Made by a program: the position numbers and the translations under genes. Under the pieces are notes generated by a model. That model saw nothing but the letters and a program-made list of their open reading frames with translations, did no database searches and was not told where the DNA came from. A DNA stretch of 64,000 nucleotides from Spiroplasma endosymbiont of Atherix ibis (GTDB taxonomy: Bacteria > Bacillota_I > Bacilli_A > Mycoplasmatales > Mycoplasmataceae): contig NZ_OZ026474.1 in the NCBI RefSeq assembly GCF_964020005.1, positions 310,001 through 374,000 on the forward strand. Reading direction: 5' to 3'. Positions 1-64,000 of the stretch are shown piece after piece (the stretch's first letter is position 1; each line of letters starts with the position of its first letter).

Positions 1-606
1 GTATCAGCACATGGAAGTTTACCATTTAAAGGTATATCAGCTTCAACTTGATTGTTAAAAGCAATTGATAAAAGTGGATTAAAACATCCTTTAGCACAAT
101 TTGTTGCAAAATATGGACATTTAAATTTTGATATGAAAGAAATTTTTGGAGATTTAACAGATGAAACTGGTAATTTAACAGCATGTAATGGAATTATAAA
201 CATTTCAAAAGATGATTTTAGATTTACAATAAATTTTAGAATTCCTTGTACAAGAGATCCTAAAAAAGATGTTGTAGATGTATTAGAAAAGTTTGTAAAA
301 GATAAAGGTTTAGAATTAAAATTATCTTCAATTGAAGACAGAGTTTATTTTCCAAAAGATAGTGATGTTGTAAAAAACATTATGGAAGTTTATAAAGAAG
401 TTACTGGAGATTTAAATGCAGAACCAATTGCAATTGGAGGGGGAACATTTGCAAAATCAATGCCTAATATGATTGCTTTTGGAGCAGAATTTGATTTAAA
501 TGATTCAACAATGCATGCTTACAATGAATATGTAAAAATAGATGATTTGAAAAAAATGATGGAAATTTATGCAAAATCATTGGTTAAATTAACAAAGTTT
601 AAATAA
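1..606 (+). CDS. M20 family dipeptidase (PepV-like), 5' end outside window
   Basis: C-terminal two-thirds of a zinc-dependent M20/M28-clan dipeptidase that would cleave imported di- and tripeptides in the cytosol. The frame is open from base 1. It starts inside the dimerisation-domain motif SAHGSLPFKG, where the His is conserved in PepV/Sapep enzymes, and includes an in-frame TGA read as Trp at 49-51. The late motif MHAYNEYV carries the conserved metal-ligand His near the C-terminus. Stop is TAA. A strong hairpin terminator follows directly, so this is the last gene of its transcript. Family assignment is firm; exact substrate is inferred. Confidence 0.85.
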
Positions 607-646
607 TGTTTAAAAGCACTAATTAATAAATAAAAAAGAAGTATAC

Positions 647-699
647 AAAAAATATTAAAAACACATGTAATATTTAAAGATGTGTTTTTAATATTTTTT
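647..699 (+). terminator. Rho-independent terminator after the M20 dipeptidase
   Basis: A near-perfect 20-bp inverted repeat (left arm 647-666, right arm 680-699) rich in A on the left and T on the right. It can act in both directions but lies just after the dipeptidase stop. Confidence 0.8.
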
Positions 700-844
700 A
701 TTTCTTTTTATTAAAGAACTAAAAATACTTAAAAGCAGTTTAAATTATAATTAATGTTTAGCAATGAAAAATCAATTAAATAATAATATTTTTAATATTT
801 TTCATTTTGTATTATTTTTTTGTTTAAAATATAGCTTTAAAAAA

Positions 845-853
845 TGTTATACT
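845..853 (+). promoter_or_regulatory. Extended -10 promoter of rpsB-tsf
   Basis: TGT followed by TATACT (848-853) is an extended -10 box. No good -35 is visible. A start near 860 would give a leader of about 135 nt before the rpsB ATG. Confidence 0.55.
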
Positions 854-879
854 ATATTTGTTTGTATATTTATTTTGGG

Positions 880-990
880 TATGCAATCACATTTGGGAAT
901 TTTATATCCTAGTGCTTGTTAACTTTAATTAAACGAGTGGATATATTTAGAACCATAATGGAAGACTAACGAATAAAAATTAAGGAGGCC
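880..990 (+). promoter_or_regulatory. Structured 5' leader of rpsB (candidate S2 autoregulatory leader)
   Basis: The leader folds into nested helices: ATATCC (904-909) pairs with GGATAT (939-944), enclosing CTTGTT (915-920) with AACGAG (932-937). A conserved-looking single-stranded segment follows, then the Shine-Dalgarno AAGGAGG near 982-988. Ribosomal protein S2 is known to repress its own mRNA in other bacteria. That this leader is the S2 target is inference from position and structure. Confidence 0.4.
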
Positions 991-996
991 TTAAAA

Positions 997-1836
997 ATGG
1001 CAAAAGATTTAACAAGAGAACAGTTATGAGACGCTGGAGCTCAATTTGGACATCAAACTAAACGTTGAAATCCAAAAATGAAACCATATATTTATGGAGC
1101 AAAAAACAAAAATCATATTATTGATTTACAACAAACAATTTGAAGATTAGAAGATGTTAAAAAATATGTTACTTCAATTGGACAAAAAAAAGAAAAAATT
1201 ATTTTTGTTGGTACAAAAAGAAGTGCTAAAAATGCAGTAAAAGAAGCTGCATTAAGAAGTGGAAACTTTTTTGTTAACTCAAGATGATTGGGTGGAACTT
1301 TAACAAACATGAAAACTATTTCACTAAGAATTAAAGCTTTATGAGATATTGAAAATGAAGAAAAAACTGGAAAAATTAACTTAAGACCTAAAAAAGAACA
1401 AATTTTAATTAGAAAAGAAAAAGCAAAATTAGAAAAAACTTTAGGTGGAATTAAACAAATGCATAAACTACCTGCAGCTATGTTTGTAGTTGATCCAAAA
1501 ACTGATGAAATTGCAGTAAAAGAAGCAAGAAAATTAAGAATACCAGTTATTGCAATTTGTGATACAAATGTGGATCCAGATATGGTTGACTTTGTAATTC
1601 CTGCAAATGATGATATTCAAGAATCAGTAAATATTATTACTAATTTTATAGTTAATGTTTATGCTGAAGCAGCTGGAATTAAAATGCAACCAAGTAATTT
1701 AAAAGTTGTTGCACAGAAAAAAGAAGAAAAACAATATGATGGAGAAAGAAAACCATATACACCAAGAAATAATGATTTTAATAATGAAAGACCAGCATAT
1801 AAAAAACCTGCAGTAAAAAATGAAGAAATAAAATAG
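997..1836 (+). CDS. rpsB: 30S ribosomal protein S2
   Basis: 279 aa, with the S2 core from the N-terminal [20 protein letters not shown] region through RIPVIAICDTN and the C-terminal NVYAEAAG helix. Three or more internal TGA codons fall on conserved Trp positions. The protein is longer than most S2 proteins because of a hydrophilic tail of about 40 residues after the core, rich in Lys, Glu, Asn and Pro. Start is the ATG after AAGGAGG. It lies 12 nt upstream of tsf, the usual rpsB-tsf operon. Stop is TAG. Confidence 0.97.
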
Positions 1837-1848
1837 GAGAGATGAAAA

Positions 1849-2724
1849 ATGGCAGTTACACCACAATTAATTAAAGAATTAAGAGAAATGACTTCTGCTG
1901 GAATGATGGACTGTAAAAAAGCTTTAGAAGCTACAAACGGAAACATTGATGAAGCAGTAGTATGATTAAGAGAAAATGGTTTAGCAAAAGCAGCTAAAAA
2001 AGCTGATAGAGTTGCAGCAGAAGGAGTTTCTTTTGCTAAAACAGATGGAAAAAGAGCAATTATATTTGAAGTAAATTCTGAAACAGATTTTGTTTCAAAA
2101 AATGATAAATTTATGACTTTAATTGAAAATATTGGAAATGCTTTATTAAATTCTAATGCATCAACTTTGCAAGAAGCATTAGAAATTAAATTAGATTCAG
2201 GACAAACAATTAGTGAAGCTTGTATAGAAGCAACAGCAACAATTGGAGAAAAAATTGAATTAAGAAGAATTGCTGCAGTTGAAGGTGAAAAATTATCAAT
2301 TTATAATCATGCAAATAAAAGAATTTCAGTATTATTAGCATTTGATGGAAATATTGGAGATGAAGATGCTTACAATGTATGTATGCACGTTGCTGCTATG
2401 GAACCAAAATATTTAGAAGAATCAGATGTAGCTCAGGAATTTAAAGATCAAGAAATGCACATTATTAAAGAGACAACTGATTTAACAGGAAAACCTGAAA
2501 ATGTAGCTGAAGGGATTTTAAAAGGTAAATTAAATAAAAAACTTGCTGATGTTACTTTATTAGCACAAAGTTTTGTTATGGATGAAAAACAAACTGTTGG
2601 AAATTTTGTTAAATCAAAAGGAGCAAAACTAACTCAAATGTTTAGGTTTGAAGTTGGAGAAGGTATTGAAAAAAACACTACAGATTTTGCAGCAGAAGTT
2701 GCAGCACAGTTAGCAGGTAATTAA
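1849..2724 (+). CDS. tsf: Elongation factor Ts
   Basis: 291 aa; GDP-GTP exchange factor for EF-Tu. The N-terminal UBA-like region has [12 protein letters not shown], followed by [19 protein letters not shown], the EF-Tu binding signature. The core carries [14 protein letters not shown] and the second core repeat [10 protein letters not shown]. The C-terminal module runs from [12 protein letters not shown]-like sequence to the end. GGAGAG just before the ATG serves as ribosome binding site. Cotranscribed with rpsB. Confidence 0.97.
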
Positions 2725-2726
2725 TT

Positions 2727-3419
2727 ATGAATTTATTAGCTGCATTAGAAAATAATAATTTATTAGTTCTTTCAATTGTACTGCTTTTAATAATACCTCT
2801 TGCTTCAATTTCATCATGATATATAACAATTAAATTTCAAAAATCAAAGTCAGAAATAAAATTTGCAAATAAAATATTAGTTTCAACAATGTTGAGTTTT
2901 CAAATTATTTCAATTTTTACTTCAATCTTGGTTTTACTTTCATATTTAGGAATATTAGCTTCTAATAATACTAGTTTAAGTCAAACATTAGTAATAGTAT
3001 TTATTGTAGTTTCACTTTTATTATCTGCTGCATGATTTATAATGGTAATTTTCTTTTCAAATCAAATATGATTTTATGTTGAAAAAGAAGAAGGAAAATT
3101 AATTACATTAGGAGAGACAATTAAATTATCTAAAGTAACAAAGATTATTGAAGATGATGAAAAAAGTGCAGTTTATATTAATTATTTAGAAGGAAAAAGA
3201 ACACTTAAAAAACTTAAATTTAGTAAAAATACAACAATTGGAATGTATTTTTTAGAAAATGTAGAAAAAATTGGTTTTACTTTAGAAAAAGGTACAGAAC
3301 TTACTTATTTTAAAGAAGAAGTGGCAAAAATTAGAGCAGAGGCTTTACAAAATTCAATAAATGAAAGTAAAGAAAAAGAAAATAAAAAAGATGATGATTC
3401 ATCAAAAGAAGAAAAATAA
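2727..3419 (+). CDS. Conserved-looking membrane protein, function unknown
   Basis: 230 aa, starting 2 nt after the tsf stop and therefore probably translationally coupled. It has three hydrophobic segments (about residues 12-33, 48-75 and 83-105), then a cytosolic domain of mixed charge, and a C-terminal tail from about residue 205 that is almost only Lys, Glu, Asp and Ser. Three TGA codons are read as Trp. A terminator follows at once. I do not recognise the family; no catalytic motif is visible. Confidence 0.75.
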
Positions 3420-3424
3420 TTTTC

Positions 3425-3450
3425 AAAACACATTTTATATGTGTTTTTCT
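3425..3450 (+). terminator. Terminator of rpsB-tsf operon
   Basis: AAAACACAT (3425-3433) pairs with ATGTGTTTTT (3439-3448) across a short loop and is followed by a T-rich run. Confidence 0.75.
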
Positions 3451-3475
3451 TTTATTTATATATAAAATAATTATG

Positions 3476-3582
3476 AAAAAGGCAGAGGTAGCTATTAATT
3501 AAAAGCTTGAGAAACACTCTTAGAACCTGATCTAGTTAATACTAGCGTAGGAAGTCCTTTAAAAGACAAGTTCTGCTTTTTT
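3476..3582 (+). promoter_or_regulatory. TPP (thiamine pyrophosphate) riboswitch
   Basis: The conserved pyrophosphate-sensing half is plain: GAACCTGATCTAGTTAATAC followed by TAGCGTAGGAA (about 3522-3552). The pyrimidine-sensing half is GCTTGAGAAAC upstream. The closing P1 helix pairs AAAAAGGCAGA (3476-3486) with TCTGCTTTTTT (3572-3582). The ribosome binding site AGAGGAA follows within 10 nt, so P1 formation could affect start-site access. Expected effect: TPP binding lowers thiT expression. Confidence 0.92.
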
Positions 3583-3596
3583 CATAGAGGAATTTC

Positions 3597-4529
3597 ATGA
3601 ATAAAAACACAATTAAATTAACAATTAGTTTATCAACTATTAGAATTTTATTATTTTTAGCTTTAATAATTTGAGCAATTATTTCAGTTATCAATGTTGG
3701 TTCAGAAGGAACAAAAATGCCTATAGGAAAAAATATTACTGTAAGTATTTGTTTTTCATTATTTTTTATATTATTTCTATTAATGAATATTTCATTAATA
3801 TTAAATGTTATTTTTGACAGTTCGCATTTAAATAATAAAATAATTATTGCTCTCTCTATAATTACATTAAATATTGAAACAATAATTATATATTTGAAAA
3901 ATATAGATTTCAAAAAAATAAGTTTTAAAATGCAGAAATGAACGGCATTTGATATAACATCAATTGCCTTACTTTTAGGTTTATATTTTGCAATAGGTTT
4001 TGTATCAAGTTTAATTCCACCAATGCCATTTTATATAACGATATCTTTTAAATATATACCTCTATTTTTTGGAGCCTTTATTTTACCATTGTTTGGATGT
4101 ATAACACTTTGTTTTTTATCAGCAACTTTAACAGCTTTTATGCCAGGAACACCTCTAGCATTTTGACAATTTTTATTTGATTATTGAATACCTATATTTT
4201 GTATTTTCATTGCTTATTTTTTTGCACCAAATATTAAATTAAATAAATTAATAAATAAAATATCAATTTGATTTGCATTTATAACTATACCAATATTAAT
4301 TATTTATTTTTCAAGAGTAATATCAGGAGTTATTTATTGATTAAATCCAAACAAAGTAGACGTATGAAAAGAATTTGATTGAACAAATAATATAGAGTAT
4401 TCATTTATTTATAATTCTTTTAACAGTATTTTTGATTATGTACTATTAATGATTTGTGTACCTAGCATATGTGAATCACTTTGAGTTATTAAAGAAAGGT
4501 TTTTCTTTAATAAAAATTTAAATAACTAA
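3597..4529 (+). CDS. thiT: Thiamine ECF transporter S component, ThiT-like
   Basis: 310 aa, largely hydrophobic, with an N-terminal extension of about 115 residues holding extra membrane segments and a C-terminal domain of the ECF S-component type. The stretch TPGTPLAFWQF followed by LFDYWIP matches the ThiT substrate-site region (Gly, Trp/Gln, Leu-Asp-Tyr). Position directly behind a TPP riboswitch supports thiamine uptake. It would work with the shared EcfA/A'/T module, which is not in the window. Eight or more TGA codons encode Trp. The N-terminal extension makes it longer than typical ThiT (about 190 aa). Confidence 0.85.
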
Positions 4530-4567
4530 AAAACAAACACTTTTTATCAAAAAAAATAAGGGATTTT

Positions 4568-4575
4568 GTTATAAT
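4568..4575 (+). promoter_or_regulatory. Extended -10 promoter of pyrH-frr
   Basis: TGTTATAAT motif (TATAAT at 4570-4575), about 20 nt before the pyrH start. No good -35. The short spacing implies a very short leader. Confidence 0.55.
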
Positions 4576-4593
4576 TTATCTAGCGAGGTAAAT

Positions 4594-5307
4594 ATGGCAT
4601 TAAAATTTAAAAGAGTTTTATTGAAAATATCTGGTGAAGCCTTAAAAGGAAGTGGAGATATTTATGATAAGGAAAAACTAGATGAAGTTGCAAAACAAGT
4701 TATTCATTTAACAAAACAAGGATTGCAAATTGGTATTGTCATTGGAGGAGGAAATATTTGAAGAGGTAAATTGGCAGATACTCTTGAATTATTTAGAATA
4801 GAAGCTGATTATATGGGAATGCTTGCAACAATTATGAATGCTCTAGCATTTGAAGCAACACTAAGGAAATTGGGATTTGATAAAGTAAAAGTATATTCTT
4901 CTTTAGAAATCAAAACAGTTACAAGTTCATATAACTATAGAAATGCAAGAGAAAAACTTGATGAAGGTTATGTAACAATATTTGCTGGAGGTACTGGTTA
5001 TAGTTATTTTACAACTGATACAGGAGCAAGCATAAGAGCTATAGAAATAAAAGCAGATGCTTTATTAATGGCTAAAAATGGAACAAAGGGAGTTTATGAT
5101 TCAGATCCAAATACAAACACTGAAGCAAAATTTTTAAAAAATTTAACTCATAATGATTTAGTAAGTAAAAATTTAAAAGTTATGGATTCAACTGCAGCTG
5201 CATTATCAAGAGATGGCAAGTTAGAAATAGTTGTATTTGATATGAATGGAACAGATAATATAATTAAAATTGCACATGGTGAATTAGAATGCACTGTAAT
5301 TAAATAA
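4594..5307 (+). CDS. pyrH: UMP kinase
   Basis: 237 aa, usual length for bacterial UMP kinase, which phosphorylates UMP to UDP. It opens with RVLLKISGEALKG, continues with GIVIGGGNIWRG and the GTGYSYFTTDTGA nucleotide/UMP loop (position 6-7 is Ser-Tyr where many have Asn-Pro). The KGVYDSDP motif is present. Start ATG follows GAGGTAA. frr follows after 16 nt. Confidence 0.96.
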
Positions 5308-5323
5308 AAAAGGAGAAAATAAA

Positions 5324-5872
5324 ATGATAAATGAAATAGTTCAATTAGCAGAACTTAATATGCAAGATTCAATAGAAAGTTTCAAAGATTACTTATCAAA
5401 AGTTAGAACTGGAAGAGCAAATGCAAATATGTTAAATAGTGTAATGGTTGATTTTTATGGAACACTAACACCGATTAATCAAACTGCACAAATTTCATCA
5501 CCTGAACCACAACAATTAGTTATTAAACCTTATGATAGAAGTCAAGTTGGAGCTGTGATTGCAGGAATTAATAAAGCTGATTTAGGATTAAATACAATTG
5601 GAGAAGCTGATCTAGTTAGAATTAATATACCTGCTCTAACTGAAGATATTAGAAAAGATTTGGTTAAAAAAATGTTAAAAGAACTTGAGGGATTTAAAGT
5701 TAGAGTTAGAAATACAAGAAGAGATGCTAACGATAAAATTAAAAAAGATACAAGTTCACCTGAAGATATTAAAAAAGATTTAGAAAATCAAATTCAAAAA
5801 TTAACAGATAAATATATTGATATTTTGGATAACTTAGCAAAAGAAAAAGAAGCTGAATTAATGAAAATATAA
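5324..5872 (+). CDS. frr: Ribosome recycling factor
   Basis: 182 aa, close to the usual 185. Acts with EF-G to split post-termination ribosomes. Domain I three-helix bundle includes LSKVRTGRANANML and the C-terminal RVRNTRRDANDKIKK; domain II lies between. AAGGAG ribosome binding site. pyrH-frr order is the standard one. Confidence 0.97.
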   Translation: MINEIVQLAELNMQDSIESFKDYLSKVRTGRANANMLNSVMVDFYGTLTPINQTAQISSPEPQQLVIKPYDRSQVGAVIAGINKADLGLNTIGEADLVRINIPALTEDIRKDLVKKMLKELEGFKVRVRNTRRDANDKIKKDTSSPEDIKKDLENQIQKLTDKYIDILDNLAKEKEAELMKI

Positions 5873-5902
5873 AAAATTTTTGCTTTTTCAAAATTATTTA
5901 TT

Positions 5903-5940
5903 AAATTAACTGTAATATTTTAAAAGATTACAGTTAATTT
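5903..5940 (+). terminator. Terminator of pyrH-frr
   Basis: Perfect 14-bp inverted repeat (5903-5916 with 5927-5940) around a 10-nt loop; the T run after it is short. Confidence 0.65.
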
Positions 5941-6068
5941 CACTTAAATAAAAATATTTTATTAATTATAAATTTAGTTCAAAAATTTCTTAATAAGTTT
6001 TAAGTTTAGTATATAGGTATGTGATAAAATAAATTTAGAATTTTAAATTTAAAAATAGGAGAAGAAAT

Positions 6069-6537
6069 ATGAAAAAAATTTTTACAATTTTATTTTCATT
6101 TGGTTTAGTATCTACAAATGGATTTATTTTATCAAATGTTGTATCTTGTGGAGATAATTTTAAATTACCTTCAGAACCAAAAGATTTAGAAGAAGCCCAA
6201 AAATTATTTGATGAATATAGTAAAAAAATGAAGAACTTTCAAAAAAACTTAAAGAAGAGATGGAAAAGGCAAATATAAAAGAACAAGATGAGAAATTTCC
6301 TGAATTTTCTAAAAAAATGAAATTGCTCAAAAAATATATATAAATGGAATGTTAACTATGGCATATAGTTGTAAAGTTTCTTATTTTAAAGCTGAAAATA
6401 AAGATAAAATAATTTCTGATATGGATAAAGAATTTAAAAACATTGAAAAATATATGAAAAAATGTTTCACGGATAAAACTTATAAAAATATATTATCAAT
6501 TATTGAATGAGCTAAAAATGATCCAATACAAAAATAA
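6069..6537 (+). pseudogene. Frameshifted lipoprotein gene
   Basis: Starts with a clear lipoprotein signal: MKKIFTILFSFGLV, then lipobox region SNVVSC, Cys being the expected lipidation site. The first frame stops at 6278 after 69 aa. Coding similarity in composition continues in frame 2 (from the A7 tract near 6241-6247, reading KEEMEKANIKEQDEKF) and then frame 1 (from the A7 tract at 6311-6317, reading NEIAQKIYINGMLTMAYSC to a TAA at 6535). Two single-base slips in A tracts explain the damage. Function unknown; the intact product would be a surface lipoprotein of about 155 aa. Confidence 0.7.
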
Positions 6538-6560
6538 TTAATTTATTTTATATTTAAAGT

Positions 6561-7717
6561 AAGGTTTTCCTTATAAGGGTAACCTTTTTTATTATTTTTT
6601 ATTTATTCTAATTCTATAATTATTATAAAAGTTTAATCTTGCTCATGCAATTTCCATACATTGATTGATGTTTTAAATCTGAGATATGTTCTTATATTTT
6701 CATCTTTTAAACAACTATAAAAACTATAAAAACTTTTATGTTTGCCATTATGATGAGGTGCTCCTGGTTTTGAATAACTTCTAATAATTTGTAAAACAAT
6801 ACATAAACTTATGTAATTCTCAGAAGTATATTTATTTCTATTATCTGAATACAATAATACTAGATCTAAATATTTTCTATTTTTATATGCAATTTTTACA
6901 GCTTTAAGAACTAAATCTGTCTTTTGAACATCTAATATTTTAGATTTTCCTATTATTTCTCCAGTTAAATTATCTTGAACTGTGCAAATATAACCTTTTT
7001 TTTAACTGTAAATTAAGTTATATTACTGGTTTAAATGTTTTCAAATCCCATTTCTTTTGCTTCATTTAGATAATTTTTTCTAATAGTTTCTTAGTATAAT
7101 ATGTCATATAATTGAGTTTAAAATATTGAAATCATCTTTTAGTACTATAAGCAATAAGAAAATTATTTTTGTCAATTTCTGAAATAATTAAATTCATAAT
7201 TCTCGCATCATTGACGAAATTCATTAAAGTTTTATTTATTTTATATGTTGATGTTTTATTGATATTTAAGATTTTGTTAATCACTTAATTAAATCAAATT
7301 GAGTATAATTTGTATCTTGAAATTCATCAACCATAATATAATCAAAACGCATTTTTCAATTATTTTTGAACTATTTATTTTTGGTTTTCTCCTTGGAGGC
7401 TCATTGTTTTTTAAAATATCATTCTCTTTAATTAGTTCTTTATTATAGTCAAATAGAATTCCTATAAATAAATTATTTGCCTTTTGAGATATAACTATAA
7501 TTTATTTTTTAAGGTAAACGAGGTTTTGTCTCACTTATCTTTGTATTTTTATATTTGTTAATTATTGCTCCAATTGATTCAATAATTGATTTAAATTTTA
7601 ATTCTATTTCTTTTAGAGAATAGCAATTTAAAATTAATTTAATAATTATTTCTTTTTTCTTATTGAGTTCATTTTCTATATTTTTCATTTCTATTTTTGT
7701 ATAAAAAATGTCGCCTG
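6561..7717 (-). mobile_element. Degenerate IS3-type element, copy 1 of IS-A
   Basis: Same element as IS-A copy 2 downstream but badly decayed. Left end AAGGTTTTCCTTATAAGGG (6561-) corresponds to AAGGTTCCCCCTATAGAGGG at 7718-. The transposase reading frame on the minus strand is broken in several places and has lost about 100 bp near 7100 compared with copy 2. The readable end includes SDNRNKYTSENYI and SYSKPGAPHHNGKH. Its right end runs directly into copy 2, so the two lie in tandem. Confidence 0.75.
6633..6854 (-). pseudogene. IS3-type transposase fragment (IS-A copy 1, orfB C-terminal part)
   Basis: 73-residue open stretch from the rve catalytic core. It matches copy 2 residue for residue in long blocks, but the DNG motif is changed to DNR, a five-residue duplication SFYSFYS is present, and the frame is lost upstream. 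Not expected to be functional. Confidence 0.75.
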
Positions 7718-7754
7718 AAGGTTCCCCCTATAGAGGGAACGTTTTTTTTTTTTT

Positions 7755-8403
7755 TTATCATTTTTTATTTATTCTAATTTTATCATTATTATAAAAATCT
7801 AATCATGCTCATGCTATTTTTAAGCATTGATTGATGTTTTCAATATGACATGTTCTTATAGTTTCATCTTTTAAACGACTATGAAAACTTTCATGCTTGC
7901 CATTATGATGAGTTGTTCCTGGTTTTGAATAACTTCTAATGATTTGCAAATCATTACATAAATTTATGTAGTTTTCAGAAGTATATTGATTTCCATTATC
8001 TGAATGTAATAATATTGGACCTAAATATTTTTTATTTTTATATGCCATTTTTAAAGCTTCAAGCACAAAATTTGTTTTTTGATTATCTATTCTTTTAGAT
8101 TTTCCTATTATTTCTCCAGTTAAATTATCTTGAACTGTGCAAATATAACCTTTTTTTGTTTTAACTGAAAATTGAGTTATGTCACTAGTTCAAATGTTTT
8201 CAAATCCCATTTCTTTTGCTTCTTTAAGATAATTTTTTCTAATAGTTTCTTTATATTTTTTAATTTCATGTTTATTTTGTTTCTTAATATAATATGCAAT
8301 ATGATTAAATTTTTTAAATATATGTTCTAATTTTTTGTGATTTATCCTAAAAGGTTCAATATAATTCAATTTAAAATATAAAGATCATCTTTTAGCACTA
8401 TAA
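7755..8403 (-). pseudogene. IS-A transposase orfB, C-terminal fragment
   Basis: rve/DDE integrase core on the minus strand: first Asp in WTSDITQF, second in LHSDNGNQYTSENY, and the Glu in HHNGKHESFHSRLKDE. C-terminus AWAWLDFYNNDK. The DDE triad is intact, but the N-terminal part of the protein is separated by IS-B, so the gene is broken. Internal TGA codons are Trp. Stop is TAA at 7755-7757. Confidence 0.85.
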
Positions 8404-8447
8404 AGTGAGTTGAAGTGAGTAGGCATATTTATGCCTATTTTTTTTAT

Positions 8448-9350
8448 TTATATAGTTATTGTGCCATAAAAGACATCTTTATTTTTTCATTCTATATTTA
8501 AAAAACTATTTTGAGATTTTTTTGAGTTATATCATTTATCTCATTCAATAACATCAGTTATATAATGTTCAAGTGATTCATATTTGTTATTATGAATTGT
8601 TCATTTTTTAAGTAAAGAGTGATAACTTTCAATAACAATGTTATCTGCACATGTTTTTTTCGCTCCCATTGATATAATTAAATTGTTCGAATCACAAACA
8701 GTTTTTCACGTTTTGCTTGTGTATTGAACTCCATGATCTGAGTGAATAATTATTCCACTCGGATCTTTTATTTTTTTAATAACATTAATTGCTCTTTTTA
8801 AAGTAGCAATTACAAATTTTGCAGACATTTTATAAGAAATATCTGATGAAATAACTTCTTTTGTGAATCCATCGATTATTGTTGATTTATAAGCTTTCTT
8901 TCCTTTTCAAATTAAATAAGTAATATCTGTATATAAAATTTTGTATTTTTCTTTGACAGCACTATATTTTCTTTGAACAAGATCTGGATATTCTACATTT
9001 GAATTTTGTAGTTTTCTTTTATTTGCTTTTTTTAATTGATTTTTAGCAAATCTAGCTATAATTTTATTTTCTCGCATTACTTTTCGAATTATATATGTTG
9101 AATATTTATGAGATATTTCTTTTGAAACTTGCCTATATCCAAATTGCTTTCTATTATCATTAAATACTTTTAAAATATCGTATTTTATATAATCAAATTT
9201 ATTTTTTTTATCTATGAAACAATGATTTTTATATTTATCTCAATAGGATTTTTTTAAATTTAGTAACTCGAGTAGTTCCTTAATTGTTGTTTTATAATCT
9301 CTTGATTTAATAAAATTTATTTTTTCCTCTTTAGACATGTAGTTTCTCAT
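8448..9350 (-). CDS. IS-B transposase orfB, intact (IS3/IS150-type)
   Basis: 300 aa from the ATG at 9350 (296 from an alternative ATG at 9338). N-terminal HTH_21-like region with FGYRQVSKEI, then the rve core with YTDITYLIW (Asp), IIHSDHGVQYTSKTW (Asp) and ADNIVIESYHSLLKK (Glu): a complete DDE triad. C-terminus includes WDKWYNSKKSQNS. Six or more TGA codons read as Trp hide this frame from standard-code gene finding. It would be translated by -1 frameshifting from orfA, which is damaged in this copy. Confidence 0.88.
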
Positions 9351-9628
9351 GATTTTAAAGACTTTTTTAAGGATTCATATTTATCCTTCAAATTTTCTAA
9401 TTCTGATTTATCTTATTTAGATTTTGTATTAATGCATAAATTATTATCTGTTCTATAGATTGATTGTCAGGTTCCGATTGTTTCCATTGGCACTTTATAT
9501 TTTTTATAAGCTTTTGTTACACCGTTTTCATTTGCATAAAAGTATTACATCTACTTTAAATTCTTCACTATATTTACTAAATTTTTGACCAAGTTTTGCC
9601 ATATTTTTTTCTTCCTTTTAAATATTTT
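9340..9628 (-). pseudogene. IS-B orfA, frameshifted and with internal stop
   Basis: Starts MAKLGQKFSKYSEEFK, typical of IS3 orfA, then loses frame after about 22 codons; the sequence resumes in another frame (ENGVTKAYKKYKVPMETIG), meets a TAA after INTKSK, and continues to a leucine/lysine helix. An A6G heptamer (complement at 9362-9368) sits at the end, the usual -1 slippery site for making the OrfAB fusion. Not functional as read. Confidence 0.75.
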
Positions 9629-9665
9629 ACATAAATTTTAATGCCTACTTTTTTCAACTCAGTCT

Positions 9666-9878
9666 ACTATAAGCACTAAGAAAATTATTTTTTTCAATTT
9701 CTGAAATCACTAAATTCATAATTCTTGTATCATTGAGGAAATTCATTAAAGTTTTATTTTCTTTATATGTTGATGTTCTATTGATATTTAAAATTTTGCA
9801 AATTATTGTTCGATTATATTTCGTATTTATTAATAATTCCTGAATTATTTCTTTTTGGTTTCGCCCTTGGAGGCTCAT
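9666..9878 (-). pseudogene. IS-A transposase orfB, N-terminal fragment
   Basis: Begins MSLQGRNQKEIIQELL just after the A6G slippery heptamer of orfA and runs 71 codons to the IS-B insertion point, ending NNFLSAYS, which continues on the other side of IS-B as YSAKRWSLYF. Broken by the insertion. Confidence 0.8.
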
Positions 9879-10174
9879 TGCTTTTTTAAAATATTATTCT
9901 CCTTAATTAATTCTTTATTATAGTCGAATAGAACTCCTATAAACAAATCATTTGCATTTTGAGATATGCTGTAATCTATTTTATAAGGCAAGCGATGTTT
10001 TGCTTCACTTATCTTTGCATTTTTATATTTTTTAATTATTGTTCCAATTGATCCAGTAGTTGAGTTAAATTTTAATGCTATTTCTTTTAGAGAATAGCAA
10101 TTCAAACTTAACTCAATAATTTTTTCTTTTTCTTCTTGAGTTCATTTTCTAAACTTTTGTCCTTTTTTAGCCAT
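9845..10174 (-). CDS. IS-A orfA, helix-turn-helix protein
   Basis: 109 aa from ATG at 10174: MAKKGQKFRKWTQEEKEKII, then the HTH with CYSLKEIALKFNSTTGSIG, and a leucine-zipper-like C-terminal helix (LIKENNILKKQ). This is the DNA-binding partner of IS3 transposases. TGA codons at Trp positions extend the frame to a TAA at 9845-9847. An A6G heptamer near the end allows -1 frameshifting into orfB. The gene is intact, but orfB is interrupted. Confidence 0.82.
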
Positions 10175-10229
10175 ATATTTTTTCCTTTCTATTATTATAT
10201 AAAAGTGTCTCCTAAAATGGGGGAACTTT

Positions 10230-10237
10230 GTCAAATA
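10230..10237 (+). repeat. 8-bp direct repeat, left flank of the 4.1-kb element
   Basis: GTCAAATA, exactly repeated at 14350-14357. Each copy abuts the outer end of an inverted repeat, as expected for a target-site duplication. Confidence 0.7.
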
Positions 10238-10263
10238 GGGCGAGGGAAAAAGTAAGGGGGTAA
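10238..10263 (+). repeat. Left terminal inverted repeat
   Basis: Starts GGGCGA then the conserved GGGAAAAAGTAAGGGGGT. Pairs with 14324-14349. Confidence 0.7.
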
Positions 10264-10283
10264 GAAATACCCTAAGTAAATAT

Positions 10284-10316
10284 TAAAAAACTGCTATAAA
10301 AAGCAGTTTTTATTTT
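10284..10316 (+). terminator. Hairpin terminator inside the left arm
   Basis: AAAAAACTGC pairs with GCAGTTTTT across a short TATAAAAA loop and runs into TATTTT. It would stop transcripts entering from the IS side. Confidence 0.65.
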
Positions 10317-10693
10317 GATTAAGAAAGTAAAGGTGATCTAAACTATCTGCAAATTCGCAGTTAATAAAATTTTTGCACATATATGTGCTCTAAACCTATA
10401 TAAATAAAAATAAAAAAGTCATGACAAAGCTAAAATTTAAAAAAGTTGCTAAAGCTATTAAATGCTTAACAAAATAAATGCAATTATTTTTTATAGTACC
10501 TAAATGACAAAAATAAATATAAATATCGAGATTATAATCTTAGATTGTATTCTAGAATTATTTATAAAAAATTATTTAAAAATAATCTTAATTAATTTAA
10601 ACTTAAAAATTAACTTTAAATTAATTAATAATCTTTGATTATAATCGTTTGATTATAAAAAATTTAAAAACCAAATAAACAATAATAAATAAA

Positions 10694-10711
10694 TTTTCCC
10701 CAGGGAAAAAA
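10694..10711 (+). repeat. Palindromic 18-bp motif, copy 1
   Basis: TTTTCCCCAGGGAAAAAA, identical to 11669-11686. The AGGGAAAAA half resembles the terminal inverted repeat. Confidence 0.7.
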
Positions 10712-10725
10712 TAGAAAGGACATCT

Positions 10726-11085
10726 ATGGGGAGTGAAAATAAAAAAGTGTGGTTATTAAACCATTGATTTAAGGGTTGAAATAGTAATAAAACAGCATTT
10801 GCAATTCAAAGTCCTTGAAATAAAAATGGACTAATTTGAATTTACAAAAATTACTATTTATCTAGTAAATATAAGAATCGTTTTGGAATTGAAGTCAATA
10901 TTATTAATTACAAAACTAAAGAAACTCATTTTTATCAAGAAATAATTTACTCTTTAGGAGAAAAACAAGTAAATCTGATTTCAGGAGAAATTTTAGCTAA
11001 TTTCTTTGAAGAGTTAAATAATAAAAATTCTCAAGAGTATAGAGAATTTGTAACAAAATTTATAGGAGAAAAAATTTATGATTAA
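10726..11085 (+). CDS. Hypothetical protein of the mobile element
   Basis: 119 aa, starting MGSENKKVWLLNHWFKGW, with five Trp of which four are TGA. Middle part WIYKNYYLSSKYKNRFGIEV, then a charged helical C-terminus. Overlaps the next gene by 8 nt, so translation is probably coupled to the DnaC-like gene. AAAGGA lies before the start. I do not recognise the family. The frame is intact, unlike its two neighbours. Confidence 0.7.
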
Positions 11086-11668
11086 AACTAAATTCAATGT
11101 TGATCAAGATTTAGATTATATAAAATTTAATTCTTTATTTGAAAAAGTTAAACAAAAAGAAAATTTTAAAAATAATGGAATTTATATCTACGGTAAACCA
11201 GGAGTTGGTAAAACCACTTTTATTAATAAATTTGTTGAAAATTCAAAATCTAATTCTTAAATAGTTAATATCTCAAAGTGAATTAAATCACATCAACAAG
11301 CTTGAGAAAATGGTTATGAAGGAATCTATGCATCAAGTCCTAGTCGCTTAGCTCAAAAACAAATTTTAATTATTGATGATTTAGGAAGTGAATTTATTCA
11401 TAAATCAACACTTCCTTATATTTACAATTTATTAAATGAAAGATTTGAAAAGAGCGAACAAGATAATACTTTAATTACAATAATTACTTCAAATTATGAT
11501 ATAGATAAGTTAGAAAAAAACTATAGTACTAAATCTGATAATATATCTAGTTCAAGAATAATTTCTAGATTAAAAGGAATAATTAATTTAAATATAGAAT
11601 TTGAAGGCAATGATAAAAGATACTCTAATGAAATTGAAAATAAAAATTTTGAATATATTGATTTTTAA
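11078..11668 (+). pseudogene. DnaC/IstB-like AAA+ helicase loader with internal TAA
   Basis: Would encode 196 aa. Walker A GKPGVGKTTF at about residue 41, Walker B QILIIDDLGSEF, sensor-1 region TIITSNYD and an arginine-finger region SSRIISRLKG: the layout of DnaC/IstB-type ATPases that load replicative helicase or help transposases. A single TAA at 11258-11260 follows SNS and coding continues in the same frame (IVNISKWIKSHQQAW) to the true end. CAA to TAA would explain it. Read as it stands, only the 60-residue N-terminus is made. Confidence 0.8.
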
Positions 11669-11686
11669 TTTTCCCCAGGGAAAAAA
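11669..11686 (+). repeat. Palindromic 18-bp motif, copy 2
   Basis: Identical to 10694-10711 and directly abutting the ATG of the E1-like gene, so its AGGGA also serves as Shine-Dalgarno. A protein bound here could control translation or transcription of that gene. Confidence 0.7.
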
Positions 11687-12430
11687 ATGGATAAAATAAT
11701 ATTTTTAATTGGAGTAGGAGTCACTGGCGGTCTTCTTGTTGGGAAACTAGCAAAATTTTTATCAAATAATGATAATTTAGTATTAATTGATGGAGATAAA
11801 GTTGAATATAAAAACGTTATGCGACAACCTTTTCAAATTCATGATGTTTACAATTATAAAGCTGAAAGTTTAGCTAAAAAAATAAATAGTATAAGTAGAT
11901 TTAAAAATTGTTATTCTATTAATAAATTTTTAAATAAAGAGAATTCTTTATTTAAAATAATTAAATCTTTTAACAATGAATTTAATAAAGCAATAATAAT
12001 AAGTTGTGTTGATAATCATAAAACTAGAATACTTATTGAAAAATCAACAGATATGTTTAAAAAATGATTATTAGAAAAAGATTTTAGTTGAATGGGATAT
12101 TCTCAAACTTCAGATGTAATTTATATTGATTCAGCAAATGAAGATATTTATGGTGATATTTTAATTAATGAATTTAGAAGTAATATTTATAATTTAAAAA
12201 TTGAAAAAGAAACAGAACTAAAAATATCAGAAGAAATTTGTGAATAGTTAATAAATGACGGAGTTGTTCAACAATTTGCAACAAATGATCAAGCAAGCAA
12301 TTTAATTTTAAAAGTTTTATCAGATATTGATATGTATATAAAAAAGAAATATCATATTAAGTTTTGTGAATTTAATTCTAAAATTAAAAAAATTAAAGGA
12401 AGTATTAAAAATGGAAAAACATCAAATTAG
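11687..12430 (+). pseudogene. E1/ThiF-like adenylyltransferase with internal TAG
   Basis: Would encode 247 aa. Rossmann loop GVGVTGGLL, then LIDGDKVEYKNVMRQPF, the Asp plus Asn/Arg/Gln signature of ThiF/MoeB/E1 enzymes, a Lys in KAESLAKKI, and ISCVDNHKTR where E1 enzymes have the conserved Cys/Asp-Asn. A TAG at 12245-12247 interrupts it after EEICE, and coding continues as LINDGVVQQFATNDQ to a TAG at 12428. CAG to TAG is likely. The family activates ubiquitin-like or sulfur-carrier C-termini; PRTRC-type plasmid cassettes carry a relative. The partner here is unknown. Confidence 0.75.
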
Positions 12431-12797
12431 TACATTTATTAATAATTTAAAAATTATTAAAGATTGTAATGTAGAAAGAATCTATTTTTTGAAAAAACAT
12501 ATTATAAATAAAATTTATTTGTTAGCTTGACAAAGAGATAAATTAATTGAAAATATTGTAGTTTATAACGAAGTGCTTATACCTAATCATAATACGTTTG
12601 ATTTATATGAAACAATTTTACTTAATATAAATCAAAATTTATCAGAGCCTAATTTTATTTTTAAAAAAAATAAAAACAAACTATTTGTTACAACAAAATA
12701 TTTAACTAAAATTGCTAAATATCAAAAAGAGTATTTATTAAAAAACTTTAAAAGTTCAAAAAATATAAAAATTTTAAATTTAAAAAATGAATTATAA
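12411..12797 (+). CDS. Hypothetical protein of the mobile element
   Basis: 128 aa, starting MEKHQISTFINNLKIIKD, basic and Asn/Lys rich; one TGA Trp in LLAWQRDKL. Its start overlaps the end of the E1-like gene by 20 nt. GGAAG lies about 10 nt before ATG. Position between the E1-like gene and the transposase suggests a small conserved element protein (mycoplasma ICEs have one upstream of the Mbov_0401-type gene), but I see no motif that proves this. Confidence 0.6.
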
Positions 12798-14005
12798 AAG
12801 AAAGAAATATAAGAAGAACTATAATTACTAAATTTGGAGAAGTTACTTATAAAAGAACAAAGTTTATAAATAAGTACAATGGTAAATGTAGTTTCTTAGC
12901 AGATCCATATATGGAAATAGAAAAATATCAAATAATATCATTTTCTTTAGAAAAAGAAATTATTGAATCATTTAATCATGGTGAAAGTCATATTATAGTT
13001 TGAGAAAAAATTAAAAAATCAAATATTACAAAAAGAACAATATTAAATATTTTAAAACGAAATGCTAAATTTGATTTTAAAAATTTATATTTATCTAATG
13101 AAGAATTTAAAAATGATTTACCTGTTTATGTGGATATTGATGATTGTTGAACAACAGTTAGATTTAAAAATAAAAAAAGATGATTTAGAGTTAGGGTTGC
13201 TGTTGCATATCAAGGAAAACAAAAAGAAGGTAAAAGAAATAAATTAATTAATAAAAAAGTATTTTTAAAAACTTTTTTAAAAGATAAGTCATGTAATACT
13301 TATGATTATTCATATTGATTAAAAAACGAAATAGAAAAAAATTATGGAAGTTTAACTAATAAAAAATTTGTAATTTGTGGAGAGGGGGCAAATTGGATTT
13401 CAGAAATTGCAAATAATTTAGGAGCGGAATTTGTTTTAGATAAATTTCATTTATTTCAAAAAATATATTTTTGTTTTCCTTATAAAAGAAGTAAAAATAA
13501 AAGTAAATTAATGAAATTATATGAATTAGCTATTGATAAATATAAATCTAAAAATATTAAATCTTTAATTAATTTTTTATCTGAAAATATTGATTCAATT
13601 GGTTTAAAAAATGAAAGAATTAAGGAAACTATTAAATATATTTCAAATAATATTAAAGGAATTGAAAATCATTTTAAAGATTGATATATTGGATGTTTTG
13701 CTAAAAGTGCAGTAAGTCACCTAGTGAAATCCATTAAAGGTTATGGAGCTAAAATTTATAATAAAAAAACATTTGAGTTACTTATTAATTTAAAAGCAAC
13801 AAAAATTAATAATATTGATATTTTAGAAATAATTTATTTTAAGTTTAAAGAAAATTTAGAAGATCAAATATATGATAATTTAAAAATGTTTATTCCAAAT
13901 AGGCATAATAATTTTGTAAAACGAAATTTAAAATTAGCTAAAATTCCTATTTTGGATTCTAAAAAATCTTCATATAATGAACTAATTAGAAAATTAATAC
14001 ATTAA
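12782..14005 (+). pseudogene. UPF0236 / Mbov_0401-like ICE transposase, start unclear
   Basis: A continuous frame of about 400 codons (TGA as Trp) in the right length range for the family. Key parts: ITKFGEVTYKRTKF near the N-terminus, LPVYVDIDDCWTTVR (first Asp region), FVICGEGANWISEI (usual form GDGAxWI; here Asp is Glu) and AEFVLDKFHLFQ (second Asp). The first in-frame ATG is at 12911, inside the conserved region; upstream, only non-ATG starts exist before a stop at 12749. So the N-terminus seems lost or frameshifted. The Asp-to-Glu change in the GDGA motif also suggests inactivity. Confidence 0.72.
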
Positions 14006-14106
14006 ATTTTTAAAATCTATTAAACTGCAAACTTGGCCTCCAAGTTCTTTTTGAGCTAGTATTTATGCTAGCACAAAAATTGCGAATGCTAGCATTTTTT
14101 TTGGTA

Positions 14107-14131
14107 AAAAACCCTTTAATAAAGGGTTTTC
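14107..14131 (+). terminator. Terminator after the transposase-like gene
   Basis: AAAACCCTTT/AAAGGGTTTT hairpin nested in a longer palindrome. Works in both directions. Confidence 0.65.
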
Positions 14132-14323
14132 CAAAAAAAGTGATAGTATTCCTTATCCTGTTACCAAAAACTTCGTTTTTCGGTAAAAAAAGAAATTTAT
14201 TTAGTTTTTTTAAATTATTTATGTTAATATTTTTGTGAAATAAAAAACTCGAAATTTGCAGTTTTTAAATATTTACTTGAATATGGTTTAAATTTGATTA
14301 ATTCAAATTAATTAATATGGCCA

Positions 14324-14349
14324 TCACCCCCTTAATATTTCCCACAACC
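14324..14349 (-). repeat. Right terminal inverted repeat
   Basis: Core CACCCCCTTAATATTTCCC, inverted relative to the left end with two mismatches in the 18-bp core. Confidence 0.7.
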
Positions 14350-14357
14350 GTCAAATA
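14350..14357 (+). repeat. 8-bp direct repeat, right flank
   Basis: GTCAAATA, exact copy of 10230-10237. It also forms the left arm of a small palindrome (TCAAATA...TATTTGA, 14351-14368). Confidence 0.65.
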
Positions 14358-14364
14358 AAGCTAT

Positions 14365-14393
14365 TTGATTTTTTTTTTTTTTTTAAATATAAT
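14365..14393 (+). promoter_or_regulatory. Promoter with T-tract spacer, upstream of the GH18-like lipoprotein
   Basis: TTGATT (14365-14370) and TATAAT (14388-14393) are separated by exactly 17 bp, of which 14 are T (14371-14384). Homopolymer tracts in this position drive on/off switching of surface lipoproteins in mycoplasmas (vlp-type promoters). Here it may do the same. Confidence 0.6.
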
Positions 14394-14426
14394 TAAAAAA
14401 TAGAAAATAATTTAGAGGAATTATAT

Positions 14427-17383
14427 ATGAAAAAATTATTAAGCATTTTAGGAGCATTAACTTTAACATCGTTACCTATAACTTCTGTTGCTAGTTGTTT
14501 TTCAAGTACTGGTTCAGATAATAAATTTGGAGATTTTGAATTACAAACTGGAAATAAGTGAAAGGGAAATGGTCAAATTTCAGAAGAACTTACAAAATTA
14601 AAATCTACTTCTGTAAAATTACAAAAATTACAAGATGTTTTGTATACTGATTATTCAAAATCAAGTAAATCAAATTATTTAGCTAATTTATCTAATATTG
14701 AAAAAACATTAGGTTATAAAAATAAATTAATTAAGGAAAAATATCTTCAAACTAAAGATCATTTAAAATTTAATCCTTATACAGATATGGGTATAGTTGA
14801 AGATACTGCAGAATATTTAATGAAAGATAAAGGTGTAGGAGGAGCTAATAGAGCTAAAGCAGAAAAATGATTGGAAGGTAAAAACAATGCTGTTTATAAT
14901 GATGTAGGTGAATATGTTACTAAGTACTTTAATGATGGAAATCAAGAAGGAAATGGTATTAAATTAGGATTCATGCAAAATGCTTCAGATACTGGAGAGT
15001 TATTTCCTATGTGAAATGCTGCTCCTTCACAAGGAAGTAAAAAAGGTATTTTAGAAACAGGAAAAAAACAAAAAATATTACAATATCTTTTGGACCATTT
15101 GCAAATTCATTATGACATACTGCATATATTAATAATAAAACACCAGAAGAATTAGCAACTACTATTAAAACTGTTGGTGATAGATATAAAACAAATAAAT
15201 TTGATTTATATTTTTCAGCACCATATTTAGCTAAAAAAGGTCAATATGGAGATTCTCAAAGATTATTGGCAAGTGCTTTAAAAATTTTAATGGAATCAGA
15301 ATCAGGATATGATATTACATTATCATTAGTTGTTTCAACTAAAGATGGTGTTGGAATTAAACCAGAATGAACATCAATGAAAGAAGTTGGAGATGAAGGA
15401 TATCCTTTATGAAATTTTATAGAATATTTAGGTATGAATTTTAGATTAAATTTAATTACATATTTAACTAATAGTCCTGAAAATGGATCTAAATATGAAA
15501 CTGATTGAGAATTAAAATTAATTGAAGAAGCAATTAAATCAACTAGAACTAATTGAGGACAAATGTATAAAAATATTCATGGAAATGATTCGGTTTCTTA
15601 TACATCAGAATAAATAAGTAGAAGAATGTCAGTAACACCATGAATTGGAAGAAGAGCTGAAGAATCAGTTTATAGTTTTACAACAAAAGATGCTGCAGAT
15701 TTAAGAGAATTTGCAGAAAAAGAAAAATTAGGTCAAATATCAATGTTTTATATTTCAAGAGATATTCCATCTTTATTTGAACCTAATAAAAAATCAAAAC
15801 AAGGTGAACAGATTTATGGATTAGCAGATAAAAATGAGTTAGACCAAAATATTAGAAGTGGTGCAGGTTATAAAGCTAATTCATTCTCAGATCTTTTAAG
15901 TGGAAAAGCCAAAATAAGTTCTGAATTAGAAAGAGAAGCTAAAACAAAAGAAGAAATTAAAATAAATGGTGGTATAGATTATAAAGATGATATTTTAGCA
16001 AATAAAACTTTAATACCAGAATCAAATGATAGTGGAAGATAAGAAAATCCAGGAGTAGATCCTGAAAATCCAGGAGGAGGTTCATCAGGTTCAGGCAAAG
16101 GAGGAGGAAATATATTTCCTCCAACTCATCCAACTGGTCCAGGAGCAAGCTTATATAAAAGTTGAGTTCAAGCAAATCCAAATCGTAAAACAAATATTAC
16201 AAATAAATTAAAAGCAAATGGTTCTACATATTTCTCACCTTATTTAGATTCAGGATTGTATGAAGGAAATAATATTGAAGGAATTAGAAAAGGAGTTTCA
16301 GGTTTTAATAATTTAACATTATCATTTGTACAACAAGTAAATAGCAGTGATAATAAAGAAATAGATTTATCAATTGAAGGTATTCCTAACAAAGATGCTA
16401 ACTATGAATATTGAGAACAATATCAATTATATGAAAAAATGTTAAAACCGATGATAGAATCAAATAATTTTGAAAATATTAAAGTAGCTTATGGAGGAGC
16501 AACTACTGTTGGATATTTAGAAAAAAATCCATGAGATGTTGCTTTAAGAATGACAGGATCACAAAGAAGTTCAACTGCAACTGCAACTCCAAATGAAATT
16601 AATCAGGCTACTAGTTATTTAGAAGCTGCATTAGTTAAATATCAAGAAAATTTAGCAAAAATTGCAACAAAATATTCTAAAAAAGAACAAAAAATGCCAA
16701 AATCAATAGATTTTGATATAGAAGGTCAAGCACAATATCAAGAAGATGAATTAAAAGTACTTGGAAAAACAATGGCAAATATGAAGAAAAAAGATTCTTC
16801 ATGAGACTTTTCATTAACTCTTCCTGTACTTCCAACAGGTTTAACAAATGTTGGATATAATGTAATGAACATTATCAATAAAGAATTTAAAGCAGCTGGT
16901 TTATCTCAAAATCAAGTTCCAATTGTTAACTTAATGTTAATGGATTATTTTGATCCAATTTATGTTAGTGCAAAAGCAAAAGGAGAAACAAACTTTGATT
17001 TAGCAAAGCAAGCAATTGAAAATACAAGAAATAATTTAGCTACTTCTTTAGAAGAAAATTGAGGTACTATAGGAGTAAAAGCTAATAAATTATATTCATT
17101 AATTGGAGCAACTCCAATGATCGGTGTTAACGATACTGTTCAAGGTGTATTTACTCTTGAAGATGCAAAGGAATTATATAATTATGCTCAAGTAAGAAAT
17201 TTAGCATATATAGGAATGTGATCAATGAATGATGATAGAGGAAGACAGAATAATAGACATGTTAATAAATCCCTTGTTACTCATGGATTAGCTTATTTAG
17301 AAGAATATGATTTTGCAAGAGCATTCTCTGGAGATTGAACAGATAAAGTAAAAGTTCCAAGAAAAGAATGAATTATTAATTAG
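14427..17383 (+). pseudogene. Large lipoprotein with two GH18-like (chitinase-type) domains, broken in three places
   Basis: Signal peptide MKKLLSILGALTLTSL ending in lipobox SVASC. The frame is lost in an A7 tract at 15062-15068 (one more A restores it: TKNITISFGPFANSLW), and two in-frame TAA codons follow at 15611 and 16040. The restored product would be about 985 aa: a first GH18-like domain without an evident catalytic Glu, a Pro/Gly linker (about 16043-16160, PGVDPENPGGG), and a second domain with the GH18 signature DFDIEG at 16709-16726, plus TLPVLPTGL and YIGMWSMNDD strands. Intact relatives are secreted chitinase-like surface proteins of insect-associated Spiroplasma. TAG stop. Confidence 0.75.
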
Positions 17384-17396
17384 ATGTATATTTAAA

Positions 17397-17440
17397 AATT
17401 AAATATTTTACTATAAGTGAAATATTTAATTTTTTCTTTT
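17397..17440 (+). terminator. Terminator after the GH18-like gene
   Basis: AATTAAATATTT pairs with AAATATTTAATT around a 10-nt loop, followed by a long T-rich run. Confidence 0.75.
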
Positions 17441-17519
17441 TTTATTATAACCTTATTTTTGGGGCAAGTTGTAAAAGATTTATTTATATATATACTAATT
17501 ATTAGAAGAGGTGTTTATT

Positions 17520-19052
17520 ATGGGTTTTAATATGGGTATGGTTGTTTCATATAATCAACAAAATTATGTAATAATTGAAATAATTGAAAAACAAGTTACT
17601 TATGGATTTATTAAATTTTTGAAACTTAAAAATTTAATAAATCAAGAAATTTTAACTGTTAATTCACAAAAAGTTAATCATATTGAATTAAAGGGAAGTC
17701 AAAAAAAACCAGAAGTTAATTTTGAAAATGAATTAACTGATACTAGTTATATTGAATCATTATTTCCAGAAATAATGTCAGAGACAGATAGTGAAGATCT
17801 TAGTATTTTTGATTTATCAGGAGAAAATGCATTTATTTTAGATGATGTTATTTTTGAAGAAGAAAATGATAATTTGGAAATTCAAAATAATTTGGATTCT
17901 TTAGAAAAAGCACAAAACACTTCTAGTGTTGGTTTAGTTGAAAATTTTCAAACACCAGAAATTAACATACATTTAACACCAAGAAGAGTAGCAAGTTTTG
18001 AAAAACTTTCACCCGTTAATGATACTTTTAGCAATTTAAAGATAGTTGGCGAATTTACAACTGAAACATCTGAAATAATTCCAAGAAGAGTATTTAATGA
18101 ACAAAAAAAACAAGAACAATTACATAAACAAATAAAAAATAAAAATTCTGAAGATCAAGTTATTGAAAAAGTAAATAATAATAATAATAAATTTGAAAAT
18201 ATTAAAATAAATAAAGAAGTTAAATTAGAGTCTTTTAATGAAATAAAATCAAATAATTCGGAAAAAGAAATAATCAATGAAAATATTAATTTATTAAAAC
18301 AAGATAAAAATCAATATGAAAAACAAGAATTATTTCCGAATTTTGAAAAAGAAGTCACTATAAATAAATTAGAAAAAAATATATCTAATTCTTCTTTAAA
18401 AGAAGATCACTTTGATACTCTTGAAACAGGACCTTTAAATACAAAAAAATTCTTTGAAAATTTTAATAAGCAAAAAAAAATACATGATGATTTTAATAGT
18501 CAATTTAAAAATAATAATGAAAACACAAATACAATATTTGGAATTAACAATAAATTTGATCAAAATTCACTAAAAAACTCTAAAATTTATAAAAAATTTA
18601 AATTAATGAGTAGATTATTAATTTTATTTTTAGTATTAGCTTTAATTACTCCAATTATTGGAATTTTTGTAAAAGCAGCTTTAGAATTAGTTAAAAATAA
18701 AATTATTGATTTAAAAGTTTTATTTTCATTTGATTTATCAATAGTAATTAATATAACTATAATCTCACTATCAATTTTAATGTTAACTATATTTAGTATT
18801 TATTTAGTATTTTATTTAATTTCAATAAATGATAAACAATATAAGAAAATTGCATTTTATAATTTCCAATTAAAAAATAATATTGAAATTATAGACTCTA
18901 TTCAAGAATATAACAATGAATCAAGTATTTATTTACTTAAAGTTCATAATGAAATTAAAAAAATTAAAAAAGATATCAAAAAAACTAATAAACATTATTC
19001 AAATCAATCAATATCAAATAATAAAGAAGAAAATCAAAAAGTTTCCCATTAA
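17520..19052 (+). CDS. Hypothetical protein, long disordered N-terminus and two C-terminal membrane helices
   Basis: 510 aa from ATG 17520, chosen because AGAAGAGGTG lies just before it; an in-frame GTG at 17511 is inside that site. Residues 1-60 form a small folded-looking domain (MVVSYNQQNYVIIEIIEKQ). Residues 60-360 are Asn/Glu/Lys-rich and low in complexity. Membrane segments lie at about 363-388 and 407-432, then a charged tail. It contains two similar motifs, TPRRVASFEK and IPRRVFNEQK. Family unknown. No TGA codon is used, unusual in this window for a gene of this length but explained by the low Trp content. Confidence 0.75.
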   Translation: MGFNMGMVVSYNQQNYVIIEIIEKQVTYGFIKFLKLKNLINQEILTVNSQKVNHIELKGSQKKPEVNFENELTDTSYIESLFPEIMSETDSEDLSIFDLSGENAFILDDVIFEEENDNLEIQNNLDSLEKAQNTSSVGLVENFQTPEINIHLTPRRVASFEKLSPVNDTFSNLKIVGEFTTETSEIIPRRVFNEQKKQEQLHKQIKNKNSEDQVIEKVNNNNNKFENIKINKEVKLESFNEIKSNNSEKEIINENINLLKQDKNQYEKQELFPNFEKEVTINKLEKNISNSSLKEDHFDTLETGPLNTKKFFENFNKQKKIHDDFNSQFKNNNENTNTIFGINNKFDQNSLKNSKIYKKFKLMSRLLILFLVLALITPIIGIFVKAALELVKNKIIDLKVLFSFDLSIVINITIISLSILMLTIFSIYLVFYLISINDKQYKKIAFYNFQLKNNIEIIDSIQEYNNESSIYLLKVHNEIKKIKKDIKKTNKHYSNQSISNNKEENQKVSH

Positions 19053-19082
19053 AAAGTTATTTAAGTGACTTTTTAATTTTTA
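19051..19082 (+). terminator. Terminator
   Basis: AAAAAGT pairs with ACTTTTT around TATTTAAGTG-like loop, followed by AATTTTTAT. Confidence 0.6.
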
Positions 19083-19112
19083 TTTGTAATAAAATATATA
19101 TTGAGGTGCAAA

Positions 19113-20606
19113 ATGCAAGATTGAGATTTAAAAATTTTATTTCCTTTACTATTCATAGTATGTATTACTTCTATGATCTTTTTGTGTATGAAAGAAAAAC
19201 TACAAAGGGGAGCATTTTTATGAATAGCTCAAATAATTTTATTCTGAATTGCAGCAGGTTTTATTGGAAATCAAATAAAAAGTCAAATTAACTCTTTAAA
19301 CTCAGTAAGCTTTATAGTTGCAAGTGTTTTTACAACTTCACTTTTTTTAATTATATTAAAACCTCTTGCAACATTTTCAACTGGTATATTAAAAAATAGA
19401 AAAATATGAATACAAATAAGTAGTCTAATTATGGTTGTTTTACTATTTTTAATATGTTTGTTTAATTTACCACTATGAGCTTTAATAATAGTATCTCTTT
19501 TATTTTCTTTTTGTTTAGCAAGCTCAACTTTATTTTATTTATTTTTAAATGAACAAAATTTTTATAGAATATATATTTTACCCTCTATTTGAATAACATT
19601 TGTTTTTATAACTTTTTCAACAACTTTTGGTATATATTTAAGTAATTTAAATATAGTTATTGGAAATAGTTCAAAAATTTCAAATATTTTATTATTTATT
19701 ATATTGACTTTAATGATTTGCTCAGGTTTAGTTTTAAGTTTTTTAACAAAAGAAAATAAAAATATGGTTCAAACTTTTGATCAAGAAATATTAGAAAATC
19801 TTCCTAAAAAAAATAACGGCTTATTTTTAATTATTTACTTATTAGCTTTTCTTTTAACAATAACAAGTGCAATAAATAATTCTTTATTCATAAAATTATA
19901 TATAGCATTAAATTTAAAAGATTTAAATTTCAATAATGAAGTAATAAGAATATGGCTCAGAATTAATGATTTTGCTTATTTAATTCCAACAATAATAGCT
20001 TCAGTTATAAGCTATAAACTTTTAAGAAAATTTTTTGAACAAAAATATTTAATATTTTTAAATATGTTCGTATTATTTGCTACTTATACTGCTATGGCTT
20101 TTGTTCAAAATCCTTTTATTTTTATAGTTTTAAATATTATTGCAGGAATTTGTTTTAATCAAATTATATATTCTTTATTTTCAGCTTGTTTATTTTGAAA
20201 TTATAGAGCAAAAATAAATCCAGTAACAGGATTTTATGGAAGTGCTATGTTTGCAAGTTATTTTATTATTGATTCTATTCAAAGCACATTATCTGATTTA
20301 AAAATTGGAATATTTAAAAATTTTTCAAATTTAGAAGAACTTTTAAATAAAGATTTCGATTTAAAAAATGCATTAAAAGGTTTTGATGATATTTCAACAA
20401 TAATTATGTCAATTTCTTGTGTTATTATTCTTATAGTAATTTTAATATTTTATTTTATGAATAAAAAAATATTTGCAGATTATAGTAACTATAAAATTGC
20501 AACACAAAATTTAAAAATCTTAATTAAAAAAAGGGTAATAGCAAAAACTAAAACAAAATTAGATATTAAATTTATTGAGGAAGGAATAAAAGAAAGCAAT
20601 GAATAA
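19113..20606 (+). CDS. Polytopic membrane protein, MFS transporter-like
   Basis: 497 aa, about 11-12 hydrophobic segments across the whole length with a central hydrophilic loop (LTKENKNMVQTFDQEILENL) as in two-bundle MFS carriers. Start ATG follows TTGAGGTG. Six TGA Trp codons. Its last codons overlap the start of the aldose-epimerase-like gene by 8 nt, so the pair is coupled and may concern sugar uptake. No substrate motif recognised; MFS membership rests on topology and size only. Confidence 0.65.
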
Positions 20607-21426
20607 AATTTTTAATAATAATCTTGAAGTATTATTTAATTTAAATCCTTTTGAAATTAAAAGTATAAAGAATTCGGGTGTAGAAATTTTATATCAAGCT
20701 AATGGAAGTTGAAATAAAACTTGACCAATTCTTTTTCCAAATTGTGGGACAATTAATGGTATTTTAGAGCACAAAGGAAAAGAAATAGGATTAAAAAGAC
20801 ATGGTTTTTTTAATGAAATAAATAATTGAAAAATAATTAAAAAAAGTGATAGTAAAGTTAAAATTGAATATATTTCAAATAATAATTTTTATGCTATATA
20901 TCCTTTTAAATTTTCTATAATAATAGAAATGATTTTAAAAGAAAAAATTTTTTCTTTAAATATAATTGTTAAAAATTTAGAAAATGAAAAAATGTATTTT
21001 TCTATAGGACATCATCCAGGATTTATTTTTAATCAGAATTCAAATTTGAAGTTACTGCAAGAACAATTATTTACAAATAAATTTAAATCAGGTTTAGTAG
21101 AAAATCTTGAAAAAGATATCTTAATTAGAGAAATTAATAATGAAAATATTGATTTCTCTAATAATATTTCTTATTTAACAGATAAATTTAGTGGGAAAGA
21201 TATATATTTAAATAATGGTAATTTAGAATTTACTCTTAAAGTTAATAACTTTAAGAACTTAGTTTTATGAAAACAAAATAACGAAAGTGAATTTATCTGT
21301 GTTGAATATTGAAATGGTATTCCAGATATGGTTGATAAAAAATCTAATGAAATAAAAGATAAACCAGAAATTATTTCTTTGGAATCTAATGAAAGTAAGG
21401 AATTTTTATTAGAAATTCATTTTTAA
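20599..21426 (+). CDS. Aldose 1-epimerase (galactose mutarotase) family protein
   Basis: 275 aa with the beta-sandwich fold pattern of the galactose-mutarotase superfamily: NGSWNKTWPILFPNCG near the substrate entry, GLKRHGFF (conserved His), and SIGHHPGFIF with the catalytic-site His pair. Closest in style to LACX/YeaD-like proteins, whose substrate is often unproven. Coupled to the upstream membrane protein by an 8-nt overlap. TAA is followed at once by a bidirectional terminator shared with ispG. Confidence 0.82.
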
Positions 21427-21452
21427 AAAAAGATGCTATTGCATCTTTTTTC
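21425..21452. terminator. Bidirectional terminator between epimerase-like gene and ispG
   Basis: AAAAAAGATGC pairs with GCATCTTTTTT around TATT. The last codons of ispG, including its TAG, lie inside the hairpin. Confidence 0.85.
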
Positions 21453-22509
21453 ATTCATCATAATATTCTAAAATTAATTTTTTTAATTCTGGAACTAATT
21501 CATCTTGTTGAACAGTTTTATATATTTTTCCCTTTTTAAAAATTATTCCACCTTTGTTTCCCCCAGCAATTCCAATATCTGCTTGACTAGCTTCACCAGG
21601 TCCATTAACTACACAACCAAGGATTGCAACTTTTAATGGAAACTGAAGTTTTTCAACAAAATCTTCAACTTCTTTAACAACTTCTCTTAAAGAAAATTCT
21701 AACCTTCCACAAGTTGGACAAGCTATAACCTCAACCATATGGTGAAAAAGCCCTAATGAATTAAGTAGTCTTTTTGCAACTTTTATTTCTTCAATTGGAT
21801 CTTCACTTAAACTTATTCTAATTGTACTTCCAATACCTTTTTGCAAAAGATATCCTAACCCAAAACTAGATTTTATTGCTCCATTTAGTAAACTTCCTGC
21901 TTCTGTTATTCCTAAATGCGCAGGATATTTTCAATTTTCACTTGCCATTTCATAGGCTTTAATTGCCATTAAAGGATCTGTTGCTTTTAAAGAGTAAATT
22001 ATATTTCTAAAATCATATTTTTCTAAAATTTCAATATGTTCTCTAAGAGATTCAACCATTGCTTTTGCTGTTCAACCATATTTAGCAACCATATTTTTTG
22101 GTAAGCTTCCAGAGTTAACTCCAATTCTGATAGGAATGTTTTTCTCCTTACATTTTTCAACAACTGCAATTGTATTTTCTTCAATTCCAATATTTCCTGG
22201 ATTAATTCTTATTTTTGCACAACCTGCATCAGCTGCTATTAAAGCAAATTTATAGTTAAAATGGATATCTGCTACGATTGGAACAGGAGAGTTATCAACT
22301 ATTTCTTTTAAAGAATTTGCATCATCAATTCCTAAAACAGCAACTCTAACTATTTGGCAACCTTCTTTATAAAGAGAATTTATCTGTTTTAATGTTTCTT
22401 TTATATCATGGGTTTTTGAAGTTGTCATTGATTGAATAATAACTTCATTATTACCACCAATTTCAATATTGCCAACTTTTACTTTTCTAGTATTTACTCT
22501 ATTTACCAT
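21436..22509 (-). CDS. ispG: 4-hydroxy-3-methylbut-2-enyl-diphosphate synthase
   Basis: 357 aa. Iron-sulfur enzyme of the non-mevalonate (MEP) isoprenoid pathway. N-terminal TIM-barrel domain with SMTTSKTHDIKETL and VADIHFNYKFAL; C-terminal 4Fe-4S domain with ACPTCGRLEF and GCVVNGPGEASQADIG, giving the three Cys ligands and the conserved Glu. Two TGA codons are Trp, one at 21451-21453. With UGA read as Trp the protein ends WKKMQ at a TAG inside the terminator stem. AAATATG-type weak ribosome site. Its presence implies a working MEP route. Confidence 0.95.
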
Positions 22510-22606
22510 ATTTATTCACCATCAAATTGTTTCTCATAAGATATTATACACTTGTTTCTTTATATGTATTTTAGATATCAAAATAAGAGTATAAATTATT
22601 TTTATG

Positions 22607-22612
22607 TATAAT
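22607..22612 (+). promoter_or_regulatory. -10 box of the HEPN-like/scpAB operon
   Basis: TATAAT with a preceding TG, about 22 nt before the chosen GTG start. No clear -35. Confidence 0.5.
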
Positions 22613-22634
22613 TAATATAGTGAGAGGTGAAAAA

Positions 22635-23474
22635 GTGTCAAAAAAAACTACATTAAAAGATATAGTTCAAATAAATAAAATACTTGCCTCTAAACAATAT
22701 AGTTCATTAAAAGAATTTAATGAATATATTGATATTATTCAAGAATATGTAGATGATACTTTTTTTAGAAATAATGCTATTGTTGAAAAATTAGTGGAAT
22801 ATTGTGAAAAAAGTAGTAGATATTTAGATATTAATTTTAAGTTTTTAAGTGGGATAGATTTAAATGTTGAAGATATTCATAATTATTTATCAATTACTAA
22901 AAAAGCTATAGAAAAAGTAATATTTGTAGAAGATAGTTTTTTTGAACAGTCAATATTTGTAGAAATTAAAAGTATTTTCAAGTATTTTTTAGAAAAAACT
23001 TATGAGTTAAAATCTTTAAAAAATTATGAAACTTTATATGGAGTAAATTCAGTAGAATTTCATCAACAAAATGAAAGTTTTAAATATCTTTATACAATAT
23101 TTGATAAGCTTACTTATATTGCAAGACATTTAAATGATAAATATTGTAAGAAAGAGAATAATTTTATAGAAGCATTAAAATTTTCAAATGACTTTTTAAA
23201 AGATATTTCCTTTTTAACAAATAATATAAGTGATTTTCAAAAATTAAGTGATATACTTGATCAAATAACTTATTCAAAAGCTTGACATTATATTAGAAGA
23301 TTGCGAAATTCTATAGAACATTATTTTGTAGACCCATCTTATAGATACAATATTTGTTTTTCTTTACAGTTATTATTTATAATTATTGGTAGAATAATTT
23401 TAGCACTAAATAAATACATTCAATCTGAAGCAGATGTTAGAAAAACTTTAGATAATTTAAAGCAACAAAAATAG
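22635..23474 (+). CDS. HEPN-like helical protein, function unknown
   Basis: 279 aa from GTG 22635, preceded by GAGAGGTG (an in-frame GTG at 22620 overlaps this site and is rejected). All-helical, charged protein. Near the C-terminus WHYIRRLRNSIEHYF contains R-N-S-I-E-H (Arg about 224, His about 229), the Rx4-6H motif of HEPN ribonuclease domains, followed by a hydrophobic helix FSLQLLFIIIGRI. Lies 23 nt before scpA, so probably in the same transcript. HEPN assignment is a motif-level inference; it may be a non-catalytic helical protein. Confidence 0.55.
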
Positions 23475-23497
23475 GTTTAAAAGGAAAGGGTACATAA

Positions 23498-24238
23498 ATG
23501 GATAAATGAAATAAAATAGAATTAAATAATTTTAATGGGCCTTTAGACTTATTACTTCATTTAATTAAAGATAAACAAATGGATATAATGGATATTAATC
23601 TTTTTGAACTATCTTCACAATATATTTCTTATATTAAAAAATATGAAGAATTAAATATTGAAATAGCAAGTGAATATTTAGTTATGGCTGCTTATTTAAT
23701 AGAATTAAAGTCAAAATTATTAATATCAAAAGAAGAAGTTGAAATTGATTCAAGTTATGAAGAACAAGAACGAGATGAATTAATTAGAAGATTAATGGAA
23801 TATCATAAAATTAAAGAAGTTACAGATTTTTTTAAAACTAAACAAGAAGAATTTTTAAAAACTTTTAGTAAATCAAAAAGTATTATAAAAATTTCAAAAA
23901 TTGATGATGATAAATTACCATTAGCAGAAAATAATATTGATATTGAAAAATTTTCAAATATCTTTTTAAGAGCTATTGAAAAAAATAAATTTAAAAAAAT
24001 GGAAGTTAATACAATTACTTCTGTAGAAATATCACCAGAAGAAGTGTCAGAAGATATTATAATTTTTTTTAAAAATAGTAATTTGAAAGAAATTGAACTA
24101 GGAAAACTTATTGAAATAAAGGAATTCTCAATAAAAATGATGGTAGCAACATTTTTAGCAGTATTAGATTTAGCTGCTAAAAAATTTATTACACTATCTC
24201 AAAATCAAGAAGAAGTAATTGTAAAATATTTAGATTAA
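23498..24238 (+). CDS. scpA: Segregation and condensation protein A
   Basis: 246 aa kleisin subunit of the SMC-ScpAB condensin. Starts at ATG 23498 after AAGGAAAGG; NFNGPLDLLLHLIKDKQMDI is the ScpA signature, and a TGA Trp at codon 4 hides the true start from standard-code reading. The middle AAYLIELKSKLLI binds the SMC neck; the C-terminal winged helix binds the SMC cap. scpB follows after 17 nt. Confidence 0.95.
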
Positions 24239-24255
24239 TAAAGTGGAGGTAAATT

Positions 24256-24813
24256 ATGGATAATAAAAAAAGAATTTCAATTATTGAAGGCCTATTATTT
24301 GTTAATGGAGATGAAGGAACTTCAATTGAAGATCTTCAATTTATTTTAGGAGATATTAATGAAAATGAAATTAGTGATTTAATTGATCAACTAATTAAAA
24401 AATATAGTAAAGATGAATCATCTGGATTAAATATTCAAAAATTTGCTAAAAATAGATATAGAATGATTACAAAAAAAGAAAATGCTGATTTTTATGCAAA
24501 GCTTTCAAATATTAAAACTGAATCAAAGTTGTCTACTGCAAGCATTGAAACATTATCTATAATTGCTTATAGAGGACCAATTTCAAAAGCTCATGTTGAA
24601 GAAATTAGAGGAGTAAATTGTGAAACAATTTTCTATAAGTTAAAATTAAGAAATTTAATTAAAGAAGCAGGTAAATCTGATGAGGTTGGAAAACCAATGC
24701 TATATAAAGTTACACAAGACTTTTTAAAGTATTTTAATTTAAATAGTTTAGATGAATTACCTAAACTAAAAGAAACAATAGAAGAAGTAAAAGAAATTTT
24801 TACTAGAGGTTAA
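24256..24813 (+). CDS. scpB: Segregation and condensation protein B
   Basis: 185 aa. Dimer-forming winged-helix partner of ScpA: ISIIEGLLFVNGDEG at the N-terminus and LSIIAYRGPISKAHVEEIRG in the second winged helix. GGAGGT ribosome site. Followed by rluB after only 2 nt. Confidence 0.95.
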   Translation: MDNKKRISIIEGLLFVNGDEGTSIEDLQFILGDINENEISDLIDQLIKKYSKDESSGLNIQKFAKNRYRMITKKENADFYAKLSNIKTESKLSTASIETLSIIAYRGPISKAHVEEIRGVNCETIFYKLKLRNLIKEAGKSDEVGKPMLYKVTQDFLKYFNLNSLDELPKLKETIEEVKEIFTRG

Positions 24814-24815
24814 TA

Positions 24816-25565
24816 ATGGAAGAAAGATTGCAAAAAATTATTGCCACTAGAGGATATTGTTCAAGAAGAAGAGCAGAAGAACTTATTGTTCAAGGCAAAG
24901 TTAAAGTTAATGGCAAAATTATAAAAGAACTTGGTTCAAAATTTGATACAAATATTAAAATTGATATTAATAATAAAAGTTTAGAAGAAGTAAAAGAGAA
25001 GGTTTATTATTTATTTAATAAACCTAGATTAGTTCTAACAACTATGTATGATCCAAAAGATCGAAAAACTGTAGCAGAGTTCTTTAAGGATTCAAAATTA
25101 AGAGTTTATCCTGTTGGAAGATTAGACTATGATGTTTCTGGAGCACTTATTATGACAAATGATGGTGAGTTTGCAAATTTTGTAATGCACCCAAAATATG
25201 AGTTTAGAAAAACATATCAAGCTTTGTGCAAGGGTAAAGTACATAAATATCAAATTAAACATCTTATTGATGGTGTTATTATAGATGATAATTATAAGAC
25301 AAAGGCAATTCAAGCAAAGCTTTTAAAATATGATGAAGAATATGATGAATCTGTCATAGAATTAACAATTGCTGAAGGTAGAAAGAATCATGTTAAGAAA
25401 ATGCTAATAGCAGCAGATATTTTTTTGAAAAAGTTAAAAAGAACTCAAATAGAGTTTTTAACAATAGATGAATTGCCAATTGGCAAATTTAGGGAATTAA
25501 AATCTCATGAAATTAAGCAATTTTATGGAATTTATAATTCATTAAAAGTTAAAGGAGATAAGTAA
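24816..25565 (+). CDS. rluB: 23S rRNA pseudouridine synthase, RluB/RsuA family
   Basis: 249 aa. N-terminal S4 RNA-binding domain (MEERLQKIIATRGYCSRRRA) and a catalytic domain with VGRLDYDVSGALIMTNDG, where the Asp in GRLD is the catalytic residue. By family this modifies U2605 (E. coli numbering) of 23S rRNA. The scpA-scpB-rluB order is conserved in Firmicutes and Mollicutes. Confidence 0.92.
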   Translation: MEERLQKIIATRGYCSRRRAEELIVQGKVKVNGKIIKELGSKFDTNIKIDINNKSLEEVKEKVYYLFNKPRLVLTTMYDPKDRKTVAEFFKDSKLRVYPVGRLDYDVSGALIMTNDGEFANFVMHPKYEFRKTYQALCKGKVHKYQIKHLIDGVIIDDNYKTKAIQAKLLKYDEEYDESVIELTIAEGRKNHVKKMLIAADIFLKKLKRTQIEFLTIDELPIGKFRELKSHEIKQFYGIYNSLKVKGDK

Positions 25566-25569
25566 AAAT

Positions 25570-26187
25570 ATGAGAATAGCTATTTTTGGTACAGTAGGTG
25601 CTGGTAAATCTACTATAAGTGAGGAAATATCAAAAAAATTAGGATATAAAGTATTTCCAGAACCAATTGACAATAATCCATACTTTGATGATTACTATAA
25701 AGATAGAAAATCAAATGTATTTAAAATGCAAATATATATGTTAACAGCAAGAAGTAAACAATTAATTGAAGCTAAAACATTGGAAAATGTTATTTTTGAT
25801 AGAACAATATTAGAAGATCCAATTTTTGTTGCAACCAATTATGAAACAAAAACAATGAATGATATTGACTATAAAACATATACTGATTTTTATGAAAATG
25901 TTGTTATTCCAAATTTATCTGATAGAGCAAAATTTGATTTAGTAATTTATTTAAAAGTTTCAACAGATAAGGCAATTCAAAGAATTAGTGAAAGAGGAAG
26001 ATACCAAGAACTTGATACTTCAAGAGAATATTGAGATGTTTTAAATAAAAATTATGATAATTTTTTTGAAAAAAGAAAACATCTGTTTGATTTTTTAGTA
26101 GTAGATGCAGAAACTGATGTTTTAGAAGAAAAAATGAAAGTCATAATGAATAAAATTTATGAAAAAGATTCTACTTTGAAAAAGTAA
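25570..26187 (+). CDS. Deoxynucleoside kinase (dGK/dAK type)
   Basis: 205 aa. P-loop GTVGAGKST, substrate-binding FPEPIDNNPYF, the DRS-like DRTILED motif, and lid RISERGRYQE. Phosphorylates salvaged deoxynucleosides, essential where de novo dNTP precursors are lacking. One TGA Trp (REYWDVL). Starts 4 nt after rluB; last gene of the operon. Confidence 0.9.
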
Positions 26188-26276
26188 AATGAATTACTAT
26201 AAAACTAAAATAATAAATTAAAGTATGAATATAAAGTTTTAATCTAGTTTTTTAGTATTAAATTATTATAAATCCC

Positions 26277-26310
26277 ACTTATTTTGTAAATAAGTCATTT
26301 ATTTTTTATC
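26277..26310 (+). terminator. Probable terminator after the deoxynucleoside kinase
   Basis: ACTTATTT pairs with AAATAAGT around TGT (26277-26296), followed at a short distance by a T-rich stretch. The 266-nt gap to yebC shows nothing else except the yebC promoter. Confidence 0.5.
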
Positions 26311-26416
26311 ATTAATAATTTAAAATAGTTTTGAAAGAGATTCTAAGTATAAGTCAAAAAATTTCTAATTTTTAGAATAATAATTTTTAGGTTTTTATTT
26401 TTTTATAAAGAAAAAG

Positions 26417-26422
26417 TATAAT
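26417..26422 (+). promoter_or_regulatory. -10 box of yebC
   Basis: TATAAT 32 nt before the yebC ATG. No good -35. Confidence 0.5.
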
Positions 26423-26453
26423 ATAAAAAGTCATTAAAATAGGAGAACTAATT

Positions 26454-27170
26454 ATGGGAAGAGCACATGAAGTTAGAAAAGCAAGTATGGAAAAAACTGC
26501 TGCAATGAAATCAGCAATTTATGGAAGATCTTCTAAAGAAATATATATGGCAGCAAAAGCTGGAAGCAAAGATCCAGAGGCAAATTTAGCACTTAGAAGT
26601 GCAATTGATAAAGCAAAATCAAAACAAGTTCCAGCTGATGTTATTCAAAGAGCAATAAAAAAAGCAGAAGGTGGAGATGCAGACAATTATACTTCAAATA
26701 GATATGAAGGATATGGTCCTGGAAATTCAATGATAATAGTTGATTCACTTACAAATAATGTTAATAGAGCAATTGCAGAAGTTAGAGATGCATTTAATAA
26801 AAATGGAGGAAAAATTGCAAATAGTGGTGCAGTTTCTCATTCATTTCAAGCAACAAGTATATTTGCATTTGAAAATAAAAGTATTGAAGAAATATTGGAA
26901 CTTTTAATGGAAACAGATTGTGAAGTAAATGATGTTCTTGAAGAAGAAGAATTAACAGTTGTTTATGCTTCATTTCAATCTTTTAATGCAATTAAAATAG
27001 CATTAGAAAATGTAGGAATTAAAGATTATAAAATAGCTGAAACAACAATGTTAGCTGATGAAATGATTACAATAATAAATTCTGAAGAAAAGATAAAATT
27101 CGATAAATTAATAGATAAATTAAATGAACTTGAAGATGTTCAAGATATTTATCATAATGTTGAATTATAA
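26454..27170 (+). CDS. YebC/PmpR family regulator-like protein
   Basis: 238 aa, full length. N-terminal MGRAHEVRKASMEKTAAMKS, with DPEANLALRSAIDKAKSKQV and YEGYGPGNSMIIVD, all YebC signatures. The family includes transcriptional regulators and proteins that relieve ribosome stalling at proline stretches; which applies here is not clear. GGAG ribosome site. Confidence 0.93.
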   Translation: MGRAHEVRKASMEKTAAMKSAIYGRSSKEIYMAAKAGSKDPEANLALRSAIDKAKSKQVPADVIQRAIKKAEGGDADNYTSNRYEGYGPGNSMIIVDSLTNNVNRAIAEVRDAFNKNGGKIANSGAVSHSFQATSIFAFENKSIEEILELLMETDCEVNDVLEEEELTVVYASFQSFNAIKIALENVGIKDYKIAETTMLADEMITIINSEEKIKFDKLIDKLNELEDVQDIYHNVEL

Positions 27171-27178
27171 AGGTAAAT

Positions 27179-28378
27179 TTAAAAATAATTAAAAAAATAT
27201 TTTTATTAATAATCATATTAGTTCAATCTATTTTAATAAGTTTCTCTTTATTTATTTATTTTAATAAATCGAATTTAGAAAGAAATGTATATTTAGATTT
27301 TAAATTAACAGATAAAATGAAAGAATATTATAAAGGTAAAAGAAAAATACATGCATTTTCTGCAGATGCCTATGAAAATTTTGCATTGTATGTTCCAAAA
27401 GAGGAAAGTAATTCTTTAGAAAATGCAAAATTTTATGGAGATGTTGAAAAATATAATTATTTAGAAAATAATCAAATAATAGATATTTGAGAAAATGATT
27501 TTAATATGGCACAAATAGTAGTTTTAATGAATGAAGAATTTGACTCTTTAAGTGTAGAATTAGAAAATGAAGATAAACTAGATGATAGTTTAAAAATTGA
27601 ATATGGTTTTAATGAATTTGTATATTCAAGCGATTATAAACTTACAAATGGAATGGCAAATCCATTTGGAATTAAACAAACTTTGCTAGTTCCTGAAAAA
27701 GTTACAGATAATAAAGAAATAGATAAAGTTTATAAAAATACAGTTTATATAATTAATGTTTCTGTTTATTCAACTTTAATAAAACAAAGTCAAGTTAAAG
27801 AACTAAAATTTAAAATAGCTGGTAAAAAAGATGGAAAAACTTTAATTGAAAAAAATTCAATAAATTTAAATATATTTAGTATTAATTATGATAATTATAA
27901 ACAATCAGATTATAATTTATTTTATTTTCCAGAATGAACATCATTTTATTATAATAGTGTCTTTGTAAATAAAGATAGTAAAAAAAATTATGGACGTCCA
28001 GATTTTATTAAAGATGAATATGATTTTAATGAATATATAGATTTTAATTGAGACTTATATTGAAAAAATGAATATGATTCATTATCTAAACTTGGCATGG
28101 ATTCATTTCAATTAAGAATGGATGATTATTGAAATAGTAATTGAAATGATAAAAGAGATTTTCATAATCCCTGAACAATTAGAAGAAAATCTTTAAATTT
28201 TATTCCATGAAGATATAAAGGTAGTTTTGATACAAAAAATTGAAAAAAAGAATTAATTACTTTTGATGAAATTAAAAATGGCTTAGAAATAAAAAAAGAT
28301 GATTGAAATTAACTTGATAAATATTTAAATTTATTAGCTCAAGCTGGAATGAAACATGGATTTATTAATTCTAAATAA
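27179..28378 (+). pseudogene. Hypothetical exported or membrane-anchored protein with internal TAA, no canonical start
   Basis: About 400 codons in one frame. An N-terminal hydrophobic segment (IFLLIIILVQSILISFSLF) suggests a signal anchor, then an extracytoplasmic domain rich in Trp and Tyr, with about 15 TGA codons. No ATG/GTG/TTG precedes the hydrophobic segment in frame: the frame begins with TTA at 27179, 6 nt after AAAGG. First ATG is at 27320. A TAA at 28310-28312 cuts the last 22 codons (LDKYLNLLAQAGMKHGF). Follows yebC by 8 nt. Family not recognised. Confidence 0.6.
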
Positions 28379-28413
28379 AAAAGAAAATAATAATAAATAA
28401 AAAATATAATATT

Positions 28414-28450
28414 AAAAAAGTATAGAGAATAAATCCTCTATACTTTTTTA
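28414..28450. terminator. Bidirectional terminator between the exported protein and pepO
   Basis: AAAAAAGTATAGAG pairs with CTCTATACTTTTTT around a 7-nt loop. Confidence 0.85.
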
Positions 28451-28473
28451 ATAAAATTGTTATGTTTACTAAA

Positions 28474-30375
28474 TTATCAAATTTTAATTATTTTTTCTTT
28501 TTCTAAATACATTCCATCACTAGGTTGAGTTTTATAAATTTCGTGGAAATCATCAATATTTATTAATACTCCATTACATCTAAATTCTTCTGGAGAGTGT
28601 GGATCAATTAATAATCTAGTATTTTTTAATTCATCTGTAGATTTTCTCATTCAAATTTTTGCATAATTTTCAAAAAATAATTTAATATCTTCTTTACATT
28701 GTTCTTTGCAAATATCTAATGCAGCTGCAACTCCACTCAAGTCACCAATATTTTCTCCTAATGTTAGTTTACCATTTATATTAGTTCCATTAATTTCATA
28801 TTTATTATATTGATCAACTAATTTTTCTGTTCTTAAACTATATTGTTTATAATCTTCTTCTGTTCATCAATTCTCAAAGTTACCATTTTTATCAAACTTA
28901 CTTCCTTCATCATCAAATCCATGACTTACTTCATGACCAATTACTGCTCCAATTCCCCCAAGATTTTTAGCTTTTGGTTCTTTAATATCGTAAAATGGTT
29001 TTTGTAAAATTCCTGCAGGGAAACAAATTTCATTTGAACTAGGTTTATAATATGCATTAACTGTTTGTGGATTCATATGTCATTTTGCTTTATCTACTGG
29101 TAAATTAATTTCTTTTAAATCTTTTTCAATAAAATATTTTGAAAGATTTTTTATATTTTCATATAAACTACCACCTTGTTCATAGTTTTTTATTTCAATT
29201 GCTGAATAATCTTCAAATTTATCTGGATAACCAATTTTAATTGTAAATGAGTTTAACTTTTCAATTGCTTTTTCTTTTGTTGTTTGACCCATTCATTCTA
29301 AATTATTAATTCTTTTTGAATAAACTTTAATTAAATCTTTTACTATTTTTAAAACATCTTCTTTTGCTTCTTTTGAAAAGTGTTTTTTTACATATTCTTT
29401 TCCTAATAATTCTCCAAGAGTAGAATTTGTAAACTCTACAGCTCTATCTATTTCTGGTTTCATTTCTTTTACACCACTAAATACACTTGAATATTTAAAG
29501 TTTTCTTCATACAAGTCTAAACTTAATATTGAAGATGAAGCTATTAGGGTTTTTATTTTTAGAAAATCTTTTAAATCTTCTAAACTTATATTGTTTAACA
29601 TTTCATTTAGTTTTTTCATAAATTTAGGTTCAAATAATATAAAAATTGAAGCTTTTGCATATCCTATTTTAGTTAAATATTCTTCTCAATTAATAAATGG
29701 ACAATGATTATTTAATTCTTTTAATGTAACTACATTATAAATATTTTCAGGACTTCTAAGTTCTTCTTGTTTCAACATACTTTGTGATATTTCTTTTTCA
29801 AAGTTATAAATTAAATCAAAAATATTTTTTGTATTAAATTTTAATTTTGAAATTTTTGTCATATTTTCTAAGTAAGTTTTGTATCTAGTTTTAATTTCTT
29901 TATGTCTTGGGTGAGTTTTATCATAAAAATCTCTATCTGTCATTCCCAAACCCATTGAACCTATCATTAGAGCTCTAATATTACTATTTTTAAAATCAGA
30001 ATCTACTGATTTAGAATGAAAAAATGATATATTAAATTCTTTAAAACACTTTATTAAGAAATTAGTAAAGTCTTCTTTTTTATTTAATGAATCAATTTTA
30101 ACAATAATATCTTTAATTTGCTCAATTCCTTGTTTATTTCTCATTTCTTGGTTTAAATAGTTTTTGAAAATATTAATAATTTTTTCCTGATCTGAGTTTA
30201 AATTTTTTTCATTTTTTTTAAATTCTAATATCATTTCTTTAATATCATCTATTGATTTTTTATGTAACATTTCAAAACTTCCTCATGATGGATAACCACT
30301 TGGTAGTTCTGTATTATCAATTCATTCTTTGTTGATATGATCAAAGAAATTATCTTGTGCTTTTATTTTTGACAT
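28474..30375 (-). CDS. pepO: M13 family zinc endopeptidase (PepO/neprilysin-like)
   Basis: 633 aa. Zinc site [12 protein letters not shown] (HExxH) near residue 485, with [17 protein letters not shown] substrate-binding strand just before it and the third-ligand Glu region downstream ([15 protein letters not shown]). C-terminus ends in Trp (KIIKIW), as the family does. No signal peptide or membrane helix: it starts [18 protein letters not shown], so it acts in the cytosol on peptides, like lactococcal PepO. Several TGA Trp codons. Monocistronic; AAGGAG-type site before ATG. Confidence 0.93.
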
Positions 30376-30510
30376 AATTTTTTTCTCCTTTTACATATAA
30401 GATTATAGAAGTAATATAAAAATAAACAATAGCAAGAAGAATAATCTTATATTAACTATAATTAAGCAATTCAATTATTTTGCTATAATTATTAAATAAG
30501 AGGTATTAAA

Positions 30511-31530
30511 ATGAACAGAGATATAGTCTTGTTAAGAACTGTTGAAGTGGCTGCTATAGCTTCATATAAATATATTGGCAAAAAAGATAAGAATTTAGTT
30601 GATAAAGCTGCTGTTGAGGCATTTGAAGTTATGCTAAAAAATGAAAAAGGTTTTAGATTAAAAGTAGTTAATGGAGAAGGCGAATTAGATCAAGCTCCAA
30701 TGTTGTTTGTTGGACAATTACTTGGAGATTTTGATGATCCTAGTGTTATGACTTATGATGTTAGTGTTGATCCAGTAGAAGGAACTCATCCAGCTGCATA
30801 TAATTTTGCAGGAAGTATTGCAACCATTGCATTTTCAAGAGAAAATACTATGTTACAATTACCAGAAATGTATATGGAAAAATTATTTGTTAGTACTGAA
30901 TTTATTAATGAAATTGATTTAAATAAAGGACTAGTACAGTCAATTCAAAATATGCAAAAAAAAGCTGATAGAAAAGATTTGAAATGTATTATTTTAGACA
31001 AACCTCGTCATAAAAAAATTATTAAAAAAATGAATGATTTGGGAATAATAATAAGACTTATTCAAGATGGAGATGTTCTAGCTGCAATTGATGTAGTAAA
31101 TGGAGATGCTGATTTTGTTTATGGAATTGGAGGAGCACCAGAAGGTTCTTTAATGGCTGCACTTGCAATTTCTGCAGGATGCAAAATGCAATCAAAACTT
31201 GTAAAATATGAAGAAATTTGACCAAATGAAAACGAAAGTAAAGCAAGAATGGAAAAAGAAAAAGCTTGACTTGAAAAACATAATTTAGATTTTGAATCAA
31301 TTTTGGATGACTTAGATTTAGTAGCAGATCACAGAACTAGATTTTTTGCTGCAGGTTTAACAGCTGGGGGAAGTTTAAAACCAGTTGATTATAAAAATGG
31401 TAAATTTTATGTAAATGCATTTATGTCTTCACATGGAATTGTAAGAAATTTTAATTCAGTTTATGATGTAAAAAAAGTAAATGATTTAAAACCTGAAATT
31501 AAATTTTTATTTGATAAATATAAAAGATAG
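30511..31530 (+). CDS. glpX: Fructose-1,6-bisphosphatase class II (GlpX)
   Basis: 339 aa. Metal- and phosphate-binding motifs: VNGEGELDQAPML, then SVDPVEGTHPAA (the DPxEGT motif), the GDADFVYGIGGAPEGSLMA loop, and ADHRTRFFAAGLT. Catalyses FBP to F6P. In a fermentative mollicute this may serve sugar-phosphate balance. -10-like TATAAT at about 30483. Followed after 40 nt by a membrane protein. Confidence 0.92.
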
Positions 31531-31570
31531 TTTTTAAAGATATATAATATATTAAAGAGAAGGTGAATTT

Positions 31571-32359
31571 ATGGACTCGCTAACTAAAGTATTACTAATA
31601 GCTTTAGGGCTTTCATTAATAACGTTAATAACAATAAGAATATTTAATACATTTAGTTTGAATAGAATTGTTATTCATGAAATTAACTCTGCAGATAACA
31701 ATATTTCAAGTAGCAAAATTGATGCATTAATTGCAAAATTTAAAGTATATTTAAAGATTGAAGAATTAAATATAAGTTATGGAGAAACAGAAAGTTATTA
31801 TAGAATTAATCAAATGTTAAGCAAAAGAAAAAAACAAATTACAATTCCAAAATGGATTATGCCAAGTGTTGGCTATGAATTGGATTATATTTTAGCAAGT
31901 ATTTGATTTAATGCTAAATTATATCAAAGAGATAAAGAAATAAAAAAAATTCAATTAATTTTAAAGTGAATACCTTTATTTTTATATATAGTGTATTTTT
32001 TAACTTTTATATTATCTTTTGTAATTTATTTTTTGGACAAACAATCTATTATACAAGCAACTTCTTCAAAATTATTAATATTTATTTTCTCTAAACCTTT
32101 GTTTGAACTAATAGCTATTATAGTATTTTTAGCTATAATTATTTTAATTTTTAGTTCTAATATTTTAAAAATAAGATTAGAAGAAAAGTATGAAAAAGAA
32201 ATAATTAGTTTTGTAAAAAACGAATGTGAAAGTTATAAAATGGATATATCTGCAGCTAGAATATATGCAAAAAGCTTTAATAAATTAGATTTTAAAATTT
32301 TTAGATTTAATGCAAAAACATCTAATTTAAAATTTGTAGGACCTTTTACAATATTATAA
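31571..32359 (+). CDS. Membrane protein, possibly a diverged YugP-type relative without the zinc motif
   Basis: 262 aa. N-terminal membrane helix (LLIALGLSLITLITI), a soluble part with SLNRIVIHEINSADN and GYELDYILASIWFNAKLYQ, then two more helices (about 138-160 and 178-200) and a cytosolic C-terminus. Topology recalls YugP-family neutral zinc peptidases, but no HExxH is present, so function is unknown. AGAAGGTG ribosome site. Confidence 0.6.
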
Positions 32360-32429
32360 AAATATCTATAATATAAATATTTTAAATTAATGTGTATAAA
32401 AAAATATAAATAGAGTTTTATCAAAAAAA

Positions 32430-32463
32430 GAAAAAAGAAAGCTTTTGTTTGCTTTCTTTTTTG
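32430..32463. terminator. Bidirectional terminator between membrane protein and ppa
   Basis: AAAAAAGAAAGC (32431-32442) pairs with GCTTTCTTTTTT (32451-32462). Confidence 0.8.
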
Positions 32464-32502
32464 TTTACTATTTTGTCAATATTTTAAAAACTTAGTTTTT
32501 TA

Positions 32503-33066
32503 TTATCCTTGACCAAGTCCTTTTTTCTTTCACTCTGCCATTATTTCTTCTTTACCATTTGGTTTAGAATATCTATCTTTATATTCTTGATATCTTTCTT
32601 TACATTCTTTTAATTCATGCATTGCTTCTTCTGCAGTTCCTCAACCATTAATTTTAACTTCTTTTTTTTGCAAAGATTTATATTGTAAAAAGAAGTTTTC
32701 AATTTCATCTTTTAAATGTTGTGGTACATCTTTTAAAGTTTTATATGTATCAAATCTTCTATCATCTGCAAAAACACCAAATAGTTTTGTATCAATTTCT
32801 CCTGCATCAATCATTTTAATTGAACCTAAAATTCTTACATTAACTCCAACTCCTGGAAGAGTAGGGTAAGTTACAAGACTTATAACATCTAATGGATCTC
32901 CATCTCAATCAAGAGTATTTGGCACAAAACCATATTCTCCTGGATAAAAATTAGCTCCATATAAAACTCTATCTAAACTAATTTCATTAGTATTAATATC
33001 ATATTCATATTTATTTGAACTACCTTTTGGTATTTCAACTATCATTTTAATCACATTATTTTCCAT
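32503..33066 (-). CDS. ppa: Inorganic pyrophosphatase (family I)
   Basis: 187 aa. Conserved IPKGSSNKYEYD, LYGANFYPGEYGFVPNT, and the metal site DWDGDPLDVI, followed by GVFADDRR and KSLQKKEVKINGWG. Hydrolyses pyrophosphate released by polymerases and synthetases. Four Trp are TGA, which hides the gene from standard-code reading. AGGAG before the ATG. Confidence 0.95.
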
Positions 33067-33127
33067 TATTAAAATCTCCTCTACAAAATAATTTTATATT
33101 AAAAAATATAAACTATAATATTTGTTT

Positions 33128-33832
33128 CTAAAATAAATTTTTATTTATAAGATTTACAATAATTTTTACACTAATTGTAAATAATAATAAATTACAGATA
33201 AATTTAGCAATTGTAACTCCAAATCCTACAAACAGTATGGAAAATCAAAGTACACTATTTTTTTGTGGAATTAAGCTTGGATAGAAAGTTCTATATCATT
33301 CAAATATAAAAGTTTGATTATATAAAAAAGATAAACTAGCAGAAATAAAAGTTGCCAATATTCCACTAATTACTATTATTCATAAATAGTACTTCATTTT
33401 ATTGTGTGATTTTGCTCTAAATAATAAAGTTCTTTTAAGAAAAAAGAATATAACAGCAAATGCTATTAAAAAAGATAAATCAGATAATGTCATTGCAACA
33501 ACACCAACTATATCACTTCCTAAGGGAAGAGCAATTCTCATAAAATTTACTAATATATTTATAATTGTTGAATAAACAATATTTGAACATAAGTATATAA
33601 ATAAAATTCCAAAAAATGATAATTCTATTGTATAAAATCCCATAATTAAAAGTCCACCAATAACATATTTACTAAAAATAGTTAATATAATTTCAACTGC
33701 AAATAACATAGATAATAAAGTAATTTTTTTTATATTTAATTGAAAATTATCTTTTAAAACTAATCTTCAATTATATTTATTGATTTCTGCAAAATCATAT
33801 TTGTGATTTCAAAAACCATATTCATTTTTCAT
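33128..33832 (-). CDS. ribU: Riboflavin ECF transporter S component
   Basis: 234 aa from ATG 33832, with AAAGGAGC in front. About 40 hydrophilic N-terminal residues, then six hydrophobic segments: LLSMLFAVEIILTIF through FTISVKIIVNLI. Assigned mainly because it sits directly behind an FMN riboswitch; length and topology fit RibU-like S components. It would pair with the general ECF energising module elsewhere. Several TGA Trp codons. Confidence 0.8.
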
Positions 33833-33852
33833 TTATAAGCTCCTTTAATATA

Positions 33853-33883
33853 AAAACCCCATTCAAATATAAAATGGGGCTTT
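33853..33883 (-). terminator. Leader terminator of the FMN riboswitch
   Basis: On the minus strand, AAAAGCCCCATTTTA pairs with a later AATGGGGTTTTT, a typical intrinsic terminator between the aptamer and ribU. Suggests transcription attenuation when FMN is bound. Confidence 0.8.
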
Positions 33884-33924
33884 TATATAAAACAAAAATT
33901 AATCCATAGGATTTTAAATTTCTT

Positions 33925-34043
33925 AGGTACTTTCTCTCATCCGGACTTTACCGTCGGTTTCAGAATTTCACTGAATCATACTTTAAAAAGTTCATAGACT
34001 TTCACTATCGGTAAGGAATTGCGCCTTGCCCCGAAAGTACTCA
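33925..34043 (-). promoter_or_regulatory. FMN riboswitch (RFN element)
   Basis: On the minus strand the conserved RFN blocks are present in order: GGGGCAAGGCGCAATTCC, then ACCGATAGT, CAGTGAAATTCTG, ACCGACGGTAAAGTCCGGA and TGAGAGAAAGTACC. P1 is closed by GTACTTT/AAAGTAC. Clear match to the known class. Confidence 0.95.
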
Positions 34044-34167
34044 CAAATTTATTATATACTAAAATTTAAAAAACTAATAAATTCTAATTTATAAAAATTA
34101 TAATTTATATTTATAATTTTTATAAATTACTATATAATATTTAAGAACATATAGAAAGGAGAAAATT

Positions 34168-35010
34168 ATGGAAAATAAAAATCACAATATTCCAGATCAT
34201 GATGATGAAAAAGAGGTTAAAAAAGATCATTATCATGATGAACATCATTTTGATGCTCTAGGTAACCATGATGATATAGAAGAAGAAGATTTTCACTGAA
34301 AAAATAGTTTATTTACAAGTAGAAGAAATTTAACTTTTAAAATAACTTTAACAGGTGTATTTCTAGCACTAGCAATAGCTGTTTCAGCATTTGAAATGTC
34401 AATAGAAGCTATTTTAGAAAAAATACAATTTAAAGGAGTTCCAATACCTTTTAGAATATTTGACTTAATAGTTATAACATTATCACTATCAGCTTTAGGA
34501 CCAATATTCTCAGGTCTAATAGCTTTTGTAGCACCATTTATTCACTTAGCAGATGGGTTTCATAATCCAATATCTGTTGTTATTGATTGTGTTGGATACT
34601 TTATATCAATTTGAATAATATGATTTTTCTATTACTTTGTATTTAGAAATTCTAGTATACATAAACATCAAGTAAAAAGTGTAGATCGGTTTAAAAGATG
34701 AACACCAATTGTTGCATACGTTTCTATTATGACAATAGTTTATACATTATTAGTTTTTGCAATTATGTATTTAAATACTTCTTTTGAACATTATCATGAA
34801 GAACATAATCACTTAGTTACAAATATTTCATCATTTCATTTAGAAAGTGAACATGATCATAATCATGGTCATTGAAAAGATATTGTAAAAAACTTAGGAG
34901 AATTTATTGGAATTATTTCAGCCATTGAGTTTATTAGATTTTCAATTTGCTACTCACTATTTGCATTAATTGAACCACAAGTTAAAAAAATAAATCATTA
35001 TTACAAATAA
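34168..35010 (+). CDS. ECF transporter S component-like membrane protein with His-rich segments
   Basis: 280 aa. Residues 1-50 are His/Asp/Glu rich (DHYHDEHHFDALGNHDD). From about residue 55, six hydrophobic segments follow the S-component pattern (FKITLTGVFLALAIAVSAF, GPIFSGLIAFVAPFIHLADG). A second His-rich loop lies near residues 212-235 (HYHEEHNH, HDHNHGH). Divergent to ribU across a 120-nt gap beyond the FMN riboswitch. Substrate unknown; the His clusters suggest divalent metal binding. GAAAGGAG site. Confidence 0.7.
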
Positions 35011-35102
35011 AAAAATATTTGTTTAATAAAATACAGTCTTTTTATTAATATTTGATAAAATTAATATATAAAATTCAAATAGATTAGTGAGGAAAATAAA
35101 AA

Positions 35103-36125
35103 ATGGCTGGAAAAAAACCAACATATGTTTCTATGGATTTAGGAACAGCTTATACTTTAGTATACATAGCAGGACAGGGAATTGTTTATAATGAACCATC
35201 AATAGTGGCTTATAAAATAAGAGAAAATAAAATAATTGCTGTTGGTTCTGAAGCATATAAAATGATAGGAAAAGGGAATAAAAATTTAAGAATTGTTAGA
35301 CCTATGGTTGATGGTGTTATTACTGATATAAAAGCTACACAAGCACAACTAAATTATATTTTTGCAAGATTAAGATTGGAAAAAACATTAAAAGGAAGTG
35401 TAATGGTATTAGCTTGTCCATCAGTTATAACAGAATTAGAAAAAACTGCACTTAAAAAAATTGCACTTAACTTAGGAGCTTCAAATGTATTTATTGAAGA
35501 AGAAGTTAAAATGGCTGCATTAGGTGGTGGAGTAAATATTTATGCTCCATCTGGAAACTTAATTATTGATATGGGTGGAGGAACAACTGATGTTGCTGTT
35601 ATAGCATCAGGTGACATAGTTTTATCTAAATCAATTAAAGTTGCTGGAAACTACTTAAATGAAGAAGTTTTAAAATTTGTTAGAGCTCAATATGGAATGG
35701 AAATTGGAGTAAAAACAGCTGAAACAATTAAAATTAGTATTGGTTCATTAGCAAAACAAGCTGATGAAAAATCAATGAAAGTTTATGGGCGTGATGTTGT
35801 TTCTGGATTACCAAGAGAAATTACAATAACTCCAGAAGAATTAAGAGAATTATTGAAAATTCCTTTATCAAGAGTTATTGAATTAACAGTTCAAGTGCTT
35901 GAATCAACTCCACCTGAATTAGCAGGAGATATTTTTAGAAATGGTATTACATTGTGTGGGGGAACTGCTTTAATTAAAGGTATAGAAAAATATTTTGGAG
36001 ATACATTACAATTGCCAACTAAAGTTGGAGAATTCCCACTATTGGCAGTTATTAATGGAACAAAAAAATATGAAGCAGAAATTTATGAAAAATTAAGAAC
36101 TGCAAAAACTGAATTAGATTATTAG
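35103..36125 (+). CDS. mreB: Rod shape-determining protein MreB
   Basis: 340 aa bacterial actin. Phosphate-1 MDLGTAYTLVYI, phosphate-2 LIIDMGGGTTDVAVIA, adenosine motif TLCGGTALIKGIEKYF. Spiroplasma carry several mreB paralogues that form the internal ribbon for helicity and swimming; one is in this window. GAGGA ribosome site, own terminator downstream. Which paralogue it is needs a tree. Confidence 0.95.
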   Translation: MAGKKPTYVSMDLGTAYTLVYIAGQGIVYNEPSIVAYKIRENKIIAVGSEAYKMIGKGNKNLRIVRPMVDGVITDIKATQAQLNYIFARLRLEKTLKGSVMVLACPSVITELEKTALKKIALNLGASNVFIEEEVKMAALGGGVNIYAPSGNLIIDMGGGTTDVAVIASGDIVLSKSIKVAGNYLNEEVLKFVRAQYGMEIGVKTAETIKISIGSLAKQADEKSMKVYGRDVVSGLPREITITPEELRELLKIPLSRVIELTVQVLESTPPELAGDIFRNGITLCGGTALIKGIEKYFGDTLQLPTKVGEFPLLAVINGTKKYEAEIYEKLRTAKTELDY

Positions 36126-36148
36126 AAAATGCTTTAATGCATTTTTTT
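36126..36148 (+). terminator. Terminator of mreB
   Basis: AAAATGC pairs with GCATTTTTTT across TTTAAT. Confidence 0.75.
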
Positions 36149-36209
36149 ATTTAAATTAATGGAAAAAATTCTAAAAAAAACTATTTTTTTATAACTTTTT
36201 TTATTTGTA

Positions 36210-36218
36210 TGCTATAAT
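36210..36218 (+). promoter_or_regulatory. Orphan extended -10 promoter
   Basis: TGCTATAAT (TATAAT at 36213-36218), strong for this genome, with no recognised gene before the terminator at 36374. Confidence 0.5.
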
Positions 36219-36224
36219 AAAAAT

Positions 36225-36373
36225 GAAATTACAAGAAGTTGTAATTCTCATATATCAATAATAAGGATATTAAAATTGTTCAAAAGAAATCTTGATTATC
36301 TTATTTTAGAAAATATTAATAAATTTATTTTAAGTTAGTAATATAAAATTTTTAATAATTTAAAAATTTTTAA
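36225..36373 (+). other. Candidate small transcript or 20-codon micro-ORF
   Basis: Downstream of the orphan promoter: a hairpin ATTACAAGAAGTTGTAAT (36228-36245), then AATAAGGATATT and a TTG-started 20-codon frame (about 36276-36338, MFKRNLDYLILENINKF). The transcript would end at the bidirectional terminator. Either a small RNA or a leader peptide; neither is proven. Confidence 0.3.
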
Positions 36374-36423
36374 AATAGATAATAAAAAAAATTCTTATTA
36401 AAGAATTTTTTTTATTATCTATT
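36374..36423. terminator. Bidirectional terminator shared with ferredoxin
   Basis: 23-bp inverted repeat, AATAGATAATAAAAAAAATT arm against its complement ending at 36423. The ferredoxin stop codon lies inside it. Confidence 0.8.
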
Positions 36424-36601
36424 CATCACCAATTTTAACAGCACCAGTAGGACAAACCATTTGGCATTCTACTAATTCTAGATCATTTTCATTTGCTTCT
36501 GCAAATCCATCATCATCTATGAAAAGAGTATCTGTTTCATCTATTTGTACACAAGCCATGCATCCTATACACATTGACTTATCTATTCAAGTTTTTTTCA
36601 T
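36419..36601 (-). CDS. 4Fe-4S ferredoxin
   Basis: 60 aa. Cys ligands in SMCIGCMACVQ (CxxCxxC) and QMVCPTGAV (C-Pro), so one 4Fe-4S cluster, plus a further Cys in VECQMVC. Acidic, typical small electron carrier; could supply electrons to IspG. Codon 5 is TGA (Trp). GGAGATG before the start. Confidence 0.9.
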
Positions 36602-36663
36602 AAAAAAACATCTCCGTTTCATTAATATAATAACAATAATTTCCAATATTTCTATATTTAATT

Positions 36664-36669
36664 TATAAT
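36664..36669 (+). promoter_or_regulatory. -10 box of the cmk operon
   Basis: TATAAT 23 nt before the chosen GTG start at 36692. Confidence 0.5.
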
Positions 36670-36691
36670 ATAAATTAATGGGGTGAAAAAA

Positions 36692-37375
36692 GTGAACCTA
36701 ACAAGAATGGAACGTAATAAGGAAATTCACGAGAAAGTTAGAAAAGAAATTTCATATAAGAAAAACATTCAAGATGAAAAATCAGTAATTCATTCTACTT
36801 TTGAAAAACTTAAAAAAATTGATTTAGATTTTTTTAAAGAAAAATTAGCAATATTTGATGCTAAACATGAGTTTGAAAAACCATATCTTGACAGAGATAA
36901 GTCATCTTGCTTATTTCCTGAAGAGATTAAATATGAAATGAAACTAGAAATTTCAGAACTTAAAAAACTTGGAAAGTCTGAAGTTATAAATAATCCTAAA
37001 GTTGAATCAGAAGAAGAATCATTTACTTTAAAAAGTGAAAAGTATATTAATTTATATAGAAGTTTACAAGCAAACGAAAAAAATTTTCAAAAAAATATAG
37101 ATAAATTAAAAGAAAAACAAGCAGGTCTTAAAATTATTCCTCAAGATATTTCAATGACTACTGTTCAACAAGTAAGAAGCAAAGATAATAGAAGTACTCA
37201 ACAAATGATTCTTGAAGTTAACGATAAAAATGAAAAAGGTCAAAGTAGGGTTATGAAAACTTGAAAAATCTATGAAAGAAAATATAGATTTAGATGATCA
37301 TTACCTGTTTTAATAGTTTTAGCAATTTTAATGATTTTAACTATAATAATTCCAATTTTCATTGTTAAGGGGTAA
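36692..37375 (+). CDS. Hypothetical protein with C-terminal membrane anchor
   Basis: 227 aa from GTG 36692, since GGGGTG at 36680-36685 is the ribosome site; an in-frame GTG at 36683 is inside it. Long charged helical cytosolic part (about residues 1-195) and one C-terminal helix (LPVLIVLAILMILTIIIPIF). Three TGA Trp codons near the anchor. cmk follows after 7 nt. Family not recognised; position before cmk-der suggests envelope or division-related housekeeping, but that is only context. Confidence 0.7.
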
Positions 37376-37382
37376 AATAAAT

Positions 37383-38045
37383 ATGAAAAATATTAATATT
37401 GCTGTAGATGGAACAGCAGGATCTGGTAAAAGTACTGTAATGATTAAAGTTGCAGAAAAATTAAAAATGAACTTTATTGATACAGGAGTTATGTACCGTG
37501 CTTTTACAAAATTGTGCATTAAAAATGGTGTAAATTTTTCTTGTGATAATGAAATTCAAGCTCAAATAAAAAATTTTAATTTTAAATATATAAATGAAAA
37601 TTCAATATTAGTAAATGATATTGAATATGGAAAAAATATTTCTGACTATGATGTTGCAGAAAATATTAAATATGTTGCAAAAAATAATGAAGTTAGATCT
37701 TTTATGGTTAAAGTTCAAAGAAGAATGTCAGAAAAGAAAAATAATATAGTAATTGGAAGAGATATAACAACAGTTGTCTTACCTGATGCAGAATTAAAAA
37801 TATATTTTGATTGTTCTATAGAATCAAGAGCAAAAAGAAGATATGAACAAAATAAAACAAAAAATATTGTTCCAAATATATATGAAGATATTTTAAGACA
37901 AATTGAACAAAGAGATGATTATGATAAAAAAAGAGCAGTAGGAGCTTTAAAAATAGCAACAGATGCTTGGTATATTGATACTAGTAATTTAACTATAGAA
38001 GAAGTAATTAATATGGTTTTGAAAAAAATAGAAGAAATTAAATAA
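37383..38045 (+). CDS. cmk: Cytidylate kinase
   Basis: 220 aa. P-loop DGTAGSGKST, DTGVMYRAFT, the GRDITTVVLPDAELKIYF core and lid RRYEQ. Converts (d)CMP to (d)CDP. cmk-der-gpsA-hup is the conserved low-GC Gram-positive order (cmk, engA, gpsA, hup). One Trp is the rarer TGG. Confidence 0.95.
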   Translation: MKNINIAVDGTAGSGKSTVMIKVAEKLKMNFIDTGVMYRAFTKLCIKNGVNFSCDNEIQAQIKNFNFKYINENSILVNDIEYGKNISDYDVAENIKYVAKNNEVRSFMVKVQRRMSEKKNNIVIGRDITTVVLPDAELKIYFDCSIESRAKRRYEQNKTKNIVPNIYEDILRQIEQRDDYDKKRAVGALKIATDAWYIDTSNLTIEEVINMVLKKIEEIK

Positions 38046-38074
38046 TTTTTTATAAGTAAAAGAGGTGTAGAAAT

Positions 38075-39388
38075 ATGGCAAGAAAAGGAATTGTGGCAGT
38101 TGTTGGAAGACCAAATGTTGGTAAATCTACACTATTTAATAGAATAATTAGAGAAAAAAAAGCTATAGTTGAAGATAAACCTGGTGTAACAAGAGATAGA
38201 ATGTATGGAAAAGCAGAGTGATTAACACTGCCTTTTATTGTTGTTGATACTGGAGGAATAACTTTACAAGATAGTCCTTTTTCAAAGGAAATAAAAATGC
38301 AAGCTGAAATAGCTATTAAAGAAGCAGATGTAATTATTTTTGTAATTAATTTTAAAGATGGGATTACTCAAGAAGATGAAATGGTTGCCAAAATTCTTTA
38401 TAAAACTCAAAAACCAATTATATTAGCTGTAAATAAATATGATAAAAAGGAACAATTTGATGAGTCTTTTACTTTTATGACTTTAGGTTTTGGAGAGCCT
38501 TGCTTAATTTCTTCAACACATGGTATTGGAATTGGAGATTTATTGGATAAAGTAATTGAAAGTATGCCTAAATTTAATGAAAATCATGAAAATGAAGAAT
38601 TAAAATTAGCAATTGTTGGAAGACCAAATGTTGGTAAGTCAAGTTTAGTAAATGCTCTTGTTGGAGAAGAAAGAATGATAGTTTCAGATATTGCAGGAAC
38701 AACAATTGATGCAGTTGATAGTAAAATTAAATATAATGGTAATGAATATACAATTATAGATACTGCTGGTATGAGAAAAAAAGGTAAAATCTATGAAAAT
38801 CTTGAAAAATATAGTTATTTTAGATCTATTAGCAGTATTAATAAAGCAGATATTGTGCTTTTAGTTTTAGATTCAAGTGAGAAAGTAGCAGATCATGATA
38901 CAAATATTGGTGGAGTTGCTTTTGAAGAAAATAAACCTATAATAATTATTGGCAATAAATGGGATTTAATTTCTAATAAAGATACTAATACAATGAAAAA
39001 GAAAGAAGAAGAAATAAAAGCTTACTTCAAGTATTTAAATTATGCTAAAGTGCTATTTTTATCAGCAAAAGAGCATAAAAGAGTAAATAAAATTTTTGAT
39101 GTTGTTGATTTAGTTCAAAAGAATATTAAAAAAAGAATTCGAACAAGTTTATTAAATGAAATTTTTAATAAAGCACAGTTGATAAACCCAGCTCCAAATC
39201 ATAATGGAGGAAGATTAAAAATATTTTATGCTTCTCAAGTAGAAGCTTATCTTCCTACTTTTGTTTTGTTTGTAAATAATCCAGAATTTGTACATTTTTC
39301 ATATAAAAGATTTTTAGAAAATCAAATTCGCTCACAATTTGATTTTAGTGGTGTACCAATTACAATAATTTTTAGGGAAAGGAAATAA
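38075..39388 (+). CDS. der: GTPase Der (EngA)
   Basis: 437 aa, tandem GTPase. First G domain [12 protein letters not shown] with DTGG; second [12 protein letters not shown] with DTAGMRKKG and NKWDL; C-terminal KH-like domain ([11 protein letters not shown]). Acts in 50S subunit assembly. AGAGGTG site. gpsA starts 4 nt after the stop. Confidence 0.96.
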
Positions 39389-39392
39389 TAAA

Positions 39393-40397
39393 ATGATAAA
39401 AGAAAGAATATCAATAATAGGTACAGGAGCGTATGGAACAGTATTAGCAAATGTTTTAGCTGATAATGGTCATGACGTATTAATGTATGGTATTGAAGAG
39501 TCACAAGTTGACGATATTAATAATAATCATTTAAATTCAATGTTTTTTAAGGACTTATTAATAAATTCAAATATAAAAGCAACAACAGATTTTGCAGTTG
39601 CTATGGAAAAAGCTAATATTGTAATTTTAAGTGTTCCTACATTTGCATTGGATAATGGAATTGAAAATATAATTAAATATGGTAAGCATGAAATGCATAT
39701 TATAAATGTTGCAAAAGGATTAGATGAAGAAAACTTAGATGTATTAAGTAAAAAAATTAAAAAAAAGTTTGAAGGTACAGGAGTTATGAAATCTTATGGA
39801 GCTATTTATGGACCATCAGTTGCAATAGAAGTTATTATGAGAAAACCAACTTGTGTCATGAGTTGTAATGAAGATGAAGAAATAGCAAAATATATGGCAA
39901 ATATTTTTTCAAATGAGTATTTTATTGTTAAAGTTTCTACAGATATTATTGGTTGTGAAATTGCAGCTGCCTTAAAAAATGCAGTAGCTATTGCAACAGG
40001 GATTTTACATGGTTTTTCAGCTGCAGATAATGCAAAAGCATCTTTAATTACTATTGGAAATGCAGAAATTTATAGTATTGCAAAGCACTTTGGAGCAAAA
40101 ATTGAGACATTTATGAATTTTGCTACACTTGGAGATCTTATTTTAACTGCTTCATCTATAAAATCAAGAAATTTTTCATTAGGTGTACAGATTGCAGAAA
40201 ATGATGATGCAAAAAAAATACTTACTTCACATAAACATACTGTTGAAGGGGTTTTATCTTGTAAACTAGGATATGAAATTTCTAAAAAGTATAAAATTAA
40301 TACTTCAATGTTTGAAATACTATATAAAATACTATACAATAATTATAAGCCTAGTGGGTTAGTTAATGATTTTTTCAAACACGCTAAGGTAGTATAG
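39393..40397 (+). CDS. gpsA: Glycerol-3-phosphate dehydrogenase (NAD(P)+)
   Basis: 334 aa. NAD-binding IIGTGAYGTVLANVLADNGH, conserved AKGLDEENLD, and catalytic Lys in GCEIAAALKNAVAIATGI; TLGDLILTASSIKSRNFSLG toward the C-terminus. Makes glycerol-3-phosphate for phospholipids from DHAP. Confidence 0.95.
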   Translation: MIKERISIIGTGAYGTVLANVLADNGHDVLMYGIEESQVDDINNNHLNSMFFKDLLINSNIKATTDFAVAMEKANIVILSVPTFALDNGIENIIKYGKHEMHIINVAKGLDEENLDVLSKKIKKKFEGTGVMKSYGAIYGPSVAIEVIMRKPTCVMSCNEDEEIAKYMANIFSNEYFIVKVSTDIIGCEIAAALKNAVAIATGILHGFSAADNAKASLITIGNAEIYSIAKHFGAKIETFMNFATLGDLILTASSIKSRNFSLGVQIAENDDAKKILTSHKHTVEGVLSCKLGYEISKKYKINTSMFEILYKILYNNYKPSGLVNDFFKHAKVV

Positions 40398-40417
40398 ATA
40401 TAAGGGGTGTATAAACC

Positions 40418-40693
40418 ATGACAAAAAAAGATTTATCTGAAAAATTATTAACAGAGTTTGGTAGTACAAAAGCTGAATCAGAAAGAATGATTAATTTTGT
40501 ATTTGATGAAATATCAAGTGCATTAGTTAAAAAAGAAGAAGTTGCTTTAGCAGGGTTTGGAAAATTTGTTACTTCTGAAAGAGCAGCACGTGAAGGTGTT
40601 AACCCAGCTACTGGAGCAAAAATTAAAATTGCAGCAACAACAGTTGCTAAATTTAAAGTAGCTAAACAATTAAAAGAAGCAGTTGCTAAATAA
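40418..40693 (+). CDS. hup: DNA-binding protein HU
   Basis: 91 aa. Full HU/IHF fold: MTKKDLSEKLLTEFGSTKAE, GFGKFVTSERAAREGVNPATG arm, and FKVAKQLKEAV. Nucleoid protein. AGGGGTG site; terminator follows. Confidence 0.96.
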   Translation: MTKKDLSEKLLTEFGSTKAESERMINFVFDEISSALVKKEEVALAGFGKFVTSERAAREGVNPATGAKIKIAATTVAKFKVAKQLKEAVAK

Positions 40694-40707
40694 TAAAAGT
40701 ATTTTAA

Positions 40708-40738
40708 AAAAAACTTGCTAAAAGCAAGTTTTAATTTT
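40708..40738 (+). terminator. Terminator of the cmk-hup operon
   Basis: AAAACTTGC pairs with GCAAGTTTT around TAAAA, then TAATTTT. Confidence 0.75.
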
Positions 40739-40746
40739 GAAGAAAA

Positions 40747-41298
40747 ATGTTTGAATTATTTAAAATAGGCTTAATAAGTAAAAAAGCTCTTTTAATTTTA
40801 AATTACTCTAAAATTAAAATTAATGAAAACCAGTTAGCTATTCTATTAATTATTATGGAATTATCAAATGATGATCAAAAAAACTTTACACCATTACAAA
40901 TTGCTCAGCATATGATGATTTCCAAAGAAGAAATAGAGAAAGAAATTTCAGAATTATTAAAGAATAGAATTATTAAACTTGAACAAAAAGGCAAAAAAAC
41001 TATTCTTGATCTCACACCATTATTTAATAGACTACTTGTAGAAGTGGAAGAAAAACACTCTAAATTAAAAAATGATAATACTTATAATTTTATTGAAAAA
41101 ATTTTTAATTATGAACTTAATAAACAGGAAATAGAAAAAATTGAGAATTTCATTGAATTAGGTATTTCAAAACCAAAAATTATGTCAATAATTGATGAAT
41201 ATAAAATTAATAATATAAATGATCTATTTAAGAAGTTAGAAGAGCAATCTAAAAAAACATCAGTAAAAATTACTATGTATAACTGATTAAATGATTAA
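40747..41298 (+). CDS. DnaD-like replication initiation protein
   Basis: 183 aa. N-terminal winged helix (NENQLAILLIIMELS, TPLQIAQHMMISKEEIEKEI) and C-terminal DnaD domain (IEKIFNYELNKQEIEKIENF, then the LGISKPKIMSIIDEY helix). Remodels DnaA/DNA and helps load helicase. Two TGA... the last Trp codon is TGA just before the end (NWLND). 3' end overlaps convergent recU by 26 nt. Preceding terminator leaves only about 9 nt, so its ribosome site (GAAGAAAA) is weak. Confidence 0.8.
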
Positions 41299-41758
41299 AA
41301 ATTTGATTAAAATCAAATTTAATACCTGAAAAATTTATTTCAAAGAAATTATCTTTGAAGTATTTGTAGGATATTTTTTTATTTTCAGCTTTTCTTATTT
41401 CATTTATATGTAAAAAAAATAACTTTTCATATAAATGAAAATAAACTAAAATAAATCCAGAACCATTATTTTTATTAACTAAATTTAATTTTTCTATTTG
41501 ATGTTTTTTAATATTATTTAAGTTAAAAAAATCCTTTTCTTTTTCTTTAGCTTCAAATTCAATATAAATTTCATTTCAAAGACCTATATAATCACAAAAA
41601 TAGTTTTTATTTAATCTAGCTGTAACTATATTGTTTTCAATAGAAATAATATTGTTATTTATAGGCATCTTGTATATAAAACCATTTGATGAGTCTAATA
41701 AATTAATACTGTTATTTATAATTGTTTCTAAATACATTCCTTTATTTTTAATAATCAT
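41273..41758 (-). CDS. recU: Holliday junction resolvase RecU-like
   Basis: 161 aa. NKGMYLETIINNSINLL at the N-terminus and GLWNEIYIEFEAKEKEKDF, where the Asp/Glu-x-Lys pattern is the nuclease core, followed by IKKHQIEKLN and a hydrophobic strand (GFILVYFHLYEKLFFL). Resolves Holliday junctions. One TGA Trp sits in the active-site strand. Overlaps dnaD at the 3' ends. Pairs functionally with recA, which is damaged in this genome. Confidence 0.8.
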
Positions 41759-41842
41759 ATTATCACCTAATTTATTAATCGTAATATATTTACAAAAAAT
41801 TATAAAATAAGATACAATAAGACTAAATAGGGGACTAAGAAA

Positions 41843-42172
41843 ATGGCAGATTATATTAAATTATCAAAACAAGATATTTTAGATAAAGACTTTGAAGTAG
41901 AATATAAAGGTTATAAAGTAGAAGAAGTTGACTCTTTTTTAGATATGATTGCAGAAGATTATAAAACATTTTTAGATAGAGAAATTAAAAAAGATGAAAA
42001 AATAGCTCTTTTAGAAGAAGAAGTTAAGAGAGTAACCAATGATTTAAAACATACACTTGCTAACTTAAAACTTACAGAAAATCAAATTGAAGAATTAGCA
42101 AGAAAAGGACTTAATAGTTCAGATCTTATTAAAAGAATCTCTAATTTAGAAAAAGATACATATAATAAATAA
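41843..42172 (+). CDS. gpsB: DivIVA-domain cell division protein, GpsB-like
   Basis: 109 aa. N-terminal DivIVA domain: KLSKQDILDKDFEVEYKGYK and VEEVDSFLDMIAEDYKTF, then a coiled coil (EEEVKRVTNDLKHTLANLK). Recruits division or envelope proteins to curved membrane in relatives with walls; its job in a wall-less cell is less clear. Adjacent to rnpB as in many Firmicutes. Confidence 0.88.
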   Translation: MADYIKLSKQDILDKDFEVEYKGYKVEEVDSFLDMIAEDYKTFLDREIKKDEKIALLEEEVKRVTNDLKHTLANLKLTENQIEELARKGLNSSDLIKRISNLEKDTYNK

Positions 42173-42186
42173 TTTGGTATAAAATA

Positions 42187-42565
42187 AAGATTGAGATTAA
42201 ATCTGAATCAACTGCTATATTTGTAAAATAATATAGAGGAAACTCCACGCTTGCACATTCTGAGATGAATGTAGTGATTGTGCTAGAGGAAAAAATAACT
42301 CTATGTACCAATTTTATTGGTAACGACTTAAGTAAAGTCTAAGGGTATTTATACCTATGATAAGCTTTTTAAAGTGCCACAGAGACGATTAACTAGAAAT
42401 AGTGAAATGGAACGGGTAAACTCCACAAGCAAGAAACTCAAATTTTGGTAGAGGAGCTTAAGGGTGAGGAATTCAACAAACCTTTGGGATTGCATATGCA
42501 ATAGATAGATAGTTGATACACGAAAGTGTTACAAAACGTGGGTTATGATGATTTAATTTCACTAT
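42187..42565 (+). ncRNA. rnpB: RNase P RNA (class B)
   Basis: Conserved blocks are present in order: TAGAGGAAACTCCACGC (P4 5' side region), CCACAGAGACGA, GTGAAATGGAACGGGTAAACTCC, and ACAAAACGTGGGTTATG at the 3' side (P4 partner). Short AT-rich helices fit the Mollicutes form. Transcribed as + strand, after gpsB. Ends are estimated. Confidence 0.93.
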
Positions 42566-42584
42566 ATTTTTTAAGGATTTGTAT

Positions 42585-43037
42585 ATGAAAAAATTATTTG
42601 AATATTTAAAATTAAATAATTTAACAATATCTAGCTGTGAATCATTTTCAGGTGGATATTTTGCAAATGAAATAACAAATTTATCAGGATCAAGTAATTA
42701 CTTTAAAGGAGGATTTGTTTGTTATACTGATGAATTTAAATCACAAATTTTGCAAATTGATATAGAAATAATTAAAAAATATAGTGCGGTTTCTTTAGAA
42801 ACTTTAAATTTAATGTTATCTAAAAAACAAGAAATATTAAAAACAGATATTGTCTTTGGTTTTACTGGTTTTTCAACTCCAATTGATGATAATCCTTTAT
42901 CTGGATTAAGTTATGTTGGTTTTAAAATTAAAGAAAAAATATATACATATGAATTTAAAGTTTTAGAAGATATTTCAAGAAAAGAATATAAAAAAAGAGC
43001 TTGTAATTTTGTTATAAATAAGTTATTAGAACTATAA
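42585..43037 (+). CDS. cinA: CinA C-terminal domain protein (nicotinamide-nucleotide amidohydrolase-like)
   Basis: 150 aa from ATG 42585, with AAGGA 8 nt before. ISSCESFSGGYFANEITNLSG is the CinA/PncC signature (SxESxTGG; here Phe replaces Thr), and GGFVCYTDEFK, SAVSLETLN and GFTGFSTPIDD follow. Recycles NMN by deamidation. cinA-recA adjacency is conserved in many Firmicutes. Confidence 0.85.
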   Translation: MKKLFEYLKLNNLTISSCESFSGGYFANEITNLSGSSNYFKGGFVCYTDEFKSQILQIDIEIIKKYSAVSLETLNLMLSKKQEILKTDIVFGFTGFSTPIDDNPLSGLSYVGFKIKEKIYTYEFKVLEDISRKEYKKRACNFVINKLLEL

Positions 43038-43082
43038 TTTTTTTCTTATATTTGTCGATTATGACAAATGAGGAGGAAAATT

Positions 43083-44120
43083 ATGATAGAAAAAACATTA
43101 GAAGAAAATAAAAATGAGGTGCTTTTAAATATGAATAATAATATTTATGATGATCCGGCTTTTAAAAGTGTCTTAAAAGATATAGAAAAAAATTTTGGAA
43201 AAGGTTCAATTATGAAACTTGGTGATACTGTAAATTCAGCAATTGATGTAATTCCAAGTGGGAGTTTTTTATTAGATAGAGCAATTGGAGTTGGAGGTTA
43301 TCCAAAAGGTAGAATTATAGAAATATATGGTCTAGAATTCAGTGGTAAAAATACACTTTCTTTACATGCAATTTGTGAGTCACAAAAAAATAACGGAAGA
43401 GCTGCATTTATAGATGCAGAACATGCTTTAGACCCAAGATATGCACAAAACATTGGTGTAGATATAAAAAATCTTGTTGTGGCTCAACCAGATTCAGGTG
43501 AGCAAGCTTTAGATATTTTAGAAATGTTGGTTAAATCAAATACAATAGATATTGTAGTTGTTGATTCAGTTGCAGCTCTTGTTCCAAAAGCTTAATTAGA
43601 TGGGGAAATGTCAGATCAACAAATTGGTTTGCAAGCAAGATTAATGTCTAAAGCTTTAAGAAAGTTAAATGGTATTGTTTCAAAAACAAATACAACTATT
43701 ATTTTTATTAATCAATTAAGAGAAAAAGTAGGAGTAATTTTTGGAAATCCAGAAATTACTCCTGGAGGTAGAGCTTTAAGATTTTATTTCTCTTTAAGAC
43801 TTAAAGTGAGAAAAGGTGAAACTATTTCTATAAATGGAGAAGCAACTGCAAATAAAGTAAAAATAAAAGTAGTTAAAAATAAAGTTTCTCCACCTTTTAA
43901 AACTTGTCAAATAACAATTGCATATAATAAAGGTGTAGAAAAAGATTTAGAAGTTATTGAAATGGCAACAATTTATAATATTTTAACAAAAGCAGTAGTT
44001 TGATATTCTTATGGTGAAGAAAAAATAGTACAGGGAAAAGAAATTGTAAGAGAATGATTTATTAATAATCCTGATAAATATGAGGAAATTCAAAATAAAT
44101 TAAAAGACTGTATAGAATAA
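43083..44120 (+). pseudogene. recA: recA, inactivated by internal TAA and altered Walker A
   Basis: Would encode 345 aa. Starts at ATG 43083 after GAGGAGG. RecA signature blocks: [65 protein letters not shown]. The Walker A, normally GPESSGKTT, reads GLEFSGKNT: Pro and the critical Thr are lost. A TAA at 43593-43595 replaces the conserved Glu of ALVPKAELDGE, yet the frame stays open after it to the end. Truncated recA genes are known in some Spiroplasma. A terminator follows (44121-44152). Confidence 0.9.
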
Positions 44121-44152
44121 AAAAAATCGAAATTAATTTCGATTTTTTTTAT
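44121..44152. terminator. Bidirectional terminator between recA and the YhgE-like gene
   Basis: AAAAAATCGAAATTAATTTC continuing to GATTTTTTTT; stem AAAAAATCGAAA/TTTCGATTTTTT. Confidence 0.8.
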
Positions 44153-44155
44153 TCT

Positions 44156-46000
44156 TTAAACTTCTACTGAATCGTTTCTACTAATTGTTTCTTCATCTGT
44201 AACACTTGGTTTTAAAACCTCATTTTTTTGCATTTTTTTATATCATTTAAATTGCCCTTCAAACGGATATAATTCTCTAACTTTTAAAATAACTTCTGGA
44301 TAATATTTTTTTTGCATTTTATTTCAATTATATCCTTTTTTATTTTGTTTTTTAAATTGTTCTGTTTCTGTTTTCATGTTTAGTTCTTCAAATGCTCTTA
44401 AAACTTGTTTTCCTTTATAAGAACCAAATCTAATTTCTTTATTTCTTTGAGTACTTAATAATAAACCCAAACTATACATAAATACTGCAAATATTGCTAA
44501 AATTCCTGCTTGTTTTAACAAATAAAGTGTATCTGAACTGTTAAATCCGTTTTCTCCAATTCCAAATATAATTGAACCTATACCTTGAATTGAAAATCTA
44601 TATTCTGATAAGAAACTTATTCCATAGAAAAAATCAAATTGCATAAAACTTGGAAATGTTCCAGAACCTGCAGCAATATTTATAACTAAATAAATAATAA
44701 CTAAAAATTTGGAAACCATTTCATCTGTAAATGCAAATCATAAAGCCTGAATTGTAATAACAAATATTAATTCTATATAGAGTAATCATAATCATAGTGA
44801 AAATAATGCTGCAGAACCAATTGCTGAATATCCAGTTAAAGATAGTACAGCAACAAGTAAACTAACTTGAATTATACCTGTTGTATACATTAACATCGTT
44901 TTTGTAATAAACCATTTCTTAGCTGATAAATTATGACTTCGTTTTCCTCTATCATATATAAAAGTTTGCATAAACGTTCCAACAAATAGTCCTATACATA
45001 TAAAAAATTCACCAAGACCAATTCCATATATTCCATTTCTAGCACCTTGTTGATCAAAATTAATCATATTTAGCTCTTCTTTTGAATTACTATAAATGTA
45101 TTTAATAATAGCCAATATTAATTCTTCTCGTCAACTTTTTTGAAGATAATTGTTTTGATTATTTTTTGTTTCTTTTATTTCATTTTTAATTGCTTCAGCT
45201 GCTTTTTCATCAAATAATTTATCAATTATTTTTAATACAATTGAAGCTCTATATTCATAAATACTTTTCATATAATAGCCAAATATAAAGTTTCTTTCAT
45301 AAGTTGTTCAAAGATCCATTTTTACTTTAGGAGAAGGTACTAAATTAGAATCAAATTTTAAAAAAGTTCCTATTTTATATACTAAATATTCTAATGTTCC
45401 TGTATTTAATTTTAAGTCAACATAATATTTTTTGCCTTTTCATTTTTTGTTAATTTCTTCTTTAGAAGAAATATAGTGGATATTTGTAAGTGACATTCCT
45501 TCTTTTATTTCATTTGAACTAAAAATATTTTTCTCATCTTCAACTCCTTGTTTTTTTGCAGTTAAATTTGATTTTAAAAGATCTCAAATATTTATTGGCA
45601 TAATATAATCTTTAAAACCTTCCTTAGGTTTTAAATAATTTCCTGTATTTGTTCTTAATTTATTAGATTCTTCAGATATTTCTGCTTTTTTAATAGCTTC
45701 TTCTATAGTTGATGTATTTTTTGTAGTTAAAGCATCATTATTTTCATCTCTTAGAACTCCAAGTTCATATTGTTTTAAAATTGTTCCTGGTTTCTTATAA
45801 ATTCAAACTGTATTATCTTCATTCATTATCGCAATAGGTGCTTTTCCAAGATTATCAATAGGATTTCAAAATCCTAAAATACAAGTAATAGCATAAATAA
45901 TAGGTATTATTGCAATACCAAAAAATTTAATCAACCTTTTTTTTGATGAAAGAACTCTTGAAGATAACTCAATTCAATAACCTTTGAATATACCTTTCAT
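44156..46000 (-). CDS. YhgE/Pip-like ABC-2 family membrane protein
   Basis: 614 aa. N-terminal helix (FFGIAIIPIIYAITCILGF), then APIAIMNEDNTVW, matching the IAIVNED start of YhgE/Pip extracellular domains, a large extracytoplasmic region of about 250 residues, and four to five C-terminal membrane segments of ABC-2 type. Basic cytosolic tail ends NDSVEV. About ten TGA Trp codons. Relatives are phage-receptor-like or ESX/export-linked proteins of uncertain function. AGAAAG site before ATG. Confidence 0.72.
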
Positions 46001-46143
46001 GTTATTTACTTCTTTCTAATTTTTTTAAAACTCAAGTTGTCATTAAGTTTATTTATAATAAATAGTATTTATAAATAAACCTAATTATTGTAAAATAATA
46101 TTGTTGTAAATGCAACACCACGCTTTCTAGGATTGGAGAAACA

Positions 46144-47676
46144 ATGCTAGTTACAAATTTAGAAGAAAACATATATATTGCGGTTTTAACTATATTAATA
46201 TTATTTTTAAGTATAACTATTGGCTTTATAGTTTATTTAGTTAAATCTCGCCGTCGCAAATATATTTTACAAAAAATAAAAGGCGAAGCTAAAAAAATTA
46301 AAATGAATATAATAGCAGAGGCAAAAGCTGAAGCAGACTTTATTAAATTAAATGCTGAAAATGAAATTAAATATATTCAAGAAAAAATTCTTTTAGAGGA
46401 AAATGATTTAAAAGTAAAGCAATTAAAAATTTATGAAGAATTAAATGATTTAACTAAAAAAGAAGAATTTATAATTGAAGATAAAATTAATCTTAATAAA
46501 AAAATAAAAGAACTTGAAATTGAAAGAAAAAAAATATTATTGTTATTAGAGAATATTTCAAATTTAACTGAAGAAGAAATTAAAAATGAAATATTTAGTT
46601 TAATAGAAAAAAAATATTTGAGTGATTTTTCAAAAAAAATCAAAAATTATGAAGAAAATTTAATTAGAAATTCTCAAATGAAAGCTTCTAAAATTTTAAT
46701 AGAAGCAATGCAAAGTATTCATATTGAAATTACCTCAGAAAAAAACACAACTTTTTTTGAACTTGAAAATGATTCTTGAAAAGGAAAAATAATTGGTAAA
46801 GAAGGAAGAAATATTAAAACTTTTCAATCATATGGTGGAGTTGACATAATTATAGATGATACACCAAATAGAATAACTATTTCATCTTTTAATCCAATTA
46901 GAAGAGAAATTGCTTATTTAACCTTGCAAGAACTTTTAAAATCAGCAAGAATTCACCCTGCAACTATTGAAGAGCAATTAATTTTGCAAGAAGAAAAATT
47001 AGAAAAACATTGTTATGAGATTGGGTTAAATATATTAGAAGATCTAAAAATAGATGATTTTCCAATTGAAATAATTACAATGCTAGGAAAATTAAAATTC
47101 AGACATAGTTATGGTCAAAATGTTTTACAACATTCAATTGAGGTTGCTACTATTGCAAAAAATATTGCTAAACAAATTAATTTAGATGAAAAAATAGCTC
47201 TTAAATCAGGACTTTTACATGACATAGGGAAAGCTGTGGATTTTGAAAAAGAAGGAAGTCATGTTACATTAGGTGTAAATATACTTAAAAAGTATAATAT
47301 GGATAATATAATTATTAATGTTGTTGAATCTCACCACAATGATGTAGAAAAAAATACCTATTATGCTGAAATAATTGCTATTGCTGATGCAATAAGTGCA
47401 GCAAGACCAGGAGCAAGAAATAATGATTCAGAAGATTATTTTATAAGAATGAAAAATTTAGAAGATATTTGTTTAAAACAAAATGGAGTATTAAAAGCCT
47501 ATGTTTTAAAATCAGGAAGAGAAATAAGAGTAATGGTAAATCCAAACATTATTGATGATTACAGTATGAAAAAACTTTCTTTTAAAATAAAAGAAGAAAT
47601 TCAAAAAATTAATAAAACTCCTGGAGATATTTATATTACAATTATTCGAGAAAAACGTGAAATTATTATATTATAA
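46144..47676 (+). CDS. rny: Ribonuclease Y
   Basis: 510 aa. N-terminal membrane helix (YIAVLTILILFLSITIGFI), long coiled coil (about residues 35-200), KH domain WKGKIIGKEGRNIKTFQSYG, and HD domain with RHSYGQNVLQHSIEVATIAK and LLHDIGKA. Membrane-bound endonuclease that starts mRNA decay. GGAG site. A short leader with a GTTGTAAATGCAAC hairpin precedes it. Terminator downstream. Confidence 0.96.
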
Positions 47677-47700
47677 AACACCAAGAAAAAGGTGTTTTTT
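47677..47700 (+). terminator. Terminator of rny
   Basis: AACACC pairs with GGTGTT around AAGAAAAA, followed by T4; the extended -10 of ffh starts immediately after. Confidence 0.75.
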
Positions 47701-47708
47701 GTTATAAT
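47700..47708 (+). promoter_or_regulatory. Extended -10 promoter of ffh
   Basis: TGTTATAAT, 24 nt before the ffh ATG. The T run of the rny terminator lies where a -35 would be. Confidence 0.55.
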
Positions 47709-47731
47709 TATTTGTGATTGGAGTGAAACAT

Positions 47732-49075
47732 ATGGGATTTAGAGATTTTTTAGCAAATAAAATGAAAAAATCTATTGAAAAGAACTTAAAGAAAAGTACT
47801 TTAAATAGTGAAAATGTAAAAGAAGTATTAAGAGAAATTAGATTAGCTCTTTTAGAAGCTGACGTTAACGTAGATGTTGTTAAAAGATTTATAGCTAATG
47901 TAGAAAAAAAATCTGAAGGAGTTTTTATTGAACAAGGAGTTAGAGCAGATCAACAAATGATCAAAATAGTTCATAAAGAACTAGTTGATATTTTAGGAAA
48001 AACAAATAAACCTTTAGAAATTGATAAAAAACCTTCAATTATAATGATGGTTGGATTACAAGGAGCTGGTAAAACTACAACAGTAGGAAAACTTTCTCAT
48101 TTAATTTCTAAAAAAAATAAAAAGAAAACTTTAATGGTTGCTTTAGATATTTATAGACCTGGAGCTATTGACCAATTAGTTGAATTAGCTCAAAAAAATA
48201 ATTTGGATGTTTTCGAACAAGGAAAACAAGATCCAATTAAAACTGCTAAACAAGCAATTGATTATGGACAAAAAAATGGATATGAAGTAATAATTTTAGA
48301 TACTGCTGGTCGTTTACAAATAGACAAAGAATTAATGAAAGAACTAAATGATATTAGAAAAGCTGTTTCTCCTCAAGAAATAATTCTTACAGTTGATGGT
48401 ATGACAGGGCAAGACATAATAAATGTTTCACAAGAATTTAATAATTTATTAAAATTAACTGGAGTAATTGTTACAAAACTTGATGGTGATGCTCGAGGAG
48501 GAGCAACATTATCAATTACAGATATAACAAAATTACCAATTAAATTTATTGGTGAAGGTGAAGGCATTTCTGCTCTTGCTGAATTTCATCCAAAAAGAAT
48601 TGCAGATAGAATTCTTGGAATGGGTGATGTTGAAACTTTATTTGAAAAAGCAGCAGATGTTATTGATCAAAGAACAATGGAAAAAACCATGAAAAGAATG
48701 TTTGCTGGTCAATTTGATTTAGAAGATTTAAAAAATCAAATGGAACAAGTTGCTAAAATGGGAAATCTTGGAGGAATAATGAAAATGATGCCAGGATTAA
48801 ATGGAAAAATAAATGAAAATCTAATTAATCAAGCACAACAAAAACTTTGAGTTGCAAATATCTTAATGAGTTCTATGACTTTAAAAGAAAGAAGAGAACC
48901 TAGACTTTTAAAAGCTATAACTAGAAAACAAAGAATTTTAAAAGGTTCAGGTAGAAGTGAAAAAGAATTTAATGAATTACTAAATCAATTTGATAAAGGT
49001 AAAAAACAAGTTCTTGAAATGTCTAAAGCATTAAAATCTGGAAAAATGCCTAATATGGGTGGGTTAAAATTTTAA
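47732..49075 (+). CDS. ffh: Signal recognition particle protein Ffh
   Basis: 447 aa from ATG 47732 (GGAGTG in front). N domain (ALLEADVNVDVVKRF), G domain with GLQGAGKTTTVGKL, DTAGRLQIDKEL and TKLDGDARGG, and Met-rich M domain with KMMPGL and the RNA-binding SSMTLKERREP-RxxGSGR-type region. Targets nascent membrane proteins with SRP RNA, which is not in this window. Confidence 0.97.
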
Positions 49076-49076
49076 A

Positions 49077-49098
49077 CTAGATATTTTTCTAGATTTTT
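49077..49098 (+). terminator. Terminator of ffh
   Basis: CTAGA pairs with TCTAG around TATTTT, followed by a T7 run. Confidence 0.65.
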
Positions 49099-49140
49099 TT
49101 ATTTTTAAATATATAATTTTGATAAAGGAAATTTTAAAAA

Positions 49141-49863
49141 ATGGAAAAAAAATTAGTTGTAATAACAGGAGCAACAAGTGGAATAGGAAAAGAATTAGCT
49201 AAATTATTTATTAAAAATAAATATCCAGTCTTACTTTTAGCTAGAAGAGAAGAAATACTTAAGGAATTTCAATCAGATAATGTAATTATTTCTAAAGTTG
49301 ATGTTACAAATTTTGATGAATTTAAAAAAGCAGTTAGACAAGCAGAAGCAAAATTTGGTTTAACAGATTTAATAATAAATAATGCTGGAGTTATGTATTT
49401 AGATAAAATATATAATTTAGATTTAAAAATGCAAAATGAAATGTTGGATATAAATGTAAAAGGTGTACTTAATGGAATTAATATTGTTATAAATGATATG
49501 AAAAATAGAAATACAGGAACAATAATAAATGTTGGAAGTGTAGCAGGAAGATGAACAAGTGAAGATAGAGCAATTTATAATGGTAGTAAATTTGCAGTGA
49601 GAGCTATAACAGAACAAACTAGAAAAGAGATGGCAAAATTTAATGTAAGAGTTCTTACAATTGAACCTGCTTTAGTTGATACAAATCTTTCAAAAGGAAC
49701 TATTAATTCTGAAGTAATTAAAAATTATCAAGATTGAAAACAAAATTTAGATAAGGGTCTTAAAAGTTCACAAGTTGCTGAAGTTATTTTTTATATGTAT
49801 AAAATGCCTCAAGAAATATCTTTAAAGGAAATAGTAATTAGTAGTACAAAACAGTCAATATAA
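49141..49863 (+). CDS. Short-chain dehydrogenase/reductase
   Basis: 240 aa classical SDR. TGATSGIGKELAKLF cofactor loop, NNAGVMY, Ser in NVGSVAGRW, and the catalytic YNGSK (YxxxK). Arg after the second strand (LLLARREE) favours NADP. Substrate unknown; the YdfG/serine-3-dehydrogenase-like subgroup is the nearest in pattern. Confidence 0.9.
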
Positions 49864-49888
49864 TATTTTTAATTTTATATACAAAAAA

Positions 49889-49921
49889 ACAAAAAAAGAT
49901 TTCTTTAGAAATCTTTTTTTG
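49889..49921. terminator. Bidirectional terminator after the SDR
   Basis: AAAAAAAGATTTCT pairs with AGAAATCTTTTTTT. The stop codon of the convergent gene is inside it. Confidence 0.8.
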
Positions 49922-50813
49922 TTTCAATTTTTTTAACTTCTTTTTCTTGTTGAGAAATAGCTTGTAATTTTCTATTTGCCTCTTCGATAGTTTTTCTAGT
50001 AATTTCTTTTTCTTCTCTTCTTTTTTCTGCTTCTTTAATTATTTTTCAACGCCCATCTTTCATTGCGTCTGACATTAGTAATATAGAAAGAATAGAAATA
50101 TCAAATATTTGTTCAATAACTTTTTCTGTGTGTTTTCTTTCCTTAGCAGATAAACTTTCAGATTTATATTTTTGTAGTGTTTCAACTTCTTTTAAATATC
50201 AGTCTGTAAATTCTTTACCAAATTTTTGATAAATTACAGTACTACCTTCAGATATAAAATAAGAAATGTTTTTAAATAAATTTAATCTTATTTCTGCATC
50301 TTTATTTGATGTTGCTCTAAATTGTTGAATAACATTATTTAATCTATTATCGTGATATTGATTTGATATTTCTTCAACAATAACTCTTGTAGAATGACTT
50401 ACTAATTTTCAAATTGGTTTTTTATTTGCAGTTTCTGATTCTACAAATTTATAATTCATAGCCTTTGTATATTTCTTAATACGTAAAGGCAAGATATACA
50501 TATCGTATGAAATATATTCTGAATATCTTCATTTTCTTGCAACTATTTCTAAGATTATATTATATACCATTTCTAAAATAGTTAAGTTCAATATTTTTTC
50601 ATTTAGTGTAAATTCTAATTTATTCATTTTTAATAGTTGATAATATTCAAATCCATAATATTCAAGTGAAATCATATTAAAGTAAGTTTGAACTGTTGAG
50701 TTATTCAAAATTGCAGAATATGAAAATTGAATATCGGGAATAAGAGCATCAATTATATTTTCAAATTGTGGTATATAGTCTAAAATAGATTGAAATTGCT
50801 TTTTTTCTGCCAT
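49905..50813 (-). CDS. Hypothetical protein with C-terminal coiled coil
   Basis: 302 aa from ATG 50813, chosen because GGAGAAG precedes it. All-helical; MAEKKQFQSILDYIPQFENI at the N-terminus, a central region with WRYSEYISYDMYILPLRIKK, and a C-terminal coiled coil rich in Glu, Lys and Arg (EKRREEKEITRKTIEEANRK). Three TGA Trp codons. No membrane helix. Family not recognised. Confidence 0.7.
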
Positions 50814-50905
50814 AAAATCTTCTCCAAAATCATAAATATATTTTATCATAAATTTGTTTAAATAAGTATTGTAAGTGTATAATAAGAGTGGTTTTAGGAG
50901 AAAAA

Positions 50906-51370
50906 ATGAAAATAAAATTAATTTGTTTTAATAAAATAAATAAAGAATTTAAAGAACCTTATGAATTTTATATTAATAAAATACAAAAACACTGTGATCT
51001 AGAAATAATAGAAATTAGTGAATTTGAACATGTAGATATAAAATCTAATATGATTAAAAACGAACAAATTATATTTTCAAAACTTAAAGAATTGAAAAAC
51101 TTTGAAATATTTTTATTAGATATTAACGCAAAGCAGTACAGTTCAGAAGAAATAGCTAAACTTTTAGAAAAGAATAAAAATTACAAGGGTGGCAATATTT
51201 GTTTAATAATAGGTCCAAGTGATGGATTTAGCAAAGAATTTAAAAGTTTATATCAAAACAAAATAAGTTTTGGTTTAATAACATTACCTTATAATTTAGT
51301 AAGAATAGTTTTATTAGAACAAATTTATAGAGGTTTTAAAATATCAAAAAATCAGAAATATCATAAATAG
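50906..51370 (+). CDS. rlmH: 23S rRNA (pseudouridine1915-N3)-methyltransferase RlmH
   Basis: 154 aa, usual about 159. SPOUT fold: FLLDINAKQYSSEEIA, LIIGPSDGFSKEF (SAM knot; usual GGxxG replaced by GPSDG) and TLPYNLVRIVLLEQIYRGFKI. C-terminal KYHK carries the conserved His-Lys/Tyr end. TAGGAG site; an upstream in-frame GTG at 50888 is not used since that site lies between them. Confidence 0.92.
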   Translation: MKIKLICFNKINKEFKEPYEFYINKIQKHCDLEIIEISEFEHVDIKSNMIKNEQIIFSKLKELKNFEIFLLDINAKQYSSEEIAKLLEKNKNYKGGNICLIIGPSDGFSKEFKSLYQNKISFGLITLPYNLVRIVLLEQIYRGFKISKNQKYHK

Positions 51371-51398
51371 ATTATATTATCACTAAGGAGGAAATCCT

Positions 51399-52358
51399 AT
51401 GTTTAACGAAAAATCAACTTTTAATTGATTTCCAGGTCATATGAATAAAAGTATTAAAGAAATTGAAGAGAAAATTTCAATAGTTGATTTAGTTATAGAA
51501 ATTGTAGATGCAAGAGCACCATTTTCTACACAAAATCCTTTACTTAGAAAAATTCTAAATAAAAGACCTAGATTAATTATTATGACAAAGTTTGATTTGT
51601 CTGATAAAGAAATTACAAATCAATGATCTGATTATTTTAAAAATGCTGGACACAAAGCATATATTGTAAAAGATAAACAAGCAAATATTTACAATGATGT
51701 TTTAAAACTTATTAATGAAATGACAAGAGAAAATCAGTTAAAGCAAAAAAGTAGAGGTATAGAAAATCCTCAATTAAATGTTCTTGTTGTTGGAATACCA
51801 AACGTTGGTAAATCTACAGTAATTTCAAAACTTTCAAAAGGAAAAAGTTTAAAAATAGCTAATAAACCAGGAGTAACTAGAGGTATGCAAAGAATTATTA
51901 TGAACAATAGCATAACTTTAATTGATACTCCTGGAATTCTTCCTGCAAAATTTGAAAATGAAACTGTGGCTTGTAATTGTGCAGCAACAAATTCAATTAT
52001 ATTAGATGTAATACCAAAAGAAAGAATGGCAACAAAATTAATGAGATATATTTATAATTCATATCCTTTGTTAATTGAAAATATTTACAAAATTAATAAG
52101 AATGTATTAAGACCAATAAATTATGATGATACATTTACTATTTTTGAAGAAATAGCAAAAAGAAATAAGTTTATAATTCTTGATGAAATACCCGATGTTG
52201 AAAGAGTTATTGAATTATTTATTCACGATATTATTAATAATAATCTTGGAAAAATTTCTTTTGAAAAGCCAATAGAAATAAAGGAAATATCAAAACAGGC
52301 AATTAAAGAAAATGATCTGGATTCAACAGTAGTTAGTGATTTAACAGTAGAATGATAG
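51399..52358 (+). CDS. rbgA: Ribosome biogenesis GTPase RbgA (YlqF)
   Basis: 319 aa. Circularly permuted GTPase: FNWFPGHMNKSIKEIEEK start, VIEIVDARAPFSTQNP, G4 as TKFDLSD, G1 GIPNVGKSTVISKL, G3 DTPGILPAKF; C-terminal helical domain. Needed for late 50S assembly. With TGA as Trp the protein ends in VEW at TAG 52356-52358, so it overlaps rnhB by 7 nt. AAGGAGG site. Confidence 0.95.
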
Positions 52359-52972
52359 AAAATAATAGATATTTATTTGATCAAAATATACGACAACAAT
52401 ATAAAGTTACTTTAATATCAGGAAGTGATGAAGTAGGTAGAGGTGCTATGGCAGGCCCAATTGTTGTTGCTTCAGCTATTTTAAAACCAGATTATAATAA
52501 TTCAAAAATAAAGGATTCTAAATTATTAAATGAAAAACAAAGAGAAGAATTGTATGAAGAAATAAAAGAAAATTGTATTGCATATAGCATTTGTGAATAT
52601 GATTCAAAATTTGTTGATCAATATAATCCAAAAAAAACAAGTCAAATAGGAATGGTAGAATCTATTAAAAGTTTAAAAGTTAAACCAGATATTTGCTTAA
52701 TTGATGGAGAAAGTATAAAATTAGTTCGATATAAATGTTTACAAATTATAAAAGGAGATAACTTGAGTATAAGCATAGGAGCTGCAAGTATTATTGCAAA
52801 AGTGTACAGAGATAGAATAATGAATAATTTTCATTTAGAATATCCACAGTATAACTTTATAAAAAATAAGGGTTATTGTACAAAAGAACATAAAGAAAAA
52901 GTAAAAGAATTTGGTGCTTTAAGTATTCACAGGTTTTCTTATAAACCAATTAAATTTCTAAAGGAGAAATAA
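52352..52972 (+). CDS. rnhB: Ribonuclease HII
   Basis: 206 aa. GSDEVGRGAMAGPIVVAS holds the first Asp-Glu pair, LIDGESIK the third carboxylate, and ISIGAASIIAKVYRDR the fourth. Removes RNA from RNA-DNA hybrids. rbgA-rnhB adjacency is conserved in Firmicutes. Translationally coupled to rbgA. Confidence 0.95.
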   Translation: MIENNRYLFDQNIRQQYKVTLISGSDEVGRGAMAGPIVVASAILKPDYNNSKIKDSKLLNEKQREELYEEIKENCIAYSICEYDSKFVDQYNPKKTSQIGMVESIKSLKVKPDICLIDGESIKLVRYKCLQIIKGDNLSISIGAASIIAKVYRDRIMNNFHLEYPQYNFIKNKGYCTKEHKEKVKEFGALSIHRFSYKPIKFLKEK

Positions 52973-52973
52973 A

Positions 52974-54653
52974 ATGAGTTTTAATAAAAGTAATGAAATA
53001 TATCAAGAATGAATTAATTCAAAACACTTAAATGAAAGTTTAAAAGAAGAGCTTTTAAATGCAACTGATGAAGAATTAAATGCAGCATTTAATGTTCAAT
53101 TAGAATTTGGTACTGCTGGAATAAGAGGAATACTTGGAGCAGGTCCAGGAAGATTTAATTTATACACAATTAAAAAAGTAACAATGAGTTATGCAAAACT
53201 TCTAATATCAAAATATGGAGAAGAATTATCTAGAGGAGTTGTTATTGGCCATGATAATAGAAAGTTTTCAAAAGAATTTTCACAACTAGCAGCTGAAATT
53301 TTAACAAGTTTTGGCATTAAAGCTTATTTGTTTAAAAATAATACAATGAAACCAACTCCAGTTGTTTCTTATGCAACAAAGGATTTAAATGCAATTGGAG
53401 GAATTGTAATAACTGCAAGTCATAATCCAGCAATTTATAATGGTTATAAGATTTATGATGAATTTGGATGTCAATTAATTGATGAAGATACAAAAATTAT
53501 TGCTGAATATATGGAAGAATTTCAAGATATATTAAGTTGAAATTATAAAAGTGATGAAGCACTTATTGAAGTAGTTCCTCAAAAAGTTTTAAATAATTAT
53601 AAGGAAATGATTGCAAATTTACAATTTTATAAAAATAAGTCAAGAGAAGGATTTAAAATGATTTATTCTGCTGTTAATGGAACAGGAACAGAGTTCACAC
53701 CTCCTTTATTAAAAAAATTTGGCTATGATGTAATTGAAGTAAAAGAACATGCATTTGAAGATTATACATTTAAAAATGTTGGAAATCCAAATCCTGAATT
53801 TGAACCTGCATGAAAAATACCATTTGAATATGGAGTTAAAAATAAAGATGCGTCAATTATAATAATTCAAGATCCAGATGCAGATAGAATTGGTTGTGCT
53901 GTTAATCACAATGGAGAGTGAATTAGAATTGATGGAAATCAAACAGGTCCTTTATTTATAGAGTGAAAATTAAGTCAAATGAAAAAATTTGATTTAACTC
54001 CAATAAATCCTGCTATGTATTCAAGTTTTGTTACAAGTGATTTAGGTGATAGAATTGCAAATGAAACTTATGGAGTAAAGGTAATTAAAACTTTAACAGG
54101 ATTTAAATGAATGGGATCAGAAATTTTAAAAGAACCAGAAAGAGATTTAAATTTTGTATTTGCATATGAAGAAAGTTATGGTTATGTTTTAGACTCATCA
54201 ACAAGAGATAAAGATGGTATTCAAGCAACAGTAATGTTAGTTGAAGCTGCATGATATTATAAACAACAAGGTAAAACATTAATTGATGTTTTAAATGATT
54301 TATATGCAAAATATGGTTATTATTACACATATACAGAAAATTTAAATTTTAAACCTGAAGAAATAAAATCAAAAGTAGAGCCAATTATGAAAAAACTTAG
54401 AGAAGAAGAATTCACAACTTTAGGTGGATTAGAATTAAGTTATGTAGAAGATTATATTGATGGTTTATTCAATATGCCCGGTCAAAATTTAATAAAATTT
54501 TACTTTAATGATGGAAGCTGATTTGCAGTAAGACCTTCAGGAACTGAGCCAAAAATTAAAATTTACTTTATTTGTGTTGACAAAGAAGGACAAGCAGCTA
54601 AAAATAAATGTGATTTAATATTTAAAGATTTAAAAGAGTTTTTAGAAATTTAA
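52974..54653 (+). CDS. Phosphoglucomutase/phosphomannomutase
   Basis: 559 aa, alpha-D-phosphohexomutase family (PgcA/ManB type). LEFGTAGIRGILGAG at the N-terminus, phosphoserine loop VITASHNPAIYNGYK, metal loop DPDADRIG, sugar-binding EESYGYVLD, and phosphate-binding RPSGTEPKIKIY. Interconverts hexose 1- and 6-phosphates. Starts 1 nt after rnhB. Several TGA Trp codons. Confidence 0.94.
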
Positions 54654-54658
54654 TTTAA

Positions 54659-54685
54659 AAAAATAATACTACGGTATTAGTTTTT
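54659..54685 (+). terminator. Weak terminator after the phosphohexomutase
   Basis: AATAATAC pairs imperfectly with GTATTAGTT around TACG, then a T-rich run. Confidence 0.5.
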
Positions 54686-54766
54686 ATTTTAAAAATAAAA
54701 ACTTGTTTTACTACAATATAATTATATTGGCAGTATATTTTTTGTAAATCAAATTAAGGAGTAAAA

Positions 54767-56098
54767 ATGAGAACAATAATTATTGGAGGCAGTGCAACTG
54801 GAATGGGTGTAGCTGCTAGGTTAAAAAGAAACGATCAAACTTGTGAAATAACAGTTATACAAGACAAAGATTATGTATCTCTTGGAGCGTGTGGTCTTCC
54901 ATATTTTGTAGCAAATAATTTTGAAGATAAAAATAATTTAATTGCGAGAACAAAAGAACAATTTGAAAAACAAGGTATTAAAGTAATTTCAAATTCAAAA
55001 GTGGAAAGTATAGACTTTAAAGATAAAAAAGTTTTTTTCAATAATGAATTTGAAAACTATGACAATTTAGTCATAGCAGTTGGAGCAAAACCTATAGTGC
55101 CAAATATTAAAGGTGTCGAAGGAGAAAATGTCTTTACTCTTACAACATTAGAAGATGGAGTATTGTTAAAAGAAAAAATGAATAATGATAAAAGCATTAA
55201 AAAAGTTGCTATTATCGGAGCTGGTTTTATTGGTTTAGAAATGACAGAAACTTTTTATGAATTAAAAAAAGAGATATTTTTATTGGAAATGGAAACAAAA
55301 GTTATGAAAAGAACTTTTGATGAAGAAATATCTAATTTAATTCAAGAAAAATTGGAAGAAAAAAATATTAATAATTTATTTGGAGAACAATTAGTAGAGA
55401 TTAAACTAAAAAATAATAAAGTTAATTCTATTTTACTAAAAAGTGGTAAAGAAATAAAAGTTGATGCAGTTCTACTTTCTGTAGGATTTCAACCTAACAC
55501 AGAATTTTTAAAAAATAGTGAGTTAAAAATGAATGAAAGAGGAGCAATAATTATAAATACAAAAGGTGAAACAAATATTGCTAATGTTTATTCTTCAGGA
55601 GATTGTGCTATTTCTAAAAATTTTGTTAATAATCAAGAAATTTATTCACCATTAGCAACTGTTGCAAGTAAATTTGCAAAAGTTATTGCAGATAATATTT
55701 CTGGAAAAGAAAATCAATATTTTGGTTCAATTCAAAGTGCAATGTTGAGAATATTTGATCTTGAAATTGCAAGAACAGGTTTAACTGAACAAATGGCAAT
55801 AGCAAATAAAATAAATGTTAAATCAGTATTCATTAAAGATAAAGATCATACAAATTACACACCAAATCAAAAAGATTTATATCTGAAATTAATTATAAAT
55901 GGCGATACAAAAGAAATTATAGGAGCTCAAATGGCAGGAAGTAATAATTCTATTTTAAGAATTTATGCTTTAGCAGTTTTAATTTGGCAAAAAGCTAAAG
56001 TAAATAGTGCTTTAGAGCAAATTGATTTGCCATATGCACCACCATTTTCAAGAAGTGTGGATATTATTCACATTGCTTTATCAAAATTAAACAAATAA
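54767..56098 (+). CDS. nox: NADH oxidase / CoA-disulfide reductase family flavoprotein
   Basis: 443 aa. FAD-binding IIIGGSATGMGVAARLKR, redox Cys in SLGACGLPYFV (Cys about residue 43), NAD-binding VAIIGAGFIGLEMTETF, second FAD motif NVYSSGDCA, and the C-terminal dimerisation domain with LPYAPPFS. The single Cys fits water-forming NADH oxidases and CoA-disulfide reductases alike. Regenerates NAD+ and deals with oxygen. AAGGAG site. One Trp is TGG. Confidence 0.9.
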   Translation: MRTIIIGGSATGMGVAARLKRNDQTCEITVIQDKDYVSLGACGLPYFVANNFEDKNNLIARTKEQFEKQGIKVISNSKVESIDFKDKKVFFNNEFENYDNLVIAVGAKPIVPNIKGVEGENVFTLTTLEDGVLLKEKMNNDKSIKKVAIIGAGFIGLEMTETFYELKKEIFLLEMETKVMKRTFDEEISNLIQEKLEEKNINNLFGEQLVEIKLKNNKVNSILLKSGKEIKVDAVLLSVGFQPNTEFLKNSELKMNERGAIIINTKGETNIANVYSSGDCAISKNFVNNQEIYSPLATVASKFAKVIADNISGKENQYFGSIQSAMLRIFDLEIARTGLTEQMAIANKINVKSVFIKDKDHTNYTPNQKDLYLKLIINGDTKEIIGAQMAGSNNSILRIYALAVLIWQKAKVNSALEQIDLPYAPPFSRSVDIIHIALSKLNK

Positions 56099-56116
56099 AA
56101 AAAGGGGGAAATTAAA

Positions 56117-57808
56117 ATGTTATTCTTGGTTGAAGATCAAGGACACAACTTACTAAGAGATTTTTTGGCAATTAGTACATGACAATCACTTGTATCAATA
56201 ACGTTGTTTATTTCATTACAAGTAGGTTTGTGATTCTTTTTAAAAAAATATAAATTTGCTTTTATGTACAGAGTTATTTTAGGTATGGGAATTGGTTTAT
56301 TATTTGGTATAATTTTACAATCTATTATAGGTTTTCCAGATTCAAATTCATTTGAAGAAATTTCAAAACCTTCAAGTGAACTATATTGAATATATGAAAT
56401 AAATATTTGAGCATCATTCTTTAAAAATATATTTATTAATGGAGTTTATTTATTAACTGTACCTATTGTATTTATAGCAATTTTTAAAATTACTTCTAAA
56501 CCTGGTGAAACAGGATTGGGAAGAATTACAGCAAAAGGAATTATTTTATTATTATTTAATGTTGCTGTAATGTTTACAATAACATTTTTTATTGGAATGT
56601 TATTAAAAGTAGGGCAAGGATTTAATTTACCTTCAGACAATTCAGTGTCTGGAAGAGATAATGTACCGTTGCCTCAAATTATTTGACAGTATATTCCAGA
56701 TAATATTATTGGAGCATTAGCTAAAAATTCAATTATTCCTGTAATGGTTGTAGGTGCTTTAGCTGGTGGAAGTGTAAAAATTTTATCAAAAAGAAAACAA
56801 GTTGAAATGGAAGCTATTAGAAAAGCTATTAATACTGGATGAGATGTAATGATGTCAGTTTTAATGACATTTATGAAAATAATGCCATTAGCTGTAATGT
56901 CTATGATTAGTGTTTCAATTACTTCAAGACCAATTGGTTCATTAGTTACAATAGGTAAAGTAATTGGAGTTGGGTATTTAGGAGTAGTTATTGCTCTTGG
57001 ACTATTGAGTTTAGAAGTTTTTTTAAGTGGAGTAAAATTAGGAGTTTGATGAAAAAAAGCATGAAGACCTTTAGTTCAAGGATTTTCAACGCAATCTTCA
57101 AATGCTTCATTGCCAATTACAATGGAAACTTTAACAGAAGATATGAAAATTAATTGAAAAGCAGCAAACACTATACAACCAATTTCAACAACAATGGGGC
57201 TAATAGCTTGTGCTGGTGTACAATCTGGACTAGCAACAAGTATTTTATGAACTAGTGATACAAATGGATTAGTACAAGGAATGGGATTATTTACATTCTT
57301 TATTATCGCTTTATTTGTAACTATTATTGCTTCACTTGGAATTGCAGGAGTTCCTGGAACTGCTACTGTTGTTACAGTTGGAGTTCTTGGAGGAATGGGC
57401 TTTGGAGGTTTTGCAGGAAGCGTTCTTGCAATTATTGCACCTTTAGATGGATTATTTGATATGGGAAGAACTGGAGCAAATGTAATTGGAGGAGTTGCAA
57501 CAGCAACGATTGTAGCTAAATCTGAAGGATTAATAGAGAAAGACTCTGAACTTTTAAATGAAAAAGGTTTAATATTACAAACACAAATTCTTGCAAAGCA
57601 TAAAGCAAAAGATGATTATATCCAATCAATTAATTCTATTAGATCTAGTGCCTCAAAAGAAGTCAAAAATAAGGAATTATCTTCTGAAAATAAAAACAAA
57701 ATTTATACTAAATTAAAAGAAGATATTAAAGAACAACAAGAAAAATATAAATTAAAAATAAAATCATTAAAAGAAGAAAAAAATAAATCTAAAGAAGTTA
57801 AAAAATAA
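56117..57808 (+). CDS. Dicarboxylate/amino acid:cation symporter (DAACS) with charged tail
   Basis: 563 aa. Eight-helix fold of the glutamate/aspartate/cystine symporters: motif region TMEMTL-like (PITMETLTEDMKINWKAAN), hairpin GVPGTATVVTVGVLGGMGF and PLDGLFDMGRTGANVIGG (Asp-Met-x-Arg-Thr, with the conserved Asn). The tail from about residue 470 is a 90-residue Lys/Glu coiled-coil region unusual for the family. 18 nt after nox. AAAGGGGG site. Confidence 0.88.
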
Positions 57809-58231
57809 TGATGAAATTATTTTTAAAATTTAAAATTAAAAAGTTGAAGATATAAATAATAAAATATTTTAATTAGATGATGATACTAATAATAGTTCAA
57901 AAATAAAGATTTTTTAGCATTAACACCTAAAAATTCATATACAAAATTATTAATTTTGAAATTACTAAATATAAATAAGTTTATAAAGAATTATTTTGAA
58001 TTAATAAATTTCAAAGTTCAATTTGATAGTACTAAATATATTAGTTATAAGTAAGTTAATAATAAAATTAAAATAAAAGCAGAGGTAACATTAAAATTAA
58101 TGTTATTTGCAGATAATGTTAAAGAATTAAAATTATTTAAATTTTCTATAAAAAAATAATTACTGAAAAGTAATTATTTTTTTATTTTTTTAAAACTATT
58201 AACGATATTAATATATGTGAGGAATAAAAAA
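57809..58231 (+). other. Gene debris between the symporter and ssb-like gene
   Basis: No intact gene. Stretches with coding composition persist in different frames, such as INKFIKNYFELINFKVQF (about 57970-58025) and a TTATTTGCAGATAATGTTAA segment near 58105, separated by stops. Looks like an old, unrecognisable pseudogene. It ends in a terminator at 58157-58188. Confidence 0.45.
58157..58188 (+). terminator. Terminator upstream of ssb-like gene
   Basis: AATAATTACT pairs with AGTAATTATT around GAAA, then T6. Confidence 0.75.
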
Positions 58232-58537
58232 ATGAATAATGTGACTATTATAGGACAAATAGAGGGAAATCCTCAAGTTGTTTTTAATTAAAAAGATGGA
58301 GTAAAAAAACTATATAAATTTATTTTAAGAGTACCAAGAAATTATAAAACTAAGTCAGGAGAATTAATTGATGATTTTATTAATGTAAAAGTTTGATCTA
58401 ATGTATTGGGTGAAGAATATGAGTATTTTGATCAATCATATATTGGTATTGAGGGAAGATTGGTTTCATTTGGAAATACTGAAAATAACAATTATGGAAA
58501 TGAATTAGTTGCAAACAAAGTGATACATTTAAATTAA
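58232..58537 (+). pseudogene. Single-stranded DNA-binding protein-like, internal TAA
   Basis: Would encode 101 aa, shorter than housekeeping SSB (about 150-170). OB-fold pattern: MNNVTIIGQIEGNPQVVFN, then LYKFILRVPRNYKTKSGELI, DDFINVKVWSNVLGEEY, YIGIEGRLVSFG. A TAA at 58289-58291 lies between the first two strands; the frame is otherwise open. Probably a competence-type SSB paralogue, coupled to dprA (1-nt overlap, TAATG). Confidence 0.72.
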
Positions 58538-59292
58538 TGGAAAATGTTTTATTATACTTTTCATTAAAATATAATGGTGATTGAGATAAAATTTATCATG
58601 CTTTAGATACTAAAGAAAAAATAATTCATAAGGATTTAGAAGAAATTAAAAATAAAATCGAAAGTGACTTTATTACAATATTAAGTCCTTTATATCCAAA
58701 TTATTTAAAAAATACTCATAAACCACCTTTTGTAATATTTTATAAAGGAGATATTTCATTACTTTCAAAATATCATAAAACTATTGCGATTGTTGGAGGT
58801 CAAGAAGTTGATGAATATTGTATTAAAAATATTGAGTTTTTTATGCAAGACTTAGATTTGGAAAATATAATATTTTCAACTATTGAAAATATTGGAGTTA
58901 ATAATGAAGTTTTAAATAATTCTTTTAAAAATCAATATAAAGTAATTAAAATAATTGAAGAAAGTATGAAAGATTATCTTAAAAGAACTATTGATTTACC
59001 AGAAAAAAGTAATTTTTTAATAATTACAGAAGTATATGAATCAAACTATTCAATGAATAGTAAATTAATCGAGTATTCTAATAGGATGCTTTGTGGAGTT
59101 TCCAAAGGAATTGTTTTTATTCAATTTAAGAATAGTGATCCAATAAATAAACTATTTAATTTCGCAGTAAATGAAGGAAAAGATATTTTTGCAATACCAA
59201 ATGCTCTTTTTTCTAAAGAGGGAACTAATAAATTAATAAAAAATGGATCAAAATTAATAGAAAATGCAAAAGATATATTAAATGAAATTTAA
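58537..59292 (+). CDS. dprA: Diverged DprA/Smf-like protein
   Basis: 251 aa. Pattern of DNA-processing protein A: LYPNYLKNTHKPPFVIFYKG, then TIAIVGGQEVDEY where DprA has the GSR phosphate loop, EYSNRMLCGVSKGIVFIQ for RNRIIAGLS, and EGKDIFAIPNALFSKEGTN for GRxVFAVPGxxxxxxxxGxN. DprA loads RecA onto imported ssDNA. The GSR motif is lost, and RecA is defective, so activity is doubtful. One TGA Trp. Confidence 0.75.
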
Positions 59293-59295
59293 TAG

Positions 59296-59304
59296 TGATA
59301 TAAT
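59296..59304 (+). promoter_or_regulatory. Extended -10 promoter of the small RNA
   Basis: TGATATAAT (TATAAT at 59299-59304), directly after the dprA stop. Confidence 0.6.
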
Positions 59305-59310
59305 GAATTT

Positions 59311-59442
59311 GTGGTAGATATATCACGCTTGTAGGGCGATAGCCTAAAAAACTAAGTATAAATTAACTAATCATTTTATTCCCGACACACAAATGATAAG
59401 AATAATGTTAATTAGAGAGATATTTTATATCTCTTTTTTTTG
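59311..59442 (+). ncRNA. Small RNA of about 130 nt, possibly MCS4-like
   Basis: Strong promoter, no coding frame, and an intrinsic terminator (AGAGATAT.../ATATCTCTTTTTTTT, 59415-59442). Internal helices: GTAGGGCGATAGCCTA folds on GGGC/GCC-like pairs, and TTAAC...GTTAA brackets CCCGACACACAAATGATAAG. M. capricolum makes a 125-nt RNA, MCS4, reported to resemble U6 snRNA. The ACACACAAATGAT segment here recalls U6 GACACGCAAAT, and the length fits. Identity is a suggestion; it is not the SRP RNA, which would need GGTCAGG/GGAAG-type loops. Confidence 0.5.
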
Positions 59443-59444
59443 TT
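59413..59444 (+). terminator. Terminator of the small RNA
   Basis: AGAGATAT pairs with ATATCTCT around TTT, followed by T8. Confidence 0.8.
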
Positions 59445-59500
59445 TTTTTTAATGTATAATTTTTTAAGATATTTAAAAGAAAAAAAGGTGAAAAATTAAA

Positions 59501-61450
59501 ATGGCTAAAATAAAAATTGAAAATAAAGATATTAAGCCTGAAATGAAAATAAAGAGAAGTGGTAAATCATTTTTTGCAATTATTTGGCATTACATAAAAA
59601 AACATCCAGTTATTGGAATATTTTTAGTATTACTTACTTTGGCTTCATCGATTACTAGTGTATTAAGTCCTAAAATAATTGAAAATATTATGACTGTTTT
59701 AACAGCTCCAACTGGTCTTGGAGATGATTGACAAACAGCAGATATTTCATCAATTCAAGCCTTACTTAATAAGATTCATGATAATAGAAATACTTTATTA
59801 GTAACTGTTCATGGTGAGCCAGGCAATTACTTCTTTACAACAATTCTTTTTGGTTTCAATTTACGTTGACAAGATTGAATTTATGTTCAAATAGGTTTAT
59901 TTGCATCATTGGCAATATTTACATTTGCTTCAAATTTCCTTGCAGGAATTATGGGTAAAAATATTGAAATTCAATTAAGAAATAAAGCACTTGAAAAATT
60001 AGTTAAACAAGATATGAGTTATTATTCAGATAAAAAAATTGGTGAAATTTTAACAAAAATTGTATCTGATACACAAATTATAGGAGATCAAGCACAACAA
60101 ATACCAGTAACAATGATGAGTGCTGCATTTACATTCTTTGGAGCATTAATTATGATGTTTACAATTAATATTTACTTAACAATAGTTGTAATAGTTACTA
60201 TGGCAATTATAGTTACTTCAATTTTTTCTACATTTGGAGTTGTAAAAAAAGCTGCTTTAAAAACAAGAGATTCAATTACAAATATTAATGGAGATGTGAC
60301 TGATAGAATTTCTACAGTTAGATTAATTAAAGCTTCAGGAACAGAAAATTATGAAACTGAAAGATTTAAAGAAATTCATAAAGATTATTTTAAAAAATCA
60401 AGTAGTTTAATAAAATTACAATCAATAGTTGTTACTGTTTTAGTTGCAGGGGTCAGTTCAATTCAAATGATTATTGTTATAGCTGCAGCTATAAAATGAC
60501 ACAATGAACCTGGAATACTTTCAATAGTTTTAACAGCGTTTATTTCATCAGTTGGAACAATGGTTGGTCCAATTATGCAAGTTGCCAGATTACAAGCTGG
60601 ATTGATAATGGCTTCAACTTCTGCTGTTAGAATAGCAGAAATTCTTGAAGCAAAATCAAGAATTGATCCTCACTATGATCCTAGTGAAGGAATTCATATT
60701 GAAAATATTGATAAAGATATTATTTTTAAAGATGTTGAATTTAGATATCCTGAAAAACCAGAAAAATTAATTATTCCTAAATTTTCATTTAAATTTGAAC
60801 ATGGTAAATCATATGCATTTGTTGGAGAAACTGGAGCAGGTAAATCAACAATTGCAAAACTTTTATTAAGATTTTATGATCCATACAAAGGTAGTGTTTT
60901 AATAAATGAAAAATATGATTTAAAAGATTTGAATTTAGGAAGTTATTTAGATAAAGTTGGTTATGTTGAACAAGAGCCACAAATTCTATTTGGAGATGTT
61001 TTAGATAACATTAAATATGGAAGATTTGATGCAACTGATGAAGAAGCAATTGAAGCTGCTAAATTAGCTGAATTACATGATTTGGTTATGACATGACCAG
61101 AAGGATATAAAACAATTCTTGGTGAAAGAGGGTTTATGTTATCAGGAGGTCAAAAGCAAAGACTTGTTATTGCAAGAATGTTTTTAAAAGATCCACAATT
61201 ATTAATTTTAGATGAAGCAACAAGCGCTTTAGACAACATTGTAGAAAAAGAAATTCAATCAAAATTAGATAGCTTAATGAAAGGTAGAACAACTGTTACT
61301 ATCGCACATAGATTAAGTACTATTAAAAATGTTGATCAAATTATTGTCTTGGCACCAGAAAAAGGTATTGCTCAGGTGGGAACTTTTAGTGAACTAAAAA
61401 ATAAAGAAGGACATTTTAAAAAACTATATGATGCAGGTCTCATGGGTTAA
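59501..61450 (+). CDS. ABC exporter, fused permease and ATPase (MsbA/BmrA type)
   Basis: 649 aa. Transmembrane domain with about six helices ([20 protein letters not shown] at the first), an extracytoplasmic insert near residues 75-125, then the ATPase: Walker [11 protein letters not shown]-loop [13 protein letters not shown], signature [14 protein letters not shown], Walker [13 protein letters not shown], switch His in IAHRLS. Half transporter that would dimerise to export lipids or drugs. AAAGGTG site. Three TGA and one TGG Trp codons. Confidence 0.92.
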
Positions 61451-61481
61451 AAAAAAGAACTATTAAAGTTCTTTTTTATTA
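61451..61481 (+). terminator. Terminator of ABC exporter
   Basis: AAAAAAGAACT pairs with AGTTCTTTTTT around ATTAA. Confidence 0.8.
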
Positions 61482-61577
61482 TTAAAATATTTTTAATTTT
61501 TTTTTATATTTTTTCTAAAATTTTTTTAGTATATTATAAAAAGTAGATAACTTTAAAGTATAGAAAGTATGAATATA

Positions 61578-63174
61578 ATGATAAAAGATAAAAAAAAATT
61601 ACAAATTGATGAAACTAGAGCTTTAGTTGAAATTGTAAATGTATCAAAAGTTTATAAGAATAAAAAAAACCCTAGATGATGTTAGTTTAATTATTAATCC
61701 AGGAGATAGAATTGGTATAATTGGTCCTAATAGTGGGGGTAAATCTACATTAAGTGAAATTATTGGTGGAATTAGAAAACCAACAACAGGGAAAGTTACT
61801 AAACAAGAAAATATGACTATTGGTTTACAATTTCAAGAATCAAAATATCCAATTGGTATAACAGTTTTGGATATGATTAAGTATTATTTAGAAACTTTTA
61901 ATATTCCAATGATAGAAGAAAAATTAAATGAGATTTTAAAAAAATTTCAAATAGATAATTTTAAAAAGAAATTTATAGAAAAATTAAGTAGAGGACAACA
62001 ACAAAGAGTAAATATTCTTTTAAGTTTAATTCATAATTCTGATTTGGTTATATTTGATGAAATTTCAACTGGTCTTGATATTGAAGTTAGAAGTGAAATT
62101 TTTGATGTAATTAAAGAAAATGTTATAAATAAAAATAAAGCAATGATTTTAGTCACACATATGATGAATGAAATTGAAGAACTTTGTGAAAAATATATTT
62201 ATATTGACAATGGAATAATTAAAGAAAGAGGTTTTGTAAAAGATTTAGTAGAAAAATATGGATCAGTTCATAATTTTACATGAAAAAAATTTAAAGAACA
62301 AAAAGCTATGGATATAAAATCTGTATCAGATCATCATAATAATATAAAAAATAAAAATAAACTTGATAAAATAATAAATAGTGAAAAAAATAAAGGTAAA
62401 AATATACCTTTAATAAAATTATTATTGAAATATTATTACAAAGGTTTTGCAGTTCATTTTTTCTTATTTTTCTTTCCATTAATTTTATTATTTTTACAGG
62501 GAATTGTATCTAAATTAATGCCTGTAGCTGAGGGTCAAAATAAATGAATTTTATTGCATAATTCAATAGGTTCTTTATCGCTTATGCAAATAATATCTGT
62601 TGGTATTTTTATAGTTCCTCAAACTATTTTGGAATTTAAAAATAGTGTTCTTATGAAAAGGATAGGAGCTACAAATATAAAACCAATATTTTTTATATTA
62701 AATGTTGTTACTATGGGAATATTTTTTATGATAATTGGTTTTTTATGAACATTGCTTTGAGCAGGAATAATGTTTGGTAATGAATTTGGATGAGCAAATG
62801 TTGCTTTGCCATATCAATTTGGTCAATCTTTACCTTTTTTACTATTAACTATAGTTCAATCAGTATCATTAGGAATGTTATTTGCTACTATATTTAAATC
62901 AACAACAACTTATATTGCTGTTTAAAATGTTCTTTATATGTTAATAATATTTTTAAGTGGAACATTTATTCCAATTGATTTAATTATGGCAAGTAGTGCT
63001 TTAAAATATGTTACTTATTTAAATATTCTATGGACCCATTTATAAGTGCTTGAGCAGGTAGATTTGTTTTTAATTTAACTACAGGAATCTATCTTGGAGT
63101 TTCTCTTTCTATAGTTACTGCATTTACATTAGAAGCTTCATTTAAACTTAAATGAGAATCATAATATAAAATAA
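61578..63174 (+). pseudogene. ABC ATPase-permease fusion (ABC-2 type) with two frameshifts and a TAA
   Basis: ATPase part has Walker A GPNSGGKSTLSEIIGG (usual Asn/Ser-Gly-Ala replaced by Ser-Gly-Gly), signature LSRGQQQRVNILLSL, Walker B LVIFDEISTGLD and VTHMM. A permease part with six hydrophobic segments follows (FAVHFFLFFFPLILLFLQ onward). Damage: an A8 tract at 61662-61669 (one A too many before TLDDVSLI), TAA at 62923-62925 in IAV-NVLYML, and a one-base shift near 63030 (NILMDPFISAWAGRF). The repaired protein would be about 530 aa. Confidence 0.82.
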
Positions 63175-63246
63175 GTTTTTAAAATTAAAATGAAGTTAGC
63201 ACTTTTTATTTATTTTTTTATATTTATTTTTTGTTATAATTTATAA

Positions 63247-64000
63247 ATGGAAAAAATAGTTAATATTATTGGAGCAGGTCTTTCAGGTTGTGAAGTAGCT
63301 TATCAATTATCAAAAAGAAATATAAAAGTAAAATTATATGAAAAAAAACTATTGAAAGGAATCCTGTTCAAAAATTGAATTATTTTGCAGAATTAGTTTG
63401 TTCAAATACTTTAAGATCTACAGATTTAAAAAATGCTGTAGGTACTCTTAAAGAGGAAATGAGAATGTTTGACTCATTAATAATAAAAGCAGCAGAATTT
63501 AGTCAAATTCCAGCTGGTGGAAGTTTAGCAGTTGATAGAGATAAATTTTCAAAGTATATTACTGATGCAATAAAAAATGATAATAATATTGAAGTCATTG
63601 AAAAGGAATATACAAAAATTAATAAAAATGAAATAACTTTAATTGCATCAGGACCTTTAACAAGTGAGAATTTACAAGTTGAGATTGCTTCATTAATTGG
63701 TGAAGATTATTTTTATTTTTTTGATGCTGTTGCACCAATTATTACAAAAGACTCTATTGATATGAATATTGCTTTTAGAAAAAATAGATATGAAAAGGGT
63801 GAAACACAAGATTATATAAATTGCCCTATGAATAGAGAACAATATGAGTTATTTTACAATGAACTTATAAATGCTCAATTAGCTCCAGTTCATTTAGAGT
63901 CAGAAAAAAATTTAAAATATTTTGAAGGTTGTATACCTGTTGAAGTTATGGCAAAAAGAGGTTTTGATACATTAACTTATGGTCCATTAAAACCTGCGGG
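63247..64000 (+). pseudogene. trmFO: trmFO with frameshift, 3' end outside window
   Basis: Folate/FAD-dependent tRNA U54 methyltransferase. N-terminal FAD loop [17 protein letters not shown]; after an A8 tract at 63341-63348 the frame shifts by one base, and the sequence resumes with [64 protein letters not shown] and [18 protein letters not shown]. One more A would restore the gene. Could be true decay, slippage at a contingency tract, or a sequencing error. Confidence 0.85.

Follow-up and report, generated by a model that had tools for sequence, protein, structure and literature searches.

A T16 tract in the spacer of a candidate promoter ahead of a decayed lipoprotein gene belongs to a genome-wide class of long T tracts in a Spiroplasma endosymbiont

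In the Spiroplasma endosymbiont of Atherix ibis, an uninterrupted run of 16 T separates two promoter-like boxes upstream of a lipoprotein gene. The arrangement raises the question of whether the tract could switch the gene on and off by changing length, as in the vlp system of Mycoplasma hyorhinis. We analyzed a 64,000-nucleotide stretch of this genome ("the window"; NZ_OZ026474.1, positions 310,001 to 374,000), which has a G+C content of 23.7% in a genome of 1.07 Mb. Coding sequences were read with TGA as Trp. The features at the locus, in window coordinates, are:

12911-14005, + strand: ISLre2/UPF0236-type, Mbov_0401-like transposase of the upstream element (NCBIfam E 2e-67, Pfam E 1e-12)
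14338-14345, + strand: right end TTTCCCAC of this ISLre2-type element, an end common to other copies
14350-14369, + strand: inverted repeat GTCAAATA-AAGC-TATTTGAT adjoining the T run, a possible terminator hairpin or chance
14365-14370, + strand: -35-like box TTGATT, whose last two T's double as the first two of T16
14369-14384, + strand: uninterrupted T16 tract, with 14 T's falling within the 17-nt spacer
14388-14393, + strand: -10-like box TATAAT (10 of 12 consensus matches in a promoter scan, the -35 box included)
14414-14419, + strand: Shine-Dalgarno-like AGAGGA, with the start codon 7 nt downstream
14427-17383, + strand: GH18-like lipoprotein pseudogene, with a first open frame at 14427-15155 (242 aa) and the remainder in another frame
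15064-15074, + strand: site where 100 bp present in the sister genome have been deleted between copies of an 11-nt repeat, shifting the frame (two overlapping blastn blocks)
15611-15613, + strand: in-frame stop TAA
16040-16042, + strand: in-frame stop TAA

The preliminary description had reported the two boxes 17 bp apart, 14 T between them and a full run of 16, and all of this is exact in sequence and coordinates. The spacer consists of T14 followed by AAA, that is, 14 of its 17 bases are T. Taken alone, the geometry of the boxes is at chance level in such A+T-rich sequence. The exact hexamers at 17-nt spacing are expected 0.28 times in the window and found once, with at least one occurrence in 25 of 100 shuffles, and the looser TTGA/TATAAT pattern occurs 6 times against 7.9 expected. 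Unlike its flanking boxes, the T16 run exceeds chance: homopolymers in the window reach a maximum of 9, above which there are only this tract and one T15 (7742-7756). The T15 comes just after the stop of an IS3-type transposase gene, and is T14 to T16 in the copies of that element. The end of the upstream ISLre2-type element lies exactly 19 nt before the TTGA box, a spacing shared by a second ISLre2 copy at the tract at 527264.

The gene behind the boxes had been described as a large GH18-like surface lipoprotein. A lipoprotein signal with its cysteine is present (MKKLLSILGALTLTSLPITSVASC); the LP_plasma score is 23.1 bits for the copy in this genome (cut-off 24) and 27.6 bits for an intact orthologue. 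Single sequences of the lipoprotein gave no GH18 match in Pfam, and "GH18-like" holds on the strength of a profile built from eight orthologues, which hits solved chitinases (exochitinase 9buf, 2e-27; chitinase 2dsk, 2e-13). The assignment stands for the lipoprotein signal and the relation to chitinases, but the gene is broken. We interpret it as a pseudogene of which a first frame of 242 aa remains. The intact target gene of a vlp-type switch was not found at this locus, given the 100-bp deletion, the two stops and a dN/dS of 0.43 against the sister genome G008 (two intact gene pairs gave 0.12 and 0.24). No test placed the gene as a paralogue of the main lipoprotein family.

Intact orthologues of about 955-1,013 aa occur in 13 congeneric Spiroplasma genomes; in a further one, G018, the match is partial and contains stops. 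No T tract was found in any of the orthologue promoters read, including that of G008. The corresponding sequence of G008, a genome of about 87% nucleotide identity, reads TTGAAT-17-GATAAT and its spacer is of mixed composition; we therefore consider the T16 to be derived. The gene had been regarded as one expected to vary; with all the orthologue promoters read lacking a T tract, no such variation is seen across the genus.

Genome-wide, we identified 67 T tracts of at least 10 nt: 43 T16, 15 T15, one T17, one T14, two T11 and five T10. Thus 60 are 14-17 long, seven are 10-11 long, and none has a length of 12-13. Under a first-order Markov model based on the window, about 13 tracts with at least 14 T and about 310 with 10-13 T would be expected in the genome, so that the genome has too few tracts of intermediate length and too many long ones. 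The sister genome has 85 tracts of at least 10 T, all 15-18 long except for two T10, and in G006, G007 and G015 all such tracts are at least 14 long. Within the genus, 19 of 20 genomes carry tracts of at least 14 T; within the order, 149 of 198 do. The modal length is species-specific: tracts of at least 19 T are absent from G015, G016, G077 and G120, and they account for 40 of 66 tracts in G176 and 48 of 53 in G060.

Lengths of 14-17 are seen at promoter and non-promoter sites alike, IS elements included. At G000:C1:388377-388408 and 580914-580944, T15-T16 runs directly into A16, forming a perfect, intergenic T-A inverted repeat. Similar pairs occur in G001, G002 and G008, and the pair at 388377 is kept in G008, where it has a short spacer. 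The T16 at G000:C1:8435 (L039) is immediately 3′ of a sequence that, by eye, resembles the conserved part of SRP RNA. Three T16 tracts (G000:C1:644962, 682480 and 894853) lie within open frames of 190-314 aa on the opposite strand, where variation in coding-region length is possible. A scan of viral contigs for TTGAY-T15 matched 30 contigs.

The preliminary description had also pointed to the other lipoprotein promoters of the genome. TTG[AC] directly upstream together with a -10-like box no more than 7 nt downstream was found at 17 of 46 long tracts (the genome set minus IS3-type element copies and near-duplicates, which includes related paralogues, so that the 17 are not fully independent) versus 4 of 470 T6-T9 runs in the window (p = 3e-16). 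The tract is common to paralogous promoters: this genome has 18 TTG-type tracts and G008 has 24, and at least 8 of the 18 precede ORFs with a lipobox. Genes of other kinds also have an upstream tract, for example the arginine deiminase gene behind the tract at 529621. After the -10 region of most lipoprotein-type tracts there is a leader of approximately ATATCAATTTGAATTGTTTATTTG (13 of 18 in this genome, 20 of 24 in G008), with examples downstream of the promoter-type tracts L047, L076 and L196. This leader is absent from the focal promoter. Among the 18 TTG-type tracts, the spacing to the best -10 box ranges from 12 to 20 at present lengths, with 14 the commonest, and TATAAT at 17 occurs only at the focal site and at 613237. 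Were promoters here to work at a spacing of 17, the majority of those with a tract would be OFF in the assembly and the focal one ON. We also considered a conserved operator, GTCAA-N4/5-TTGAC, located before the tract in 10 of the 24 promoter-type tracts of G008. We do not claim it, because the G008 carriers are related paralogues and the motif is rare in this genome.

In this genome, IS elements of three types end 16-34 nt (mostly 22-25 nt) before the TTG box in 18 of 22 promoter-type tracts, compared with 4 of 26 other tracts. In G008, IS ends are near 10 of 24 promoter-type tracts versus none of 48 others. They may reflect targeted insertion or the duplication of IS-lipoprotein units. Sites of this arrangement include:

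window 14338-14370; elsewhere in this genome 186148, 324369, 460718, 507750, 527264, 529621, 631811, 633601
continued: 647841, 665582, 681555, 692448, 705687, 731765, 980577

Evidence that these tracts change length comes from repeated and orthologous sequences. Among 12 copies of the IS3-type element, the tract is T14 in one, T15 in seven and T16 in four, and the closest pairs of copies differ by 14-16 substitutions per approximately 1,245 bp (the copies at 317742, 535616 and 812875 have no full-length alignment). Most T6-T7 runs are constant across the copies. Since the long tracts vary between T14, T15 and T16 and the shorter runs barely vary, we consider the class to be slippery. When orthologous tracts of this genome and G008 are compared, about a dozen show length differences of 0-2 T; three others are T10-T11 here and T16 in G008. 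As sequence comparisons, these data show length change over evolution, not switching in culture.

The focal tract is a genuine member of this slippery, promoter-associated class. With it, the T14-T17 tracts of the genome number about 60. About 20 of these are similarly placed in promoter-like sequences, many of them before lipoprotein genes. In the model that we favor for the locus, and to which we give equal credence and doubt, T16 is a derived feature of this Spiroplasma lineage that forms the slippage-prone spacer of a sigma-70-type promoter and provides control on the principle of vlp and vmm. Loss or gain of T would shift the spacing between the -35 and -10 boxes and thereby transcription. 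The focal promoter is predicted to be ON at its present length because 16 T's give the 17-nt spacing. With its gene decayed, a switch that still worked would control only the 242-aa lipoprotein remnant.

The strongest competing explanation is that biased slippage pulls T runs above a threshold length to a species-specific set-point, about 16 here, with no regulatory role at this site, and that the focal tract arose in a promoter already losing its gene. Given that tract lengths are species-specific and that the same lengths occur outside promoters, such a mutational set-point may explain the focal 16; for the latter reason, the length of 16 is no evidence of tuning to this promoter. The near absence of lengths 10-13, the modes that reach at least 19 in most tracts of G060 and G176 and not at all in G015, G077 and G120, and the broken state of the focal gene all fit this explanation. 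However, it does not account readily for the strong enrichment of tracts between promoter boxes, nor for the approximately dozen tracts kept at orthologous places although their flanks have diverged by about 10%. We regard it as possible but doubtful.

The hairpin directly before the T run makes a terminator role possible. Under this explanation, the T run would supply the U-tail and 14350-14369 the hairpin of an intrinsic terminator for upstream transcripts, and the resemblance to a -35 box would come from the 3′ arm of the stem. The GTCAAATA/TATTTGAT stem folds at -5.1 kcal/mol (z -5.1, none of 200 shuffles as good), and some long tracts of congeners, for example in G001, G002 and G006, come after hairpins. 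However, the stem is A+T-rich and was not listed by a terminator scan that needs three G-C pairs. Such an inverted repeat occurs at only 3 of 18 promoter-type tracts of this genome, the hairpin is 58 nt upstream of the lipoprotein start, and the sister genome is promoter-like at this place. We consider a terminator unlikely. That the length is a sequencing or assembly artefact is very improbable: homopolymers are error-prone and a near-constant length is suspicious, but the same gap recurs in many genomes with modal lengths that differ, up to at least 19, orthologous tracts of similar length exist in G008, and the gene lesions include a 100-bp deletion, which is no base-call error.

Returning to the spacer switch, it is a sound reading of the class, and the best one. 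For the focal locus, the preliminary proposal of a vlp-like switch is only partly supported. In its favor are the exceptional T run, the enrichment of the class in spacers, the instability among IS copies, the similar promoter of the sister genome with its 17-nt spacer, and the GH18-like lipoprotein nature of the gene. Against it are the chance-level geometry of the boxes, the broken gene, the tract-free promoters of the orthologues, the runs of about 16 T at non-promoter sites and the hairpin that allows a terminator; in addition, most promoter-type tracts place their best -10 box at 14 nt, not 17. Judged from sequence, the focal promoter is plausible, and switching there is a prediction.

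In M. hyorhinis, insertions and deletions in an adenine tract of the promoter switch the vlp genes (Citti and Wise, 1995, reviewed in PMC10502178). The tracts reported here are similar in being long A/T homopolymers in promoters of surface lipoproteins, carried by many paralogous genes. In contrast to vlp, the focal homopolymer is T on the coding strand and the host is a Spiroplasma. The gene behind it, a broken GH18-like one, stands apart from the main lipoprotein family and has tract-free orthologues; its switching is only predicted. In M. mycoides, the vmm gene is switched by a dinucleotide repeat that lies in the spacer of its promoter (Persson, 2002, reviewed in PMC10502178). It shares with the focal site a repeat in the promoter spacer of a surface lipoprotein, whose change in length controls the gene in vmm, but the repeat here is a mononucleotide. 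In M. gallisepticum, vlhA has GAA repeats about 40 nt from the core promoter (PMC6258824). It is comparable in that a large family of mollicute lipoproteins carries a repeat-length feature in its promoters, and differs in that its repeats are outside the core promoter, whereas the homopolymer here is between the -35 and -10 boxes. We found no report of vlp-like switching in Spiroplasma in the literature searched.

The single focal promoter carries little weight because its gene is broken; the class carries more. Spacer tracts of uniform T16 length throughout Spiroplasma would add this genus to those with vlp-like switching. The uniform, species-specific length of the tracts is the more interesting result. 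With the missing lengths of 10-13 and the modes that differ between species, biased slippage versus selection on homopolymer length becomes testable. More tentatively, Mycoplasmatales may hold T tracts at a species-specific set-point (about 16 here and at least 19 in some genomes, with 10-13 nearly missing), and in Spiroplasma these tracts may have been kept at conserved regulatory positions. They would then form a genome-wide, slippage-based regulatory layer that extends beyond lipoproteins to genes such as arginine deiminase and a dehydratase-like gene.
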